Origin: Devosia sp. SL43
GTDB lineage: Bacteria; Pseudomonadota; Alphaproteobacteria; Rhizobiales; Devosiaceae
NCBI RefSeq assembly: GCF_021729885.1
Contig: NZ_CP063401.1
Location: 3,898,501-3,962,500 of the forward strand
Reading direction: 5' to 3'
DNA: 64,000 nucleotides
Below are positions 1-64,000 of this stretch, one piece after another (the stretch's first letter is position 1; every line of letters starts with the position of its first letter). The position numbers and the translations under genes are program-made. The notes beneath the pieces were generated by a model. That model was not told the origin of the DNA. It did not search any database and saw nothing but the letters and a program-made list of their open reading frames with translations.

Positions 1-836
1 GCACGTCGGGTTCCGGCAAGACCACGCTGATGCGGATGATCAACAAGCTGGTGGAGCCGACGTCCGGCCATATCCGCATCGATGGCGAGGATATCGCGGG
101 CATCCCCGCCTATGAGCTGCGCCGCCGGATCGGTTATGCCATCCAGGGACATGGGCTGTTTCCGCACCGGACCGTCGGGCAGAATGTGGCGACGGTGCCC
201 AAGCTGCTCGGCTGGGACAAGGCCAGGACGGCCAGCCGGGTCGATGAACTGCTGAGCCTGTTTCAGCTCGACCCCGGCCAGTTCCGCGATCGCATGCCGC
301 ATGAATTGAGCGGCGGGCAGCAGCAGCGCGTGGGCGTGGCGCGGGCGCTGGCGGCGGAGCCCAATATTCTCCTCATGGATGAGCCTTATGGTGCACTCGA
401 TCCGGTGATCCGGGCGAAGGCGCAGGAAGACCTGCTCGCCATCCAGCGCAAGTTTGGCACCACGATCGTACTGGTCACCCATGACATGGAAGAGGCCATC
501 CATCTTGGCGACACGATCGCCGTGATGGACAAGGGCAAGCTGCTGCAATGCGCCAGGCCTGCAGAGATCATTGCCAATCCGGCGACGCCGTTTGTGGCGG
601 AGCTGATCGGCACCAGCGAGCGGCCGTTCCGGCTGCTGTCGCTGGCGCGGGTCTCCGACCATGTCGAACCTGGTGAGGTGGCGGGCGAGCCCATCGAGGC
701 CAGTGCCTCGCTGCGGGATGCCTATGCCGAACTGCTGTGGTCGGGTCGGCCGGCTTTGCCGGTGCGGCGCGACGGCCAGATCGTGGGGCAGATTACCCTG
801 GCCGCGCTATCGCAGTTGGCGGCGCGGCCGCGATGA
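1..836 (+). CDS. ABC transporter ATP-binding protein, osmoprotectant (OpuCA/ProV) class, 5' end cut by window
   Basis: This is the ATPase of a quaternary-amine type ABC importer. The reading frame is open from base 3, where a Walker A motif (TSGSGKTT) begins, so the true start lies upstream and roughly the first 35 residues are missing. Also visible are the Q-loop (AIQGHGLFP), the signature LSGGQQQR, Walker B (ILLMDEP) and the switch His (LVTHD). The C-terminal part resembles a CBS-domain remnant, as in OpuCA and ProV. It overlaps the downstream permease by ATGA. The substrate cannot be read from the ATPase, but the enzymes next door suggest a betaine-type imidazole such as ergothioneine or S-methyl-ergothioneine. 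That substrate is an inference. Confidence 0.9.
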   Translation, partial: TSGSGKTTLMRMINKLVEPTSGHIRIDGEDIAGIPAYELRRRIGYAIQGHGLFPHRTVGQNVATVPKLLGWDKARTASRVDELLSLFQLDPGQFRDRMPHELSGGQQQRVGVARALAAEPNILLMDEPYGALDPVIRAKAQEDLLAIQRKFGTTIVLVTHDMEEAIHLGDTIAVMDKGKLLQCARPAEIIANPATPFVAELIGTSERPFRLLSLARVSDHVEPGEVAGEPIEASASLRDAYAELLWSGRPALPVRRDGQIVGQITLAALSQLAARPR

Positions 837-1585
837 GCGTTGGCAATATAATCAGGCTGATCGCCTTTACGGTGCTGGTGCTGTTCCTCGTCAAGCCGGA
901 CGTGTTCAGCGGGTTCTTTGGTGTATTCACAAAGAACAATCAGCCGGCAATCTACAATCAGGGCAGTCTGCTCGATATCACGCTCAATCACCTCGGCATC
1001 GTATTGGTCGCCACACTGGCCTCCACGATCATTGCCGTGGGGTTGGCGATCATCGTCACGCGGCCGTTTGGTGCGGAGTTCCTGCCGCTGTCGCGTTCCC
1101 TCGCCAATGTGGGGCAGACCTTGCCGCCGGTTGCCGTGCTGGCACTGGCCGTGCCTGTGCTTGGATTTGGCACGGCGCCGACGCTGGTGGCGCTGTTTCT
1201 CTATGGGCTGCTGCCGATTTTCGAGAACACGCTGACGGGCCTCACCAACCTGCCACCCGCGGTGACCGATGCCGCCAAGGGCGTCGGCATGACGGGGTGG
1301 CAGCTGCTGGTCAAGGTTGAGTTGCCGCTGGCTCTGCCGGTGATCCTGGCCGGCGTGCGGCTATCGACGGTGATTTCGCTGGCGACGGCGACTATTGGCT
1401 CCACCGTTGCGGCCCGGACGCTGGGCGAGGTGATCATCGCCGGGCTGCTGTCGAGCAACACGGCCTTGGTGCTGCAGGGCGGGCTGATCGTCGGCGTGCT
1501 GGCCGTGCTGATCTATGACGCGCTCTCGGCGCTGGAGCGGTGGCTGATGGCGCGTACGGGGCAATTGGGGAGGGCGGCGGGGTGA
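833..1585 (+). CDS. ABC transporter permease, osmoprotectant (OpuCB/YehY) class
   Basis: This is an inner-membrane permease of about 250 residues, starting at the ATG inside the ATGA overlap with the ATPase. It has an N-terminal hydrophobic helix followed by several more, and a binding-protein-dependent transport EAA-type loop (AAKGVGMTGWQLLVKVELP) that would contact the ATPase. Unlike the described ergothioneine permease EgtU, it carries no fused solute-binding domain, so a separate binding protein is expected. None is visible downstream, and it probably lies upstream of the window. A longer in-frame ATG at 737 is rejected because it would run back through the ATPase gene. Confidence 0.88.
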   Translation: MSVGNIIRLIAFTVLVLFLVKPDVFSGFFGVFTKNNQPAIYNQGSLLDITLNHLGIVLVATLASTIIAVGLAIIVTRPFGAEFLPLSRSLANVGQTLPPVAVLALAVPVLGFGTAPTLVALFLYGLLPIFENTLTGLTNLPPAVTDAAKGVGMTGWQLLVKVELPLALPVILAGVRLSTVISLATATIGSTVAARTLGEVIIAGLLSSNTALVLQGGLIVGVLAVLIYDALSALERWLMARTGQLGRAAG

Positions 1586-1592
1586 TAACCGA

Positions 1593-1724
1593 GTGCCCGA
1601 CCTCGTGGTTCGAGGCTCGCGAAGAGCTCGCACCTCACCATGAGGCCTCCAAGAACACGGAGTGCCAAGTAGGCCTCATAGTGAGGTGGGAGCGCAGCGA
1701 CCCTCGAACCACGAGGGCGTGGCA
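1593..1724. repeat. Palindromic repeat family A, copy 1
   Basis: This is an element of about 132 bp with nested inverted arms. The outer arms contain CCTCGTGGTTCGAGG and CCTCGAACCACGAGG, and the inner arms are based on CACCTCACCATGAGG. Two further copies lie at 51348-51479 and 51798-51932. The left spacer CTCGCGAAGAGCTCG is identical here and in the copy at 51798. It fills the gap between the permease and the hydantoinase gene inside an otherwise tight operon and could fold into one long hairpin in the mRNA. Confidence 0.85.
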
Positions 1725-1747
1725 GGATATTCGCCAAGGAAACTGAC

Positions 1748-3106
1748 ATGTCCGATTTTGATCTCGTCCTCTCCGGCACCGTGGTGCTGCCGTCGTCCAT
1801 CGTCAAAGACGGCTATGTCGCGGTGCGCGATGGCAAGGTCGTGCATGTTGGCGAGGGCAGGGCGCCGTCGGCGAAGACCCGCCATGAGCTGGGCAATGCC
1901 CTGATCCTGCCCGGCGCCATCGATGCGCAGACGCATTCGCTGAGCCAGAAGGACCAGGAAGACTTCATCTGGTCGACGCGGTCGGCGGCGGCAGGTGGCG
2001 TCACCACCATCGTCGACATGCCCTATGACGAGGGCAATCTCGTTTGCTCTGCGGAGGCAGTCCGGATCAAGGTGGATCACGCCAGCCCGCAGGCACGCGT
2101 GGACTTCGCGCTGTATGGGACCATCAACCCGGAAGAGGGCGCGACGCGCATCGCCGAGCAAGCCGAAGCCGGTGTCGCCGCCTTCAAGTTTTCCACCTTC
2201 GGCACCGACCCGATCCGCTTTCCGCGTATTCCCCCCGCCTTGCTGGAGGAGTGCTTTGCGGCGGTAGCCAAGACCGGACTGACGGCTGGTGTGCATAACG
2301 AAGACGATGAGATGGTTCGGGCGGCAATGGCAAAGGTCAAGGCCGCTGGGATCACCAATTATCGGGCCCACGCATTGAGCCGTCCGCCGCTGACCGAACT
2401 GCTGGCCTCACTGCAAATTTATGAGACGGGCGCGCAGACCGGCTGCGCTGCTCATGTGGTGCATTGCTCGCTGTCGCGCGGATACGAGATCGCGCGCAGC
2501 TATCGCGACCAGGGCTATCCGGCCACGATCGAAGCCTGCATCCACTACCTGACGCTGGATGAGGAAAACGACGTGGCGCGTCTGGGCGGCAAGGCGAAGA
2601 TCAATCCACCGATCCGCCCGCGTGTCGAGGTCGAGAAGCTGTGGGAGCATGTGCGACAGGGCAACGTGACACTGGTTTCGACCGACCATGTGAGTTGGTC
2701 GGAAAACCGCAAGACCAATCCGGACATGCTGGCCAATGCATCGGGCGTGCCGGGGCTGGAAGTCATGGTGCCACTCTTCATCATGGGCGCGCTGAAGCGC
2801 GGCATCCCGCTGACCTGGGCTGCCAGGCTGATGGCGGAAAACCCGGCGCGGCATTTCAGGCTTGATCATGTGAAGGGTGCGCTGACGCCCGGTCGTGACG
2901 CCGATATCACCGTGCTGTTTGCGCGGCCTATGCGCTACGACGCGGCAGCAAGCGGGCACAACGTGGTGGGCTGGTCGCCATACAACGGCATCGAATTGCC
3001 TTGGACCGTGGGCCTCACTTATCTACGCGGGCAGCAGGTGTTCGACGGAACGACTGTGGCGCAGCCGGGTACGGGCCGCTTCGTGCGACCGGAAGCGCGC
3101 CCATGA
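1748..3106 (+). CDS. Hydantoinase/allantoinase-like cyclic amidohydrolase
   Basis: This 452-residue member of the dihydropyrimidinase/allantoinase branch of the amidohydrolase superfamily would hydrolyse a cyclic ureide or hydantoin ring in the cytoplasm. Metal-site candidates are D59-A-Q61-T-H63 (the first His of the usual DxHxH is Gln), K147 in AFKFST as the carboxylated bridging Lys, H183 in GVHNEDD, H236/H239 in HVVHC, and the Asp in STDH. A good ribosome site (AAGGA) precedes the ATG. It overlaps the carbamoylase by ATGA, the classical pairing of ring opening and carbamoyl removal. Family alone would suggest allantoinase, but the DUF917 and urocanase-like neighbours favour a hydantoin-5-propionate-type substrate. 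That assignment is inferred. Confidence 0.88.
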   Translation: MSDFDLVLSGTVVLPSSIVKDGYVAVRDGKVVHVGEGRAPSAKTRHELGNALILPGAIDAQTHSLSQKDQEDFIWSTRSAAAGGVTTIVDMPYDEGNLVCSAEAVRIKVDHASPQARVDFALYGTINPEEGATRIAEQAEAGVAAFKFSTFGTDPIRFPRIPPALLEECFAAVAKTGLTAGVHNEDDEMVRAAMAKVKAAGITNYRAHALSRPPLTELLASLQIYETGAQTGCAAHVVHCSLSRGYEIARSYRDQGYPATIEACIHYLTLDEENDVARLGGKAKINPPIRPRVEVEKLWEHVRQGNVTLVSTDHVSWSENRKTNPDMLANASGVPGLEVMVPLFIMGALKRGIPLTWAARLMAENPARHFRLDHVKGALTPGRDADITVLFARPMRYDAAASGHNVVGWSPYNGIELPWTVGLTYLRGQQVFDGTTVAQPGTGRFVRPEARP

Positions 3107-4356
3107 TCCCCAATTCCCCAATCCGCGCTGACCGTATTGGCGCCGATATCGATGCGCTGGCCGCGATCACAGAACCTGGCCGGCCCTGGACGCGGCGGGC
3201 TTTTACGCCGCTCTTCCTCGAAGGGCGCAAATGGCTCGAGAGAGCCATGCAGGATGCCGGCGCGGTGACGCGGGTCGACGCGGCCGGCAACCTGATTGGC
3301 ACCATTCCGGGCAATAAGCCGGCCCTGGGCACGATCATGCTCGGTTCGCACTCGGACACAGTGCCCGATGGCGGGCGCTTCGATGGCATTGCCGGGGTGA
3401 TCGCGGCGCTGGAAGTGGCGCGGGCGCTGCGCGACCAGGGCGTGGTGCTGGAGCACACGCTGGAAGTGGTCGATTTCCTTGCCGAGGAAGTCTCGATCTT
3501 CGGCGTCTCCTGCATCGGCAGCCGCGGGATGAGCGGAACGCGACCTGCGGAATGGCTGGTGCGCGAGAGCGGTGGGCTGACGCTTGAGCAAGGGATCGCC
3601 CACGTCGGCGGAGTGGCCTGGGCACCAGCACAGCGCGACGACATCAGGGCCTTCCTCGAATTGCATATCGAACAGGGGCCGGTCCTCCAGAACGAGAAAC
3701 TCGACATTGGCGTAGTGACGGCGATTGCCGGGATAACGCGCATCGAGATCATTGTGGACGGTCGGGCCGACCACGCGGGGACTACGCCGATGGGGTCGCG
3801 CAAGGATGCCTTGACGACAGCCGCCTGGATCGCGCTGGGGGTCGAGGAACTGGGCAAGGCGCTGGCATCAGGCGAGACGCATTTTGCGGCTACGGTTGGC
3901 GAATTCGAGATGACGCCCAACGCCGCAAATGTCGTGCCGGCAAGGGTCCGCATGCTGATCGATGCGCGCGCCGAGCAGCGCGATGATATGGAGCGGTTCA
4001 TTGAAGAGCTCGAGAAGGGCGTCGCCGCGATTGCTGAAAAGACCGGTGTATCAGTCTCCACACCGCGCCTTGTCTCGGACAATCCGCCGACACCGAGCGA
4101 CCCCGAGCTGCTCGACGTGCTAGACGCAGCTTGCCAAACGGCGGGTGCCAAGCATCGGCGGATGGCCTCCGGCGCAGGGCATGACACCGCATGGATGGCA
4201 CGCATCACCAAGGCGGCAATGATCTTCGTGCCCTGCGTAAACGGCCGCAGCCATTCGCCGGACGAGTTCGCCACATCGGACGATATCGCGCTCGGCGCGG
4301 CGGTTTTGCTGGACGCCGTCAAAGCGCTCGACACTAAATTGCAAGGAACCGAGTAA
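3103..4356 (+). CDS. Zn-dependent N-carbamoyl-amino-acid hydrolase / allantoate amidohydrolase family (M20-like)
   Basis: This 417-residue hydrolase removes a carbamoyl group as CO2 and ammonia. Family metal motifs are visible: GSHSDTVPDGGRFDG near the N-terminus, an acidic EE in DFLAEE, and LELHIEQGPVL in the middle; a His near the C-terminus lies in NGRSHSPDE. The dimerisation-domain motif DHAGTTPM follows the usual pattern. The start is the ATG of the ATGA overlap with the hydantoinase; a longer frame from 3001 would overlap that gene without reason. In this operon the likely product is an amino acid, probably glutamate from N-carbamoyl-glutamate, though allantoate or ureidoglycolate-type substrates remain possible from family alone. 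Confidence 0.9.
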   Translation: MIPNSPIRADRIGADIDALAAITEPGRPWTRRAFTPLFLEGRKWLERAMQDAGAVTRVDAAGNLIGTIPGNKPALGTIMLGSHSDTVPDGGRFDGIAGVIAALEVARALRDQGVVLEHTLEVVDFLAEEVSIFGVSCIGSRGMSGTRPAEWLVRESGGLTLEQGIAHVGGVAWAPAQRDDIRAFLELHIEQGPVLQNEKLDIGVVTAIAGITRIEIIVDGRADHAGTTPMGSRKDALTTAAWIALGVEELGKALASGETHFAATVGEFEMTPNAANVVPARVRMLIDARAEQRDDMERFIEELEKGVAAIAEKTGVSVSTPRLVSDNPPTPSDPELLDVLDAACQTAGAKHRRMASGAGHDTAWMARITKAAMIFVPCVNGRSHSPDEFATSDDIALGAAVLLDAVKALDTKLQGTE

Positions 4357-5450
4357 TGGGGCGGATTCTCACCGAAAAGGACGTGGAAGCGGCTGTGCGC
4401 GGCGGCTCGGTCTATGCGGCGGGCGGCGGCGGCTGGGCCGATCATGGCCGCATGCTGGGCACGGCAGCGGTCCGCGCCGGCCAGCCGGAACTCGTCAGCA
4501 TCGAGGAGCTTGAACCTGACGACTGGGTCGCCACCGCAGCTGCCATCGGCGCACCGGCATCGACGACGCCATGGGAGATGCGCGGCGTCGACTACATCAA
4601 GGCTGTGCAGCTGTTGCAGGATGCGCTGGGCGAGAAGCTCAGCGGGCTGATGGTCGGCCAGAACGGCAAGTCGTCGACACTCAATGGCTGGCTGCCCTCG
4701 GCGATTCTGGGCACCAAGGTGGTGGATGCGGTGGGTGACATCCGAGCCCACCCAACCGGCGATATGGGCTCCATCGGCATGGCCGGCTCGCCCGAGCAGA
4801 TGATCCAGACGGCTGTGGGCGGCAATCGCGCGGAGAACCGCTACATCGAGCTGGTGACGCGTGGCGCCACGGCGAAGGTCTCGCCCATCCTGCGCACGGC
4901 GGCCGATATGTCGGGCGGTTTTATCGCCTCCTGCCGCAATCCGCTGCGGGCGAGTTACGTGCAGAAGCATGCAGCCTTGGGCGGGATTTCTCTGGCGTTG
5001 ACGCTTGGCGAAGCGATGATCGCGGCCGAGGGCAAGGGGCCCGGCTCCATGATCGACGCTATCGTCAAGACGACGGGCGGTTCTATCCTGACCAAGGGCT
5101 ACATCACCGACATTGACGTGACCTACACCAAGGAAGCCTTCGACATCGGCAAGGTGACGATCGGCGAGGGCGACAAGGCGACGGTGTTGCATGTCATGAA
5201 CGAATATATGGCCGTGGAAGATGCCGGCGGCACGCGTCTCGCGACGTTCCCCGATGTGATCACGACGCTGGATGCGGCCGGGCAGGCCCTGTCGGTCGGG
5301 CAACTCGGGCGTGGCATGTACATCTTCGTCCTGCACGTGCCCAAGGCGATCATTCCGTTGAGCTCTTCGGTGCTCGATCCGGCGGTGTACCCGTTCGTTG
5401 AGGATCGGATGGGGATTGAGCTGGCAAAGTATGCGCTGGCGGGCAACTAG
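4356..5450 (+). CDS. DUF917 family protein, S-methyl-thiohydantoin desulfurase-like
   Basis: This 364-residue DUF917 protein overlaps the carbamoylase by one base (TAATG). The N-terminal part has the glycine-rich YAAGGGGWADHGRML segment, followed by an acidic GDIRAHPTGDMGS stretch. The family now carries the name S-methyl thiohydantoin desulfurase: characterised members are metalloenzymes that release methanethiol from an S-methylated thiohydantoin to give a hydantoin. DUF917 genes often sit beside hydantoinases, as here. With a hydantoinase and carbamoylase upstream and a urocanase-like gene downstream, the same reaction is a natural fit, but the specific substrate is inferred. Confidence 0.82.
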   Translation: MGRILTEKDVEAAVRGGSVYAAGGGGWADHGRMLGTAAVRAGQPELVSIEELEPDDWVATAAAIGAPASTTPWEMRGVDYIKAVQLLQDALGEKLSGLMVGQNGKSSTLNGWLPSAILGTKVVDAVGDIRAHPTGDMGSIGMAGSPEQMIQTAVGGNRAENRYIELVTRGATAKVSPILRTAADMSGGFIASCRNPLRASYVQKHAALGGISLALTLGEAMIAAEGKGPGSMIDAIVKTTGGSILTKGYITDIDVTYTKEAFDIGKVTIGEGDKATVLHVMNEYMAVEDAGGTRLATFPDVITTLDAAGQALSVGQLGRGMYIFVLHVPKAIIPLSSSVLDPAVYPFVEDRMGIELAKYALAGN

Positions 5451-5464
5451 CCCATCCACCCACG

Positions 5465-5552
5465 GTGTCATCCGGCGAAGGCCGGGATCCATCCCGAGAT
5501 GGCGCCGCGTTGACAGACCTCAGGATGGATTCCGGCCTTCGCCGGAATGACC
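5465..5552. repeat. Palindromic repeat family B (CCGGCGAAGGCCGG core), copy 1
   Basis: Two arms face each other: GTCATCCGGCGAAGGCCGGG on the left and CCGGCCTTCGCCGGAATGAC on the right, joined through ATCCATCC/GGATGGAT. Each arm is itself partly palindromic, so a cruciform or double hairpin is possible. Other copies are at 7253-7352 and 61151-61252. It occupies most of the 122-base gap between the DUF917 gene and the hydratase gene, ending about 20 bases before the hydratase start. Confidence 0.88.
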
Positions 5553-5572
5553 CCGAGTTTGGAAGATTCATC

Positions 5573-7234
5573 ATGCCCACACCCAATCCCCGCCATCCCA
5601 ACTTCCCCATTCCCGGTGGCTCCGAACTGCGCGCCAAGGGCTGGCGGCAGGAGGCGCTGCTGCGCCTGCTGGAGAACGTGCTCTCCGTCGGCGAGAATCC
5701 CGATGAGCTGATCGTCTATGCGGCGCTGGGCAAGGCGGCGCGCAACTGGGCGAGCCACAAGGCTATCGTGGAGACGCTACTGCGGATGGACGAGGACCAG
5801 ACCCTGATCATCCAGTCAGGCAAGCCGATCGGCTTGCTCAAGACCCATGCCAAGGCGCCGCTGGTGATCATGGCCAATTGCAACATCGTCGGCCAATGGG
5901 CCAAGGCCGAGGTGTTTTACGAGCTGGAGAAGAAGGGGCTGATCTGCTGGGGCGGGCTCACGGCGGGGGCCTGGCAATACATCGGTTCGCAGGGCGTCAT
6001 CCAGGGCACCTATGAGATTTTCATGCGCATCGCCGAGAACCGTTTCGGCGGTGATCTCGCGGGACGGTTCATTCTGACTGCCGGTCTCGGTGGCATGGGC
6101 GGGGCGCAGCCGCTGGCCGGGCGAATGGCGGGGGCGGCAATCCTGTGCGTTGACATCGACGCCGATCGCGCCCGCAAGCGCAAGGAGATCGGCTACCTCG
6201 AAGAGATTGCGCCCGATCTTGATACCGCGCTGGCAATGATCGACAGGGCGGTGGCCGAGAAGCGCGCGACGTCGATCGGGCTGGTTGGCAATGCGGCCGA
6301 GATTTACCCCGAGGTCGCACGGCGTGGCATCGTGCCCGATATCGTGACCGACCAGACGTCGGCGCATGACCTAGTCTACGGCTACGTACCCAAGGGCATG
6401 TCGCTGGACGAAGTCCGGCGCCTGCGTGTCGAAGGGCCGGGGCAGTTGATGGCCGCGAGCCGCGCATCGATCGTCGATCACGTGCGCGCCATGCTGGCCT
6501 TCCAGCAGGCGGGTGCGGAAGTGTTCGACAACGGCAATCTCATCCGCACCCATGCCAAGGCGGGCGGGGTGGAGAACGCGTTCGATATCAAGATCTTCAC
6601 CGAGGCCTATCTGCGGCCACTCTTCGCACGGGCCATCGGACCGTTCCGCTGGATGGCGCTGTCAGGCGATCCGGAGGATATCAGCAAGATCGACGACAAG
6701 CTGCTTGAGATGTTCCCGGACAACAGGATCGTCACCAACTGGATCGCGCTCGCCCGCAAGCATGTGCCGTTCGAAGGTCTGCCGGCGCGCATCGCGTGGC
6801 TGGGGCATGGCGAACGGACGGCCCTGTCGCGGGCGGTCAATGCCATGGTGGCCGATGGTACGCTGGCCGGGCCGGTGGCGTTCAGCCGCGATCACCTGGA
6901 TGCTGGCGCCATGGCGCATCCCAATATCATGACCGAGGGCATGAAGGACGGATCGGACGCCATCGCCGATTGGCCCATCCTTGATGCCATGCTGCTCTGT
7001 TCGTCCATGGCCGACCTCGTCGTGGTCCATTCCGGCGGTGGCGGCTATGCGGGATATATGACCTCCGCCGGCGTGACCGTCGTGGCGGATGGCACCGCAG
7101 GTGGCGACGAGCGACTGGAGTATGCGCTGACCAATGACACGGCGCTCGGCGTTATGCGCTATGCCGATGCTGGGTATGAGGAGAGCCTGGACGAGATAGA
7201 GCGCAAGGGGATTGGGCATATTGCGGTGGGTTGA
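5573..7234 (+). CDS. Urocanate hydratase family protein, probable S-methyl-thiourocanate hydratase-type variant
   Basis: This is a 553-residue, full-length urocanase-fold protein. The NAD-binding stretch LTAGLGGMGGAQPL and the C-terminal RDHLDAG...TEGMKDGSDAIADWP block are clear. It departs from histidine-pathway urocanases at conserved places. The Cys in the usual LPARICW is Ala408 here (LPARIAWLGHG), and the usual LHHGGGVGMG is VHSGGGGYAGY. No histidine ammonia-lyase or other hut gene is nearby. These changes and the DUF917 neighbour fit a paralogue acting on an S-methylated thiourocanate. The ATG at 5573 is preferred because the longer frame from 5465 translates the palindromic repeat. Assignment as a variant is strong; the exact substrate is inferred. 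Confidence 0.85.
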   Translation: MPTPNPRHPNFPIPGGSELRAKGWRQEALLRLLENVLSVGENPDELIVYAALGKAARNWASHKAIVETLLRMDEDQTLIIQSGKPIGLLKTHAKAPLVIMANCNIVGQWAKAEVFYELEKKGLICWGGLTAGAWQYIGSQGVIQGTYEIFMRIAENRFGGDLAGRFILTAGLGGMGGAQPLAGRMAGAAILCVDIDADRARKRKEIGYLEEIAPDLDTALAMIDRAVAEKRATSIGLVGNAAEIYPEVARRGIVPDIVTDQTSAHDLVYGYVPKGMSLDEVRRLRVEGPGQLMAASRASIVDHVRAMLAFQQAGAEVFDNGNLIRTHAKAGGVENAFDIKIFTEAYLRPLFARAIGPFRWMALSGDPEDISKIDDKLLEMFPDNRIVTNWIALARKHVPFEGLPARIAWLGHGERTALSRAVNAMVADGTLAGPVAFSRDHLDAGAMAHPNIMTEGMKDGSDAIADWPILDAMLLCSSMADLVVVHSGGGGYAGYMTSAGVTVVADGTAGGDERLEYALTNDTALGVMRYADAGYEESLDEIERKGIGHIAVG

Positions 7235-7252
7235 GGCCTGTCCCACCCACGA

Positions 7253-7352
7253 TGTCATTCCGGCGAAGGCCGGAATACGTGCGGTGGGCAACCAACGCAC
7301 TGGATGAAGGGGTGAGCTACGGACATGGATCCCGGCCTTCGCCGGGATGACA
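7253..7352. repeat. Palindromic repeat family B, copy 2, between convergent genes
   Basis: The arms TGTCATTCCGGCGAAGGCCG (left) and CGGCCTTCGCCGGGATGACA (right) lie about 50 bases apart. The element fills the gap between the convergent hydratase and cysG genes, so it could act as a two-way transcript end. The stretch ACATGGAT before the right arm is shared with the copy at 61151. Confidence 0.88.
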
Positions 7353-7368
7353 CTGTGGTTGTTTGACC

Positions 7369-8805
7369 CTAGGCGTTCACTGCCATCGCGATAGTGGCCA
7401 CCACCCGCTGCTTCAGCGCATCGCCCACCGCAAAGATCGTCGGTGCACTCAGCGGAAACGCCTCCACCGCCGCACCGGCCTCGCCAATCGTCCCACGCCA
7501 GACCTGCTCGTCCGCCCGGCCGACATTGCCAGCGATGATGGCCGGTGTGTCGAGGCTCATGCCCTGCGCGCGGAGCTGGCTGACGATCTCGGGCAGGGTG
7601 CGGCGGCTCATGTAATAGACGCTGGTCGTGGCGGAATCGGCCAAGGCCGTCCAATTCAGCGTCTCGGGCAGCACGCCCTTGCGGGAATGGCCGGTGACGA
7701 AGCGCACCGACTGGGCATGGTCGCGGTGGGTCAGCGAGATGCCGAGGCGGCTGGCCAGCGCCAGGGCTGCGGTGACTCCCGGGACGACGGTGACCGCTAT
7801 GCCGTGCTGTTCCAGCATCTCGATTTCTTCGCCGGCTCGACCGAAGATCATCGGGTCGCCGGACTTGAGGCGCACCACATGCTTGCCCTGGCGGGCGAGG
7901 TTCAACATCATCTCGTTGATGTCTTCCTGGCGGCAGCTTTCGCGGGCGGCGCGCTTGCCCACCAGCATGCGCTTGGCTTCGCGACGGGCCAGCTCGAGCA
8001 CCTCGCCGGAGACGAGATCGTCGAACAAAATGACATCGGCCGACTGCAGTGCCCGTACCGCCTTGATAGTCAGCAGGTCGGCATCGCCGGGGCCAGCGCC
8101 GACCAGCGTCACGCGACCCACTGCCGGTGCGGCGCTGATCATATCGATGTCGGCGTCCTTCGCTTCGGGCGCGGTATCGCCGAAGGCGCGATCAACGAGT
8201 CGTTCCCAGAACGCGCGGCGTTGTGGGCCTGCCGCGAGCCGGTCCATCACGGTGCCACGCACCTGTTGCGCGAGACTGGCCCAAGCACTCAGTGTTTGCG
8301 GCAGCAGCGTCTCGATGCGGCGACGTACGGCCTGGCCGAGAATGGGCGCTGCGCCTGATGTGGAAATGCCGACAACGACGGGCGAGCGGTTGACGATGCT
8401 GCCGAACTGGAACTGGCAGAATTCCGGCCGGTCGATGACATTGTAGGGCGCGCTGGCATCGCGCGCGGCCTCGACGAAGGCCTGCGCCTCGGCGTCATCC
8501 TCGATATCGGCGACGGCCAGCGCCGCCCCCGACAGGTCCGAGGGCGCCCATTGGCAATCCACCAGGCTGATCGTGCCGGCAGCTGCGCCACTCTCGGCCA
8601 GTGCGATCAACTCGTCGCACCAGTCTGCGATGGGAGCCAGCACCTGCACATGGGCACCGGCGGCGGCCAGCAGCTCGATCTTCCAGGTCGCCGGTTCGGA
8701 GCCGCCAATGGCGATGACACGCTTGCCGACCAGGTCAAAGAACACCGGCAGGACGGCTAGCGGTGCGATGCGGACTTTATTCGGCTGCGGCGAGACGATT
8801 TGCAT
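7369..8805 (-). CDS. cysG: Siroheme synthase CysG (precorrin-2 dehydrogenase/ferrochelatase plus uroporphyrinogen-III C-methyltransferase)
   Basis: This 478-residue bifunctional protein makes siroheme for nitrite and sulfite reductases. The N-terminal half (about 1-200) is the CysG-B Rossmann unit with YNVIDRP, including the catalytic-type Asp, and GISTSGAAP. The glycine motif IAIGGSEPATW is less canonical than usual. The C-terminal half (about 220-460) is the SAM-dependent methyltransferase with VTLVGAGPGDADLLTIKA and RLKSGDPMIFGRAGEE. It starts inside the 3' end of nasA with a 29-base overlap, so it is translated as the last gene of the nitrate operon. Confidence 0.95.
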   Translation of the reverse strand: MQIVSPQPNKVRIAPLAVLPVFFDLVGKRVIAIGGSEPATWKIELLAAAGAHVQVLAPIADWCDELIALAESGAAAGTISLVDCQWAPSDLSGAALAVADIEDDAEAQAFVEAARDASAPYNVIDRPEFCQFQFGSIVNRSPVVVGISTSGAAPILGQAVRRRIETLLPQTLSAWASLAQQVRGTVMDRLAAGPQRRAFWERLVDRAFGDTAPEAKDADIDMISAAPAVGRVTLVGAGPGDADLLTIKAVRALQSADVILFDDLVSGEVLELARREAKRMLVGKRAARESCRQEDINEMMLNLARQGKHVVRLKSGDPMIFGRAGEEIEMLEQHGIAVTVVPGVTAALALASRLGISLTHRDHAQSVRFVTGHSRKGVLPETLNWTALADSATTSVYYMSRRTLPEIVSQLRAQGMSLDTPAIIAGNVGRADEQVWRGTIGEAGAAVEAFPLSAPTIFAVGDALKQRVVATIAMAVNA

Positions 8806-11413
8806 CGATAATCCCCCTGATTTCGGCGCGACAGGAGCCGCAATTGGTGCCGGCCTTGGTACAGGCGCCGACGGCTTCGACGGTGGTACAGCCCTGGTCG
8901 GTGACGGCTGACGTGATGGTGTTGATGCCGACAGAGAAGCATGAGCAGACGATGGCGCCGCTATCAGGCATATCGGCGCCTGGGCGGCCTGCCAGGACAG
9001 TGGACGCGGTCAAATTGTCTGATGTCAGCAGGCCGACAGCCCATTGCCGCGACACCAGCACCGGGTCCGGCGAGGTGTAGAGCGCGGCGACAAGGCGACC
9101 GTCTGCAAGCACGGCAAAGCTGCGTCGGCCGGAGCGGGGGTCGAGCACGCTCTGGACCATGGCAGTGTCATCGAGCTTGAACGCGGCGCGCAGCCAGGAG
9201 GACAGGTCAGCGGGCTCATCGAACCAGGCTAGCTCCCCGCGCACGCCGGTCGCCTCGGCGATGGCCCAATAGTCGGCGGCAAGCTGGGGGCGGTCGGTGG
9301 CGACGAAGAAGCCGTAGAGCTTGGCGTGGACAGGCTCGGCATGGGCCTGGGCCATCTTGAGCGCGGGCTGCGCCGAGACAGGGTCAACCTTGGCGGTGAC
9401 CAGCGCGTCGATGCGGCCGTTGGAGGCGAACTGGTCGGTCCAGTGCATCGGCACGAACAGATGGCCACGCCGCTGACGGTCGGTGACCAGCGCGCGCACC
9501 ACGGCACTGCCATGGCGATTGCTGAGACGGACCAAGGTGGCGCGACGAATGTTGAGCCGTTCGGCGTCAGCAGGATGAATTTCGACAAAAGGCTCGGCGT
9601 AGTGGGCGGAGAGTCGCGCCGCTTTGCCGGTGCGGGTCATGGTGTGCCAGTGATCGCGCACGCGGCCGGTATTGAGGATGAACGATCCAGGTAAGGGGGC
9701 AAAGGAGGGCGGCGGCAGCACAGGCACGAAGCGGGCCTTGCCGTCTGATGTGAAGAAGCGGCCATCGCCGAACATACGGGCAGCGGGCTTGCTCCGCACC
9801 GGCCATTGTGTTGGCGGCAGGGTGGCATAGTCGGCGCCGACAAGGCCGGATAGGTCGAGGTCGCGGCTGCCATCATTTTCAAAAGCAGTCAGGGCAACGT
9901 GCTCGGCGAAGATCTCGGCGGGCGATCGATAGTCGAAGGTCTTCGCAAAACCCATCCGCTTGGCGACTTCCTTGATGATCCACCAGTCGGGACGGACTTC
10001 GCCGGGCAAAGCCAGGAACGGGCGCTGGCGCGAAATGCGGCGTTCCGAATTGGTGACGGTGCCGTCCTTCTCGCCCCAGCCGGCGGCGGGGAGGCGGACA
10101 TGGGCGGTCACGCCGGTATCGGTATCGGCGCTCATGTCGGAGACGACGACGAAGGGGCAGGTGGCCAAGGCAGCGCGAACGGCATCGGCTTCCGGCATGG
10201 AATCGACCGGGTTGGTCGCCATGATCCAGACGGCCTTGATCTCTCCGCGCCCCATGGCGGCGAACAGGTCGACGGCCTTGAGGCCCGGCTTTGTCGCGAC
10301 GGTGTTGCTGCCCCAGAAGCGTCCGACGCGATCGATGGCTTCGGGGGTGAAATCCATATGGGCGGCCAGCATATTGGCCAGGCCGCCGACCTCGCGACCG
10401 CCCATGGCATTGGGCTGGCCGGTTACCGAGAACGGTCCCATGCCTGGCCGACCGATGCGACCGGTCAGCAGGTGGCAATTGATGATGGCATTGACCTTGT
10501 CTGTGCCTGAGGACGACTGATTGACCCCCTGCGAGTAGACCGTGACGGCCTTCTCGGTCTTGGCGAACCAATCGTAGAACAGCGAGATGGCCTTTTCCGA
10601 CAGGCCGGTGACTTCGGCGACGCGGCCTATCGGCCAGTCTTCGGCAACGAGCAGCGCGGCATCGACGCCGCTGGTGTGCTGGGCAACGAAATCGGGAGCG
10701 GTGATACCGTGATTGGCGAGATGGGCGAGAAGGCCGACGAAGAGTGCACTGTCGCCATCCGACTGCAGCGGCAGGTGCAGGTCGGCCATGTCGGCGCTGA
10801 CGGTGCGGCGTGGATCGATCAGCACGACGCGCATCTGGGGGCGCTCGGCCTTAGCCTTGACGATGCGCTGGTAGAGCACCGGGTGGCACCAGCCCAGATT
10901 GCTGCCGACCAGCAAGATCAAGTCTGCCAGTTCGAGGTCTTCGTAATTGCCCGGAACGGTATCCGATCCGAAGGCGCGCCGGTGGCCGGCCACTGACGAG
11001 GCCATGCACAGGCGCGAATTGGTGTCCATGTTGCCCGAACCGATGAAGCCCTTCATCAGCTTGTTGGCGACGTAATAGTCCTCGGTCAGCAGCTGTCCGG
11101 AGCCATAAATGGCCACGGAATCGGGGCCATGCTCAGCGATCGTCTCCTTGAAGGTATTGGCAACCCGGTCAAGCGTCTGGTCCCAAGTGACTCTGGCGCC
11201 GTCACTTTCCGGGTAGAGCAGACGGCCATTGAGCGACAGGGTTTCGCCAAGCGCCGAGCCTTTTGAGCAGAGACGACCATAGTTGGCCGGGTGTTCGGTA
11301 TCGCCGGCAATGGTCACGCTGCCATCCACCTGGGGCGTGGCCAGCACGCCGCACCCCACCCCACAATAGGGGCAGGTGGTTCGTACGGTGGTGGACGTGG
11401 CAACGACGGTCAT
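8777..11413 (-). CDS. nasA: Assimilatory nitrate reductase catalytic subunit with C-terminal BFD-like [2Fe-2S] domain
   Basis: This 878-residue molybdopterin oxidoreductase reduces nitrate to nitrite in the cytoplasm. The N-terminal [4Fe-4S] cysteines are C14, C17, C21 and C49 (TCPYCGVGCG, RLCSKGS). The bis-MGD body contains ILLVGSNLGWCHP and WIMATNPVDSMP, and a molybdopterin dinucleotide-binding domain follows. The last ~50 residues hold CSCFSVG and CGSCRAEIRG, a BFD-like [2Fe-2S] module seen in many NasA proteins that take electrons from a flavoprotein partner. No Tat signal is present, as expected for an assimilatory enzyme. It starts at an ATGA overlap with the FAD reductase gene. Confidence 0.95.
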   Translation of the reverse strand: MTVVATSTTVRTTCPYCGVGCGVLATPQVDGSVTIAGDTEHPANYGRLCSKGSALGETLSLNGRLLYPESDGARVTWDQTLDRVANTFKETIAEHGPDSVAIYGSGQLLTEDYYVANKLMKGFIGSGNMDTNSRLCMASSVAGHRRAFGSDTVPGNYEDLELADLILLVGSNLGWCHPVLYQRIVKAKAERPQMRVVLIDPRRTVSADMADLHLPLQSDGDSALFVGLLAHLANHGITAPDFVAQHTSGVDAALLVAEDWPIGRVAEVTGLSEKAISLFYDWFAKTEKAVTVYSQGVNQSSSGTDKVNAIINCHLLTGRIGRPGMGPFSVTGQPNAMGGREVGGLANMLAAHMDFTPEAIDRVGRFWGSNTVATKPGLKAVDLFAAMGRGEIKAVWIMATNPVDSMPEADAVRAALATCPFVVVSDMSADTDTGVTAHVRLPAAGWGEKDGTVTNSERRISRQRPFLALPGEVRPDWWIIKEVAKRMGFAKTFDYRSPAEIFAEHVALTAFENDGSRDLDLSGLVGADYATLPPTQWPVRSKPAARMFGDGRFFTSDGKARFVPVLPPPSFAPLPGSFILNTGRVRDHWHTMTRTGKAARLSAHYAEPFVEIHPADAERLNIRRATLVRLSNRHGSAVVRALVTDRQRRGHLFVPMHWTDQFASNGRIDALVTAKVDPVSAQPALKMAQAHAEPVHAKLYGFFVATDRPQLAADYWAIAEATGVRGELAWFDEPADLSSWLRAAFKLDDTAMVQSVLDPRSGRRSFAVLADGRLVAALYTSPDPVLVSRQWAVGLLTSDNLTASTVLAGRPGADMPDSGAIVCSCFSVGINTITSAVTDQGCTTVEAVGACTKAGTNCGSCRAEIRGIIDANRLAAAE

Positions 11414-12732
11414 GCGGCAAGCCTGAGCGAGGGGCGGCCGTTGCAGGAGCGGGTGTTAGCCGGCCAGGCTGCAACGGCCTCCATAGGGTCCAAGGGGATG
11501 CCCCCCTGATAGGATTGACCGAAGATCAACATGTCGCGCACGCTGGTCGTATCCTCTCCCCTGCGCAGCAGGTCGAAGAACCATGGGCCATCAGCGGTCT
11601 CGCCGTAGAGGACAGCGCCGACGATGCGATCGTCCTTGAGGATAAGCCGCTTGTAGACACCGCCGTGATCGTCTTGCAGCACAATTTCCTCGCGGTCGGC
11701 GCCGCTGGCGAAGTCGCCCGCCGAGTAGACTGAAATGCCAGTGACCTTGAGCTGTGTAGCCGTCTGCACCGGGCGGAACGCGGCTGGTTTGCCGACCAGC
11801 GTGCTGGCGATGACCTTGGCCATGTCGTAGAGCGGCGCGACCAGGCCGTAGCAGACAGCCTCGTGTTCGACGCACTCGCCGAGCGCCAGGATGTGCGGGT
11901 CCGAGGTCCGCATCTGGTCATCGACGACAATGCCGCGCTCGACATGGAGACCGGCATCGGTGGCAAGGCGCGTCTCCGGACGGATGCCCACGGCCATGAC
12001 GACAATGTCGGCAGCGTATGTGGTGTTGTCGTCGAGCAGCACCGCCTCCACCTTGCCGTCGCCGATAATCGCAGAGGTTTGGGCGTTGCAATGCACCACG
12101 ATGCCCCGCGCTTCGAGCGCGCGCTGCAACAGCTGGCCGGCGGTGGCATCGAGCTGGCGGTTCATCAGGTGGCCGGCAGCATGGAGTACGACGACCTCCA
12201 TACCGCGCAGCCGCAAGGCCGCAGCAGCCTCCAGGCCAAGCAACCCGCCGCCGATCACGACCGCACGCGCACCGGGTTGCGCCGCAGCTGCAATCATGGC
12301 GCCGACATCGTCGAGATCGCGGAACGCGACCACGCCGGGCAGTTCCCTGCCCACGATAGGCGGCACGAATGGCGCGGAGCCAGTAGCAATGATCAGCTTG
12401 TCATATGGAGTTTCGCCCGAGCGGGAGATCACCACCTTGCGGTGGCGATCAATGGCGCTCACGTGCTCGCCGAAGCGCGTTGTGACGCCACGCTGTGCGT
12501 ACCAGGCAGCATCATGGGTGATGATCTGCTCGTAGGTCTTCTCCCCGGCCAGTACGGGCGAGAGCATCAGGCGGTTGTAATTGCCCCGCGGCTCCGCGCC
12601 GAACAGGGTGACCCGGTAGGCGCCGGGCGCCTCCTCGAAGAGGTGCTCCAGCGCCCGACCGGAGGCCATGCCCGCGCCGACCACCACCAGTCTTTGCACG
12701 GGCTGGCTCATGCCGTCATCCAGAGCAGGCAT
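11410..12732 (-). CDS. FAD/NAD(P)H oxidoreductase, NirB N-terminal/NasB type; nitrate reductase electron-transfer subunit
   Basis: This 440-residue pyridine nucleotide-disulfide oxidoreductase has a first dinucleotide fold VVVGAGMASGRALEHL, a second fold VVIGGGLLGLEAAAALR, and the CNAQTSAII/VVMAVGIRP features of NirB-type enzymes. It ends after the reductase C-terminal domain and lacks the siroheme and [4Fe-4S] domains of a full NirB nitrite reductase. Its place directly before nasA points to NAD(P)H-to-nitrate-reductase electron transfer. An in-frame ATG at 12711 (MSQPVQRLVVVG) is closer to the fold and may be the real start. Confidence 0.88.
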   Translation of the reverse strand: MPALDDGMSQPVQRLVVVGAGMASGRALEHLFEEAPGAYRVTLFGAEPRGNYNRLMLSPVLAGEKTYEQIITHDAAWYAQRGVTTRFGEHVSAIDRHRKVVISRSGETPYDKLIIATGSAPFVPPIVGRELPGVVAFRDLDDVGAMIAAAAQPGARAVVIGGGLLGLEAAAALRLRGMEVVVLHAAGHLMNRQLDATAGQLLQRALEARGIVVHCNAQTSAIIGDGKVEAVLLDDNTTYAADIVVMAVGIRPETRLATDAGLHVERGIVVDDQMRTSDPHILALGECVEHEAVCYGLVAPLYDMAKVIASTLVGKPAAFRPVQTATQLKVTGISVYSAGDFASGADREEIVLQDDHGGVYKRLILKDDRIVGAVLYGETADGPWFFDLLRRGEDTTSVRDMLIFGQSYQGGIPLDPMEAVAAWPANTRSCNGRPSLRLAA

Positions 12733-12757
12733 GCCGCCAGCTTGCCCGGGCGCATGA

Positions 12758-13549
12758 TCAAGCCGCCTCGACGAAACGGTGGCGTTCGTAGAGGAACTTC
12801 AGCACCGACTCGCGGCACTTGAGGTAGGTCCGGTCGGCCGCCAGCTCCAGCCGCTGGCGCGGACGCTCCAGCGGCACCTCGAGGATTTCGCCGATGCGCG
12901 CAGACGGTCCGTTCGTCATCATGACGATGCGGTCGCTCAGCAATACGGCTTCGTCCACGTCATGGGTGATCATGATCATGGTGTTGCCAAGCTTTTTCTG
13001 GATGTCCATGACCGCATCCTGCAGATGCGCCCGGGTGAGCGCGTCCAATGCGCCGAAGGGCTCGTCGAGCAGCAGGATCTTGGGCTGCATGGCCAGCGCA
13101 CGTGCGATGCCGACGCGCTGCTTCATGCCGCCCGAAATCTCGGTCGGCCGCTTGTCCTTGGCGTGGCTCATCTGGACCAGATCGAGATTGTGCATGATCC
13201 AGTCGTGCCGCTCGGCGCCGGTCTTGCTGCGGCCGAACACCTTGGCAACGGCCAAGTTGACGTTCTCGTAAACGGTAAGCCAGGGCAGCAGGGAATGGTT
13301 CTGGAACACCACGGCGCGCTCCGGCCCCGGCCCGTTGACCTCACGGCCCTCGAGCTGGATGCCGCCGGAGGAGACTTCGGCCAGGCCGGCAATCAGGTTC
13401 AGCAGCGTGGATTTGCCGCAACCGGAATGGCCGATGATAGAGATCACCTCGCCGCGCTGGATGTCGATGCTGATGTCCTTGAGCACTTCCGAGCGGACGC
13501 CGCCCCGGTCGAAGTGTTTGTCGACGTTTTCGATCTTGAGATAGGTCAT
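12758..13549 (-). CDS. nrtD: Nitrate ABC transporter ATP-binding protein
   Basis: This 263-residue ATPase of the nitrate/taurine importer class has Walker A (GHSGCGKST), a Q-loop (VVFQNHSLLPWL), a signature (EISGGMKQRVGIARAL), Walker B (ILLLDEPFGALD) and the switch His (ITHDVDEA). The start MTYLKIENVDKHF is chosen because the longer frame to 13690 is antisense-like sequence overlapping the permease gene. It follows the permease after 10 bases and completes the importer with nrtA and nrtB. It has no fused NrtA-like domain, unlike cyanobacterial NrtC. Confidence 0.93.
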   Translation of the reverse strand: MTYLKIENVDKHFDRGGVRSEVLKDISIDIQRGEVISIIGHSGCGKSTLLNLIAGLAEVSSGGIQLEGREVNGPGPERAVVFQNHSLLPWLTVYENVNLAVAKVFGRSKTGAERHDWIMHNLDLVQMSHAKDKRPTEISGGMKQRVGIARALAMQPKILLLDEPFGALDALTRAHLQDAVMDIQKKLGNTMIMITHDVDEAVLLSDRIVMMTNGPSARIGEILEVPLERPRQRLELAADRTYLKCRESVLKFLYERHRFVEAA

Positions 13550-13559
13550 GTGCCGGTCC

Positions 13560-14453
13560 TCAATTCGCTGATGTGCCGCGGGTGACGAAGGCGCCGATGG
13601 CTGAGACCAGCTTGTCGAGAATGAATCCGACGAGTCCGATATAGGCCAGGGCGACGATGATGTCGGAGAGGCGCGAGCTGTTCCACGCATCCCAGATGAA
13701 GAAGCCGATACCCACGCCGCCGGTGAGCATTTCTGCGGCGACGATGGCGAGCCAGGAGAGGCCGACGCCGATGCGCAGGCCGGTGAAGATGTAGGGCGCC
13801 GCAGCCGGGATCATGATCTTGAAGAAGAACTCGAACTGGTTGAGCTGCAGGATCTTGGCGACGTTGCGATAATCCTGCGGAATGTTGCGCACGCCGACGG
13901 CGGTGTTGATCAGCACTGGCCAGACCGAGGTGATGAAGATCACGAAGATGGCCGAAGGCGCTGCGTCCATGAAGGCCGCCAGCGACAGCGGCAGCCAAGC
14001 CAGCGGCGGTACGGTGCGTAGAATCTGGAAAATCGGATCGAGCCCGCGCATGGCCCAGATGGATTGGCCAATCAGCGCGCCCACCGATACCCCGACCACC
14101 GCAGCCAGACCAAAGCCGATTGCCACGCGCTGCAGCGAGGTCAGCACCCGCAGGCCCAGGCCGATGTCACCCTGGCCGTAGTCGAAGAACGGGCTGTAGA
14201 TCAGCTCTGCGGCTTCCGCCCAGATGCGGCTCGGCGCTGGCAGCGATGCGCCCGGGGAAGAGCAGACGATTTCCCAGATGATCAGACCAAGCGCCATGAC
14301 CACCAGTGGCGGCACGACATTGGCAGCGACCTGGCCGAGCGTCTTCTGCCAGGAGTTGGGCCGCGATGCTGGCTTGGGCAGGGCGATGACTTCTGCCTTG
14401 GCGGAGGCGGCGGGCATAGCCGGGGTGACGAGGCGCTGTACGGTGGCGGTCAT
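13560..14453 (-). CDS. nrtB: Nitrate ABC transporter permease
   Basis: This is an inner-membrane permease of about 297 residues with an N-terminal tail of about 40 residues, then a hydrophobic helix (VVPPLVVMALGLIIWEIV) and further membrane segments. The ATPase-contacting loop is represented by VRNIPQDYRNVAKILQLN. The start MTATVQRLVTP at 14453 gives the usual family length; the longer frame to 14696 runs into the end of nrtA. It lies 64 bases after nrtA and 10 bases before the ATPase gene. Confidence 0.92.
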   Translation of the reverse strand: MTATVQRLVTPAMPAASAKAEVIALPKPASRPNSWQKTLGQVAANVVPPLVVMALGLIIWEIVCSSPGASLPAPSRIWAEAAELIYSPFFDYGQGDIGLGLRVLTSLQRVAIGFGLAAVVGVSVGALIGQSIWAMRGLDPIFQILRTVPPLAWLPLSLAAFMDAAPSAIFVIFITSVWPVLINTAVGVRNIPQDYRNVAKILQLNQFEFFFKIMIPAAAPYIFTGLRIGVGLSWLAIVAAEMLTGGVGIGFFIWDAWNSSRLSDIIVALAYIGLVGFILDKLVSAIGAFVTRGTSAN

Positions 14454-14517
14454 GGTCAAAGGTCCTTTCGGGGCGGAGCCGGGAAAGGGTGCGGGGCATG
14501 CCCCGCACCGCGTTGGG

Positions 14518-15807
14518 TCAGACCATCGCCTTGATGGCGAGGCTGTCGAGATAGGCGGTGGGGTTGGCGGGGTCGAACACCTTGCCGTCGAAGAAGGTCT
14601 CGGGACCGCGCGACGTGCCTTCCGGAATGTCGGCCGCAGCGACACCGAGCGCGGCAGCGGCGCCGCGCCAGATGTCCTCGCGGTTGACCTGGTCAACGGT
14701 CGCCGCGATGTCGGTGGTACCCGGCAGATAGCCCCAGCGAATGTTCTCGGTCAGGAACCAGGCATCATGGCTCTTGAACGGATAGGACGCGTGGTCCTTC
14801 CAGAACTTCATTTCGAGACCGGTCGCAGTCGCGACGCGACCATTGCCATAGTTGATATCGCCCTTGAGGCGGCCGGCGACGTCGGCGGCAGGAATGTTGA
14901 ACCAGCTGCGCTTGCCCAGGATTTGCGCAAGCTCTTCCTTGTTCTCAAGTGCATCGGCCCATTGCGCCGCTTCCATCACCGCCATCAGGATCGCCTGGGT
15001 GGCAATCGGGTTGGCCTCGATGAACTCGTTGCGCAGGCTGAGCGCCTTCTCCGGGTGCCCCTTCCACAGCTCACCGGTGGTTGTGGCGGTAAAGCCAATG
15101 CCCTGGTTGACCAGTTGTTCGTTCCACGGCTCGCCGACGCAGAATGCGTCCATGGTGCCGACCTTCATGTTGGCGACCATCTGCGGCGGCGGCACGGTGA
15201 TGAGCGAAACCTCGCTCGTCGGGTCGATACCGCCAGCCGCGAGCCAGTAGCGCATCCACAGATCGTGGGTGCCGCCTGGAAAGGTCATGGCGACATTGAC
15301 TTCCTGGCCGGCTGCCTTGCGCTCGGCGAAGATTGCCTTGAGCGGGCTGGAGTCGAGGCCGACACCGGCATCCTTGTAGCCCTGACTGACCGAAATAGCC
15401 TGCGCATCGAGATTGAGCCGCGCAATAATCGACATCGGCACAGGGTTGCCACCGGTCACCGTACCAAGGCTCATCAGGTAGGGCATGGGGGTCAGGATAT
15501 GCGCGCCATCAATGCCGTTGGCAGCACCACCAAGCACCAGATTGTCGCGTGTTGCGCCCCATGAGGCCTGCTTCATCACCTCGACATCAGGCACGCCGTG
15601 TTTGGCGAAAAGGCCCTTCTCCAGCGCGATGATCAGGGGTGAGGAATCGGTCAGGGCAATGAAGCCCAGTTTGGCCCCGGTAACTTCCGGACCTGCGCCC
15701 TGCGCGAAGGCTCCGGAAGGAAACAGTGCCCGGGCAGCGATCAAGGTCGCGGCAGTTGCCGTTGCCCCTTTGAGAAAGCTACGGCGGGTGGTCGTGGTCT
15801 GCGTCAT
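14518..15807 (-). CDS. nrtA: Nitrate ABC transporter substrate-binding protein, Tat-exported
   Basis: This periplasmic nitrate-binding protein of about 429 residues starts at MTQTTTTRRSFLKG, preceded by a GGAGAA ribosome site seven bases upstream. The twin-arginine motif RRSFLK and an Ala-rich hydrophobic stretch ending in SGAFAQG give a Tat signal. NrtA-family stretches include VMKQASWGATRDN, WLAAGGIDP and FCVGEPWN. It is homologous to the signal-less nasS protein upstream. It is the first gene after the regulated leader, so its transcription should depend on NasT antitermination. Confidence 0.94.
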   Translation of the reverse strand: MTQTTTTRRSFLKGATATAATLIAARALFPSGAFAQGAGPEVTGAKLGFIALTDSSPLIIALEKGLFAKHGVPDVEVMKQASWGATRDNLVLGGAANGIDGAHILTPMPYLMSLGTVTGGNPVPMSIIARLNLDAQAISVSQGYKDAGVGLDSSPLKAIFAERKAAGQEVNVAMTFPGGTHDLWMRYWLAAGGIDPTSEVSLITVPPPQMVANMKVGTMDAFCVGEPWNEQLVNQGIGFTATTTGELWKGHPEKALSLRNEFIEANPIATQAILMAVMEAAQWADALENKEELAQILGKRSWFNIPAADVAGRLKGDINYGNGRVATATGLEMKFWKDHASYPFKSHDAWFLTENIRWGYLPGTTDIAATVDQVNREDIWRGAAAALGVAAADIPEGTSRGPETFFDGKVFDPANPTAYLDSLAIKAMV

Positions 15808-15833
15808 CAAGTTCTCCATCTGCACCGATTGAG

Positions 15834-15900
15834 AAAACAAAAAAGCTGCCAACGGATGAGCATGGTCTTGCGACTGCATGCAGCACCTGTTGGCAGCTTT
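15834..15900 (-). terminator. Intrinsic terminator in the nrtA leader
   Basis: A perfect 12-bp inverted repeat (AAAGCTGCCAAC at 15842-15853, GTTGGCAGCTTT at 15889-15900) is followed in RNA sense by a U-rich run (CTTTTTTGTTTTC). A small inner palindrome CTGCATGCAG sits in the loop. It lies about 27 bases before the nrtA start codon, so it would block expression of the whole operon unless overridden, which fits control by NasT. Confidence 0.85.
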
Positions 15901-15908
15901 GCCTGGGA

Positions 15909-15926
15909 ACGCCCATCATTGGACGT
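15909..15926 (-). promoter_or_regulatory. ANTAR-type hexaloop hairpin, candidate NasT binding site
   Basis: In RNA sense this is ACGUCC-AAUGAU-GGGCGU: a six-base-pair stem, including one G-U pair, closing a six-base loop with A at position 1 and G at position 4. Those two loop bases are the hallmark of RNA targets of ANTAR regulators. It lies nine bases upstream of the terminator stem. The tandem partner hairpin expected from the published motif was not found with a clean A1/G4 loop. Confidence 0.6.
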
Positions 15927-16135
15927 CGACTAAAAGGATCGTCTCGGGAGGAGCGCCTTCGAGAATAACATTGCAGGAAGCGTGCCAAGTCGAGTAATGC
16001 GCGATTTATCCTGTCTTGGCAGTGGTTTAGATTTCAGCGGCAGAATCTCGGTTCAAGTCGCCTCTGTCTAGATGGCTCAAAACCGCGCCAAACTGCTCAT
16101 CTAACGGGCAGTATTGGGTCGTGCCCAATATTGGC

Positions 16136-17350
16136 TCAGACTTCCGGCGTCTGCTTTGCCAGGTAGGCCTCCAGCGCATCGGAGTCGAAGACTTCGCCAT
16201 CGAAAAAGAGGTCCGGTCCGATGGTGAGGGTGCCGTTTTGTGCGGCAATGTCTCCGGCTGCGGCGCGTGTGCCCTCTGTCTTATAGTCTGCAAACGGCGT
16301 GGCCGCGCCTAGCGGCGCAAGGGCGTCCCTATAGAGGTCTGGGCGGAAGCATGCGGCCGCGATTGCGGCATTGCTCGGACTCGCCGCAACTTCGCCCCAT
16401 CGAACCATCTGCGTATAGTACCAGAGGGCATGGCTCTTCCACGGGAAGTTGGCGGCGCTGGCATGCGGAATGAAATAGTCCGCCACGTGCTGGATGTGGC
16501 CGCCTCCCGTGTCGAGCATGCCGCTGAGGGATCGTCCGACGATTTCAGCGGGGGCGTTAAGATAGGCGCTGCCTGACATGATCTGCGCAGCCTCGGCGTG
16601 GTTGGCCGGGTCGGCGCACCATTGTCCCGCGCGGTAGACCGCACGAATGATGGCGGCCACGAGGTCGGGATGCGACTCCGCCCACACTGCCCGCATGCCG
16701 ACGACCTTGTCGGGGCTGGACTGCCAGATCGACGCCTTCACAGTCGCGATATGGGCGCTGGCCGATGCGACGCCGATGCTATTCCAGGGTTCGCCGACGC
16801 AATAGCCGTCAATGCCGCCGCTCATGAGCGCGTCCGGTAGCAAAGGTGGTGGCAGCACGACGATCTCGATGTCGCGATCCGGCCTGATGCCGCTGGCCGC
16901 CAGCCAGTAGCGCAGTTCATAGTTGTGCGAGGAGGTCTGATGCACGACGCCAAAGCGCAGTTTGCGCGGACTGGATGCCACGACCTTGGCGAGAGCAGCG
17001 CCAGCGGGCCTGGCCGCAAGATCGCCCGGCGCGCCTTGATCCGCCATGGCGCGCCAGAGGTCGGCGCTGACAGTGATGGCGTTGTTGCCCAGGCCCAATA
17101 CGACCGGTGTGATCATCGGCGTAGCGAGTGGCGTAATGCCGAGGCTGGCTGCGAGCGGCATGGGCGCCAGCATCTGGGTAATGTCGAAATGCCCGAGGGC
17201 AGCGCGGTCGCGGATATTGGCCCAGCTGGTCTCGCGCACCAGATGCAGGTCCAGCCCCTCGTCTTCGGCAAAGCCTTTTTCGCGCGCCAGCACCAGCAGC
17301 ACGCTGTCGAGCAAGGGCAGGAATCCGGCGGTGAGGTGGGTCGTGGACAT
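16136..17350 (-). CDS. nasS: NasS, cytoplasmic nitrate/nitrite sensor of the NasS-NasT pair
   Basis: This 404-residue NrtA-like protein has no signal peptide and begins MSTTHLTAGFLPLLDSVLLV. It shares the NrtA-family stretches RYWLAASGI and GYCVGEPWN, so it should bind nitrate or nitrite in the cytoplasm. In described systems NasS holds NasT inactive until ligand binds. It lies eight bases after nasT and directly before the regulated leader, the typical alphaproteobacterial order. The longer frame to 18013 is discarded because it runs antiparallel-phase through nasT. Confidence 0.9.
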   Translation of the reverse strand: MSTTHLTAGFLPLLDSVLLVLAREKGFAEDEGLDLHLVRETSWANIRDRAALGHFDITQMLAPMPLAASLGITPLATPMITPVVLGLGNNAITVSADLWRAMADQGAPGDLAARPAGAALAKVVASSPRKLRFGVVHQTSSHNYELRYWLAASGIRPDRDIEIVVLPPPLLPDALMSGGIDGYCVGEPWNSIGVASASAHIATVKASIWQSSPDKVVGMRAVWAESHPDLVAAIIRAVYRAGQWCADPANHAEAAQIMSGSAYLNAPAEIVGRSLSGMLDTGGGHIQHVADYFIPHASAANFPWKSHALWYYTQMVRWGEVAASPSNAAIAAACFRPDLYRDALAPLGAATPFADYKTEGTRAAAGDIAAQNGTLTIGPDLFFDGEVFDSDALEAYLAKQTPEV

Positions 17351-17358
17351 GGGGCTTC

Positions 17359-17949
17359 CTATGGGCCGAGAAGATCGGCTGCGGTCACAAGGCTCTGGGC
17401 GATGTCGACCATCCTCCGGTTCTGGTTCATGGCGGTGGAGCGGAGCAGGGCATAGGCATCGGCCTCGCTCAGCCCGCGGCTGCGCATCAGGATGCCCTTG
17501 GCCTGCTCGATGACTTTGCGGTCTTCCAATTCGCTGCGCGCCTGCTCGAGTTCCCGGGTCAAGCGGGAAAAAGCATTGAAGCGCGAGATCGCCATGTCGA
17601 GGATGGGCTTGACGCGTTCTTTCTTGAGCCCGTCCACCACATAGGCCGATACACCGGCCTCGACTGCCTTCTCGATCATCGCGCCGTCGGAGCGGTCGAC
17701 GAACATGGCTATGGGGCGCTGGATGGCCCGAGACAGCGAAAAGAAGTGCTCCAGCGTGTCGCGCTTGGGATTTTCGAGGTCGATCACGATGACATCGGGC
17801 GCGGTGGCGGCAATCGTCCGCCCGACCTCGTTGACGTCGTGAATGACGGCGACGCGCTTGTGCCCGGCCTCGCGCAGCCCATCCTCGATGATGGACGCAC
17901 GAATACGATTCTCGTCGATAATCAGAATGGAGAGGTCGGAATTGGGCAT
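17359..17949 (-). CDS. nasT: NasT, ANTAR-domain antitermination regulator
   Basis: This 196-residue protein has an N-terminal receiver-like domain (ILIIDENRIRASIIEDGL, IVIDLENP) and a C-terminal ANTAR RNA-binding domain. The ANTAR signature is EQAKGILMRSRGLSEADAY followed by LLRSTAMNQNRRMVDIA. It would bind the hairpin in the nrtA leader and prevent termination when nitrate is present. It is the first gene of the unit and carries a sigma-54-like promoter about 60 bases upstream, linking the operon to general nitrogen control. Confidence 0.93.
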   Translation of the reverse strand: MPNSDLSILIIDENRIRASIIEDGLREAGHKRVAVIHDVNEVGRTIAATAPDVIVIDLENPKRDTLEHFFSLSRAIQRPIAMFVDRSDGAMIEKAVEAGVSAYVVDGLKKERVKPILDMAISRFNAFSRLTRELEQARSELEDRKVIEQAKGILMRSRGLSEADAYALLRSTAMNQNRRMVDIAQSLVTAADLLGP

Positions 17950-17988
17950 CGGCGGCAGTTATGCCTGTGCCCAGATAAACCACAAGGG

Positions 17989-18024
17989 TACGAACTGCAC
18001 AATTCGTATGCAATTTTGCGGCCT
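17989..18024 (-). promoter_or_regulatory. Candidate sigma-54 promoter and adjacent inverted repeat upstream of nasT
   Basis: Read on the - strand, AGGCCGCAAAATTGCA (18009-18024) has the GG-N10-GC spacing of a -24/-12 promoter and a perfect TTGCA at -12; the -24 element matches less well than the consensus TGGCAC. The predicted start is about 12 bases downstream, within the inverted repeat TACGAA-N8-TTCGTA (17989-18008). The nasT start codon follows at 17949. Confidence 0.45.
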
Positions 18025-18039
18025 GGGGGCCGGCCCGAG

Positions 18040-18909
18040 CTACACTTTGGCGTTGATCTCGCTCCGCCAGCTGTACTGCGGCGAGTAGCCCAGCATCCGC
18101 TTGGCCTTCTCGATCGACAGCAGCGTGCCATTGGTTGTCAGGTTGCCCTTGGTCGGCACGGATGGAAACACTTCGGCCAGCAGCGACATGTTGGATCGGC
18201 TCATGACGGTATCGGCATTGGCGATGATGAAGGCCTCGAAGCCGGTAAAGTCGGCCTGGATTGACCGACGGACCGCCTGGGCACCGTCTCGGGCGTCAAT
18301 ATAACCCCACAGGTTCCATTTGCGGCTGCGCGGATCGGCGTCGAACTTGGGGAAGGCGGCATAGTCTTCCGGGTTCATGACATTGGAGAAGCGCAGGCCG
18401 ACGATGCGGAGCGACGGATCCCAGCGGCAAAACTGTGCGGCCATGGTCTCGTCGAGCAACTTGCCGAGCGAATAGGCCGATTCGGGGCGGGGATAGTATT
18501 CCTCGTCGACCGGCGCATAGGGCGGTGGCGTTTCGAAGGGCAGGCCGAGCACGGTCTCGCTGGACGCGAAGACGATGTTTTTGATGCCCGCAAGCCGGGA
18601 TGCCTCGAAGACATTGTAGGTGGTGGGCACATTGTTGGCGAAGGTGCGCGCATTGGCGGCGAGGCCGGGGGCCGGAATGGCCGCCAGATGCACCACGGCA
18701 TCGAACGGCCCCTTGCGCTCGTCCACGCCACCGAGAATCGCAGCGGCCACTTCACCGAAATTGGTCAGATCGATCCGTACGGAAGGGCAAATGGGATCGG
18801 CGAGGGCCTGCTGGTCGATGTTCAGCACATCGTAGCCGTGCGCAACGAGGTCGCGCAGCACGGCACGCCCGAGTTTGCCGCTGCCGCCGGTAACGAGAAC
18901 CTTGGCCAT
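18040..18909 (-). CDS. NAD-dependent epimerase/dehydratase family protein
   Basis: This 289-residue extended short-chain dehydrogenase has the N-terminal dinucleotide motif VLVTGGSGKLGRAVL, a short acidic turn LNIDQQ, VVHLAAIPAPG, a Ser pair in VFASSETVLG, and a YSLGK motif matching the catalytic YxxxK. It probably acts on a nucleotide sugar or related substrate in the cytoplasm. The start MAKVLVTGG has a strong GAGGAGG ribosome site; a longer frame to 19008 does not. Its 3' end lies only 16 bases from the nasT promoter candidate. The substrate is unknown. Confidence 0.88.
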   Translation of the reverse strand: MAKVLVTGGSGKLGRAVLRDLVAHGYDVLNIDQQALADPICPSVRIDLTNFGEVAAAILGGVDERKGPFDAVVHLAAIPAPGLAANARTFANNVPTTYNVFEASRLAGIKNIVFASSETVLGLPFETPPPYAPVDEEYYPRPESAYSLGKLLDETMAAQFCRWDPSLRIVGLRFSNVMNPEDYAAFPKFDADPRSRKWNLWGYIDARDGAQAVRRSIQADFTGFEAFIIANADTVMSRSNMSLLAEVFPSVPTKGNLTTNGTLLSIEKAKRMLGYSPQYSWRSEINAKV

Positions 18910-19227
18910 CCTAACCTCCTCAAATTGCAGGACTTGTACCCTGCCGTTGCGAGAACGTGGCACGGAATACCGGCGCTGCCAACCGGCACGCGAACACCGA
19001 TCTCTCAAAATTCGCTACTGATGGCGGCTTTGATTATCAGCGGCTGCGACCATCAGACGTGGTTTCGATCGGCGCCGCCCTATGTCCTCCAGCGCGACAG
19101 CGCTGATCCAGGAGAGAGCTTGCCGCAGGAATGAACGCTTTCTGAACGTCGATCTCAGCATCGGTTCAAGGCGGTGGTGGCAATCTCTCAATCATGGAAA
19201 CGCAATTCTCTTCCAGGGAGAGAACAA
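18910..19227. other. Gene-free divergent intergenic region
   Basis: These 318 bases separate the divergent epimerase and SH3 genes and must hold both promoters. Apart from the ribosome sites next to each start I see no convincing promoter, repeat or RNA structure. Confidence 0.5.
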
Positions 19228-19566
19228 ATGAACAAGCAGCAGGAAAAAGTACTGGTCGCCGGCCTCTGTGGCCTGGTCGTTGTCGCCGCCGGCGCCTTTG
19301 CCGTACAGCCAGCGATGGCCGCAGGTTACCAGGTCGACCAACTTGCCCAGGTTACGGGCGTCGCTCATTGGGACAACCTCAATGTCCGCAAGTGGCCCGC
19401 CTCCTATTCGCAGAAGATCGGCGCCTACGAGCCAGGCTCGCATGTCTGGGTTGAGCGCTGCATCGAAGCCCAGGTCGGCGCCGACTGGTGCCTCGTCGAT
19501 GGCCAGGGCGTCTCCGGTTGGGTCAATTCGAAATACCTGACCGTCGTCTATGACTGGGACATCTGA
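19228..19566 (+). CDS. Secreted bacterial SH3-domain protein
   Basis: This small exported protein of 112 residues starts MNKQQEKVLVAG, with a GGGAGAG ribosome site upstream. Residues 8-32 are a hydrophobic signal sequence ending at AMAAG. The rest forms one SH3b-like unit: LNVRKWPASYSQKIGAY, VWVERC, DWCLV and GWVNSKYL. Two cysteines (ERC and DWC) could form a disulfide in the periplasm. Such proteins are often involved in cell-wall contact; no enzymatic domain is present. Confidence 0.85.
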   Translation: MNKQQEKVLVAGLCGLVVVAAGAFAVQPAMAAGYQVDQLAQVTGVAHWDNLNVRKWPASYSQKIGAYEPGSHVWVERCIEAQVGADWCLVDGQGVSGWVNSKYLTVVYDWDI

Positions 19567-19578
19567 TCCCTGTCGGGA

Positions 19579-19597
19579 GCGCTTCGTTTCGAAGCGC
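19579..19597. terminator. Hairpin after the SH3 gene
   Basis: GCGCTTCG-TTT-CGAAGCGC is a perfect eight-base-pair stem, extended by GGGA/CCCC, about 12 bases after the SH3 stop codon. There is no T-run, so it may be a weak or protein-assisted terminator, or only a 3'-end stabiliser. Confidence 0.5.
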
Positions 19598-19603
19598 CCC
19601 TGA

Positions 19604-19693
19604 TGTCGGCGAAGGCGGAGACCTGCCGAGCGATGGCATAACATCGCCGCAGATCACTGTCGTCACTCGGTCGGGTCTCCACCTCCGCCGACA
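19604..19693. repeat. Large imperfect inverted repeat
   Basis: The 20-base arms TGTCGGCGAAGGCGGAGACC (19604-19623) and GGTCTCCACCTCCGCCGACA (19674-19693) match at 18 of 20 positions as reverse complements. A further CCGAG/CTCGG pair lies inside. The element lies in the 221-base gap between the SH3 and asparaginase genes and resembles the other long palindromes here without matching their arm sequences. Confidence 0.75.
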
Positions 19694-19740
19694 TACCTTG
19701 AGTTTCGTGCCTGCCTCCTTCCCATGCTCTGTTGACTTTT

Positions 19741-19785
19741 CCGGTCCTGCGCTGTTCTGAGAACAGCCTGGGCCGGAGTTTTTTT
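19741..19785 (+). terminator. Terminator-like hairpin directly before the asparaginase start codon
   Basis: CCGGTCC (19741-19747) pairs with GGGCCGG (19770-19776), with one G-U pair. An inner stem GCTGTT/AACAGC lies inside the 17-base palindrome 19751-19767. The hairpin is followed by AG and seven T, then AT and the ATG at 19788. It has the form of an intrinsic terminator on the + strand, and the ribosome site GGAG (19775-19778) overlaps the 3' foot of the stem. It could end upstream transcripts or control asparaginase expression. Confidence 0.65.
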
Positions 19786-19787
19786 AT

Positions 19788-20786
19788 ATGGATGCCAATC
19801 CCGTTCTCGCCGAAACCGTTCGCGGCAACTGGGTGGAAAATCTCCACCGCGGCGCCTACGCCGTCGTCGACGCCGAAGGCACGATCATCGCCTCGGCCGG
19901 CGACATCGAGCGGGCGATCTTTCCGCGCTCCGCCATCAAGTCGATGCAGGCGCTGCCCATCTTCGCGCGCCACGCCGACGAACAATTCCACCACACGTCC
20001 GAAGAACTGGCGCTGGCCTGTGCCTCCCATCACGGCGAGGACGTCCATGTGAACACGGCAGCCGGGCTGCTGTCGCGACTTGGCCTGTCAGTGGCAGACC
20101 TCGAATGCGGTGCGCATCAGCCCACCAACAATGCGGCGCGTGAGGCCTTGCGGGCTGTCGGTGCCGAGCCTAGCGCGCTGCACAACAATTGCTCGGGCAA
20201 GCACTCCGGCATGCTGAGTGTCGCGGTGGCCATGGGTATCCCCACTGCCGGCTATGTCGGACGCGAGCACGAGGTGCAAAAGCAGGTTCGCGCCGCGGTT
20301 GAGGCAGTGATCGGCGAGCCGCTGACCGAGGGCAAGTGCGGCACCGATGGCTGCTCGATCCCAACCTTCGCCGCACCATTGCGTGCCTTCGCCTACGGCT
20401 TCGCGCGCATGGCGACCGGCAAAGGCATAGCGCCGGAGCTGGGGACCGCTGCTCGCCGCCTGTTCGACGCAGCGACTTCCCATCCGCACCTGGTGGCGGG
20501 CACGGGCCATGCCGACACCCTAATCATGCAGGCATTCAACGGCCGCTTGATGCAGAAGGTCGGCGCCGAGGGCGTGCAATGCGGTGCAATCCGTGACAAG
20601 GGCTGGGGTTACGCGCTCAAATGCGACGATGGCAACATCGCCGCATCGCAGGCCATGCTGGCCGGCCTGCTGCTCAAGATCGCCGATCCCGACGAGGCGC
20701 AGCGAGCAGTCCTGCAGAAGTGGGCAACGCAACCGATCAACAACGTTCGCGGCGCCGAAGTCGGCATGATGCGCACGCTGACCTAG
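19788..20786 (+). CDS. L-asparaginase, Rhizobium etli type (class 3)
   Basis: This 332-residue enzyme hydrolyses asparagine to aspartate and ammonia. Residues known to matter in the R. etli class-3 enzyme are at matching numbers: S48 and K51 (FPRSAIKSMQ), C135 and K138 (NNCSGKHSG), D187 and C189 (KCGTDGCS). In that class the Cys/Asp cluster binds zinc. No signal peptide is seen, so it is cytoplasmic. The start MDANPVLAE fits the family N-terminus. It stands alone behind a strong hairpin and T-run, an unusual setting that could mean attenuation. Confidence 0.92.
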   Translation: MDANPVLAETVRGNWVENLHRGAYAVVDAEGTIIASAGDIERAIFPRSAIKSMQALPIFARHADEQFHHTSEELALACASHHGEDVHVNTAAGLLSRLGLSVADLECGAHQPTNNAAREALRAVGAEPSALHNNCSGKHSGMLSVAVAMGIPTAGYVGREHEVQKQVRAAVEAVIGEPLTEGKCGTDGCSIPTFAAPLRAFAYGFARMATGKGIAPELGTAARRLFDAATSHPHLVAGTGHADTLIMQAFNGRLMQKVGAEGVQCGAIRDKGWGYALKCDDGNIAASQAMLAGLLLKIADPDEAQRAVLQKWATQPINNVRGAEVGMMRTLT

Positions 20787-20861
20787 CGACCTTTCGTCTG
20801 CTGGTTTTGGTCGTGGCTGGCATTAAGCTGGCGCAGTTCACGCAGCCCGGGGCGGCGCCAC

Positions 20862-22532
20862 ATGAGCAAACTGACCATCCTGATTGTCGGCGGCTACGGC
20901 ACTTTTGGCGGGCGTTTGGCTGAGCTGCTGGCAGGCGAAACGCGTGTAACGCTACTGATTGCGGGCCGGTCGTTTGAAAGGGCTCAGCAGTTCATCTCGA
21001 CGCTGTCTGCGGGCGCCGAGAAGCGGCCGGTGGCCTTTGATCGACGGACTGCAACGGTATCGGACATCCGAGCCCTTGCAGCCGATATCGTCGTCGATGC
21101 GACGGGCCCTTTCCAGCACTATGGCGATGATCCATACCGCCTAGTCAGGAACACCATCGAAGCCGGTGCCAGCTACATGGACTTGGCCGACAGCTCAGCT
21201 TTTGTCGGCGGCATAGACCAGTTCGATGCAGATGCCCGCGCCGCCGGGGTTTTCGTTCTGTCCGGCGTCAGCAGTTTTCCAGTGCTGACCGCGGCAGTGT
21301 TGCGACAGTTGTCCACTGGCCTGACTGATATTGACAGCATGCGCGGCGGCATCGCCCCATCGCCACACGCCGTCGTGGGACGGAACGTAATCGAAGCCAT
21401 CCTGAGCTACGCAGGCAAGCAGCTACCGCTGATCCGCGACGGTCACAAGGCGGCCGGCTATGGTCTCACCGAGACCATGCGTTACACCATCGCGCCGCCC
21501 GGCCACTTGCCGCTGTGGAACACCCGGTTTTCGCTGGTCGACGTCCCGGATCTCCTGCTTATTCCAGCCGCTACGACCGGTCTCAAGACCGTCTGGATGG
21601 GCGCCGGAACTCGGCCGGAATTCCTGCATCGGGCGCTGAATGGCCTCGCCTGGCTTGTGCGTCTCAAGCTGCTGCCCGGCCTGTCCTGGCTTGCGGCCAT
21701 CGTCTTTCAAGTACAGCGCGTTTTGCGCTGGGGCGAGCATCGCGGTGGGATGTTCGTTGAAGTGACCGGAACTGGTCCTGCGGGTCCGGTGCGGCGCTCG
21801 TGGCACTTGGCAGCCGAGGGCAGCGATGGCCCTTACATTCCGTCCATGGCGGTGCAGGCGCTGGTGCTCAAGCGGCTGGAGGGCCACTCTCCAGCGCCTG
21901 GTGCTCGCTCCGCCATCGCGGCGCTGGAGCTCTCCGACTATGATCGCGTCTTCGCCGGGCGGACGCTCTACAGCGGGTTTCGTGATGACATCGAGCTCTC
22001 CCGGTCGCTCTATGCACGGCTACTTGGCTCGGCTTGGGACCGACTCCCCGAGCCAGTTCGCATCATGCACACCGATATCCGCAAGGCCCGAGGCCAGGCG
22101 GTGGTGGAAGCGGGCGATGGGTTGCGCGCCCGAATTGCCCGGTGGCTTTTCGGCTTTCCATCGGGGGGTGAGCGCGTGCCAGTGACGGTTGAGTTCAGCA
22201 CCAGCGGTGGTGTTGAAACCTGGAGGCGCAGCTTTGGCGGACGGTCGTTCGCCAGTGTCCAGTCCGCCGGTACCGGCCGCAACGACAGGCTCATGGTGGA
22301 GCGCTTTGGTCCGGTGCAGGTCGCATTGGCGGTCGTCAGCGATGATCAAGGGCTTCGCCTGATCATCAGACGCTGGACCCTGTTCGGGCTGCCCATGCCC
22401 ATGGCGCTCGGCCCGCGTGGCGGGGGTGCGGAGACGGTGGAGCAAGGGCGTTTCACCTTCGATGTGGAAATCGGCCATGCCCTGACGGGCATGGTCGTTC
22501 GCTATCGCGGCTGGCTGGTCCCTGAGGGCTAG
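20862..22532 (+). CDS. Saccharopine dehydrogenase-like NAD(P)-binding protein with C-terminal DUF4166
   Basis: This 556-residue two-part protein has an N-terminal Rossmann fold ILIVGGYGTFGGRLAELLA with DIVVDATGPFQHYG, as in saccharopine dehydrogenase-like oxidoreductases. The C-terminal ~170 residues, from roughly SRSLYARLLGSAWDRLPEPV on, match the DUF4166 type. The fusion is known in other proteobacteria, but I know of no defined substrate. A hydrophobic stretch around the middle could touch the membrane. It ends in a four-base convergent overlap with the Sel1 protein gene. Confidence 0.82.
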   Translation: MSKLTILIVGGYGTFGGRLAELLAGETRVTLLIAGRSFERAQQFISTLSAGAEKRPVAFDRRTATVSDIRALAADIVVDATGPFQHYGDDPYRLVRNTIEAGASYMDLADSSAFVGGIDQFDADARAAGVFVLSGVSSFPVLTAAVLRQLSTGLTDIDSMRGGIAPSPHAVVGRNVIEAILSYAGKQLPLIRDGHKAAGYGLTETMRYTIAPPGHLPLWNTRFSLVDVPDLLLIPAATTGLKTVWMGAGTRPEFLHRALNGLAWLVRLKLLPGLSWLAAIVFQVQRVLRWGEHRGGMFVEVTGTGPAGPVRRSWHLAAEGSDGPYIPSMAVQALVLKRLEGHSPAPGARSAIAALELSDYDRVFAGRTLYSGFRDDIELSRSLYARLLGSAWDRLPEPVRIMHTDIRKARGQAVVEAGDGLRARIARWLFGFPSGGERVPVTVEFSTSGGVETWRRSFGGRSFASVQSAGTGRNDRLMVERFGPVQVALAVVSDDQGLRLIIRRWTLFGLPMPMALGPRGGGAETVEQGRFTFDVEIGHALTGMVVRYRGWLVPEG

Positions 22533-23869
22533 TTGGCTGCCAGCCAGGCCTTTGCCGCCTCGATGTCGATTGTCGGGTCAGTAATCGTTGCCGGTGCCAG
22601 ATCGACAAAGGCTTGATACGCCTTGCGCGCGTCCTCGATTTGTCCAAGCGCTGCATAGACGTCGCCCGCATGTGCCTGGATGGACGGATCGTCCGGTGAC
22701 AGCGCCAGTGCCTCTTCGAAATGAGGCAATGCGCCGGCGTCGTTGCCCTGCAGGTGCATCAGCCAGCCCAGCGTATCCATATAGTTGGCTACCTCGGGAT
22801 CCGCGGCGACGGCCTTTTTGGCCAGTGCAAGTGCCTGCTTGTAGTTGGTCCCTTCGAGGACGTAGCTCCAGGCCAGACCGTTATAGCCGGCCCCCTGCGC
22901 CCTGGGAGTGTCACTATCAGCCGCCTGCTGCATCAATTCGCGCGCCTTGGCCAGATCCTGCGGTACCAGGATGCCGTCCGAGTAGATCGCGCCGGCATTG
23001 GACCAGCCCATGGGATCGCCGGCATCTGCGCCCTGCAGCGCCAGCTCAATGGCCCGCTCACCCGATTGCTCCAGGCCGCCGCGACCCTCCTCGTACATCA
23101 CGCCCAGATTGACCATGGCATTGGAGCTGCCACCCGCTACGGCCAGCTCGTACAGCCGGACGGCCTCGACCTCATCCTGTTCCACGCCACGGCCGGTTTC
23201 GTAGAGATAGCCGAGGTTGGCGGCGCCATAGGATTCGCCGTTCTTGAAGGCGGTCTTGTAGAACTGGGCGGCCTTGACGAGGTCGGGCTCGACGCCCCGG
23301 CCATACTCGTACATGACCCCCAACTCGTTGGTCGCCCAACCGATGCCGCCATCGCTGGCCACTGTCAGGTACATCAGTGCCTGCTCAAAATTCTCCGGTC
23401 CGACAACGCCGTAGGCACTGAAATAACCCAGGTTCATCGCCGCAACCGGCAGCCGATCGATCTCGTAGGCTTGTTCGTAAAGGGCCAGCGCCTGCGCATT
23501 GTCGGGTTCGACGCCATCGCCATACTCGTACATCTCGCCGAGCGAGTTGACGGCCATGCTCAGTTCGCTTTCGGCAGCAATGCCATATTGCGCTATCGCC
23601 CCGCTAAAGTCGCCGGACACCTGCAGGACGCGGCCGTAGAGATAGTGGTCATGAGGCGTGGCGCCGACTGCCTCGGCAGCGGCCCGGCAGGCGGGCAGGG
23701 CGGCATCGATATCCATGTCATCGCGCTCAATGCCGGCGCCGGCGGGCGTCGCGGGATCAAGCGGGCTGGCTGCCAGCGCCTCGCAAGAGGCAGCGATGTC
23801 TTGAGCGAGCGACGGTGAAGCGATCACCATTGCCGTAGCGAAAGCCAAGCCAAGTATATGAACGCGCAT
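22529..23869 (-). CDS. Exported Sel1/TPR repeat protein
   Basis: This protein of about 446 residues starts MRVHILGLAFATAMVIASPS with a cleavable signal peptide ending SLAQD and a good ribosome site (GAGGGG). At least five Sel1-like units follow, each with the pattern MYEYGDGVEPDNAQALALYE or LGYLYETGRGVEQDEVEAV. The C-terminal third holds ordinary TPR units (HFEEALALSPDDPSIQAHAG). It is probably a periplasmic scaffold. Its partner is unknown. Starting at 23923 would place 18 residues before the signal peptide and is less likely. Confidence 0.87.
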   Translation of the reverse strand: MRVHILGLAFATAMVIASPSLAQDIAASCEALAASPLDPATPAGAGIERDDMDIDAALPACRAAAEAVGATPHDHYLYGRVLQVSGDFSGAIAQYGIAAESELSMAVNSLGEMYEYGDGVEPDNAQALALYEQAYEIDRLPVAAMNLGYFSAYGVVGPENFEQALMYLTVASDGGIGWATNELGVMYEYGRGVEPDLVKAAQFYKTAFKNGESYGAANLGYLYETGRGVEQDEVEAVRLYELAVAGGSSNAMVNLGVMYEEGRGGLEQSGERAIELALQGADAGDPMGWSNAGAIYSDGILVPQDLAKARELMQQAADSDTPRAQGAGYNGLAWSYVLEGTNYKQALALAKKAVAADPEVANYMDTLGWLMHLQGNDAGALPHFEEALALSPDDPSIQAHAGDVYAALGQIEDARKAYQAFVDLAPATITDPTIDIEAAKAWLAAN

Positions 23870-23934
23870 GTTTGATATCCCCTCACAGACATCATTACTC
23901 GCGCGCAGCAAATGCGATGACAAGCCCGTTTCGG

Positions 23935-25239
23935 CTAGTTGACGCTCACGTTTGGATATTTGGTTACATTGGCCAGCAGGTCTGGTTCAACTACCTCTGT
24001 CCAGGCAAGACCCACGACGGCGTGCTCGGTCGGCGAGGCGATCAGATTGTCGCCCAGTCGCACGGCGCCGGCCTCATCGACCACGCTGACGCCGATGCCG
24101 ATATTACTGTTTGAAATCACGTTGCCCGAGATCAGCACATTGCGCAGGTACGGGCCGTAGCCGGCGGCAATGCCGATGCCTGGAACGTTCTGCACCGTGT
24201 TGCCGGTGATGGCCGTTTCCGCCTCGGCATAGATCCCGATGGGCAGCGTGTCGGGATTGACCGCTGAGACGGGCGTGATGTTGCGCACGATGTTGCCCGA
24301 GCAGACGGCCAGTTGGCCGCCGTCATCGAGATTGGTGATCGAAATGCCGGTGGCGGCCCCATCGATGATGTTATTGGTAATTATCGAGCCAGAAAAGGCG
24401 AACTCGGAGAAGATGGCGACCTCGCCCGATCGCAGGCAGGTATTGCCGCTGACCTGCGTATTGTTGGTCGAGTTGAGGCGCACGGCGGTGAAAGCGCAAT
24501 CGACGATATGATTGTCGCTGACGATCACTTCGTCGGCCTTGAAGACATTGATGCCATTGCCATTCTGGCCGTTGCCGCCGCCCTTCCATCCGATGTTGGA
24601 GATGCGGTTGCCTGAGATGATCGACGCGTCAGATCCGTTCTCGCCACGCCAGATGCGGATACCCGCATTGCCGCAGCCGTCGATACGGTTGCCGCTGATA
24701 AAGTGGCCACGCCCGTCCATTGAGTGGATGGCCGCGTCGCCGATGCCAGAGAAAGCGCAGTCGCGGATGGTCAGCGCGGAATCATAGAGACGGATGGCAA
24801 TCTCCGGCACGTCGTGGAAACCGCAGCGTTCGAAGGCCACGCTGCTGGCAGATTCGAAACTGAAGAGATTGTTTGCCGCGTCCGAGGTCGTCCCGCCGTA
24901 AAAGTCGATATCCCGGAACAGGACCGAGCCGCGCTCGTAGATGTTGGCAATTGTGGTGATGGCTGCGCCGGGATGTGGCGCAAGGGACGACAGCATCGGC
25001 GCGCCCTCCATGACCAGTCCCCAAGGCAGGTTAAGCCCCTGCGCCCGGACACTGCCGGGCGGCAGGCGCAGGACCTGACCGGCACCGACCGCCAGGTCGA
25101 TGGCCCGTTGCAGAAGTTCGCTCTGATCGGCTTCAGACCCGGGAACGAGGCCCAGGCTTGTTGCATCCAGGGTCGTCTGGGCGCGAACGGGCGTGACCGC
25201 AAGTGCAGCAAATCCGGCAATGAGGTGTCGGCGTTTCAT
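23935..25239 (-). CDS. Tat-exported parallel beta-helix protein (TIGR03808-like)
   Basis: This protein of about 434 residues starts MKRRHLIAGFAALAVTPVRA, with twin arginines and a short hydrophobic stretch typical of a Tat signal. The mature part is made of short right-handed beta-helix turns rich in Asn and Gly, such as ISGNRIDGCGNAGIRIWRG and VSGNTCLRSGEVAIFSE. The length, Tat signal and repeats match the family of twin-arginine exported repeat proteins TIGR03808. Function is unknown; a polysaccharide lyase-like fold is possible. The second of two tandem ATGs is chosen for its spacing from GGAG. Confidence 0.83.
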   Translation of the reverse strand: MKRRHLIAGFAALAVTPVRAQTTLDATSLGLVPGSEADQSELLQRAIDLAVGAGQVLRLPPGSVRAQGLNLPWGLVMEGAPMLSSLAPHPGAAITTIANIYERGSVLFRDIDFYGGTTSDAANNLFSFESASSVAFERCGFHDVPEIAIRLYDSALTIRDCAFSGIGDAAIHSMDGRGHFISGNRIDGCGNAGIRIWRGENGSDASIISGNRISNIGWKGGGNGQNGNGINVFKADEVIVSDNHIVDCAFTAVRLNSTNNTQVSGNTCLRSGEVAIFSEFAFSGSIITNNIIDGAATGISITNLDDGGQLAVCSGNIVRNITPVSAVNPDTLPIGIYAEAETAITGNTVQNVPGIGIAAGYGPYLRNVLISGNVISNSNIGIGVSVVDEAGAVRLGDNLIASPTEHAVVGLAWTEVVEPDLLANVTKYPNVSVN

Positions 25240-25359
25240 CATGGCTCCATAGTGCCTCGCCGGCCCATCGATCGCCATCGACAATGGAAAACAGAGTTAC
25301 GAGTTGTTCGCCCCTGACGCAGACGGCTATAAGAACTCGACTCCAATAGGTGGCGGCCA

Positions 25360-26850
25360 ATGCTCGTTGACGACAAGATCTATCTCGGAACCAGCGAGCG
25401 GCCCGAATACCTCGCCCTCAAATACGGCAATCGCCACGGCTTGGTCACCGGCGCGACCGGCACGGGCAAGACCGTGACCCTGCAGGTGCTGGCCGAGGGC
25501 TTTTCCCGCGCTGGCGTTCCGGTGTTCGCCGCCGACATCAAGGGCGACCTGAGTGGCGTCGCCAAGATGGGTCAGGCGCAGGGCTGGCAGACGCAGCGGG
25601 CAACCGATATCGGCTTCACCGATTTTCAGGATGATGTGTTCCCGGTGATCTTCTGGGACCTCTATGGCAAGCAAGGCCATCCGGTACGGGCCACCATTTC
25701 CGAGATGGGGCCAGTGCTGCTGAGCCGTATCCTCGAGCTCAACGATACGCAGGAAGGCGTCCTCAACATCGCCTTTCGCATAGCGGACGACGAGGGGCTG
25801 CTGCTGCTCGACCTCAAGGATTTGCGGGCGTTGCTCGTCGACATCCAGGAGCGGGCTAAGGAAGTTTCGACGCGATACGGCAACGTGACCACTGCGACCA
25901 TCGGCGCGATCCAGCGTGGCTTGCTGGTGCTGGAAGAGCAGGGCGCCGATCACTTCTTCGGCGAACGAGCGCTCGACATTGCCGACCTGATGCGGACCGA
26001 CGCCGATGGTCGCGGATTCATCTCGATCCTCGCCGCTGACGAACTGATGCGCGCGCCGCGCCTCTATGCGACCTTTCTGCTGTGGCTGCTGTCGGAACTG
26101 TTCGAGGAACTGCCCGAAGTGGGCGACATGGACAAGCCCAAGCTCGTTTTCTTCTTCGACGAGGCACATTTGCTGTTCGACGATGCCCCTAAGGCGTTGA
26201 TCAACCGCATCGAGCAGGTGGTCAAGCTCGTACGCTCCAAGGGCGTCGGCGTCTATTTCGTGACCCAGAACCCGGTCGATATTCCCGAAGAGGTGCTGGC
26301 GCAGCTCTCCAACCGCATCCAGCATGCCTTGCGCGCCTATACCCCGCGCGAGCAGAAGGCGGTCAAGGTCGCGGCGGAGACGTTCCGGCCCAACCCGGCC
26401 TTCTCGACCGAAGAAGTCATCACCCAGCTCGGTATCGGCGAAGCGCTGGTTTCAGTGCTGGAGGACAAGGGCATTCCGTCGATGGTCGGGCGTACGCTGA
26501 TCCGGCCACCCTCCGCGCAGGTCGGGCCACTGTCGCCGGCCGAGCGCGAGTCGATCATCGCCAATTCGCCGCTGGGCACGATGTATGACGAGATCATCGA
26601 CCGCGAGTCGGCGTTCGAAGTGCTGCAGCGTCGCGCACGCGACAAGCAACTGGCCGAAGAACGGCAGCGCCAGGACGAGGAGGTTCGTCGCGCGCCCGAG
26701 AGAACCTATCAGGAAGCTGCGCCGCGTCGCACCTCTACCCGCCAGACGCCCGCCGAGGCCGCAATGAACTCGCTGGCGCGGACCGTTGCCAACCGGCTCG
26801 GCAGTGCGCTGGTGCGGGGCATTCTTGGCAGCCTGAAGCGTGGTCGCTGA
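25360..26850 (+). CDS. HerA-like helicase/ATPase, DUF853 family
   Basis: This 496-residue FtsK/HerA-superfamily ATPase has Walker A (GATGTGKTVTLQ), Walker B (LVFFFDEAHLLF) and the late VYFVTQNPVDIPEEVLAQLSN block typical of DUF853 (YjgR). The C-terminal ~70 residues are charged and probably flexible (ARDKQLAEERQRQDEEVRR). The usual role assigned is nucleic-acid handling, but DUF853 proteins are little studied. It is followed with a short overlap by the LOG-like gene, suggesting joint expression. Confidence 0.9.
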   Translation: MLVDDKIYLGTSERPEYLALKYGNRHGLVTGATGTGKTVTLQVLAEGFSRAGVPVFAADIKGDLSGVAKMGQAQGWQTQRATDIGFTDFQDDVFPVIFWDLYGKQGHPVRATISEMGPVLLSRILELNDTQEGVLNIAFRIADDEGLLLLDLKDLRALLVDIQERAKEVSTRYGNVTTATIGAIQRGLLVLEEQGADHFFGERALDIADLMRTDADGRGFISILAADELMRAPRLYATFLLWLLSELFEELPEVGDMDKPKLVFFFDEAHLLFDDAPKALINRIEQVVKLVRSKGVGVYFVTQNPVDIPEEVLAQLSNRIQHALRAYTPREQKAVKVAAETFRPNPAFSTEEVITQLGIGEALVSVLEDKGIPSMVGRTLIRPPSAQVGPLSPAERESIIANSPLGTMYDEIIDRESAFEVLQRRARDKQLAEERQRQDEEVRRAPERTYQEAAPRRTSTRQTPAEAAMNSLARTVANRLGSALVRGILGSLKRGR

Positions 26851-27415
26851 TATGCTCGAGCCCGCCACATCAGCACCTGTTCTTGCAGTCTTCGCCTCCG
26901 ACAAGGGGCCAGGCGATGCCGAGCGCGCCTCGATCATGGGGCAGACAGGCACCTATTTCGCCAAACGCGGGGCCAGCCTTGTTTGCATCGCCGAAAATGG
27001 CGTCATCCCCATTCCGCTCATTACCGCTGCGCGCGCTGCCGGCGGCAATGTGCAGATCGTTGCCGATACCTCCATCGTGCTGCCACCAGCGCTGGCCGGC
27101 GTGACCATGGAGGTCTTGGCGACGCAGCCCGAACGCCTGGCGCGCGTCGCCAACCTGGCCGAGGCCTTCGTCGCCCTGCCGGGCTCATTGGCCTCGGCGT
27201 CGGCCCTGTTCGGCGCCTGGGCAGCGGCCAGGGCGCAGGGTCGCACAATGCCGGTGGTGATGCTTAACCGGCATCGGGCATATGAGGTGATGCGCGGCTA
27301 TGCGGCGGACGTGTTGTCGCCGGGGCTGCCTGGCTATGACCGGGCAGTGCAGTTTGCCGATACGATCGAAGATCTGTGGAGCCGGGTTAGCCGTCTAGTC
27401 AGCGAAAGCCGTTAG
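26840..27415 (+). CDS. LOG-like Rossmann-fold protein lacking the catalytic motif
   Basis: This is a protein of 187-191 residues starting at GTG 26840 (overlapping the HerA-like gene by 11 bases) or ATG 26852. The fold resembles LOG/lysine-decarboxylase-like proteins: VLAVFASDKGPGD, a central FVALPGSLASASALFGAW and VVMLNRH. The LOG motif PGGxGTxxE is replaced by PGSLASASAL, so cytokinin-type phosphoribohydrolase activity is unlikely. It may bind a nucleotide only. It ends in a four-base convergent overlap with the receiver-protein gene. Confidence 0.65.
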   Translation: MVADMLEPATSAPVLAVFASDKGPGDAERASIMGQTGTYFAKRGASLVCIAENGVIPIPLITAARAAGGNVQIVADTSIVLPPALAGVTMEVLATQPERLARVANLAEAFVALPGSLASASALFGAWAAARAQGRTMPVVMLNRHRAYEVMRGYAADVLSPGLPGYDRAVQFADTIEDLWSRVSRLVSESR

Positions 27416-27957
27416 GCGTCCAAACCTGGATGCCGCGGCTTGCGGCGATCCGGGAAGAGCGGCACCACATTGTCGGTGGACCGCCGCGTGGGAACCGGCT
27501 GCGGGGTCGGCACAGCGGTGCGGTTACGCCGATCCGGCCCGCGATAGCCGCCCAGAACGCCGACGACACTGCGGGTACGCAACCGGGCCTGGATGCGCTG
27601 CAGCAAGTGGCGCGGCGACATCGGCTTGATGATGACTTCGTCTATGCCGGCGCTGATCGCCTGATGCCGCATCGGCGGCGTGATGCTGCGGGTGAGCGCA
27701 ATGACCGGCACATCCTGGCTGACCAAAGCGCCGTTGAGCCGGATGCCCTCGACCATCTCATAGGCTGGGCGGCCCTCGCGGTCGAAATCGCAAACCAGCA
27801 TGTCGACGGGCGCTAGGCGCATATAGGCGATGAGGTCGATCTCGCTGTCGAAGACGCGGACCTTCAGGCGTGAGTCACCTGCCACCACCATCGCCAGCAA
27901 GGACGAGAGCGCAGGATTTGCCGCGATGATGGCAATGACCTTGGCCGGTTCAGTCAC
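27412..27957 (-). CDS. Single-domain response regulator with basic C-terminal tail
   Basis: This is a 181-residue receiver protein. The phospho-acceptor Asp lies in MLVCDFD, the switch Thr in VIALTRS and the Lys in IIKPMS, all as expected for an active receiver. After about residue 125 comes an Arg/Pro-rich tail (GYRGPDRRNR, FPDRRKPR) without a recognised output domain. No histidine kinase is adjacent, so the partner is unknown. Similar stand-alone receivers with short tails are common in Hyphomicrobiales. Confidence 0.83.
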   Translation of the reverse strand: MTEPAKVIAIIAANPALSSLLAMVVAGDSRLKVRVFDSEIDLIAYMRLAPVDMLVCDFDREGRPAYEMVEGIRLNGALVSQDVPVIALTRSITPPMRHQAISAGIDEVIIKPMSPRHLLQRIQARLRTRSVVGVLGGYRGPDRRNRTAVPTPQPVPTRRSTDNVVPLFPDRRKPRHPGLDA

Positions 27958-28065
27958 ACATTCCCCCGAATAGTAAACGATCCGTTACCATGCCCCAACG
28001 ACGCGTTGAAGGGCTGGGTTCCGGAAATGGATAATTCGTAGGGGAAACTGCGCGGTAGCCATGAG

Positions 28066-28098
28066 AAAGCCCGCCGGCGCAAGCGCGCGGCGGGCTTT
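28066..28098. terminator. Probable bidirectional terminator downstream of sodB
   Basis: AAAGCCCGCCG and CGGCGGGCTTT form an 11-base-pair stem with an 11-base loop and short A/T ends on both sides. It lies about 20 bases after the sodB stop codon (- strand) and upstream of the receiver gene. Confidence 0.75.
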
Positions 28099-28119
28099 GG
28101 GATTGCTCGACGATAGGGA

Positions 28120-28728
28120 TTAGGCTTGGGCTTCTTCGAACAGCAGTTCGACGTGTTCCCAGTTCACCAGGTTGTCGAACCAGGCTTCGAGGTACTTCGG
28201 ACGGGCGTTGCGGTAGTCGATGTAATAGGAATGCTCCCAGACGTCGACGCCGAGGATCGGTTTGCCGCCATGGACCAGCGGCGATTCGCCGTTCGGGGTC
28301 TTGCTGACTTCCAGCTTGCCGTTTTTCACCGACAGCCAAGCCCAGCCCGAACCGAACTGCGTCGTGCCGGCGGCGATGAAATCGGCGCGGAACTTGTCAA
28401 AGCCGCCAAGGTCGGAATCGATTGCCGCCTGCAGCTTGCCCGGCAGCTTGTTGCCGCCGCCATTGGGCTTCATCCAGTTCCAGAAGTGAACGTGGTTGTA
28501 GTGCTGGCCGGCATTGTTGAAGAGGCCGGCATTCTTGCCGTAGCTCTCCTTGACGATGTCTTCGAGCGGCAGGATCTCGAGGCCTGAACCCTCAAGCAGC
28601 TTCTCGCCATTGGTCACATAGGCCTGGTGGTGCTTGTCGTGGTGAAACTCGAGGGTTTCCTTGGACATGTAGGGGCCGAGCGCATCATAGGCATAAGGCA
28701 GGGGCGGCAGAGTGAACTTGGTCGACAT
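28120..28728 (-). CDS. sodB: Superoxide dismutase, Fe type (SodB-like)
   Basis: This 202-residue cytoplasmic superoxide dismutase starts MSTKFTLPPLPYAYDALGP; the ATG at 28740 is part of the ribosome site ATGGAGG rather than the start. Metal ligands are in HHDKHHQAYV, NNAGQHYNHVHFWNWM and DVWEHSYYIDYRN. The Gln in NNAGQ is where Fe-type enzymes have theirs, and FGSGWAWL supports the Fe class, though cambialistic use cannot be excluded. It is a single gene followed by a clear terminator. Confidence 0.94.
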   Translation of the reverse strand: MSTKFTLPPLPYAYDALGPYMSKETLEFHHDKHHQAYVTNGEKLLEGSGLEILPLEDIVKESYGKNAGLFNNAGQHYNHVHFWNWMKPNGGGNKLPGKLQAAIDSDLGGFDKFRADFIAAGTTQFGSGWAWLSVKNGKLEVSKTPNGESPLVHGGKPILGVDVWEHSYYIDYRNARPKYLEAWFDNLVNWEHVELLFEEAQA

Positions 28729-28799
28729 AGTGGCCTCCATTTAGGGAAAGACGCTGAGGATAGTGGGCTTGATATAGGTCGTTTTGATAACGGCAACAA

Positions 28800-30896
28800 T
28801 CAGTTGGAGGGGAACGATCCTTCCAATCCGACTGCATTCAGCGCAAAGGCGTAGCACATCGCGGTTTCCTTGAGCCGGTCGAAGCGACCCGAAGCGCCGC
28901 CATGGCCCGCACCCATGTTGGTGCGCAGATACAACGGGGCGTTGCCAGTCTTGGTTGCGCGCAGCTTGGCGACCCACTTGGCCGGCTCCCAATAGGTGAC
29001 GCGCGGATCGGTGAGGCCAGCCAGCGCAAAGATCGGCGGATAGTCGATTGCGGCCACCTGCTCATAGGGTGCATAGGCGGCGATGCGGGCATAATCCTCG
29101 GCCGAGGCCAGGGGATTGCCCCATTCGGGCCACTCGGGTGGCGTGAGCGGCAACGTCTCGTCGAGCATGGTATTGAGCACGTCGACGAACGGCACCTGGG
29201 CCAGGATGCCGCCCCACAGGTCGGGCCGCAGATTGACGATGGCGCCCATCAGCATGCCGCCGGCCGAGCCGCCCTGGGCCACGATGCGACCCTTGGAGGT
29301 ATAGCCCTTCTCGATCAGCATTTCGGCCGAGGCGATGAAATCGGTGAAAGTGTTGGTCTTGTGCTCGCGGCGACCCTGCACGTACCAGCGATAACCCTTT
29401 TCCATGCCGCCGCGAATATGGGCGGTGACGTGGACGAAGCCGCGATCGACTAGGGATAGCGCCGAAATCGAGAACGCCGAGGGCATCGACATGCCATAGG
29501 CGCCATAGCCGTAGAGCAGCGCGGGAGCCGAGCCGTTGAGCTTGGTATCCTTACGGTAGAGCACGGTGACCGGCACCTGCTCGCCATCGCTCGCGGTGGC
29601 AAACAGGCGGCGGGTCTCATAGTCATCCGGGTTGTGACCGGACGGCACCTCCTGCTCCTTGAGCAGGGTGCGGACACCGGTTTCGAGATCGACATCGTAA
29701 GTCCGAGACGGCGTGGTGGGCGAAGAGTACGTGAGGCGGAAAACCGAGGTATCGAACTCATAGCCGACCGACATGCCGAGGGAATAGGCCTCCTCGTCGA
29801 ACCTCACGGTCTCTTCGGCATTGGTCCGCAAATCGCGCACGACGATGCGCGGCAGGCCCTCGAAGCGTTCAAGACGCAGCAGGTGGTTCTTGATGACGAT
29901 AGTATCGAGGATCAGCACACCCTGCTGATGCGGCACCAGGTCGGTCCAATTCTCAGAAGCAAGATTGTCGACCGGCGCCACTGACACTTTGAAGTCTTCG
30001 GCGCCATCGGCGTTGGTGCGGATGTAGAGCAGGCCGTCGCGCTCTTCGATATCGTATTCGCGGTCGGTGAGGCGCGGCGCGACGAGGCGCGGCTCGCCGC
30101 CCCGTTCGGCATCGATCAGCCAGCACTCCGAGGTCTGGTGGTCATGCGCGTCGATGACGATGAACTTGTCGCTGAGTGTGCGACCCACGCCGACGAAAAA
30201 GCCGGGGTCACTCTCCTCGAAGATAACAGGGTCATTCGCCTGGTCGGTGCCGATGGTGTGGAGCTTCACCCGATAGGGCCGATGATTGTCGTCGTATTCG
30301 GTGTAGTAGATCGCCCTGGAATCGTTGGTCCAGACATAGGAACCGGCGGTTTCGGCGATGATCTCTTCGCTGTCCTTGCCGGTCTCGAGGTCGCGAATGA
30401 CGATGTCATAGTATTCCGAGCCAGCGCGGTCGGCGGCCCAGGCGAGGTAGCGGTGCGAGCGATCGTGTTCGGCTCCGGCAAAGCCGAAATACTCCTCGCC
30501 GGCCTCTACATTGCAGTCGAGCAGCACGGTTTCCGGACCACCCTCACGCGCCGTGCGCACGATCTGCGGATACTGCTTGCCCTCAAGCATGCGCGAATTA
30601 TAGGCGTAGGGGCCATCAGGCGAAGCAATGCCGCTGTCATCCTCTTTGATGCGGCCCCGAATTTCCTTGTAGATTGTCTCCTGCAAAGCCTCGGTCGGCT
30701 TGCCGAACTCGGCTTCGAAATAGTCGTTCTCCGCGTCGAGATAGGTGCGAATTTCCGGATCGAGCGTTTCCGGTTTCTGCATTACCTCCTGCCAATTGTC
30801 CGCCCTCAGCCAATGATAGGGATCCTCGCGCCTGACGTTGTGGAATGTGGCGGAATGCGGCTTGCGCGCAGCGACGGGCGGGATGGGCTTGGTCAT
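28800..30896 (-). CDS. ptrB: Oligopeptidase B (S9A prolyl oligopeptidase family)
   Basis: This is a 698-residue serine peptidase. The N-terminal ~400 residues form the propeller that restricts entry to short peptides. The C-terminal alpha/beta hydrolase has the nucleophile Ser in GGSAGGML and the catalytic His in MGAGHGG. The segment AHIRGGMEKGYRWYVQGR is typical of oligopeptidase B, which cleaves after Arg or Lys. The start MTKPIPPVAARKP is used; the longer frame to 31031 adds low-quality sequence. No signal peptide is present, so it is cytoplasmic. Confidence 0.93.
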   Translation of the reverse strand: MTKPIPPVAARKPHSATFHNVRREDPYHWLRADNWQEVMQKPETLDPEIRTYLDAENDYFEAEFGKPTEALQETIYKEIRGRIKEDDSGIASPDGPYAYNSRMLEGKQYPQIVRTAREGGPETVLLDCNVEAGEEYFGFAGAEHDRSHRYLAWAADRAGSEYYDIVIRDLETGKDSEEIIAETAGSYVWTNDSRAIYYTEYDDNHRPYRVKLHTIGTDQANDPVIFEESDPGFFVGVGRTLSDKFIVIDAHDHQTSECWLIDAERGGEPRLVAPRLTDREYDIEERDGLLYIRTNADGAEDFKVSVAPVDNLASENWTDLVPHQQGVLILDTIVIKNHLLRLERFEGLPRIVVRDLRTNAEETVRFDEEAYSLGMSVGYEFDTSVFRLTYSSPTTPSRTYDVDLETGVRTLLKEQEVPSGHNPDDYETRRLFATASDGEQVPVTVLYRKDTKLNGSAPALLYGYGAYGMSMPSAFSISALSLVDRGFVHVTAHIRGGMEKGYRWYVQGRREHKTNTFTDFIASAEMLIEKGYTSKGRIVAQGGSAGGMLMGAIVNLRPDLWGGILAQVPFVDVLNTMLDETLPLTPPEWPEWGNPLASAEDYARIAAYAPYEQVAAIDYPPIFALAGLTDPRVTYWEPAKWVAKLRATKTGNAPLYLRTNMGAGHGGASGRFDRLKETAMCYAFALNAVGLEGSFPSN

Positions 30897-31088
30897 TGAT
30901 ATATCCGGGTGGAGGCGGGAGCCGCTTCGGGAAGGATTACTGACATAGGTCGGTCTACGCCTCAAAGAAAGAGGGCGATACGCTGGATAAGTGCGGCCTA
31001 ACCCCGTTTTGACTTGTCCCGCGCGGCTCATTGATTATGGTCTGGCGCGAGACAGGGCCGGTCGCGGGAATCGGCGCATGGGAGTAGC

Positions 31089-33485
31089 GTGTTGGGGCCG
31101 GGCATGGATGCGAGCATAGCGCTGGTGGCGATCGGGCCATTCGGCGCCGCAGCACTGGCGCCGCTGGTGCACCGGATCGCGCGCCCGTTCTCTGGCTGGG
31201 TACTGGCCCTTGTGCCAACGGCGATATTCCTGTTTCTGTGGACGCTGATCGAGCCGGTTGCGAGAGCCGGCGCTGTTCGCGGCGTGATTGGCTGGGTACC
31301 CAGCTACAATCTGAACCTCAGCTTCTTCGTTGACGGGTTGAGCCTTACCTTTGCGCTCACCATCACCGGCATCGGCACGCTGGTCGTTCTTTATGCCGGC
31401 GCCTACCTCAAGGGTCATCCCCATCTCGGGCGGTTCATGGTCTTCCTGCTCGCGTTCATGGGCTCGATGCTGGGGCTCGTGCTGGCCGACAATATGCTGG
31501 CGCTCTTCATGTTCTGGGAACTGACGGCCGTCACCTCGTTCCTGCTCATAGGCTTCGACCATGAGCGCCAGGCCGCCCGTCGCGGCGCGATACAGGCGCT
31601 GGTTGTGACCAATATTGGCGGCATGGCGCTGCTGGTCGGCGTGATCCTGCTGCAGCAGGCGACCGGACTGTGGGATTTGAGCGAGTTGCAGGGTGAGGCC
31701 GTGCGTGGCCACGGCCTTTACGGCGTAATTTTGGGCTGCTTCCTCATCGCCGCTTTCACCAAGTCGGCACAGTTCCCGTTCCATTTCTGGCTGCCCAATG
31801 CCATGGAAGCGCCGACTCCGGTTTCGGCATTTCTGCATTCTGCCACTATGGTGCAGGCCGGCGTCTATCTGCTGGCCCGACTGTCGCCGAGCCTTGGCGG
31901 GACAGAGGCCTGGACCGTGATCCTGGTCTGCTTCGGCGGTCTGACGCTGCTCTGGGGAGCGCTGGGCGCGATCCGGCAAACCGATCTCAAACAGGTTCTG
32001 GCGCAAACGACCATCGCTTCGCTCGGCCTGCTTGTCTTACTCATCGGCCTGGGAACGCCAACAGCGATCGCTGCCATGGTGCTCTATTTCGTGGCGCATG
32101 CGCTCTACAAGGCAGCGCTGTTCATGGCGGTCGGCGCCATCGACCACGAAGCCGGCAGCCGCGACATCACGGCGCTCAGCGGCCTGGCTGACCGCATGCC
32201 TCTGACCTTTATCGCCACGGCAATTGCCAGCGCCGCCATGATCGGCCTGCCGCCGACACTCGGCTTCTTCGCCAAGGAAGAGATGTATCTCGACCTCCTC
32301 GGATCGCAATGGTCGCAGCTTGTCGTCTTGGTTGTCCTGGTCGCGGGTAACGCTGTGCTGGCTGGCGTGGCTGCGCTGGTGGTGATCAAGCCATTTCTCG
32401 GTGCGCCCATGCCAACACCCAAGACGGGTCATGAGGCACCAATAGCCATGCTTGCCGGACCATTGGTGTTGGGCGGGGTCGGGATCGTTGCGGCCTTGCT
32501 GACAGACTGGTTTGGCCACTCAGTGCTGGTGCCCGCCGGAACCGCGATCCTGGGCAATCCGATTGAAAGTCATCTGACCTGGGCGATAAACTTTGCCAGC
32601 CCGGTGCTCTGGCTCTCCGCTGCCACCTGGGCCCTCGGCCTTGTGGTTTACCGCCAGGCATCGGCTGTCCGCACGCTGTTGCGCCGCTTCGAGGTCGCGC
32701 TGGGCTGGACTGCCGACACGGTGTTCGATGCCCTCATGTTCGGTCTGATCCGCTTTGCCGGCGTTGTGACACGCCTGTTGCATCATGGTCGGCTGGAAAT
32801 GTATCTGGTGACCGTGTTTGCCATGCTAGCGGTCGCGGTATCGGTGCCACTCTTCGTTATGGGAGGCATCACGCCTCTGCTGCCAACGGCCGACCTGGGT
32901 CTCTGGAGCGTCAAGCTCGACTGGCCGGATCTGTTGCCCTACGAGTGGGGCGTGATCGTGCTGGCACTGGTTGGCCTGGGGGCCATTCTTACGGCGTCGA
33001 GCCGGTTGGTGGCTATTCTGGCGCTGGGCATACAGGGCACGGCGGTGGCGCTGATCTTCCTGTTGTTCGGCGCGCCAGACCTGGCCTTCACCCAGTTCAT
33101 GGTCGAAATCCTCTCGGTGGTGATCCTGGCATTGGTCATGACGCGTCTCAACCTCGACGAGCGCGACCGGCGGCCGTTCGAAGACCTGGCACGCGACGGT
33201 ACCCTGGCGCTGGTCTGCGGTGCAGGGGTGAGCCTGTTGCTGATGGTCGTGCTGTCGGGTCCGTTCGATCCTCGGCTCTCCGAGTTCTTTACGGCGACCA
33301 GCGTGCCCATTGCCCACGGCGCCAATATCGTCAACGTCATCCTCGTCGACTATCGCGGCTTTGATACCTTGGGCGAGATTTCGGTCGTGATGGCGGCCGG
33401 CATTGCCATCATGGTGTTGCTGCGCAGGCGAGGCACGGCATCGCTGCCGCCAGCGGCTTCGCAGCAGCCGAAGGTGATGCCATGA
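31089..33485 (+). CDS. mrpA: Mrp Na+/H+ antiporter subunit A
   Basis: This 798-residue membrane protein is related to NuoL. Many transmembrane segments are visible, with the proton-antiporter core motifs [30 protein letters not shown] and [13 protein letters not shown]. The C-terminal third carries the DUF4040/MbhE-like extension ([19 protein letters not shown]), as in full-length MrpA. The GTG at 31089 follows GGGAG; an ATG at 31104 is an alternative. First gene of a seven-gene operon. The complex exports Na+ in exchange for protons and supports pH and salt tolerance. Confidence 0.95.
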
Positions 33486-33907
33486 ACACCGTCATCTTCC
33501 GTACGGTCGCGCCGTTTATCGTGGCCATCATGCTGGTCTTCTCGGTCTATATTTGCCTCCGTGGCCACAACGAGCCGGGCGGCGGCTTTATCGGCGGGCT
33601 GATCGCGGCTTCCGCCATCGCCGTCCTCGGCATGTCGATGGGCGCTGCCGAGGCGCGTCGTGCCTTGCGGCTCGATCCGCTGAGCTTTGCCGGGCTGGGT
33701 GTGCTCATTGCCGCGCTATCCGGCCTGCTCTCGATCTTCAACGGCAATCCGTTCATGACCAGCATCTGGCTTTACCTGAACCTTGGCGAGACCGAGGTGC
33801 CGCTCTCAACGCCGATGATCTTCGATATCGGGGTGTACCTGGTCGTGTTCGGCACCATCGCCTCGGTTGCCCTGGCCCTCGAGGGCGACGACGGGGAGGC
33901 GCCCTGA
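33482..33907 (+). CDS. mrpB: Mrp Na+/H+ antiporter subunit B
   Basis: This 141-residue membrane protein has four hydrophobic segments and the family motif [14 protein letters not shown]. It overlaps mrpA by ATGA and mrpC by one base. MrpB is a separate small subunit next to the MrpA C-terminal extension in the complex. Confidence 0.94.
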
Positions 33908-34284
33908 TGGACTATGCGGTTGCCGCACTCGTTGGCTGCTTTGTGTCGCTGGGCGTCTACCTGTTGCTGTCGCGCTCGCTCATCCGCATGCTGCTGGGTT
34001 TGGTGGTGCTCGGCAACGGCGTCAACCTGCTGATCTTTACGGCCGGACGGCTCACGCGGTCGGTCGCTCCGATCGTGCCTGACGGGCTGACGCAACCGGA
34101 CGGGCCGATTGCCAATCCGCTACCGCAGGCGCTGATACTGACGGCGATCGTCATCGGCTTTGCGATGTTCAGCTTCTTGCTCGTGCTGTCCTTCCGCGCC
34201 TACCAGAGCCTTGATGCCGACAATACCGACACCATGCGCGTGGCTGAGCCGCCCGACGCGCCGCATCCCCCGTTGAGCTACTGA
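33907..34284 (+). CDS. mrpC: Mrp Na+/H+ antiporter subunit C
   Basis: This 125-residue NuoK-like subunit has three transmembrane helices (GCFVSLGVYLLLS, MLLGLVVLGNGVNLLIF, ALILTAIVIGFAMFSFLLVL). The ATG at 33907 overlaps the mrpB stop by one base; a longer frame from 33553 is read inside mrpB and is discarded. The C-terminus is a short acidic and Pro-rich tail. Confidence 0.94.
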   Translation: MDYAVAALVGCFVSLGVYLLLSRSLIRMLLGLVVLGNGVNLLIFTAGRLTRSVAPIVPDGLTQPDGPIANPLPQALILTAIVIGFAMFSFLLVLSFRAYQSLDADNTDTMRVAEPPDAPHPPLSY

Positions 34285-34285
34285 T

Positions 34286-35833
34286 ATGGGCGAACTCGCG
34301 CTGCCGGTGGCAATGATCGATACCCTGACCTCGGCGGCCGACTGGGTCATAGTGCTGCCGATCGTGCTGGCGCTGTTGGGCGCCGCCGCGCTCCTGCTGC
34401 TGCGCGGATGGGGGCGGCTCAGCTTCATCTTCGCTGCGCTGATCGTGGTTGGCATCATCGCCTGCGAAACCAGCTTGCTGTTGCGTGTTGCCGAGACCGG
34501 GCCGCTCAGCATGACCATGGGCAAGTGGCTGCCGCCCTTCGGTATCAGCTTTGCCGCCGACGTCTTCGGTGCAGCCTTCGCGCTGGCTGCCGCCGTCGTG
34601 ACATTGATTGTGCTCGCCTATGCGGAAGCCGACCGACCGACAGAGGCCGCCGGCGATGGCTTCCATTCGCTGGTCTTACTGCTTCTGGCCGGCGTCACGG
34701 GATCGTTTCTCACGGGCGACCTGTTCAACCTCTACGTCTGGTTCGAAGTCATGCTGATCGCTTCGTTCGGGCTGATGGTGATCGGTGGCCGGGCAATCCA
34801 GCTCGATGGCGCCGTCAAATATGGCTTCCTGAATTTTCTCGCCACGACGATTTTCCTGCTCGCGTTGGGCCTGCTCTATGGGCTGCTTGGGACGCTCAAC
34901 ATGGCCGATATCATGCGGGTAGCTCCGGCGGCCAATCCGGTCGCCATGGCCGCCGTGGCGGCGCTTTTGTTACTGGCCTTCAGCATGAAGGCCGCAGCCT
35001 TTCCGCTCAACGCATGGCTGCCTGCATCCTATCATACGCCGCCAGCGGTGGTTTCTGCGCTGATGGCGGGCCTGCTGACCAAGGTCGGCGCCTATGCCCT
35101 GCTGCGTGTCCTGGTGATCGTCCTGCCCGCCAGTCGCGACCTGCTTGAGCCGGTGCTTGTCGCTATTGCTATAGCCACGCTGCTGATTGCGCCTTTGGGC
35201 GCTATTGCAGAGACCAACTTGCGCCGCGCCATCGGCTTTCTGGTCATCGGCGGCATAGGTTCGGTGCTTGCAGGGATCTCCATGCCATCGACGGAAGGCC
35301 TTGGCGGCGCTGGCCTCTATATCTTCCACGCCATGCTGACCATGACCGCCCTTTATCTCGTCGCGGGATTGATCGAACGGCAGACCGGTGAGACGGACAG
35401 TCGGCGCACGGGCGGGCTCTATGCCGCGAGCGCGTCGATTTCCATGCTTTTCCTGATACTGGTTCTTGCCACGGCAGGCATGCCGCCGTTCCTCGGCTTC
35501 TGGCCCAAGCTGCTGCTTCTTCAGGCAGGTATTGGCGAGGGTGGCTGGCTGGGCGCCGTGATGGTGGTCGCCTTGCTGGTCAACGCGGTGCTCACTCTCA
35601 TTGCCGGTACGCGCCTCTGGTCGCATATCTTCTGGCGCACTGCGCCGAACCCGCCACCGGCCGTTGGTTCAGCAGGACTACGCATGGTCGCGACGGGCGC
35701 CCTGGTTGCCCTGATCGTCGCGGTCGGCCTGTGGCCTAACCCAATGTTCGAGGCCGTGCGGCTGGGCACAGCCGATCTCGTTGACCCGGCGCGCTATGTC
35801 GCGGCAGTGGGCTTGGCGGGAGTTGCGCCATGA
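34286..35833 (+). CDS. mrpD: Mrp Na+/H+ antiporter subunit D
   Basis: This 515-residue NuoM/N-like antiporter subunit has about 14 transmembrane helices. Core motifs include LYVWFEVMLIASFGLMV with the essential-type Glu, MKAAAFPLNAWLPASYHTPP with the conserved Lys, and HAMLTMTALYLVAG. It begins one base after the mrpC stop and overlaps mrpE by ATGA. Together with MrpA it forms the proton-translocating part of the complex. Confidence 0.95.
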   Translation: MGELALPVAMIDTLTSAADWVIVLPIVLALLGAAALLLLRGWGRLSFIFAALIVVGIIACETSLLLRVAETGPLSMTMGKWLPPFGISFAADVFGAAFALAAAVVTLIVLAYAEADRPTEAAGDGFHSLVLLLLAGVTGSFLTGDLFNLYVWFEVMLIASFGLMVIGGRAIQLDGAVKYGFLNFLATTIFLLALGLLYGLLGTLNMADIMRVAPAANPVAMAAVAALLLLAFSMKAAAFPLNAWLPASYHTPPAVVSALMAGLLTKVGAYALLRVLVIVLPASRDLLEPVLVAIAIATLLIAPLGAIAETNLRRAIGFLVIGGIGSVLAGISMPSTEGLGGAGLYIFHAMLTMTALYLVAGLIERQTGETDSRRTGGLYAASASISMLFLILVLATAGMPPFLGFWPKLLLLQAGIGEGGWLGAVMVVALLVNAVLTLIAGTRLWSHIFWRTAPNPPPAVGSAGLRMVATGALVALIVAVGLWPNPMFEAVRLGTADLVDPARYVAAVGLAGVAP

Positions 35834-36309
35834 ACGTGAGTCTGACGATCGTCGGCCTTGCCTTGATCTGGGCCGCCATTACCGGCAACTTCTCCCTGCC
35901 CAACATTGCCTTGGGTGCGGGCGTCGGCCTATTGACGGCCGTGCTGCTTCGCAACGGCCTGGCCAAGCCTCTGAAGGCAGGGCGGCTGCGGCGGGTCGCT
36001 GCACTCGCCGCGTTGTTCCTGTGGGAACTCCTTGTGAGCGCCGTTCGTGTCGCGCTGATCGTGCTGCGACCCAGTCTGCGGGCCTCGCTGCGTCCGGCCA
36101 TCATCGCCTTTCCGCTGACGGTGAAGTCAGATGTCGAAATCACGCTCCTCGCCAACCTCATCACGCTGACGCCGGGTACGCTTAGCGTGGATATCGCCGA
36201 TGATCGCAGCGCTCTCTACGTTCATGTGCTGCACCTGACGGACCGCGATCAATTGGTGGCCGAGATCGCCGGGGGATTCGAGCGCCGGGTGCGCGAGGTG
36301 TTCGAATGA
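35830..36309 (+). CDS. mrpE: Mrp Na+/H+ antiporter subunit E
   Basis: This 159-residue protein has N-terminal membrane segments and a soluble C-terminal domain. Family stretches are NLITLTPGTLSVDIADD and LYVHVLHLTD. It overlaps mrpD and mrpF by ATGA at both ends, so translation is probably coupled along the operon. Confidence 0.93.
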   Translation: MNVSLTIVGLALIWAAITGNFSLPNIALGAGVGLLTAVLLRNGLAKPLKAGRLRRVAALAALFLWELLVSAVRVALIVLRPSLRASLRPAIIAFPLTVKSDVEITLLANLITLTPGTLSVDIADDRSALYVHVLHLTDRDQLVAEIAGGFERRVREVFE

Positions 36310-36602
36310 CTGCTGCCGAACTTCTGCCTATTGCGACGATGATTGCACTGGTGTTGCTTGGATTGGCCCTGCTGATAGGGACCATGCGCGTCATCATCGG
36401 GCCGACACTGGCCGACCGCGTGCTGGCGCTGGACCTACTAACGGTCATCGCTATGGGCTTCGTCGGCGCCATCGCCATCCGCACTGGGCTTACGCTGTAC
36501 CTCGACATTGCCATTGCCCTGGCTCTGTTAGGCTTCCTGGCAACCCTTGCCTTCGTGCGTTACATGCTCTCACGTCAGAGCAAAGAGGAGGAGCGGCGAT
36601 GA
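36306..36602 (+). CDS. mrpF: Mrp Na+/H+ antiporter subunit F
   Basis: This 98-residue protein has three transmembrane helices, with the typical RVIIGPTLADRVLALDLLT loop between the first two. It overlaps both neighbours by ATGA. Confidence 0.94.
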   Translation: MTAAELLPIATMIALVLLGLALLIGTMRVIIGPTLADRVLALDLLTVIAMGFVGAIAIRTGLTLYLDIAIALALLGFLATLAFVRYMLSRQSKEEERR

Positions 36603-36952
36603 TTGTCGATCTCGCCATCTATCTCGGCTGCGCGTTCTTGCTGGCCGGCGCGGCCTTTTCGCTGTTGGCAGCGATCGGCGTGTTGCGTTTGCCCGACCTC
36701 TATACGCGCATGCATGCCGCGTCCAAAGCCGGCGCCGTTGGCGGTGGCCTGATCCTGCTGGCAGTTGCCCTGGTCAGTTTCGATGGCACCGTCGCCCTGC
36801 GAGCAATAATCGCTGTCGCGTTCCTTTTGCTCACTACGCCGGTGTCAGCTCATCTGCTGGCTCGCGCAAGTCATCGCGGCGGATATCAACCCGGCGTGAA
36901 AACGGAGATCGATGATCTCAAGTCTAAAAGCGAACAAACTCCTTCGGCATAA
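36599..36952 (+). CDS. mrpG: Mrp Na+/H+ antiporter subunit G
   Basis: This 117-residue protein has three transmembrane helices and the family motif IGVLRLPDLYTRMHAASKAG. It is the last gene of a complete group-1 type mrpABCDEFG operon. A charged C-terminal tail follows. No clear terminator is seen in the 127 bases before mucR. Confidence 0.94.
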   Translation: MIVDLAIYLGCAFLLAGAAFSLLAAIGVLRLPDLYTRMHAASKAGAVGGGLILLAVALVSFDGTVALRAIIAVAFLLLTTPVSAHLLARASHRGGYQPGVKTEIDDLKSKSEQTPSA

Positions 36953-37079
36953 TTACTGCACTTGGTAACATGTTAATTGCCAGGGTCGGGTTGCGGCTAT
37001 CAGTAAACGGTCCTAGTAATCGTAGTACGGCTGTGACTGCCCTTGTCGCTGCCCAATAAGAAAAATGGAAGGTTGAAAT

Positions 37080-37502
37080 ATGAGTGACACCGCCGGCTCG
37101 GCGAATGGTTACGAGCACGAACTAGTCGAGCTCAGCACCGAAATCGTTGCAGCCTATGTGAGCCACAATGCTGTGAATCCGTCCGATCTGCCCAAGCTGA
37201 TCGCCGACGTTCATGGTGCACTGCGCGCTCTTTCGTCCAACGAAGCTCCGCTTCCCGCAGAGGAGCTCAAGCCTGCCGTGCCGGTTCGCAAGTCTGTTGC
37301 GCCCGACTACATCATCTGCCTCGAAGACGGCAAGAAGTTCAAATCCCTGAAGCGCCATCTTCGCACCCACTACAATCTTTCGCCGGAAGAATACCGCGAG
37401 AAGTGGGGCCTGCCGGCCGATTACCCAATGGTTGCCCCCAGCTATTCGGCAACCCGCTCGAAGCTGGCCAAGGACAATGGTCTGGGCCGCAAGGCCGCCT
37501 GA
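37080..37502 (+). CDS. mucR: MucR/Ros family zinc-finger transcriptional regulator
   Basis: This 140-residue regulator has the prokaryotic zinc finger C80-x2-D83-x9-H93-x3-H97 in IICLEDGKKFKSLKRHLRTH, followed by YNLSPEEYREKWGLPADYP. MucR proteins bind AT-rich DNA as oligomers and control surface polysaccharide, motility and cell-cycle genes in Hyphomicrobiales. The ATG follows a GGAAGG ribosome site. The upstream region is AT-richer than its surroundings, as expected for self-binding. A hairpin terminator follows at 37571. Confidence 0.94.
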   Translation: MSDTAGSANGYEHELVELSTEIVAAYVSHNAVNPSDLPKLIADVHGALRALSSNEAPLPAEELKPAVPVRKSVAPDYIICLEDGKKFKSLKRHLRTHYNLSPEEYREKWGLPADYPMVAPSYSATRSKLAKDNGLGRKAA

Positions 37503-37570
37503 TAGATCACCACGCCAAGAAACGCCGCGCTGACAGTCTGACCAGACTTAGGCCCCGGCGACAACTCAGT

Positions 37571-37602
37571 TCAAACGGCCGCTCCCAAGGGCGGCCGTTT
37601 GA
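37571..37602 (+). terminator. Hairpin terminator after mucR
   Basis: TCAAACGGCCGC and GCGGCCGTTTGA form a perfect 12-base-pair stem with an eight-base loop, about 70 bases after the mucR stop codon. The T-run is short (GAATTTCT). Confidence 0.7.
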
Positions 37603-37692
37603 ATTTCTGGACACTTATTCGACTTATCCCCGCCCTGCTTGCACGTCGCAGTATCTAGGAATAAATTCCTTAATACCGACGAGGCCAGCCCT

Positions 37693-38067
37693 ATGTTTGA
37701 TTCCCAGCCATCCCCTAGTCAGCCGAGGCCGTCTGCGACGGCGGAGGCTTCTCTATGTGCGTGCGATGATGTCATCGCGCTCGTTGCCCGCGAGAAACAT
37801 GTGCCGATTCTGCTGCTTACGCACAGGTCACGCTGCCGGGCCTCTGCAGCGCGAGCTCGGCAGCTGGCCATGTATCTGTCACACGTTATCCTCGGTTGCA
37901 GCCTTGCCGAGGTTGGCGTTGCCTTTGGTCGGGATAGGACTACTGTCTCCTACGCGTGTGCGTTGATCGAGGATATGCGTGACGATCCGGTGTTTGACGA
38001 AGAGGTGTCGGGCTTCGAGCGCCGCCTCGAGGCACAGCGCGATGGAGTGTCCGTCGATGTCCACTGA
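37693..38067 (+). CDS. Stand-alone DnaA domain IV-like DNA-binding protein
   Basis: This 124-residue protein has residues ~58-110 that match the C-terminal DNA-binding domain of DnaA: SAARARQLAMYLSHVILGCS, then LAEVGVAFGRDRTTVSYAC, with the DnaA-like RDRTTV in place of RDHTTV. The ATPase and other DnaA domains are absent, so it cannot initiate replication by itself but could bind DnaA boxes. The ATG at 37693 is preferred over 37639, which would add residues unlike the family. Its 3' end overlaps the DUF6456 gene, suggesting a functional pair. Confidence 0.82.
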   Translation: MFDSQPSPSQPRPSATAEASLCACDDVIALVAREKHVPILLLTHRSRCRASAARARQLAMYLSHVILGCSLAEVGVAFGRDRTTVSYACALIEDMRDDPVFDEEVSGFERRLEAQRDGVSVDVH

Positions 38068-38551
38068 TGACACTGTCGTGTTGCGCCTGGCGAGCGGTCG
38101 CGATGGCGAGGGGCAACCTTTCCTGCTTCCGCACCATCTGCTCGCAGCAGGGCGTTTGGAAAGGCTCATCGAACGATCGCACCTGGCACCTCGTGTGACC
38201 ATCTCCTACGACACGGCGCGGGTTGGTGGCGGCGACCGCTCGGGCAATAGTGCCGCAGAAGCGACCGACACGGCCGCCCAGGCGCGCCAGAAACTCAATC
38301 AGTTGGCGCGGACCATCCCGCCTGATTGTTGGGGCGTGATGATCGATGTCTGTGCGTTCGGCAAGGGTCTGCAGTTGGTGGAGACCGAGAGGCGCTGGCC
38401 GCGTCGTAGTGCCAAGCTGGTCCTGCGCATCGCGCTTGAACAATTGGCGCATCAGCTTGGATTGACGCCACAGGCGCAAGGCGTCGAGCAGGGGCAGACG
38501 CGTTCGTGGCTGCCCGAACGATTGCCGATCATCGCTGGAAGCGAACCTTAA
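38057..38551 (+). CDS. DUF6456-type protein
   Basis: This 164-residue protein has a C-terminal half (about 75-160) of the DUF6456 type: QARQKLNQLARTIPPDCWGV, IDVCAFGKGLQLVETERRWP and AKLVLRIALEQLAHQLGL. It is probably helical and may bind DNA. It overlaps the DnaA domain IV gene by 11 bases (ATG 38057) or 26 bases (ATG 38042, nearer to the GGAG). Function is unknown. The pairing with a DnaA-like DNA-binding domain suggests a regulatory role. Confidence 0.75.
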   Translation: MSTDDTVVLRLASGRDGEGQPFLLPHHLLAAGRLERLIERSHLAPRVTISYDTARVGGGDRSGNSAAEATDTAAQARQKLNQLARTIPPDCWGVMIDVCAFGKGLQLVETERRWPRRSAKLVLRIALEQLAHQLGLTPQAQGVEQGQTRSWLPERLPIIAGSEP

Positions 38552-38605
38552 CTACGACAGGAACGGTAATGACTGGGCGGACGCGGTTCGTGCTACGCAG
38601 GTTTC

Positions 38606-39676
38606 ATGCGTCAGAAGTTCCTCACAATTCAGTATTTGCGCGGCCTTGCGGCTATTCTAGTCCTGGCCTCGCATGCGCTGCTGTATCCTCTGGTGGGCGA
38701 GCACCTGGCCTATGGTCGGCTCGGTTGGTTGGGAGTCATCCTGTTCTTCGTGATTTCCGGCTTCATCATGGTGGCCGTGACCGGCGACGGGAAGTTCGCT
38801 GCACTGGACTTCCTGCGGCGACGCTTCGTCCGCATCGTGCCCATGTATTGGGCGGCAACGTTGCTGGCTGCTTCACTGGCGCTGTTTGCACCGCAACTGT
38901 TCAAGACGACAGTCTACGACGGAGCAGAGCTGGTGATGTCGCTGCTGTTCATCCCGTTCTACAATCCCGTCAGCGAGGGCATTCATCCACTCTACAAGCT
39001 TGGCTGGACGCTCAACTACGAGGTCTTCTTCTATATCTGCTTCGCGCTACTGGCATTCCTTGGCGCGGGCGCTCGGGTGGTCTGGCTGACAGTCGCCTTT
39101 ACCGCACTAGCGGTGATCGGTGCCGTCTTTTCGCCGGAACCGGCCGTTCCGCAGTTCTACACTTCCTTCATGCCGCTGGCTTTTTGCGCCGGTGCTTGGC
39201 TCGGATTGGCGACATTGCGCGGACGCCTCGGCGCGTTGCCGCACAAGGTCGTCTATGCTGCTCTGATCATTGGCCTTGCGGCGCTGGTCGAGGGCTTTGC
39301 GTTTGACCGGGGCATAGTCGAAGACGGCTTCGCCTTTGTCGGTTTCGTCACCTTTGCCTCGGCCCTGGTGCTGCTGGCGGTCCGCTTCGAGCCGGTATTG
39401 CCGCGGATTGCTCTGCTCGAACGCATCGGCGACGCCTCCTATTCGATCTATCTCGTGCATATCTACGAAGTGGCGATCCTGGCCGGCGTTGCCTTCAAGC
39501 TGCTCGACCCGGCAAATATTTGGGCCGACTATTTTGTCGCCATCATATCGATCGCCGGTGGCACCGTGGCTGGGCTGATCATGTATTCGCTCGTAGAGAA
39601 GCCGGTGCTGCGCTTCTTTAGCAGCATATTTCTACCCAAGCCTACGCCCAAGCGGACGGCAGCGCCGGCAGAATAG
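38606..39676 (+). CDS. Membrane acyltransferase family 3 (OafA/YrhL type)
   Basis: This 356-residue integral membrane protein has about ten hydrophobic segments. It starts with the family pattern QYLRGLAAILVLASHALLYP, whose His is the likely catalytic residue, followed by GVILFFVISGFIM and RRFVRIVPMYWAATL. These enzymes move acetyl or other acyl groups onto sugars of surface polysaccharide. It is close to but separate from the mucR region. The acceptor is unknown. SufE is convergent, four bases after its stop. Confidence 0.9.
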   Translation: MRQKFLTIQYLRGLAAILVLASHALLYPLVGEHLAYGRLGWLGVILFFVISGFIMVAVTGDGKFAALDFLRRRFVRIVPMYWAATLLAASLALFAPQLFKTTVYDGAELVMSLLFIPFYNPVSEGIHPLYKLGWTLNYEVFFYICFALLAFLGAGARVVWLTVAFTALAVIGAVFSPEPAVPQFYTSFMPLAFCAGAWLGLATLRGRLGALPHKVVYAALIIGLAALVEGFAFDRGIVEDGFAFVGFVTFASALVLLAVRFEPVLPRIALLERIGDASYSIYLVHIYEVAILAGVAFKLLDPANIWADYFVAIISIAGGTVAGLIMYSLVEKPVLRFFSSIFLPKPTPKRTAAPAE

Positions 39677-39679
39677 GCG

Positions 39680-40105
39680 TCAGCTCAGCGCCTTGCCTTC
39701 GGCGCGGATGCGGTTGACCATGGCGACGAGGCCGTTGGAGCGCTGCATGCCAAGATGCTCACTCAATCCCACCTTGCCGAACCAGGCGACGGCGTCGGTC
39801 GCGGCGACCTCTGCGGCTGGCCGGCCCGAATAGAGCGCCAGCAGGATCGCGACGAGGCCCTTGGTGATAATGGCGTCCGATTGGCCCCTGAAGTCCATCA
39901 CAGGTTGGCCTGTACTGCGGTCGACGCTGGAAACCAGCCAGACATTGGATACGCAGCCCTTGACCTTGTTCTCAGCGGTCTTGTCGGCATCGTCCATTGT
40001 CGGCAGCGCCTGTCCCAGCTCAATGACGTAGTTCAGCCGATCTTCCCAGTCGTCGAGGAAGGAGAGGTTTTCGGCAATGTCGTGAAAGGCGGCTGGCTCG
40101 GTCAT
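39680..40105 (-). CDS. sufE: SufE family sulfur-acceptor protein
   Basis: This 141-residue protein accepts sulfane sulfur from the cysteine desulfurase SufS for Fe-S cluster assembly. The active Cys is C51 in KVKGCVSNVWLV, the same number as in E. coli SufE. It also has the family stretch GQSDAIITKGLVAILLALYSG. It is not linked to other suf genes here, which is common in alphaproteobacteria. Confidence 0.93.
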   Translation of the reverse strand: MTEPAAFHDIAENLSFLDDWEDRLNYVIELGQALPTMDDADKTAENKVKGCVSNVWLVSSVDRSTGQPVMDFRGQSDAIITKGLVAILLALYSGRPAAEVAATDAVAWFGKVGLSEHLGMQRSNGLVAMVNRIRAEGKALS

Positions 40106-40142
40106 GCTGCCTATCTAGGAGGCCGTCGACTGCACCGCAAGC

Positions 40143-40179
40143 AAAGAAAAACCCCAAGCACGGGGCAGCGTGCTTGGGG
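40143..40179 (-). terminator. Intrinsic terminator of the small 97-residue gene
   Basis: CCCCAAGCAC and GTGCTTGGGG form a 10-base-pair stem (40152-40179) followed, in - strand sense, by TTTTTCTTTGC. It lies 84 bases beyond the stop codon of the gene at 40264 and upstream of sufE, keeping the two units apart. Confidence 0.85.
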
Positions 40180-40263
40180 CAGGGGCCAGGGTCGCTGGAG
40201 TGCGTCGCTTGGGGAAGTGACGCGGCCCTGGGGTCGAGTTCGGGCGCCTGAGGCAGGCGTCCG

Positions 40264-40557
40264 CTATCCCGCGCGGTCCAATCGAGGTCTTGGATAGGGA
40301 ACTGGAACACTGGTCGGCGTCTCATGCATGGGAAGGCCAACCGACGGGGAAGTCTGCAAAGCAGTAGCGACGACGGCCTTGCCGCCGATGCATTGAAACG
40401 AGTCACATTCGATATTGCTGACCTGTTCGGCGACCACTTGCGTCCCGGCTGCCATCGCCTGGATGGCGAGGGCATTGGCATCGGGAAGGTCGACACCGGG
40501 CTTGATCACCATATAGGCGGCGGTCAGCCAGAAAACGGATCGAACAATGGTGAACAT
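40264..40557 (-). CDS. Small membrane-anchored protein, DUF5330-like
   Basis: This 97-residue protein has an N-terminal MFTIVRSVFWLTAAYMVIKP that could be a single membrane anchor or signal. The soluble part contains a CDSFQC pair of cysteines, possibly disulfide-linked in the periplasm, and ends in a Pro-rich tail. The start and layout resemble DUF5330 proteins of Hyphomicrobiales, but I am not certain. It is followed by a clear terminator and has its own promoter region upstream. Confidence 0.65.
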   Translation of the reverse strand: MFTIVRSVFWLTAAYMVIKPGVDLPDANALAIQAMAAGTQVVAEQVSNIECDSFQCIGGKAVVATALQTSPSVGLPMHETPTSVPVPYPRPRLDRAG

Positions 40558-40888
40558 GGTCTCTTCCAGAAATCTCTAGGGGGCTTCTGCCCTTGCGAAG
40601 ATGACCCTAGCCCCGGCCCATTAAGCCGGTTTGGGACAATTCGATAAAATTTGAAGCAAATGCGCGCGAGCGGTCCCGAGCGGGCAACGGCTTGTTTACG
40701 CTAACCCCAGAAAGGGCGTCAGGCCGGTGCCCACAAGCTATTGGCCGACAGGGATTTAAGCCGGCTTTAGCTCTTGAGGGCCAGTGTGAAGGCAACGAGA
40801 CCTGAAGCTCATTCAGGCGGTGCGCGGCGAGCAAGGCCGCGTTCCCGGTGCCCAGGCACCACCACAGCTGGCGTCGTTATAGTGAGTA
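40558..40888. promoter_or_regulatory. Divergent intergenic region upstream of the histidine kinase gene
   Basis: These 331 bases contain no gene. Two short inverted repeats lie close to the kinase start: CCTGAA-N5-TTCAGG (40801-40817) and GGTGCC-CA-GGCACC (40847-40860). They could be operators or small hairpins in the 5' untranslated region. No certain promoter was identified. Confidence 0.4.
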
Positions 40889-42706
40889 ATGCGTATGCGT
40901 AGCCTGTTCTCTTTCGGCGCAAGCAAAGAGATGAGTCTGGCCATTGCCGGCACCGGCCATCGGCCGGAAATGCTGCGCCGCAAGACGCTCGCCAACAATT
41001 CCCGAATCGCCATCATCGTCAGCGCGCTGATGATGCCGCTGGCCGTCTACTGGCTGGTGACAGCCGCGATACTTCCCATCGTTCTGGCCGCTATCGGCCT
41101 GGGCAGTGGCATGGTCACGCTTGCTCTGCACCAGCGTCAGCGTTTTGAAGACGCTGCGGCCGGGCAGGTCTATACCATGCTGGCCTTGGGTTTGCTGTTG
41201 ACCCTGGCCGACAGTCAATTCGGCGACGCCGGCCTTGCTATCGCGCTGATGGCACCGGTACTGGCATCGCTGCTGGGCCGGCAGACCCTGCGTCGTCAGA
41301 GCTGGATGATGCTGGTGGGCGTACTTGCCCTGGGCACACTAGCGTCCACTTTTGTCGTGCCGACAATTCCTCTGCCTAGCCACATTCTTTTGGCAACTGC
41401 TGGCGTCACCTTCATCGCCTCCGTTGGCGTTGTCATCCATACCGCCAATCGCATCAATGCGGCCTATGAGGTCTACGACAAGGCCCAGGTCACCGCCTAT
41501 CGGCACCTGATCGAACATGTGCAGGATGCGGTGATCCGCTTTTCCAGCGATGGCGAAGTGCTGCTCGCCTCGCGCTCCTCCGAAACCCTGTTCGGCTGCC
41601 GTCGCTATGAACTCACCGGTAGCGGTCTGGGTGAGCGGCTGCATGTACTCGACCGTCCCATATACCTGACCGCCTTTGCTGACGCCAACCAGGGCGGCAA
41701 GTCGCGGGTCATCGAAGTGCGCATGCGTCAGGACGACCCGCGTTCGGCCTCCAGCGTACCCCACTTCATCTGGGTCGAAATCAGCCTGTCCCCTGTGATC
41801 GATGCCGACCCTTCCACAATTCGGTACGAGGTTGTCGCCCTGTTGCGCGACATTACCGACCGCAAGGACAACGAAGTCGCCATGGCCGAGGCCCGGCGCG
41901 TTGCCGAGGAGGCGTCGATTGCCAAGTCGCGATTCCTCGCCACCATTGGTCACGAGTTGCGGACCCCGCTCAATGCCGTCGTTGGCTTCTCCGAAATGAT
42001 GACATCAGGCATCGGCGGCGAGCTGTCGACGACGCATCGCGAATATGCCGGTTTGATCCACCAGAGCGGCAAGCATCTGCTTGAGGTCGTGCGCATGCTG
42101 CTCGATATGTCCAAGATCGAGGCGGGCAAGTTCGAGCTGCAGACCGAGCCATTCCTGGTGCAGGACATCATTGAACCATGCTTCCACATGGTAGAGTCCT
42201 TGGCCAAGGAGCGCGGTGTTCACCTCGTCCCCGAGATCGGCAAGGCCCTGCCCATGCTGATCGGCGACGAGCGTGCCTGCCGCCAGGTGCTGCTCAACCT
42301 GCTGTCCAATGCCATCAAGTTCAGCCATCCGGGTGGTACCGTGACGGTTACCCTCAAGCGGCAGGGTCAGAGCGTCAACCTGTCGGTCAGCGACCGCGGC
42401 GTCGGCATGGCCCCAGAATCACTCAAACGCATCGGCGAGCCATTCTTCCAGGCAGAGGATGGCCTGGCGCGGCGCTATGAGGGCACCGGCCTTGGCCTGT
42501 CCATCGTCAAGGGGCTGGTGGACCTGCATGATGGCACGTTGCGTGCCATGTCCGAAATTGGGGCAGGGACAACCATGACTGTCTTGCTGCCTATAAACGG
42601 TCCAGCAATAAAGACCGACGAAACTGCAACCGTGACACCCCTCCGTAGAGAGCCAGCCGCCGCTCCTGATACCCCATGGCAAGTCGAAAAAAGAAAAGCG
42701 CAATGA
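40889..42706 (+). CDS. Membrane PAS-sensor histidine kinase, DivJ-like
   Basis: This is a 605-residue kinase. Residues ~35-195 hold about six transmembrane helices, ~200-330 a PAS domain (LIEHVQDAVIRFSSDGEVLL), ~345-415 the HisKA domain with the phospho-His in FLATIGHELRTPLNA (about residue 355), and the rest an ATPase domain with NLLSNAIKFSHPGG, DRGVGM and GTGLGLSIVKGL. All key boxes are intact. The architecture resembles the cell-cycle kinase DivJ, and the peptidoglycan-binding neighbour fits a cell-envelope link, but DivJ identity is inferred. Confidence 0.88.
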   Translation: MRMRSLFSFGASKEMSLAIAGTGHRPEMLRRKTLANNSRIAIIVSALMMPLAVYWLVTAAILPIVLAAIGLGSGMVTLALHQRQRFEDAAAGQVYTMLALGLLLTLADSQFGDAGLAIALMAPVLASLLGRQTLRRQSWMMLVGVLALGTLASTFVVPTIPLPSHILLATAGVTFIASVGVVIHTANRINAAYEVYDKAQVTAYRHLIEHVQDAVIRFSSDGEVLLASRSSETLFGCRRYELTGSGLGERLHVLDRPIYLTAFADANQGGKSRVIEVRMRQDDPRSASSVPHFIWVEISLSPVIDADPSTIRYEVVALLRDITDRKDNEVAMAEARRVAEEASIAKSRFLATIGHELRTPLNAVVGFSEMMTSGIGGELSTTHREYAGLIHQSGKHLLEVVRMLLDMSKIEAGKFELQTEPFLVQDIIEPCFHMVESLAKERGVHLVPEIGKALPMLIGDERACRQVLLNLLSNAIKFSHPGGTVTVTLKRQGQSVNLSVSDRGVGMAPESLKRIGEPFFQAEDGLARRYEGTGLGLSIVKGLVDLHDGTLRAMSEIGAGTTMTVLLPINGPAIKTDETATVTPLRREPAAAPDTPWQVEKRKAQ

Positions 42707-43881
42707 CGGCAACCACTTTCACGCGCCTGCCCCTCGCGGCGGGTAGTGCCGTTGCGACCTCACTGGGTCGTGCCGGTCTTTGGGCGTTCTCCCACTATAT
42801 GCGCGCGCCACTTGCCTCGACCGGCCTGATGGCGATGGTGACGCTGACGGCTCTGGCCGGCAGCAATGCCCTCTATTTCCAGACGGCTCGCCATCCCGCG
42901 CCGTTCTTCGCGCCAGCGGGCGATGTGCCCGTGCCGGTCGCTCAACCCGCGGATGCGCCTGTGCTGGCGCCAATCCCCGCCGAGCGGACTGCCGTCGTTG
43001 CACCCGCCGCGTCGGCTGTCGTAACCACCGACACCACCGGCAGTGTCGCCTCGGGTCCGCAGGCGATACCCAACGCGCCGGTCGGCAACACGCAGGCCTT
43101 CGAAGTGCAGAAGAAGCTGACCGAACTTGGTCTGTTCAATGGCAAGGTCGATGGCTTTTACGGCCCGATGACCGCCACTGCGATTCGCGCCTTCGAGCAG
43201 CGCAATGGCATGGAGCCGACAGGGGCGCTGACCCCCGACGTGATCGAAGCCATTCTGCGCGCTGACGCTTCGGGAATGATTCCGGTAACGCAGCAGGCAG
43301 CTGTCGTTCAGCCACAACCCGCGCCCGTGACGGTGCAGCCGGCGCCGGTCCAACAGGCTGTCGTCGTGGCACCGCAACCGCAAGTTGCGGCGCGACTGCC
43401 GGAACTGACCCCGGTGGACAACGCCGTCGATGCTGTGGGCAATGCTGCGGCGCAGACCATCGATTCGATCGTTGCTGCCGTCGGTGGCGCACGTGCGACT
43501 CCCGTGTCGCAAGGCGTGGCGCCAACGCCTGCCTTGCCGATGATGGCGACGACCGCCCAGCCCATGCCAGCACCGGTGCAGGTCGCCTCGCTCGAACCCA
43601 TGGCCGCGCCGCAGCCGGTGACGGCCGTGCAGCCCAACCCGGTGCCCGATCAGGTGATGGCGGCGACCACGGTAGCGCCGGCTAACAACGTCCAACTGGT
43701 CAGCCAGATCCAGCGTGGCCTGGCAAGCCTTGGCTTCTATCACGGCTCGATTGACGGGCATCCGGGTGATGCCACAGCCAAGGCCATCCGCGAGTTCGAG
43801 AACTTCCACAGCTACCGGGTGACCGGCGAGGTCAAGCCGGACCTGGTGGGTCTGCTGCGCCAAGCCGGCGCTTCGATCTAG
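42703..43881 (+). CDS. Membrane-anchored protein with two peptidoglycan-binding domains
   Basis: This 392-residue protein overlaps the kinase gene by ATGA. A hydrophobic helix (~34-55) anchors it. Residues ~130-185 are one PG_binding_1 unit (VQKKLTELGLFNGKVDGFYG) and ~335-390 a second (IQRGLASLGFYHGSIDG). Between them lies a long Pro/Ala/Gln/Val-rich linker (VQPAPVQQAVVVAPQ), probably unstructured and spanning the periplasm. It may tie the kinase to the cell wall. A longer start at 42676 is possible. Confidence 0.85.
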   Translation: MTATTFTRLPLAAGSAVATSLGRAGLWAFSHYMRAPLASTGLMAMVTLTALAGSNALYFQTARHPAPFFAPAGDVPVPVAQPADAPVLAPIPAERTAVVAPAASAVVTTDTTGSVASGPQAIPNAPVGNTQAFEVQKKLTELGLFNGKVDGFYGPMTATAIRAFEQRNGMEPTGALTPDVIEAILRADASGMIPVTQQAAVVQPQPAPVTVQPAPVQQAVVVAPQPQVAARLPELTPVDNAVDAVGNAAAQTIDSIVAAVGGARATPVSQGVAPTPALPMMATTAQPMPAPVQVASLEPMAAPQPVTAVQPNPVPDQVMAATTVAPANNVQLVSQIQRGLASLGFYHGSIDGHPGDATAKAIREFENFHSYRVTGEVKPDLVGLLRQAGASI

Positions 43882-44217
43882 GTGAGCCTGCTGCGCAGCG
43901 ACATCTGGGTGAGCGCCTTCGTCAGGCGCCACAACGATCTCGGAAATATGTGCGTGGTGTCGAGGCGCGGCGATCCGATTGCCGGGCAGGTGTTCATCGA
44001 AGTCGACCACCTGGACCGTACGCTTTCGCTGTTTACCCCCGCGCCTATGGCTAGCCGCAAGGATGATGCCAGTCTGGTATTTCAGCGCCGCTTCAACCGC
44101 GTTGAACCAGACAAGGTACGTGAGCGCATTGCCCGGGAGATCGAGTTTGACCCAGATCTATGGGTGGTGAGTGTCGATCTTCGCGGCGAAGATCCAGGGA
44201 TCGAAATCGTGATCTGA
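43882..44217 (+). CDS. DUF1491 family protein
   Basis: This 111-residue protein starts at the GTG immediately after the stop of the previous gene. It has the DUF1491 pattern AFVRRHNDLGNMCVVSRRGD, GQVFIEVDHLDRTLSLFTPAP and DPDLWVVSVD. Function is unknown. The family is largely alphaproteobacterial. It is the last gene of the kinase unit. Confidence 0.85.
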   Translation: MSLLRSDIWVSAFVRRHNDLGNMCVVSRRGDPIAGQVFIEVDHLDRTLSLFTPAPMASRKDDASLVFQRRFNRVEPDKVRERIAREIEFDPDLWVVSVDLRGEDPGIEIVI

Positions 44218-44241
44218 GGTACCGCAGGGCCGGGACAAGTC

Positions 44242-45417
44242 TCAGCTGGCGCGTTTGATGCCGATGCGGGCCAGGGCCTCAATCGCCTGTTCCACCACCG
44301 GATTGTGGGCTGGCGACATGCTCGGCGTGCGGCGGCTGGTTTCGGTGAAGGACTTGTATTCCGGCTTGGCCAGTTCGAGCAGGTTCACCTCTCCGCGCCA
44401 GGCGCTCATCAGGTAAGCCATTGATTCTGGCGTCACATTGCCAAAGAGCGTGGCAAAGTCGGCCAGCGCGCGCGAGCGTTCGCTGTCGTGGCTGGTGGCG
44501 TGGATCAACACTTTGAGCCCGTCATAGGCACTGCAGCCGAAGGCGCGTAGGATGACGAAGAGCGAAGCGCCCGTCACGTCGTGGGCGATCTGGCCGCAGC
44601 GCACTTCGTCGAGGCCGGTGATCTGGCTGAGCAGGCGCGTGACTTCCGGGCGGCGGTTCTCCGAGAACAGCTTCATCAGGGCCTTGGTCAATTCCGCATT
44701 GGCGACGGTAAGCTGCTCGATGGTCTTGCGGATCGGCGCGACCGGTGTTTCGCGATGGGCAAAGGCCTGGATCACCTTGACCCTGTCGATGTCGGATAAG
44801 TCGAAGAAAGCCGGGGCCAGCAGAGCGGCGTCGAAGTCGTCCCGCTTGGCCAGCGACTCGGCGACCATGTGGTCCATCTGCGCCGAACGGGCAAGGGCGC
44901 TGAGATAGGCGCCGCGTGGCACGATGGCGGTGTTGGAGGCCAGGGCGCGGTAAACCTTACGCGAATTCATCTGGAACAGCTTGGCCAGAACGACATTGGA
45001 CAGGTCGGCGCGGGCGGCAATGGTCGAGGCGGACGGGACGTCGTAGCGGGCAATGATATCGAGCATGGTCTGCTCGGACAACTCAGCGGCGCCGGACAGG
45101 AAGGTGTTGAGGTCTTCGCCGATATTCTCGACGACCAGCTGCTCCAGAGTCGGGGACAACATTTCCGCACGACCGAGAATGGCCGCACCTTTGGCCTTCG
45201 CCTGCGGCCCGGCAATAGGAAAGAGGCGACTGGCAAGAGCCTCGAACTGTTCCATTTCGGGAGGGGTCGGCTTGCCCCGGCGAGCATAGGCGTCGCACGC
45301 CGCGATGAGCAAGGTGTTGGTGCGGTCGACGCCGCCGGTCTCGATCAGCAGTTGAAACGTCTCGTAAGGCTGAAAACCAAGCATATCGCGGGGACCGTCA
45401 CTTCGGAATCGCATCAC
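44242..45417 (-). CDS. DUF2336 family helical-repeat protein
   Basis: This 391-residue protein is predicted to be almost all alpha-helical, with HEAT-like repeats (EQLVVENIGEDLNTFLSGAA, MLDIIARYDVPSASTIAA, SNVVLAKLFQM). DUF2336 is mostly found in Hyphomicrobiales and has no firm role. A near-consensus CtrA site lies about 35 bases upstream of its start, which would make it cell-cycle regulated. That link is inferred. Confidence 0.83.
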   Translation of the reverse strand: MMRFRSDGPRDMLGFQPYETFQLLIETGGVDRTNTLLIAACDAYARRGKPTPPEMEQFEALASRLFPIAGPQAKAKGAAILGRAEMLSPTLEQLVVENIGEDLNTFLSGAAELSEQTMLDIIARYDVPSASTIAARADLSNVVLAKLFQMNSRKVYRALASNTAIVPRGAYLSALARSAQMDHMVAESLAKRDDFDAALLAPAFFDLSDIDRVKVIQAFAHRETPVAPIRKTIEQLTVANAELTKALMKLFSENRRPEVTRLLSQITGLDEVRCGQIAHDVTGASLFVILRAFGCSAYDGLKVLIHATSHDSERSRALADFATLFGNVTPESMAYLMSAWRGEVNLLELAKPEYKSFTETSRRTPSMSPAHNPVVEQAIEALARIGIKRAS

Positions 45418-45450
45418 ATTCGATGCAAGGCCACTCTTGCCGCCAATTCG

Positions 45451-45466
45451 TTAGCAGACTGTTAAC
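45451..45466 (-). promoter_or_regulatory. Candidate CtrA binding site
   Basis: TTAG-CAGACTG-TTAAC matches the CtrA consensus TTAA-N7-TTAAC with one mismatch. It lies 34-49 bases upstream of the DUF2336 start on the - strand, and also upstream of the + strand small gene at 45612. Confidence 0.4.
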
Positions 45467-45611
45467 CTTGACGATCTCTTAATGGGGTCGACAGGTAAGA
45501 TTCATATTCGCCAGTCTAGAAGAACGAGCACGAGGGGCGTCGTGCCGACTGATGTGCAACACGAGACGCTGTCCCCATGGGAAGGGAAGCGAATTGATTT
45601 TGGAGGACAGC

Positions 45612-45776
45612 TTGGGAAAGCTCGTCATATTTGATCGGCGGCGAAAGCCCGTCAGCGCTGCGCGTAGAACCGCCGGCGACGCCCAGATCCTGATGTTTAC
45701 CGGGGTGCGTTATGAACGCGGGACGCCGCCAACCAAGACTGTCGACCCATCGCGACCCAAGCGGAAGCGTGGCTGA
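45612..45776 (+). CDS. Small basic protein with TTG start
   Basis: This 54-residue protein begins with TTG, read as MGKLVIFDRRRKPVSAARRT. A perfect TTTTGGAGG ribosome site lies five bases upstream, and no ATG has comparable support. The core AQILMFTGVRYER resembles short conserved proteins of Hyphomicrobiales that I recall with similar GKLxxFxRR and ILxFTGVRxER segments, usually unnamed. It is rich in Arg and Lys. Its stop overlaps the lipoprotein gene start by eight bases (GTGGCTGA), so the two may be coupled. Confidence 0.6.
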   Translation: MGKLVIFDRRRKPVSAARRTAGDAQILMFTGVRYERGTPPTKTVDPSRPKRKRG

Positions 45777-46596
45777 TCGTCTGCGCACCGCGCTGCGCCT
45801 GATCCCTATTATTGCCTTGGCAGGCCTGACGGCCGGCTGCGTTGCCCGTCCGGTCGGCGATTTCGGCCGCGCAGTGCCCGGCTTCACCCATGATACTGCC
45901 ATGCCTGCCATCGGGAATGGCTTGGCAGGGGCACGTGGAGAGCCGGTTTCCAATTTCAATATTACCGACCAGGAGGAAGAGATGCACAATCGCGTCTGGC
46001 GCTTCCTTGTCGCGGCTCATGCCAAGGACTGGGTGTTCGACAGCTCGGTCGAGTTGCAGCGCACCCGCATCATTCCGCCCCGCAAGGATGAGTATTACTC
46101 GCGCGAGCGCTACTATGCCTGGTTGCGAGAGACCGAGTACCAATCCTCGCGCACCCGTTACAGCACCGTCGGCCGACATATCACCGCCGACATCGACACC
46201 ATTCCAACGACCTTCGCCGCTATCTGCGCGGTCATAGAAGTGGACAGGCAGCGTGCGGTTGCACTTGCAGGTCTTGGTGCCGGATTGCCACCCGACATGG
46301 CCAATCAGGTCGAGGCGCGGAAACACGAGAATAGCGCCTTCGTCACGTGGTTTGTGCGGGCGCTGAACTATCGTTACGAGAGCTATGACTTTGCGCTCGA
46401 CAGCCTGCTTGTCGAAACGCCTCATGAGCAATCGCTGGCGGTGGACGAGACGCTGCGGCGTATGTCGGTCTATGTCGGTCGGGCCAATCGGCATGACTTC
46501 TGTGGTGGCAGCAGGCCGGAGCATGGCAGTGGCGACGTGTTGATTCCGTCGCGCTATCAGCTGCCTGGCGATAGCGAGGTTGTGCTGCCCAAGTAG
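45769..46596 (+). CDS. Hypothetical lipoprotein
   Basis: This is a protein of about 275 residues. With the GTG at 45769 it begins with a short basic region (RLRTALRL), a hydrophobic stretch (IPIIALAGL) and a lipobox LTAGC, an ideal lipoprotein signal. The ATG at 45712 would put about 19 extra residues before it and overlap the small gene more deeply. The mature part is soluble, rich in charged residues, with RVWRFLVAAHAKDWVF and EYYSRERYYAWLRE. I do not recognise a family. Confidence 0.75.
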   Translation: MADRLRTALRLIPIIALAGLTAGCVARPVGDFGRAVPGFTHDTAMPAIGNGLAGARGEPVSNFNITDQEEEMHNRVWRFLVAAHAKDWVFDSSVELQRTRIIPPRKDEYYSRERYYAWLRETEYQSSRTRYSTVGRHITADIDTIPTTFAAICAVIEVDRQRAVALAGLGAGLPPDMANQVEARKHENSAFVTWFVRALNYRYESYDFALDSLLVETPHEQSLAVDETLRRMSVYVGRANRHDFCGGSRPEHGSGDVLIPSRYQLPGDSEVVLPK

Positions 46597-46617
46597 CGCC
46601 AAAGCTGCGGTTGGGGA

Positions 46618-47163
46618 CTATCCCCTGGTCCCGCAACTCGCCTCGGACAATTCTTGCGCGAAGCGCTGCCGCATCGCCTGATGTGGTGGAATGAGCTTCA
46701 CCACAGCGAACAGCTTGTTGGACGCCGATTCCACGACCAGCAGCCCTTCCGCTACGTCGAGTTGCTGCTGGGCCAGGAGGCGCGTTTGTGCGGCATTGAA
46801 TATGCCGAGCTCGAGGATCTGGCCGATGCCGTCCCGATTGGTCGTCGAGTAGATTACAATGCCGGCTTCGTTGTAGAGGGCAACCGACCAGAAGGCGTCG
46901 GGCAGCACACCGCTGAGATAAGCAGGCCCACTGGCGAGATCGATGACGCAAAGGCCGTAGATGAGGTCGGGATCAAGGCTCAGCGGATTGGGCTGGCCGG
47001 CTTCGACCTGGGGCAGGATGACCATGCGGTTGGCGGCGTCGAAGGCGGCAATGCGCGTCAGGACGGTCTCGTCGGCCAGCCGGGGCAGGGTGAGGATGAC
47101 GATAATGTGGATGATGCCGCCCAGAACCACGCCACCCAGCAGCCAGAGCAGGAAGCGCGTCAT
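46618..47163 (-). CDS. DUF1254-type membrane protein
   Basis: This 181-residue protein has one N-terminal transmembrane helix (FLLWLLGGVVLGGIIHIIVIL). The rest, with DLIYGLCVIDLASGPAYLSG and FWSVALYNEAGIVIYS, matches the DUF1254 half of the DUF1254/DUF1214 pair. Its start overlaps the DUF1214 gene by ATGA. In other bacteria the two domains occur in one protein, so these are probably two parts of one assembly. Function is unknown. Confidence 0.8.
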   Translation of the reverse strand: MTRFLLWLLGGVVLGGIIHIIVILTLPRLADETVLTRIAAFDAANRMVILPQVEAGQPNPLSLDPDLIYGLCVIDLASGPAYLSGVLPDAFWSVALYNEAGIVIYSTTNRDGIGQILELGIFNAAQTRLLAQQQLDVAEGLLVVESASNKLFAVVKLIPPHQAMRQRFAQELSEASCGTRG

Positions 47164-47732
47164 GTGCAGTCACCCCGCAGGATGGCAGGCATGGATTCGT
47201 CGCTGGAAAAGCCAGAGAACACGGCGGTGTCGTAGAGTGTTAGCTCAAGAACAAAGGGACCGTCGCCAACCAGTTCGAGCCAGTTGCCAGGCATCAGGCG
47301 CGTCCCTACTTTGATATCCACCGAACCATCATTGGCGCGAGCGATGCCGGTAGAGCGAATGGAGGGCTCGGTGTCAGGGGCGGCCAGGTTGACGCCCTGG
47401 GCATCCACTGCGACCAAGGTCCAGAGCGTGGCCAGCGGCGTCTTGCCCTCGATGCTGTAGCTGCAATTGCGGGTCAGCGGCTGGCCGTCACTGTCGATAG
47501 TCGCGGTAAACTGCAGGCCCTCAGCCTGGCCAAGCTGCAACGAGGCCTCACGGGCAAGATGACCGCGCGTATAGGGATTGGGCGCCGACGCACCCACATC
47601 GGGCCAGGCGGTCCAGGGCCCGACCTGGGCGGCGCCAAAGAGGCGACCGTCGGTGAGGGCGTAGTAGCTCAGGCCAAACCCTACCGTCAGCGCCACGGCG
47701 ATCATCATCAACAGGTAGAAGACGAAGCGCAC
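47160..47732 (-). CDS. DUF1214-type membrane protein
   Basis: This 190-residue protein has an N-terminal transmembrane helix or signal (FVFYLLMMIAVALTVGFGLSYY) and a DUF1214 body (GQPLTRNCSYSIEGKTPLA, ARWWTL-like ATLWTLVAVD, PGNWLELVGDGPFVLELTLYD). It overlaps the DUF1254 gene downstream by ATGA. The pair probably acts on the outer face of the inner membrane. Function is unknown. Confidence 0.82.
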   Translation of the reverse strand: MRFVFYLLMMIAVALTVGFGLSYYALTDGRLFGAAQVGPWTAWPDVGASAPNPYTRGHLAREASLQLGQAEGLQFTATIDSDGQPLTRNCSYSIEGKTPLATLWTLVAVDAQGVNLAAPDTEPSIRSTGIARANDGSVDIKVGTRLMPGNWLELVGDGPFVLELTLYDTAVFSGFSSDESMPAILRGDCT

Positions 47733-47855
47733 GGCTCAGTAGCTCTGATCGAGAATCGGCATTGGTGGCAAGGACCTGCGCGAAGTGGCTGGCTAAAGCC
47801 TATAGCAAGGGGGTGGAGTGGGCGGAAGGGCGGATCGTTCGTGAACCCCTGTAGG

Positions 47856-50015
47856 TTACAAGCCCTCTGTCGCCATCGGCACTGCCGCGCGGGCCTCGGT
47901 TGTGATGCCGCCGGCATTGAGTGTGGCGTTGAACAGGTCGGCGAGGACGACGAGTTTACGTGCCGCTCCCGGTGTAAGGTTCGGCGGGCGCTCGGCGATG
48001 GTTTCCTCGACGGCGGCCGGATCGGTTTCGGCGACGACAGTTTGTTCGGGGACGAAGTCGACGCCGAAGACCGGTAGCACATCGATGTTGGTGTGGGCGT
48101 AGGCCATGAACTTCTGCCAGGCCACCGCGGGCAGTGTGCCCCCCGTCAGGTTGTTGGTTGGGTGGTAGTCGTCATTGCCGAACCACACCGCAGCAACATA
48201 GTTGCCGGTGAAGCCGCAGAACCAGGCGTCGCGATAGGACGAGGTGGTGCCCGACTTGCCGACAGAGGGTACGCCGGGAATATCGGCGCGGCGCCCGGTG
48301 CCACCGGTAACCACGCCGCGCAGCATGGAGTTCATGTTGGCCACGGTGGTTTCGCTGAGCAGTCGCTCCTTGGGCGCAGTGGGGTCGAGTTCATAGACCA
48401 GTTCGCCATTGAGCGTCGTCATGCGCGTGATGCCATAGGCAGGCGTCTTGTAGCCGTGGTTGGCGAGGACGGCATAGGACGAGGTCATGTCGAGCACTGA
48501 CACAGAGGCGACGCCCAGGGCCAGCGAGCGGGTGACGGGGTAGTCGGCAGTGAGACCCATACGGTGGCTGAGCGCCGCAATGGTGTCGCGACCGGTCTTG
48601 ATCGACAGCGTCACCGGCACCGTATTGAGGGACTGGGCGAAGGCACTGGCCAGCGTGACCGAGCCCTTGTAGCTGCGGCCGTAGTTCTGCGGGCACCAGT
48701 CACCGATGCAGACCGGGCGGTCGGTGATAACGTCGGCGGGCGTAAGCCCTAACTGCTCGAACGCCTCGGAATAGACGAAGATTTTGTAGGCTGAGCCCGG
48801 TTGGCGGGTAGAGACGATGGCGCGGTTGAATTGGCTCTTGGCATAGTCCATGCCGCCAACCATGGCGCGAACGGCGCCGTTGGTATCGGTGACCACCATG
48901 GCGGCCTGCTCGACATCATACTGCTCGGCCCCCTCGCGCACCGTGGAGATGACCGCCTCTTCGGCATATTTCTGCAGCGTATTGTCGATGGTGGTGCGGA
49001 CCACGAAATTGTTCGAGGCGTGCTGAGTGGCCACAATGATCTTCTTGGATTCCTCGAAGGCCCAGTCGAGGAAGTAGTTGGGCGAATTGGCGTCCTGGAT
49101 ACGATCAATGGCCGAAGCAGGGTGGCGCCGCGCCGCCGTCACTTGGCCTTCGGTCAGGAAACCTGAGGCGACCATATTGGACAAAACCAGATTAGCGCGG
49201 CCGCGCGCGGCGGCGAGATCGACATGCGGGGCATAGTTGCCGGGCGCCTTGAACAGGCCAGCCATCATGGCGGCTTCGGCAAGCGAGATGTCCTGCACCT
49301 TCTTGCCGAAATAGTAGTCCGCCGCAGCGACGACGCCGAAATTGCCGCCGCCCATATAGGCGCGGTCAAAATAGAGCTTGAGGATGTCGTCCTTGCTATA
49401 GTGCCACTCGAGCCAGACGGCGAGGAAGGCCTCGATGATCTTGCGCTCGAGGGTGCGCTCGGAGCTGAGGAACAGGTTTTTGGCCAGCTGCTGGGTGATG
49501 GACGAGCCGCCCTGCGTGCTGCGTTCGCCCGAGGCGTTGGTGACGAGCGCGCGCAGGGTGCCGACCACGTCGATGCCGAAATGGTCGTAGAAACGCCGGT
49601 CTTCGGTCGCCAGTGTGGCCTTGATCAGGTAGTCCGGCATGTCCGCGAGCGGCACGGAATCGTCCGAGCGGATACCGCGGCGCCCGATCTCAGTGCCAAA
49701 ACGATCAAGGAAAACAACGGAATAGTTCTCGGCCTCGTTGAACTCGCCGGTCGCCGTCGCGTCGAAGGCGGGGAGGGCCAGGGCCACCATGAGGACGCAG
49801 CCGATGGCGAAGAAGGAGAAGCCGTCGGAGATGATTTCGACGAAAAAGCGTTTGATGCCGGTGACGTGGAAGATGGACATGAAGTCCTGGAATCGCGTGT
49901 AGCCGCGCCCGAGCCACTGCCAGAACTCGTAGAGCGAGGAATCGAGCCACGCGTCAGCCGCCAGCATGCTGGAGGTCTTTTTGCGTTTCTCTTTGGTATA
50001 GAACGGATCCTGCAC
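47856..50015 (-). CDS. Penicillin-binding protein 1A family (glycosyltransferase/transpeptidase)
   Basis: This 719-residue bifunctional peptidoglycan synthase has one transmembrane helix at about 65-88 following an unusually long cytoplasmic N-terminus. The GT51 domain (~100-290) has the catalytic Glu in ATEDRRFYDHFGID and the GGSSITQQLAKNLFLS motif. The transpeptidase (~350-640) has the nucleophile Ser in STRQPGSAYK and GKSGTTSSYRD. It acts in the periplasm on lipid II and stem peptides. A single-gene unit. Confidence 0.92.
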   Translation of the reverse strand: MQDPFYTKEKRKKTSSMLAADAWLDSSLYEFWQWLGRGYTRFQDFMSIFHVTGIKRFFVEIISDGFSFFAIGCVLMVALALPAFDATATGEFNEAENYSVVFLDRFGTEIGRRGIRSDDSVPLADMPDYLIKATLATEDRRFYDHFGIDVVGTLRALVTNASGERSTQGGSSITQQLAKNLFLSSERTLERKIIEAFLAVWLEWHYSKDDILKLYFDRAYMGGGNFGVVAAADYYFGKKVQDISLAEAAMMAGLFKAPGNYAPHVDLAAARGRANLVLSNMVASGFLTEGQVTAARRHPASAIDRIQDANSPNYFLDWAFEESKKIIVATQHASNNFVVRTTIDNTLQKYAEEAVISTVREGAEQYDVEQAAMVVTDTNGAVRAMVGGMDYAKSQFNRAIVSTRQPGSAYKIFVYSEAFEQLGLTPADVITDRPVCIGDWCPQNYGRSYKGSVTLASAFAQSLNTVPVTLSIKTGRDTIAALSHRMGLTADYPVTRSLALGVASVSVLDMTSSYAVLANHGYKTPAYGITRMTTLNGELVYELDPTAPKERLLSETTVANMNSMLRGVVTGGTGRRADIPGVPSVGKSGTTSSYRDAWFCGFTGNYVAAVWFGNDDYHPTNNLTGGTLPAVAWQKFMAYAHTNIDVLPVFGVDFVPEQTVVAETDPAAVEETIAERPPNLTPGAARKLVVLADLFNATLNAGGITTEARAAVPMATEGL

Positions 50016-50149
50016 CAGAAATCCCTCGGTGACGCGTCACGGACTGTTGTCCGTTGGTTGGCGTCAAAGCAACACAATCGCTGGAATATGATTGCACTCG
50101 TGCGCCGACAAGAGCAAACCGGCAACAGCCTTACCAGACCTGAGTTAAA

Positions 50150-50605
50150 ATGGCCTTCTGGGACGAAAAAACGCTTGAGGAGATGACCGACGCGGAGTGG
50201 GAAGCCCTCTGCGATGGTTGCGGCCGTTGTTGCTTGATCAAACTGGAGGACGAGGATACCGGCATCCTGATCACCTCCGACGTCCGCTGCCGGCTGCTCG
50301 ATGGCGATAGCTGCGCCTGCACCGATTATCCCGGCCGCCAGGCCAAGGTGCCTGACTGCATCAAGCTGACGCCGCAGAACGTGACCGAGATCAAGTGGAT
50401 CCCCACCACCTGCGCCTATCGCCGCATCGCTGAGGGCAAGGGGCTGGCCTGGTGGCACCCGCTGATCTCGGGCGACCCGCAGACGGTGATCGATGTGGGC
50501 GTGTCGGTAAAGGGTCGGACGTTCGGCGAGGACGAAGTCGAGCCCGATACGTGGGAAGAGCACGCAGTGGACTGGCCCGAATGGGAGCCGCCGGAGCGGC
50601 TCTAA
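50150..50605 (+). CDS. YcgN family cysteine-cluster protein (UPF0260)
   Basis: This 151-residue cytoplasmic protein has eight cysteines in the family pattern, starting [18 protein letters not shown], then [16 protein letters not shown] and PDCIKL. The cluster may bind zinc or an Fe-S centre. UPF0260/YcgN proteins are widespread but uncharacterised. The C-terminal part includes [11 protein letters not shown] single gene between PBP1A and the degenerate GGDEF gene. Confidence 0.88.
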
Positions 50606-50614
50606 ACCTTTGTA

Positions 50615-50630
50615 TTTACCCCTGATTAAC
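50615..50630 (+). promoter_or_regulatory. Candidate CtrA binding site upstream of the GGDEF-like gene
   Basis: TTTA-CCCCTGA-TTAAC matches TTAA-N7-TTAAC with one mismatch, about 60 bases before the start at 50691. Confidence 0.3.
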
Positions 50631-50690
50631 CATGTTGTGGCCAGATTGGCTGGTGCGCGAGGCACTGTCTAGCCTAGGATGGGCCGCATC

Positions 50691-51344
50691 ATGACCGACA
50701 CCCTTATCGCCAAAGAGACTGCCGACTCGTTCTGGGCACGCGTTCGCGCGGCGCTGGTCGGGTCGCGACCCGCGCCGAACGATCGGCCGCCCGCCTATGG
50801 CCAGGCGGCGATTGCCCGTTCGCTTGGCATGAAGCCGCGGCTGGGCGCACGGATCGAGGAAGAGCTTGTCGCCGGCTGGAATCACGCCGCGGCTCGGCGG
50901 GTATCGATGAGCCTGCTGGTGGTCGAGATCGACCGGATGGCAGATTATTTTGCCGCCTATGGCAAGGCCGATACCGACGACTGTGTTCTGGCAGTGATGC
51001 GGGCAGTGACCGACAAGCTGCCGCGGCCGGGCGATACCTGCCTGCGACTGGGGCGCGCCACCTTTGTGATCGTGCTGTCCGATCTGCCGATGCTGATGGC
51101 CCGCGCCTGCGCGACCAAGATCGCCGATGCGGTGCGCGAACTGAACCTGCCGCACAAGGAAAGTCATGCCGGCATCGTGACCGTGAGTACCGGTCTGGCG
51201 GTGGGCAACCCGCAGGGCGGCTATGACAAGAAGTTCTTCGAAACGGCGGCCGAAGCGCTGAAGAAGGCGCAGCGCAAGGGGCTGGGCCGGATCGAGGCAG
51301 TGGACCTGCGTCCGGCGCAGGAGCGCAAGCGGAAGGCGGCTTGA
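50691..51344 (+). CDS. Degenerate GGDEF-domain protein
   Basis: This is a 217-residue protein. Residues ~60-205 have the diguanylate-cyclase fold: SMSLLVVEIDRMADYFAAYG, DDCVLAVMRAVTDKL and the late VSTGLAVGN. The catalytic GGDEF signature is replaced by LGRATFVIV, so synthesis of cyclic di-GMP is unlikely. No EAL domain or transmembrane part is present. It may bind GTP or act as an adaptor. The ATG at 50691 has AGGA at a workable distance; 50679 is an alternative. Confidence 0.75.
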   Translation: MTDTLIAKETADSFWARVRAALVGSRPAPNDRPPAYGQAAIARSLGMKPRLGARIEEELVAGWNHAAARRVSMSLLVVEIDRMADYFAAYGKADTDDCVLAVMRAVTDKLPRPGDTCLRLGRATFVIVLSDLPMLMARACATKIADAVRELNLPHKESHAGIVTVSTGLAVGNPQGGYDKKFFETAAEALKKAQRKGLGRIEAVDLRPAQERKRKAA

Positions 51345-51347
51345 ACG

Positions 51348-51479
51348 GTGCCACGCCTCGTGGTTCGAGGTTCGCAAGGGCTCGCACCTCACCATGAGGG
51401 CTACTGTGAGCTCAATGCACCATCAGCCCTCATGGTGAGGTGCGCTTCTTCAGCGCCTCGAACCACGAGGGCGTGGCAC
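51348..51479. repeat. Palindromic repeat family A, copy 2
   Basis: This element has the same nested layout as the copy at 1593: outer arms with GTGCCACGCCTCGTGG and CCACGAGGGCGTGGCAC, inner arms CACCTCACCATGAGGGCT and AGCCCTCATGGTGAGGTG. The stop codon of the broken GIY-YIG gene shares its last base. Its spacer sequences are more diverged than those of the other two copies. Confidence 0.88.
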
Positions 51480-51768
51480 TATTTGCGCTTCGGCCTGCTC
51501 GCCAAATCGGGCAGCCCCTCATAGTCGCCCCTGATCAAGGCTTCCTTCTTCCGCCGAGACCATTTCTTGACCTGTTGTTCGCGCGCGAATGCGTCGATGA
51601 GACGCTCGTAGTATTCGGTGTGGACCAATGTCACTGGCGTGCGCGTCGAGGTGTAACCTTCGACCACCCGCTCGTTGTGTTCCCATGTGCGCTGATCCGG
51701 CTCCTTCTGGGTCGAACCCACATAGTAGGAGCCGTCTGAAGACAGCGGATGTAGACGTAGGCGTGCAT
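51479..51768 (-). pseudogene. GIY-YIG endonuclease-like gene with a frameshift near its start
   Basis: The open frame 51479-51721 encodes the GIY-YIG C-terminal part, with YYVGSTQKEPDQRTWEHNE and LVHTEYYERLIDAFAREQQ. The expected start of the domain lies in another frame. From the ATG at 51768 one reads MHAYVYIRCLQ, and the continuation SDGSYYVGST appears only after a shift at about 51735-51750. So the N-terminal GIY-YIG signature is split by a one- or two-base indel. The gene lies exactly between two palindromic repeats. A sequencing error would give the same picture. Confidence 0.72.
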
Positions 51769-51797
51769 GGCCGGAGTATGGCGCAGGTCACACCATT

Positions 51798-51932
51798 GTG
51801 CCACGCCCTCGTGGTTCGAGGCTCGCGAAGAGCTCGCACCTCACCATGAGGGCTGTTGTTAGTGCTTTGTATCAGTAGCCCTCATGGTGAGGCGGGAGCC
51901 CTTGCGACCCTCGAACCACGAGGGCGTGGCAC
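51798..51932. repeat. Palindromic repeat family A, copy 3
   Basis: This is the best-preserved copy: outer arms GTGCCACGCCCTCGTGG and CCACGAGGGCGTGGCAC with TTCGAGG/CCTCGAA inside, inner arms CACCTCACCATGAGGGCT and AGCCCTCATGGTGAGG. The left spacer is identical to that at 1593. It has the same orientation as the copy at 51348, 318 bases away. Confidence 0.9.
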
Positions 51933-52011
51933 AACAGCCGTGGCTTGCCACTCCGCCCATCACCCATTATGAGAGCCGTCCCTTTGGCGCCCGGCGCCGG
52001 CTTCCCCATGG

Positions 52012-53277
52012 ATGATTGGTATGACCCTCGCTTGCGGCCTCGACTTCGGCACGTCCAATTCGACCATGGGGCGCGTCGGTGCGGATGGGATTCCGCAATT
52101 GCTGGCGCTCGAGGATGGCAAGCAGACCATTCCCAGCGTACTGTTCTTTGGCTTCGAGGATGATGCGATCCATTTTGGCCGCGAGGCGGTGGCCGAGTAT
52201 GTGACAGGTGCCGACGGGCGGCTGATGCGGTCGCTCAAGAGCGTGCTGGGCACGGCGCTGATCGGCGACAGCACGCGGGTGCGGGCGCGCAGCTATGGGT
52301 TTATCGAGATCCTGGGCATCTTCATTGCCGAGGTGAAGCGCAGGGCCGAGGCGGAGCTGGGTGAGGCGGTGGACACGGTGGTCTGCGGGCGGCCGGTGCA
52401 TTTCGTCGATGACGATCCGGTGGCCGATGCCGAGGCGCAGAAGCAGCTCGAAGGCGCGGTGCGGGCGCAGGGCTTTGCCCATGTCGACTTCCAGTTCGAG
52501 CCGATCGCGGCGGCGCTCGACTACGAGCGGCAAGTCAATTCGGAGCGGCTGGCGTTGATCGTCGACCTGGGCGGCGGTACGTCGGACTTTTCGGTGATCC
52601 GGGTTTCGCCCGAACGGGCAAAGGCGGTGGACCGGGGCGGCGATATCCTGTCGACGGCGGGCGTGCATGTCGGCGGCACCGATTTCGACCGGCTGCTCTC
52701 GATGACCAAGGTGATGCCGGAGCTGGGGCTGGGCACCATGACGCGCGACGGCAAGCGGCACCTGCCGGTGGCGCCATACTATGATCTGTCGACCTGGCAC
52801 CGGATCAACCGGCTCTACAACGCCCAGGCCTTGCGCGACCTGCGCGGCACCATGCGGGAAGCGCGGGCGCCCGAGCGGGTGGACATGATGATCGAGCTGA
52901 TCGAGGATCGGTTGGGGCACCGGCTGGTCGGCGCGGTCGAGGCGGCCAAGATCGAACTCTCCGATGCCGACGCGACGGCCTTCGCCTTTCCGGTGCGCGA
53001 CCGGCTGGTCGAAACCGAGATTGATATCGGTGACCTGACACGGGCGCTGGCGGCATCGGTGCAGCGCATCGAGGACACGATCGCCGAAACGCTGAAGCGG
53101 GCCGGGGTCGATATCGGCTCCATCGACAGCCTGATCCTGACCGGCGGCTCGACCCAGGTGCCTGCGATTGCCGGGCGGTTGAGGGCGCTGTTTCCGGAGG
53201 CGGAACTGGTGCGCACGGACGTGCTGGGAAGCGTGGGCCTTGGTCTGGCGATGGATGCTAAGCGGAAGTTTGGCTGA
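52012..53277 (+). CDS. Hsp70-family chaperone-like ATPase, YegD type
   Basis: This 421-residue protein (418 if the ATG at 52021 is used) has the actin-fold ATPase only: phosphate 1 loop CGLDFGTSNSTMG, phosphate 2 loop LIVDLGGGTSDFSV and the adenosine motif LILTGGSTQVPAI. The substrate-binding domain of DnaK is absent, as in YegD. It probably hydrolyses ATP in the cytoplasm. The role of YegD proteins is not settled. No grpE or dnaJ nearby. Confidence 0.9.
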   Translation: MIGMTLACGLDFGTSNSTMGRVGADGIPQLLALEDGKQTIPSVLFFGFEDDAIHFGREAVAEYVTGADGRLMRSLKSVLGTALIGDSTRVRARSYGFIEILGIFIAEVKRRAEAELGEAVDTVVCGRPVHFVDDDPVADAEAQKQLEGAVRAQGFAHVDFQFEPIAAALDYERQVNSERLALIVDLGGGTSDFSVIRVSPERAKAVDRGGDILSTAGVHVGGTDFDRLLSMTKVMPELGLGTMTRDGKRHLPVAPYYDLSTWHRINRLYNAQALRDLRGTMREARAPERVDMMIELIEDRLGHRLVGAVEAAKIELSDADATAFAFPVRDRLVETEIDIGDLTRALAASVQRIEDTIAETLKRAGVDIGSIDSLILTGGSTQVPAIAGRLRALFPEAELVRTDVLGSVGLGLAMDAKRKFG

Positions 53278-53410
53278 GGCTGGAGGCCAAACGAACCGGT
53301 GAACCCCAAGTGAACCGGCGGTTTCCGGAGGTTCAGGCCGGAAATGGCAAACCCTTGATCAACATCCATTGCGTCGCCAGGCGACGTGTACCCCTTGTTG
53401 AGGAGACATC

Positions 53411-53797
53411 ATGAGCTTGACCAAAACCATCATGGCAGTCGCAATGACCGCGTTCATTGCTGCCCCGGCATTCGCCCAGGACCTGACCCCAGTCGGCACC
53501 TGGCAGACCACCACCGGCGAGTCGCGCTACACCGTGAGCTATTGCGGCGACGGCACCGAACTCTGCGCCAAGCTGACCTGGTTGCGCGACGACGCCAAGA
53601 CACCGGAAAACCTGGCCTTGCTCAACAAGTATGTCGTGCGGCACGCCAAGCCGACCGCCGAGAACAAATGGCGTGGTACGGTGAGCTACGAGGGCCAGTC
53701 GGTCAACGGTTCGGTTACGCTGGTCAGCGATGACTTCATGTCGCTGTCTGGCTGTCAGTTGATCGCTTGCCGCAAGGTGGAGTTCGTGCGGCTTTAG
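53411..53797 (+). CDS. Exported DUF2147 family protein
   Basis: This 128-residue protein has a clear signal peptide (MSLTKTIMAVAMTAFIAAPAFAQD). The mature part is a small beta-rich DUF2147 domain: GTWQTTTGESRYTVSYCGDG, LCAKLTWLRDD and SLSGCQLIACRKVEF, with four cysteines. It is probably periplasmic. Function is unknown. The ribosome site GAGGAG lies before the ATG and a terminator follows. Confidence 0.88.
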   Translation: MSLTKTIMAVAMTAFIAAPAFAQDLTPVGTWQTTTGESRYTVSYCGDGTELCAKLTWLRDDAKTPENLALLNKYVVRHAKPTAENKWRGTVSYEGQSVNGSVTLVSDDFMSLSGCQLIACRKVEFVRL

Positions 53798-53822
53798 TTT
53801 GTGGCCGACTGCCAGACGTATG

Positions 53823-53852
53823 AACCCCGTTGCCCGGCGCAGCGGGGTTTTT
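53823..53852 (+). terminator. Intrinsic terminator after the DUF2147 gene
   Basis: AACCCCG and CGGGGTT pair around a 13-base loop, followed by TTTTTCG. It lies 26 bases after the DUF2147 stop codon and separates that gene from the gene transfer agent cluster. Confidence 0.8.
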
Positions 53853-53981
53853 CGTTGGCGACGGTCCGAGAGAAGCAGCGACTTATCCATCTTATCCCCG
53901 CGTCACGGTGATCGGCTATAGTTCAGGCATGGTCGGAAAAGTGGGTGAGGCGGAAGCCACACCCGGCAGCGGCGGAACTTC

Positions 53982-54404
53982 ATGGACAGGCAAGAACGAG
54001 GCGACACCCGTGACTGGGCGAGTATCCGGCACGCTTATGAAAATGGCGACGGGACGATCAAGCAAATCTGCGAACGCTTCGGCGTCACCAAGGGATCGCT
54101 GGAACATCGTCAGCGGGTGGATCGGTGGATCCCGCGACTGACGACCAATGCGAACAACCAGTCGGTGCTGCTGGCCCGCCTGTTTGCTGTGCTCGAAGCG
54201 CAGGTGACCAAGCTGTCCAACACCAAGGGCGAGACACTGGGCGACAAGGAGGCCAACCAATTGAGCGAGATGATCAAGAACTTCGACAAGCTGAGCACGA
54301 TCGAGGCAGCCGACACCAGCAAGGGTGGTCCGGCGCAGAAGAAAGACATGCGCGACCTGCGCGACAAGCTGGCCAAGCGAATTGCCCAGTTCAAGCGCCG
54401 TTGA
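53982..54404 (+). CDS. GTA gp1-like small terminase subunit
   Basis: This 140-residue DNA-binding protein has an N-terminal helix-turn-helix (SIRHAYENGDGTIKQICERF, then GVTKGSLEHR) followed by a helical region with a coiled-coil-like stretch (KKDMRDLRDKLAKRIAQF). Size, position directly before the large terminase and the HTH fit a small terminase of the RcGTA gp1 type. It would bring DNA to the packaging motor. This is the first gene of the gene transfer agent cluster. Confidence 0.75.
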   Translation: MDRQERGDTRDWASIRHAYENGDGTIKQICERFGVTKGSLEHRQRVDRWIPRLTTNANNQSVLLARLFAVLEAQVTKLSNTKGETLGDKEANQLSEMIKNFDKLSTIEAADTSKGGPAQKKDMRDLRDKLAKRIAQFKRR

Positions 54405-54438
54405 GGTCGACGCCGAGTCGCGGGCCGAAGTGGCGGCC

Positions 54439-55650
54439 ATGCTGGACGAGGCGGTCGAGACGAAATTCTACGATTGGCGCCACTGGTCATACTCACAGCA
54501 ACGAGAGCCCGCAGGCGACTGGACAACCTGGCTGTTTATGGGTGGTCGGGGCTGTGGCAAGACAAGGACGGGCGCCGAGTGGGTGCGCCAGCTGGCTAAC
54601 GATCGGGTATCGCCGATTGCGCTGGTTGGCGAGACGATGAATGAGGCACTGGCCATCATGGTGCGCGGGGAGAGCGGTATTTTCGCCGTTTGCCCCGAGG
54701 AGGAACGGCCAAAGCTGCGCGGGCACCAGCTGATCTGGAAGAACGGCGTCGAGGCGACGCTGATGTCGGCGTCCGATCCCGACCGGTTTCGCGGACCACA
54801 ATTTGCCGCCGCATGGTGTGATGAAGTGGCCAAATGGCCAGATGCGGAGGCGGCGTGGGACCAACTGCAGTTCGGGCTTCGGCTGGGGGACAGGCCAAGG
54901 CAGCTGGCCACGACGACACCCCGGCCGATTGCCTTGCTGCGACGCCTGCTGGCCGACCCGAAGACGGTCACCAGCCACATGAAGACCAATGACAACCACG
55001 CCCATCTGGCGCCGGACTTTATGGAGGCGGTGGTTGGGCGCTATCGCGGGTCGATCCTGGGGCGGCAGGAGCTGGATGGCGAGCTGATCGAGGATATGCC
55101 CGGGGCGCTGTGGCAGCGCGGGATGTTCCGGCGGTTCGAGGGTGGCGAGATCAGGCGCATTCTGGTGGCGGTCGATCCGCCGGTAACGGGGCATGAGCGC
55201 TCCGATGCCTGCGGGATTATCGTGGCCGGGCGCGTTGGCGACGGGGCGGTGGTGCTGGAGGATCGGACGGTGAGACAAGTTGCGCCGCTCGATTGGGCGC
55301 GGCGGGCGGTGGCGGCCTATGAGGCGCATGGCGCAGACGCCATCGTGGTCGAGGTGAACCAGGGCGGCGATCTGGTGCAGGCGCTGATTGCGCAGGTCGA
55401 TGGCAAAGTGCCGGTGCGGCCGGTGCGGGCGAACCGGGGCAAGTGGCTGCGGGCGGAACCGGTGGCGGCGCTCTATGGGCGCGGGCTGGTGCGCCATGTG
55501 GATGGGCTGACCGAGCTGGAGGACGAGATGTGTGCGTTTGGGATGGACGGGCGCAGTGATGGGCATTCGCCGGACCGGGTGGATGCGCTGGTGTGGGCGG
55601 TGACCGAATTGCTGTTGAATGAGAGTGAGCCGCGGGTGCGGAGGCTGTAA
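54439..55650 (+). CDS. GTA gp2-like large terminase (DNA packaging ATPase-nuclease)
   Basis: This is a protein of about 403 residues with Walker A GGRGCGKT (35-42), Walker B-like AAWCDEVAKW, and in the C-terminal RNase H-like nuclease ILVAVDPPVTGHERSD, DAIVVEVNQGGD and SPDRVDALVWAVTEL. It powers DNA filling of capsids. The ATG at 54439 is used. The GTG at 54430 is equally plausible. The frame extends upstream to 54325 but that part overlaps the small terminase gene. In GTAs this enzyme packages any host DNA. Confidence 0.9.
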   Translation: MLDEAVETKFYDWRHWSYSQQREPAGDWTTWLFMGGRGCGKTRTGAEWVRQLANDRVSPIALVGETMNEALAIMVRGESGIFAVCPEEERPKLRGHQLIWKNGVEATLMSASDPDRFRGPQFAAAWCDEVAKWPDAEAAWDQLQFGLRLGDRPRQLATTTPRPIALLRRLLADPKTVTSHMKTNDNHAHLAPDFMEAVVGRYRGSILGRQELDGELIEDMPGALWQRGMFRRFEGGEIRRILVAVDPPVTGHERSDACGIIVAGRVGDGAVVLEDRTVRQVAPLDWARRAVAAYEAHGADAIVVEVNQGGDLVQALIAQVDGKVPVRPVRANRGKWLRAEPVAALYGRGLVRHVDGLTELEDEMCAFGMDGRSDGHSPDRVDALVWAVTELLLNESEPRVRRL

Positions 55651-55665
55651 GGCGCTGGGCGCGCA

Positions 55666-55859
55666 GTCGATACCCTCCCCACCCGGGTCGCGCCTTGGCG
55701 CGCCCGAGTGCAAGCTCTTGTGGGGAGGGATCAAGGGTGGGGGATTCCACGCACCGGACCTGCGGCGAGATACCCCCTTCCTGCTCGATTCAACGGACTT
55801 AGCGAAGGGCTAAGTCCTATCTCGCTTCCCTCCCCACAAGGGGGAGGGTGGACGACTGA
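55666..55859. repeat. Palindromic element of CCCTCCCC/GGGGAGGG type, between gp2 and gp3
   Basis: The 239-base gap between terminase and portal holds inverted arms CAGTCGATACCCTCCCCAC at the left and GTGGACGACTG with CCCCACAAGGGGGAGGG at the right, plus an inner copy CTTGTGGGGAGGGATC. Related arms occur at 59076-59217. No gene is seen. Confidence 0.65.
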
Positions 55860-55889
55860 GAGGCCGGTTCAGGCCAGAGGATCAAGAAC

Positions 55890-57038
55890 ATGCCGAACTG
55901 GATCAGCCGCCTGATGGGTGGCGGAACGAACACGCCTGCGGAACAGAAATCCTCGGGGCATACGCTGCTGAGCCTGAGCCAGCTGGGGGCGGCGAACTGG
56001 AGCAATCGGGGGTTTGTCAGCCTCTGCAACCAGGGCTTTGCGCGCAACCCGGTGGTGTATCGCTGTGTGCGGTTGATCGCCGAGGCGGCCAATCGCGTGC
56101 CGCTGGTGGTGAGCGAGAACGGGCGCCGGGTGGATGAGCATCCGCTGGCGGCGTTGTTGGCGCGGCCCAATGGGCGGCAATCGGGCGGGGAAATGCTCGA
56201 GGCGGTCTATGCCTATCTGCAGACGGCGGGGAATGCCTATCTGCAGGCGGGGATGGTCGATGGCGAGGTGCGCGGGCTGTTTTGCCTCAGGCCAGACCGC
56301 ATGAAGGTGGTGGCCGGGGCCGATGGCTGGCCCATGGCCTATGACTATACGGCCGGGGGCCGGACGGTGCGGTTGCGGCAGGACGAGGCTGTGCCTTCAG
56401 TGCTGCATATGGCGCTGTTTCATCCGCTCGACGATCACTACGGCATGGCGCCGCTTGAAGCCGCGCAGACCAGCCTCGATATCCACAATGCCGCCGGGCA
56501 ATGGAACAAGGCGCTGCTCGACAATGCGGCGCGGCCATCGGGGGCGCTGGTCTATTCGGCCGGCGGCGGCAACCTGACCGAGGAGCAGTTTGAGCGGCTG
56601 AAGCTGGAGCTCGAGGCGAACTTTTCCGGGGCGGGCAATGCCGGGCGGCCGATGGTGCTCGAGGGCGGGCTCGACTGGAAGGCGATGGCGCTCAGCCCGC
56701 GCGACATGGATTTCATCGAGGCCAAGCATGCCGCGGCGCGCGATATCGCGCTGGCCTTCGGCGTGCCCCCGATGCTGCTCGGCATACCGGGCGACAATAC
56801 CTACGCCAACCTGGCCGAGGCCAACCGGGCCCTGTGGCGGCAGACGCTGATCCCGCTGGTGGTGCGGGTGGCGGATGACCTGAGCAATTGGCTGTCGCCG
56901 GCGTTTGGCGGGGCGACGGTGGCGCCGGACTTCGATGGGGTGGAGGCGCTGGCGGAGGACCGCGCGGCGCTGTGGTCGCGGGTGGGCGGCGCGGAGTTTC
57001 TGAGCGACGCGGAGAAGCGGGCGATGTTGGGGATTTAG
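55890..57038 (+). CDS. GTA gp3-like portal protein (HK97 family)
   Basis: This is a 382-residue portal protein through which DNA enters and leaves the head. Family stretches are RNPVVYRCVRLIAEAANRVP, HPLAALLARPN, HMALFHPLDDHYGMAPLEAA and GVPPMLLGIPGDNTYANLAE. The C-terminal ~60 residues are acidic and Gly-rich. It starts after the palindromic gap and is followed by gp3.5 after 11 bases. Confidence 0.93.
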   Translation: MPNWISRLMGGGTNTPAEQKSSGHTLLSLSQLGAANWSNRGFVSLCNQGFARNPVVYRCVRLIAEAANRVPLVVSENGRRVDEHPLAALLARPNGRQSGGEMLEAVYAYLQTAGNAYLQAGMVDGEVRGLFCLRPDRMKVVAGADGWPMAYDYTAGGRTVRLRQDEAVPSVLHMALFHPLDDHYGMAPLEAAQTSLDIHNAAGQWNKALLDNAARPSGALVYSAGGGNLTEEQFERLKLELEANFSGAGNAGRPMVLEGGLDWKAMALSPRDMDFIEAKHAAARDIALAFGVPPMLLGIPGDNTYANLAEANRALWRQTLIPLVVRVADDLSNWLSPAFGGATVAPDFDGVEALAEDRAALWSRVGGAEFLSDAEKRAMLGI

Positions 57039-57049
57039 GAGGTTTGACC

Positions 57050-57238
57050 ATGGACGACCTGACCAAGACCGTCATCGAGCGGGGGGATCTGGCGCATCTG
57101 GCGCTGTTCCTCTGGGCATCCGGCGCCAGCGCTCTGCTGGTGTGGTCCCTGCGGGAGATGGCGAAGGTGAATCAACACTTCAACGACTTCGTGCAGGAGA
57201 TTGCGTCTCTGAATCGGCTTTTCAGGAAGGATGACTAA
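57050..57238 (+). CDS. GTA gp3.5-like small membrane protein
   Basis: This 62-residue protein starts with a perfect TAGGAGG ribosome site eight bases upstream. One hydrophobic helix (LALFLWASGASALLVWSL) is followed by an amphipathic charged tail. RcGTA has an equally small gene 3.5 at this place, which supports the call; the function there is not clear to me. A longer frame from 56888 is read inside the portal gene and rejected. Confidence 0.75.
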   Translation: MDDLTKTVIERGDLAHLALFLWASGASALLVWSLREMAKVNQHFNDFVQEIASLNRLFRKDD

Positions 57239-57242
57239 ACCC

Positions 57243-57359
57243 ATGGCCAACAAGCAGAATCGGGAGAATGCGCAGCAGACGTTCCGGCAGTTTGCCTGGA
57301 ACCTGGCGGGGACGCTGGCCAAGGACAAGCCGGCCGTGCCCAAGCCGGGCAAGCGCTGA
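57243..57359 (+). CDS. Small basic protein between gp3.5 and the protease
   Basis: This is a 38-residue open frame, MANKQNRENAQQTFRQFAWN and so on, ending KPGKR. It starts four bases after the gp3.5 stop and its TGA overlaps the protease ATG by one base, the spacing of a real coupled gene. It is rich in Lys, Gln and Pro. I do not recognise a family. Confidence 0.55.
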   Translation: MANKQNRENAQQTFRQFAWNLAGTLAKDKPAVPKPGKR

Positions 57360-57835
57360 TGGTGGGCATTCCCATCGACGGCGAAGGGCGGTTTTCGGGT
57401 TATGCCAGCGTGTTCAACCGGGTCGATGGCGGTGGCGACATCGTCATGCCGGGGGCGTTTGCCAAGAGCCTCGGCAAGCGCAAGGATCGGATCCGGCTGT
57501 TGTTCCAGCATGACCCCAAGGAGCCGGTCGGCACCTGGGACGCCATCGGCGAGGACAGCTATGGGCTGTTCGTGGCCGGGCGGCTGGTGCCCGATGTGCC
57601 GCGGGCCGATGCGCTCAGGCGACTGATAGCGAATGGGGCGCTCGACGGGCTGTCGATCGGCTTCCGTACCGTCAAGGCGACCCGCGAGGGCGGGCATCGC
57701 AAGCTGTGGCAGGTCGACCTGTTCGAGGTGTCGATCGTGACCTTTCCCATGATGGAGGACGCGCGCATTGCGCCCTCCGGCTATTCGACCGGCGCCGCCA
57801 TTGCGGCCGCCACCCAAACCATCCGCAACCGATAG
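57359..57835 (+). CDS. GTA gp4-like prohead protease (HK97 family)
   Basis: This is a 158-residue serine protease that trims the capsid protein during head maturation. Motifs include FSGYASVFNRVDGGGDIVMP, LLFQHDPKEPVGTW with the catalytic His, and DGLSIGFR with the Ser. The catalytic Glu is likely in LFEVSIVTFPM. It overlaps the small upstream gene by one base and precedes the capsid gene by 10 bases. Confidence 0.92.
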   Translation: MVGIPIDGEGRFSGYASVFNRVDGGGDIVMPGAFAKSLGKRKDRIRLLFQHDPKEPVGTWDAIGEDSYGLFVAGRLVPDVPRADALRRLIANGALDGLSIGFRTVKATREGGHRKLWQVDLFEVSIVTFPMMEDARIAPSGYSTGAAIAAATQTIRNR

Positions 57836-57845
57836 GGACACCTAA

Positions 57846-59066
57846 ATGGATATGACCAGTGACGGCCTTGAAACCAAGGCCGGCGCGGGGAGCGATATTG
57901 GCTCGCTCTTCGCCGAATTCTCGATGGCGTTCGAGGAATTCAAGCGCACCAATGACCAGCGCCTGGGCGAGCTGGAAAAGCGCGGCTCGGCCGATGGGCT
58001 GCTCGAGGGCAAGCTCGATCGGCTGAACGCGGTGCTGGACGGGCAGAAGGCGGCGATGGACCGCGCGCTGGTGGAGCGGGCCCGCCCACAGCTCGATGGC
58101 AAGGCTCGCCAGGCGGGCGGCGAATACAAGGAAGCGTTCTCGTCCTATGTGAAGCGCGGCGAGGAGAAGGCGCTGTCGGTGGGCGTGGCTGCCGATGGTG
58201 GCTATGTGGTGCCGGCAGAGACCGAGACGGAAATCACAAGGCTGATGACGGCGGTGTCACCGATCCGCGCTATTGCGGGTGTCCGGCAGGTTTCGAGCTC
58301 GGTGTATAAGCGTCCGATCTCGGTATCCGGACCGGCGACGGGCTGGGTGGGGGAGACGGCGGCGCGTCCGACCACCAACTCGCAGACGCTGGCGGAGCTC
58401 AGCTATCCGACCACCGAGCTCTATGCCATGCCGGCGGCGACCTCCGCCTTTCTCGACGATGCGGCGGTGGATGTCGGCCAGTGGATTGCCGACGAGGTCA
58501 ATGCGGCGTTTGCCGCGCAGGAGACCACGGCCTTCGTCAATGGCGACGGCACCAACAAGCCCAACGGGTTTCTCGCGGCGACCACGGTGGCCGAGACCAG
58601 CTGGAGCTGGGGCAATCTGGGCTATATCCCGACCGGCGTGGCCGGTGCGCTGCCGGCGAGCAATGCCAGCGACGTGCTGATCGACCTGGTCTACGCGCTC
58701 AAGGCCGGTTACCGGCAGAATGCGTCCTGGGTGATGAACCGCAAGGTTCAGGGCGCCCTGCGCAAGCTCAAGGATGCCGACGGCAACTATCTGTGGCAGC
58801 CGGCGCTGTCGGCCGACGGCAAGGCCCGGTTCATGGGCTTTGACCTGGTCGAAGCGGAGGACATGCCCAATATCGCGGCGAACTCGCTGTCGATCGCGTT
58901 TGGTGACTTCAAGCGCGGGTATCTGATCGTCGATCGCCAGGGCGTGAGCGTGCTGCGCGACCCGTTCAGCAGCAAACCGTATGTGCTGTTCTATACGACG
59001 AAGCGCGTGGGCGGCGGGATTGCTGATTATGACGCGATCAAGCTGCTGAAGTTCGCGGTGAGCTGA
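57846..59066 (+). CDS. GTA gp5-like major capsid protein (HK97 family)
   Basis: This is a 406-residue capsid protein. The first ~110 residues are charged and coiled-coil-like (EEFKRTNDQRLGELEKRG), the delta/scaffold part normally removed by gp4. The HK97 core begins near ALSVGVAADGGYVVPAETE and includes VNGDGTNKPNGFL, WVMNRKVQGALRKLKDADG and YDAIKLLKFAVS at the end. A palindromic element follows it rather than an immediate next gene. Confidence 0.94.
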   Translation: MDMTSDGLETKAGAGSDIGSLFAEFSMAFEEFKRTNDQRLGELEKRGSADGLLEGKLDRLNAVLDGQKAAMDRALVERARPQLDGKARQAGGEYKEAFSSYVKRGEEKALSVGVAADGGYVVPAETETEITRLMTAVSPIRAIAGVRQVSSSVYKRPISVSGPATGWVGETAARPTTNSQTLAELSYPTTELYAMPAATSAFLDDAAVDVGQWIADEVNAAFAAQETTAFVNGDGTNKPNGFLAATTVAETSWSWGNLGYIPTGVAGALPASNASDVLIDLVYALKAGYRQNASWVMNRKVQGALRKLKDADGNYLWQPALSADGKARFMGFDLVEAEDMPNIAANSLSIAFGDFKRGYLIVDRQGVSVLRDPFSSKPYVLFYTTKRVGGGIADYDAIKLLKFAVS

Positions 59067-59075
59067 GCTAGCAGT

Positions 59076-59217
59076 CGACTCCCTCCCCCATGCGGGGAGG
59101 GTTAGGGTGGGGGGTGGGTTGGCCCGGATATTCGGGCTCTCGTCCCCCCACCCAGCTACGCTACGGCCCTGCGGGCCTAGCTTCGCTACCCTCCCCGCAA
59201 GGGGGAGGGATGCCGAC
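59076..59217. repeat. Palindromic element of CCCTCCCC/GGGGAGGG type, between gp5 and gp6
   Basis: Left arm TCGACTCCCTCCCCCATGCG with GGGAGGGT faces ACCCTCCCCGCAAGGGGGAG with GGATGCCGA on the right. Inner GGGTGGGGGG and CCCCCCACCC also pair. Similar arms occur at 55666-55859. It lies in the 187-base gap after the capsid gene. Confidence 0.75.
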
Positions 59218-59253
59218 TGATAAGTCGGTGCTCGAACATCAAAAGGCAAAAAC

Positions 59254-59820
59254 ATGACTTCATACCTTCTCGCGGGGCCCGCGGAGGAGCCGGTTTCGCT
59301 TGGCGAGGCCAAGGCGTTTCTGAAGGTCGACGATAGTGCCGAGGATGCTCTCATCACCACGCTGATCGGCGCGGCGCGGATGCATGTCGAGGGCGTGACG
59401 GGGCGGGCGCTGCTGGCGCAGAGCTGGCGGGTGGTGCTCGACGAATGGCCGGACAATCGTGTGGTCAGGTTGCCGGTGACGCCCTTCATGGCGGTGACTG
59501 AAATCAATGCCTATGACGCTGAGGGCGCCGCGCATGAGGTGCCGCTGGCGCAGTTCATGAGCGAGCCGGATCGGCTGCTGCTGCCGACCACTGTCGCCGG
59601 GATGCCTTTGCTGCGGGAGCGGCAGGGGATCGAGATCGATTATGTGGCCGGGTTCGGAACCGAGCCGGAGGACGTGCCATCAGACATCCGCCAGGCTTTG
59701 CTGGTGTTGGTTGGCTACTGGCACGAGCATCGCGATGCGGTGATCGTGGCCGGGTCCGGGGCGGTCGTGCCTTCCGGTTTCGAGCGGCTGGTGGCGCCGC
59801 ACAAAAGGGTGCGGCTGTGA
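59254..59820 (+). CDS. GTA gp6-like head-tail connector
   Basis: This is a 188-residue adaptor of the gp6/DUF3168-neighbour class. It starts TSYLLAGPAEEPVSLGEAKA and has the family signature FLKVDDSAEDALITTLIGAA and VEGVTGRALLAQSW. The C-terminal half includes SDIRQALLVLVGYWHEHRDA. It docks under the portal. It overlaps gp7 by four bases. Confidence 0.88.
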   Translation: MTSYLLAGPAEEPVSLGEAKAFLKVDDSAEDALITTLIGAARMHVEGVTGRALLAQSWRVVLDEWPDNRVVRLPVTPFMAVTEINAYDAEGAAHEVPLAQFMSEPDRLLLPTTVAGMPLLRERQGIEIDYVAGFGTEPEDVPSDIRQALLVLVGYWHEHRDAVIVAGSGAVVPSGFERLVAPHKRVRL

Positions 59821-60158
59821 GCGAGCGGGCCCCGCCCTTGGGCACGCTGACCGATCGAGTGCAGCTCAAGCGGCGCGAAATGACCGAGGAAACCGAGGGC
59901 GGCCATGTGACGCTGTTCGTTCCGGTGACGAGCCTGTGGGCGCGGGTGCGGTCGCTGACCGGGCGGCAGGGGACCAGTGCCGATGGACGCGCGGTGGAGA
60001 TTTCCCATGCGGTGGTGCTGAGGTTTCGCAATGACGTGAAGCCGGGCGATCGCATCGTTTATCGCGGGCGGGCGCTCGATGTGGTGAGCGCGGCCGACCT
60101 CAACGGGCGGCGGGCGTATCTCAGCTGCGCCTGCAGCGAAACCAGTTTTACGGGGTAG
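59817..60158 (+). CDS. GTA gp7-like head-tail joining protein (stopper)
   Basis: This 113-residue protein starts at GTG, overlapping gp6 (GTGA). The segments LTDRVQLKRREMTEETEGG, SLWARVRSLTGRQ and VLRFRNDVKPGDRIVYRGRA match phage head-tail joining proteins of the SPP1 gp16 type. It probably plugs the channel under the connector. Confidence 0.87.
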   Translation: MSERAPPLGTLTDRVQLKRREMTEETEGGHVTLFVPVTSLWARVRSLTGRQGTSADGRAVEISHAVVLRFRNDVKPGDRIVYRGRALDVVSAADLNGRRAYLSCACSETSFTG

Positions 60159-60161
60159 GCG

Positions 60162-60557
60162 ATGCATCCGATCAGCCTGTTGCAGGGGGCGCTGGTGACG
60201 GCGCTCAGGGCCGATGCGGTTTTGGTGGCGATCACCGGGGCGAATGGGATTTTCGATGCGGCACCGACGGGACGGGCACCGCCCTGCGTGGTGGTGGCGC
60301 GGCACGATGTGCTGTCGCGCGATGGCGATGAGGCGCCGGGGCACGAGCATCGGCTGTTGCTGCATTGCTGGGGTGATCAGCCGAGCCGGAAACGGGCGCT
60401 GGATATGGCGGAGCGCGTGGTGGCTGTGGCGATGGCGTTCTCAGCAGCCGGGATCACCGTGACGCATCGCGAGCATGTGCGGACGGATACGGTGATCGAC
60501 GGCGATACGGGGCAGGCGCGGGCTGCGGTGGTGCTGCGGTTTTTGAGCGAGGCTTAG
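60162..60557 (+). CDS. GTA gp8-like tail terminator (DUF3168)
   Basis: This 131-residue DUF3168 protein has LQGALVTALRADAVLVAITG at the N-terminus and HEHRLLLHCWGDQPSRKRAL in the middle. Such proteins cap the tail tube at the head side. It starts three bases after gp7 and is followed by a 169-base gap with a perfect palindrome. Confidence 0.88.
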   Translation: MHPISLLQGALVTALRADAVLVAITGANGIFDAAPTGRAPPCVVVARHDVLSRDGDEAPGHEHRLLLHCWGDQPSRKRALDMAERVVAVAMAFSAAGITVTHREHVRTDTVIDGDTGQARAAVVLRFLSEA

Positions 60558-60580
60558 CCGGCGTTCAGCGTTTGCTGCCC

Positions 60581-60696
60581 CACCCCCTCCCAGCCTCCCC
60601 CATCAAGGGGGAGGTGCCACTCCACTCATTTGGCACGATCTGACCACGGCCACCGGCCAGCACCTCCCCCTTGATGGGGGAGGCTGGGAGGGGGTG
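60581..60696. repeat. Perfect 36-bp inverted repeat between gp8 and gp9
   Basis: The left arm (60581-60616, starting CACCCCCTCCCAGCCTCCCC) and the right arm (60661-60696, ending CTGGGAGGGGGTG) are exact reverse complements over 36 bases, with 44 bases between them. Inside each arm CTCCCCCATCAAGGGGGAG is itself nearly palindromic. It would form a very stable hairpin in the mRNA. Confidence 0.92.
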
Positions 60697-60726
60697 ATGG
60701 TTAGGCACTGACACAAGGATCATCAC

Positions 60727-61140
60727 ATGGCCGCTCAGAGCGGGAAGAATATGCTGCTCAAGCTCGACCAGACCGGGTCGGGGAGCTTTCTCACCGTGGC
60801 GGGTTTGCGAACGCGGGCATTGGCGTTCAATGCCTCGACCGTGGACACCACCGACCAGGAAAGCACCGGGCGCTGGCGCGAATTGCTGGCGGGCGGCGGG
60901 GTGAAGCGGGCTTCGGTATCCGGGGCTGGCGTGTTCAAGGACGGCAGTTCGGATGCGCAGGTGCGGTCGCTGTTCTTTGGCGGGACGATCCGCAACTGGC
61001 AGCTGATCATCCCCGATTTTGGCACGGTGGAGGGGCCGTTCCAGATCGTGGCGCTGGAATTTGCGGCCGATCATGCCGGTGAAGTGACGTTCGACCTGGC
61101 GCTGGAAAGCGCGGGCGAGATGACGTTCACGGCGATCTGA
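60727..61140 (+). CDS. GTA gp9-like major tail protein (TP901-1 family)
   Basis: This is a 137-residue tail-tube protein with KNMLLKLDQTGSGSFLTVAG, LAFNASTVDTTDQESTGRWR and VEGPFQIVALEFAADHAGEV, typical of TP901-1-type major tail proteins in GTA clusters. It is flanked by palindromic elements on both sides, so it may be set apart for separate, higher expression. Confidence 0.9.
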   Translation: MAAQSGKNMLLKLDQTGSGSFLTVAGLRTRALAFNASTVDTTDQESTGRWRELLAGGGVKRASVSGAGVFKDGSSDAQVRSLFFGGTIRNWQLIIPDFGTVEGPFQIVALEFAADHAGEVTFDLALESAGEMTFTAI

Positions 61141-61150
61141 TTTTCCACGG

Positions 61151-61252
61151 TGTCATCCCGGCGCAGGCCGGGATCCAGGGTCCGAATGTCTCCCCTAACT
61201 CGGTGTTTGCGGGGGCGGACGGACATGGATTCCGGCCTTCGCCGGAATGACC
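61151..61252. repeat. Palindromic repeat family B, copy 3, between gp9 and gp10
   Basis: The arms TGTCATCCCGGCGCAGGCCG (left) and CGGCCTTCGCCGGAATGACC (right) with GGATCCA/TGGATTCC inside match the copies at 5465 and 7253. It begins 11 bases after the major tail protein stop. Confidence 0.88.
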
Positions 61253-61283
61253 GGGTGGGTGAACAAGCAAAAAGAGGACTTTC

Positions 61284-61598
61284 ATGGCCATTACGCAACG
61301 AGGCGAAATCGACGCTGTTATTGGCGGAGAGACCCGCACGCTTTGCCTGACGCTGGGGGCGTTGGCGGAGCTGGAGACGCGGTTGCAGGCGGGGGATCTC
61401 GTCGGGCTGGCCGAGCGGTTTTCCGCCGGACGGGTTTCGGCACGGGATTTGACGGCGATCCTGGGGGCCGGGTTGCGCGGGGGCGGCAATGTGTTGACCG
61501 ACGACGACCTGGCGCGGCTGTCGATAGAAGGCGGGCTCAAGGGGGCGGCAGAGATTGCGGCGCGGCTGCTCAAGGCGACGTTTGGAGAAGTGGCATGA
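61284..61598 (+). CDS. GTA gp10-like protein (DUF3356)
   Basis: This 104-residue protein matches GTA gp10: ITQRGEIDAVIGGETRTLCL, TLGALAELETRLQAGDLVGL and DLTAILGAGLRGGGN. It is thought to be a tail assembly chaperone. It overlaps the next gene by ATGA. Confidence 0.9.
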   Translation: MAITQRGEIDAVIGGETRTLCLTLGALAELETRLQAGDLVGLAERFSAGRVSARDLTAILGAGLRGGGNVLTDDDLARLSIEGGLKGAAEIAARLLKATFGEVA

Positions 61599-61786
61599 CA
61601 CCGTTTCCCTGGGACGCGGCAATGCAGTTCGGGCTGGGCGTGCTGCGGCTGCCGCCGCGTGACTTCTGGCGCATGACGCCGCGCGAGCTGGCTTCGGCCT
61701 GGGGCGCGGTGATGGGCGATCGTGGTGGGCCGCTGCGACGGCAGGAACTCGATGGATTGATGGAGCGCTTTCCCGATGGCCGGTGA
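61595..61786 (+). CDS. GTA gp10.1-like tail assembly chaperone (rcc01693 family)
   Basis: This 63-residue protein, FPWDAAMQFGLGVLRLPPRD then FWRMTPRELASAWGAV, matches the short rcc01693/DUF2376 type. It overlaps gp10 by ATGA and gp11 by 11 bases. A longer frame from 61247 includes out-of-phase sequence and is rejected. Confidence 0.87.
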   Translation: MTPFPWDAAMQFGLGVLRLPPRDFWRMTPRELASAWGAVMGDRGGPLRRQELDGLMERFPDGR

Positions 61787-62324
61787 TTTCTTCCCCGATA
61801 GTTTCGGCGACGAGCTGAGCAGTGTGACGCTCGAACTCGAGCGCATACAGGATCTGGCTGACGGCGTGGCCCGCTCGATCAGCGCGGCGTTTCGCGGGGC
61901 GCTGCTCGACGGCAAGTCGTTCAAATCGGTGCTGGGCGATATTGCGCGCAGCTTTGCCGATATCGCGCTCAAGGCCGCGATCAAGCCGTTTGGCGACATG
62001 ATTGGCGGGCTGGTGGGCAATCTGTTTGCCGGAACCAATCCGGCGCTCGGCACTGTGACACCGTTCGCCAAGGGCGGGGTGATCGCGACGCCGAGCTTTT
62101 TTCCAATGGGCAACGGGCTGGGCCTGGCGGGGGAAGCAGGTCCGGAGGCGATCATGCCTCTGGCCCGAGGCTCTGACGGTCGGCTTGGTGTGGCCGGCGG
62201 TGGTGGCGCGGTCAATGTGACGTTCAACGTGACGGCGAGCGATGCAAGGAGCTTTGCGGCGAGCGAAGCGGAACTGAGCGCGATGCTGTTGCGGGCGGTG
62301 AAGCGTGGGGCGCGGGGGAGTTAG
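61776..62324 (+). CDS. GTA gp11-like short tail tape measure protein
   Basis: This 182-residue protein has an N-terminal helical stretch (LSSVTLELERIQDLADGVAR) and the phage lambda/tape-measure-type KSVLGDIARSFADIALKAAI. The Gly-rich FAKGGVIATPSFFPMG and AGEAGPEAIMPLARG follow. It is much shorter than in true phages, implying a short tail, as in RcGTA. Confidence 0.88.
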   Translation: MAGDFFPDSFGDELSSVTLELERIQDLADGVARSISAAFRGALLDGKSFKSVLGDIARSFADIALKAAIKPFGDMIGGLVGNLFAGTNPALGTVTPFAKGGVIATPSFFPMGNGLGLAGEAGPEAIMPLARGSDGRLGVAGGGGAVNVTFNVTASDARSFAASEAELSAMLLRAVKRGARGS

Positions 62325-62350
62325 GTCCTCCAGCGTCAGCCACACACTCG

Positions 62351-62440
62351 ATCGTCACCCTCGGGCCTGACCCGAGGGCACTGTACTTAACGGACGCTCA
62401 GCCAGTGAAGAGCCCTCGGGTCAAGCCCGAGGGTGACGAT
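62351..62440. repeat. Palindromic repeat (CCCTCGGGxxTGACCCGAGGG type) between gp11 and gp12
   Basis: The arms ATCGTCACCCTCGGGCCTGA-CCCGAGGGC and GCCCTCGGGTCA-AGCCCGAGGGTGACGAT are reverse complements over 29 bases with a single mismatch or so; 32 bases lie between. Each arm is also palindromic within itself. Confidence 0.85.
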
Positions 62441-62490
62441 CTGTGGTGGTTGCAGGCGAGCGCTCATCTCAACGACTGGGGAGAATTGTC

Positions 62491-63111
62491 ATGGCCTTTC
62501 ACGCAGTGCGCTTTCCGCTCGATGTCGCGCTGGGTGCGCGGGGTGGGCCGGAGCGCAGGACCGATGTGGTGCAGCTGGCCGGTGGTGGTGAGCAGCGAAA
62601 TGGGCGGTGGCAGCATTCGCGGCGGCGCTACAATGCTGGCTATGGCGTCAAGTCGCGGGCCGATATGGCCGCGGTGCTGGCGTTTTTCGAGGAGCGGCGC
62701 GGGCGGCTGCATGGCTTCCTGTGGCGCGATGGGCTGGATTTCTCCAGCAATGGCGGCACGCCGACGCCAACAGACCAGGCGATCGGGACGGGGACCGGCA
62801 GCCAGACCAGCTTCCAGCTGACCAAGACCTATGGCGCGAGCTTCGATCCCTATCTGCGGCCGATCACCAGGCCTGTGGCGGGCTCGGTGCGCATCGCGGT
62901 GGCGGGCTCAGAGCTGATGAGCGGCTGGACGGTCGATGTCGCCACCGGCGTTGTCGGCTTTTCGGTGGCGCCAGCCGACGGGGCGGCGGTGACGGCGGGC
63001 TTTCTGTTCGACGTGCCGGTGCGGTTCGATACCGATCGGCTCGATGTGGAACTGACCAGCTTTGACGGGGCCGAGGCCCCCAGTATTCCACTGGTGGAGA
63101 TCTTGCCATGA
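62491..63111 (+). CDS. GTA gp12-like tail protein (DUF2460)
   Basis: This 206-residue DUF2460 protein starts MAFHAVRFPLDVALGARGGP, with GGGGAG ahead. Further signatures are RRRYNAGYGVKSRADMAAVL, FFEERRGRLHGFLWRDGLDF and FDTDRLDVELTSFD. It is the distal tail protein of the GTA baseplate region. It overlaps gp13 by ATGA. Confidence 0.9.
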   Translation: MAFHAVRFPLDVALGARGGPERRTDVVQLAGGGEQRNGRWQHSRRRYNAGYGVKSRADMAAVLAFFEERRGRLHGFLWRDGLDFSSNGGTPTPTDQAIGTGTGSQTSFQLTKTYGASFDPYLRPITRPVAGSVRIAVAGSELMSGWTVDVATGVVGFSVAPADGAAVTAGFLFDVPVRFDTDRLDVELTSFDGAEAPSIPLVEILP

Positions 63112-63998
63112 GAACTCTCGGTAGCGGCTTTGCTGCGCATATCGCGCAGGGCGAAACGACTTTGTGTCATTGCTGGAAGCTGGTGCGTGGCGATGGCGTG
63201 GTGCTGGGCTTTACCGATCATGATCGGGCGCTGAGCTTTGGCGGCACGAGCTTTGTGCCGGCGCATGGGCTGGATGGCGGCGAGGTGCCGGCGCGGCTGG
63301 GACCGCAGGTGACGACCAGCGAAGTGCTGGGCGTAATCCATGCCGACGCCATCACCGAGGACGATATTCTGCTCGGGCGCTATGACGGTGCACTGGTCGA
63401 CACGTGGCGGGTCAACTGGAACAATGTCGGCCAAAGGCTGCTGCTGCGAACCGATACGATCGGCGAGATCGTGCGCGAGGATGGCGTGTTCCGGGCGGAG
63501 CTGCGCTCGCCGCAACAGGGGCTCAATGCTACGCATGGGCGGATCTACCAGGGCCTGTGCGATGCGGCACTGGGCGATGTCAGGTGTGGCATCGATCTTG
63601 ATGACCCGGCTTATACCGGGTTTGCGACGGTCACCGCGATCGACGATCCTTACCGGGTCGTGGTGTCCGGCCTTGGTGGCTTTGGCGAGGGCTGGTTCTC
63701 CTTTGGTGGGGCACGCTGGACCGATGGTCGGCGGAATGGGCTGCGCGACGGGGTGATGACCCACGGCCGGCATGGCGCGTCCGATGTGCTGGGCTTCGGG
63801 GTCAAGGTCGGCGATTGGGTCGTGGTGGGCGATACGCTCGCGGTGACGGCCGGTTGCGACCGGCGCTTTGCCACCTGCCAGGCCAAGTTCGCCAATGGCG
63901 TCAACTTTCGCGGCTTTCCGCACATCCCCGGCAGCGACTTCGTGATGCGCGCGCCGCGCCGTGACGATGCACTGGATGGCCAGGCGGTGGTGCGGTGA
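63108..63998 (+). CDS. GTA gp13-like baseplate protein (DUF2163/phage BR0599 family)
   Basis: This is a 296-residue protein with N-terminal CHCWKLVRGDGVVLGFTDHD and the family-typical LRSPQQGLNATHGRIYQGLC, DVRCGIDL, GCDRRFATCQAKFANGVNF and GFPHIPGSD. The paired cysteines late in the protein are as in RcGTA gp13, where an Fe-S cluster has been reported. Its stop overlaps a GTG at 63995 that may start the next gene (gp14 peptidase in RcGTA). Confidence 0.9.
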   Translation: MRTLGSGFAAHIAQGETTLCHCWKLVRGDGVVLGFTDHDRALSFGGTSFVPAHGLDGGEVPARLGPQVTTSEVLGVIHADAITEDDILLGRYDGALVDTWRVNWNNVGQRLLLRTDTIGEIVREDGVFRAELRSPQQGLNATHGRIYQGLCDAALGDVRCGIDLDDPAYTGFATVTAIDDPYRVVVSGLGGFGEGWFSFGGARWTDGRRNGLRDGVMTHGRHGASDVLGFGVKVGDWVVVGDTLAVTAGCDRRFATCQAKFANGVNFRGFPHIPGSDFVMRAPRRDDALDGQAVVR

Positions 63999-64000
63999 GC

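Follow-up and report, generated by a model that had tools for sequence, protein, structure and literature searches.

A short GIY-YIG nuclease gene between hairpin repeats of its own: a probable REPtron-like mobile system with a decayed copy in Devosia sp. SL43

The window analysed here, a stretch of 64,000 nucleotides from Devosia sp. SL43, contains an intergenic slot that holds a whole unit of a nuclease gene and two bracketing palindromes, and it contains a third palindrome of the same family that stands alone. The features are as follows:

51345..52011, no strand, intergenic slot with the whole nuclease and palindrome unit
51348..51479, no strand, palindrome bracket 1, an inverted pair of hairpin units (132 bp, outer ends GTGCC...GGCAC)
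51479..51768, minus strand, short GIY-YIG nuclease pseudogene, frameshifted near its start (PF01541)
51798..51932, no strand, palindrome bracket 2, of the bracket 1 family (135 bp)
1593..1724, no strand, solitary palindrome of the bracket family

The slot has a GGDEF-type gene (50679-51344) on one side and an Hsp70-like gene (52012-53277) on the other, both judged by eye, and a large terminase gene of phage or GTA type, likewise judged by eye, is found at 54325-55650. The first-pass annotation had described a broken GIY-YIG gene between two of three palindromes, and the positions of all three proved to be right. The nuclease assignment was borne out by the PF01541 match (30 bits, and 40.9 bits in another search), and the break by comparison with intact orthologues, as the first strand, MHAYVYIRC..., is out of frame with the remainder, GSTQKEPDQRTWEHN...; the gene is thus a pseudogene. 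Its stop codon at 51479-51481 overlaps bracket 1, as had been noticed, by a single base. Intact counterparts exist in two relatives (L020 in G008 and L056 in G003), and both are bracketed by the hairpin family of the window unit. Because the nuclease of this CCTCGTGG... family is frameshifted in its own genome, its hairpin family has probably ceased to spread there.

All three palindromes are near-perfect hairpins when folded as DNA, with −59.4 kcal/mol (z −12.3 against shuffles) for 51348-51479, −63.4 kcal/mol (z −13.5) for 51798-51932, and −52.8 kcal/mol (z −11.1) for the solitary copy at 1593-1724. An alignment of ten copies resolved the 132-bp palindrome into an inverted pair of imperfect hairpins of about 55-60 nt, in each of which an outer CCCTCGTGGTTCGAG is imperfectly paired with an inner CTCACCATGAGGG, and by analogy this arrangement of paired inverted hairpins is REPIN-like. 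The two brackets had been described as lying in the same orientation on either side of the gene. Their placement holds, but the orientation has little meaning, since each copy is nearly the reverse complement of itself (82.6% on the minus strand versus 81.5% on the plus strand). Solitary copies had also been expected elsewhere, and the 132-bp query indeed found 40 scored places in its own genome at E < 1e-35, and the 18-nt palindrome core had 156 matches there versus 0 for the reversed pattern, copy numbers here being derived from similarity searches and from sequence stretches of the genome. The window palindromes are therefore members of a large dispersed family, far above chance. Half of the family copies inspected (15/30) are located between converging genes.

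Besides UvrC, five short GIY-YIG genes are present in the genome of Devosia sp. SL43, and four of the five have a bracket on either side, drawn in each case from a separate palindrome family. When 450 bp on each side of short genes were compared in this genome and 40 relatives, a matching repeat on both sides was found for 46/60 short GIY-YIG genes versus 0/88 neighbour genes, with 2/117 in the random-place control and 1/27 for the ParE toxin genes, which are another small dispersed family; Fisher tests of the 46/60 against controls gave 4e-26 and 5e-11. An enrichment of GIY-YIG genes near the repeat, which the first-pass annotation had proposed as a test of its reading, is thus clearly present. 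No matching repeat pair was found at the other 14 of the 60 genes. The short SLX1-like GIY-YIG paralogues of the same genomes were not bracketed (0/5). The nearest folds of the nuclease are nevertheless those of UPF0213 and of the branch-cutting nuclease Slx1, which acts on branched DNA, so that the enzyme resembles this kind in fold and differs from it in its repeat brackets. The short GIY-YIG nucleases have kept the catalytic positions Y, R, E and N, the window copy itself being frameshifted, and a search of NCBIfam returned no family for the three proteins that were tried.

Several further arrangements were seen around small nuclease genes. A clade of GIY-YIG proteins of about 80 residues (L012, L040, L048, L070 and L075), most of them ending in GRAFAKK.., has no flanking palindromes, and in Devosia sp. 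SL43 a 110-bp tandem repeat follows the gene of this type. At another locus (L009:1797-2952), a tandem array with a period of about 255 bp combines a palindrome with a 3′ remnant of the adjoining GIY-YIG gene. DUF559 (PF04480) endonuclease genes of congeners and of relatives from the same order are palindrome-bracketed as well (L256-L285), namely 13/26 at ≥40 bits versus 1/27 ParE genes (p 1e-4), and their palindromes belong to another sequence class (CCTCTCCC...GGGGAGAGG and GGTGAGGGG). DUF559 endonucleases with their own palindromes are thus a possible second nuclease-palindrome pairing.

The bracketing is not confined to Devosia and its relatives. A scan of genome contigs yielded 80 nuclease homologues, and with 300-bp flanks 50/76 homologues were bracketed versus 2/106 control genes. 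The pairing of the enzyme with its own hairpin was seen in about a dozen bacterial phyla; the hosts include, among the Proteobacteria, Alpha-, Beta- and Gammaproteobacteria, and further Thermodesulfobacteriota, Myxococcota, Nitrospirota, Nitrospinota, Elusimicrobiota, Bipolaricaulota, Chloroflexota, Bacteroidota and Doudnabacteria, where single assignments may be wrong because many of the homologues come from MAGs. Near-alike nucleases on short branches occur in Bipolaricaulota and Nitrospinota MAGs (L170, L172 and L174), either by recent transfer or by a binning error. Plasmid records add cases from Planktothrix and Spirosoma, read by eye, and from S. meliloti and N. gonorrhoeae. The commonest hairpin unit across the phyla is GTCATTCCGGCGNANGCCGGAATCCAG, and in the simplest layout a unit is followed by the gene and an inverted unit, with GTCA pointing outward. 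Such units occur at 3.9 per kb beside the nuclease gene versus 0.12 per kb elsewhere in the loci. Three genomes (G099, G100 and G103) have only two matches each to the hairpin pattern, a facing pair 355-466 bp apart, and the brackets of their nuclease genes are separated by just this distance. A tblastn match identified a GIY-YIG gene of N. gonorrhoeae that is bracketed by dRS3 units, the Neisseria homologue sharing 54% identity with a relative of the window enzyme that is itself bracketed, and in S. meliloti Ak57 a GIY-YIG gene is bracketed by two-palindrome repeats.

Nuclease and hairpin vary together. Across genomes the similarity of the nucleases correlates with that of the hairpins (Mantel r 0.55), and 2000 permutations reached a maximum of 0.16, or of 0.20 when shuffling was done inside host groups; at the level of sequence similarity, this shows one hairpin family per nuclease clade. 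Copy number tends to follow the presence of the enzyme, as at least 30 hairpin copies were found in 8/10 congeners with the cognate nuclease versus 6/40 without it (p 2e-4, two families pooled). Four congeners carry many copies and no cognate nuclease (G010, G015 and G023 for family A, G013 for family B), and we read these as genomes with orphaned repeats; a model in which the nuclease mobilises the hairpins therefore needs nuclease loss after the spread.

Empty sites in related genomes, which had been suggested as a further check, were found both for the unit and for gene-less copies. In 27 congeners, the intergenic region orthologous to the window slot is 78-511 bp long and lacks the unit, and several of these congeners carry other palindromes there. 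For 9/10 solitary copies, the two flanks, once joined, give an uninterrupted alignment with congeners, as seen in base-level views. At 30 copies no consistent target-site duplication was found, nor a defined chemistry of integration, and in lacking the duplication the element differs from an insertion sequence or a MITE. Seven Sphingobium plasmid records have the cassette in the interval from fnrL to a response-regulator gene, and TomTYG64 and TomTYG74 have one palindrome at the cassette spot, which reads GTCACCCCGGGTCAAGCCCGGGGTGAC in TomTYG64 and is composed of the outer halves of the left and right brackets, joined to each other. This pair of states can be read either as gain or as loss of the cassette. 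The alternation of hairpin-gene-hairpin and single palindrome in Sphingobium can be followed at L317:1426-1814, L319 and L320. Two further candidates for empty cassette sites were rejected, Shinella H4-D48 because its flanks are too divergent to be read, and Sinorhizobium sp. M103, considered for the S. meliloti cassette, because the nuclease is present there too, with a different count of tandem repeats. Upstream of the nuclease, the Sinorhizobium loci L201 and L232 have unequal numbers of tandem two-palindrome repeats, with three copies versus one.

How does this arrangement relate to systems that are already known? The first-pass annotation knew of no described mobile system of this form, and this was too strong, as the Ssn family reportedly already pairs nucleases with Neisseria repeats. 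Ssn, reportedly described in Nature Communications in 2025, is said to be a family of site-specific single-stranded nucleases within the GIY-YIG superfamily, with the Ssn of Neisseria meningitidis and its NTS repeats as the example; the enzyme reportedly cuts ssDNA and modulates transformation, and thousands of homologues are said to exist. The nucleases described here are likewise short single-domain GIY-YIG enzymes with the catalytic residues, apart from the frameshifted window copy, and the Neisseria homologue is likewise linked to a repeated target, the dRS3 brackets. What our analysis would add to this account of Ssn is the bracketing rule across phyla, the co-variation of nuclease and hairpin, and the turnover at sites as a mobile system. 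The suggested kinship to REP sequences and their RAYT transposases gained support. In the REPtron, TnpA-REP/RAYT is associated with REP and REPIN repeats (PMC8266576, PMC3116915), and we see the same association of an enzyme gene with cognate imperfect palindromes, and the same dispersal of solitary and paired inverted copies in intergenic space. Unlike in the REPtron, the enzyme is a GIY-YIG hydrolase and not a Y1/HuH transposase, and the units do not carry the GTAG/CGTC foot tag but begin with GTCA, or with GTGCC in the window family. The GTCA head is shared with the hairpins of Neisseria dRS3/NIME; dRS3 repeats are ATTCCC(N8)GGGAAT sequences with up to about 700 copies, for which a phage integrase has been suggested as the recombinase (PMC3898611, PMC9778887). 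In the literature that we searched, no paper ties dRS3 repeats to a GIY-YIG gene, and none links GIY-YIG enzymes with palindromes, REP, RAYT, REPIN or dRS3. The two-palindrome repeats around the S. meliloti Ak57 gene resemble the RIME of Rhizobium/Sinorhizobium, and they may be the published RIME palindromes.

We consider it likely that these observations reflect a REPtron-like two-part mobile system that is run by an Ssn-type GIY-YIG nuclease and of which the window contains a decayed copy. The element would combine a small single-domain GIY-YIG gene with a pair of brackets, the hairpins that its product recognises, and these hairpins could also be dispersed without the gene, as solitary copies, in the manner of REPs and their RAYT transposase. 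The nuclease may recognise the hairpin in single-stranded form, on the lagging strand or in incoming DNA, and may cut at it, and host replication or repair would then copy or paste either the hairpin alone or the complete hairpin-gene-hairpin cassette elsewhere in intergenic DNA. Strand joining would have to come from the host, since GIY-YIG enzymes hydrolyse DNA and we know of no strand-joining activity among them. We thus infer from genomic patterns that the nuclease itself is the mover of the repeats.

Another view of the strict matching of nuclease and hairpin is that an Ssn-type nuclease serves resident genome management, using the hairpins as cutting marks on incoming or replicating ssDNA to tune transformation or recombination, with some other process dispersing the repeats and with the gene kept beside them because the two act jointly. 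This explanation needs the same matching, and it agrees with the reported Ssn work in Neisseria and with the dRS3 units that flank the N. gonorrhoeae gene. It is nonetheless unlikely, as it leaves unexplained why the gene is positioned precisely between two units, why the cassette comes and goes at orthologous places, and why there are genomes whose only two matched hairpins are the brackets of the nuclease gene. The Sphingobium plasmids bring homing to mind, in which the nuclease would cut a solitary hairpin and gene conversion would copy the gene alone into a pre-existing repeat, for TomTYG64 and TomTYG74 have a single symmetric palindrome exactly where their relatives have hairpin, gene and hairpin. 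Yet the gene-less hairpins are themselves present or absent at orthologous sites, and a bracket that retained the target would be recut, so that we regard homing as somewhat more doubtful still.

The shared architecture of paired inverted, REPIN-like hairpins would also fit ordinary REPs that are moved by a RAYT (Y1/HuH) transposase with the GIY-YIG gene as a passenger. We rejected this for the genus, as the Y1/RAYT transposase domain PF01797 had 0 matches in Devosia sp. SL43 and 24 congeners; PF01797 matches were found in only 5/16 other families, and the outer tag is GTCA and not GTAG or CGTC, which makes such an origin very improbable in general. Even less credible is a chance landing of a small gene among dense intergenic palindromes: congeners do have a hot-spot of repeats at the place of the window slot, but the neighbour-gene (0/88), random-place, ParE (1/27) and SLX1-like (0/5) controls reject this reading, and the hairpins match the nuclease clade.

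The preferred reading, a nuclease-driven two-part system, has consequences beyond Devosia. Descriptions of the dRS3 repeats, of rhizobial mosaic elements and of the abundant GTCATTCC... palindromes have come genus by genus, without an established mobiliser, and a cognate nuclease amid such repeats in about a dozen phyla offers one candidate cause and makes enzyme-repeat assignments testable. The pairing across many phyla suggests that the nucleases drive the spread of some of these long-known repeats. Whether small GIY-YIG nucleases constitute a second class of REP-type mobilisers, unrelated to RAYT, that generates and spreads GTCA-headed hairpins including the Neisseria dRS3 and the rhizobial two-palindrome repeats, with DUF559 as a third class, is in our judgement evenly balanced. 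If true, REP-type repeat systems would have had more than a single origin, among nucleases unrelated to each other, and the flanking DNA would directly show the specificity of many nuclease-target pairs.
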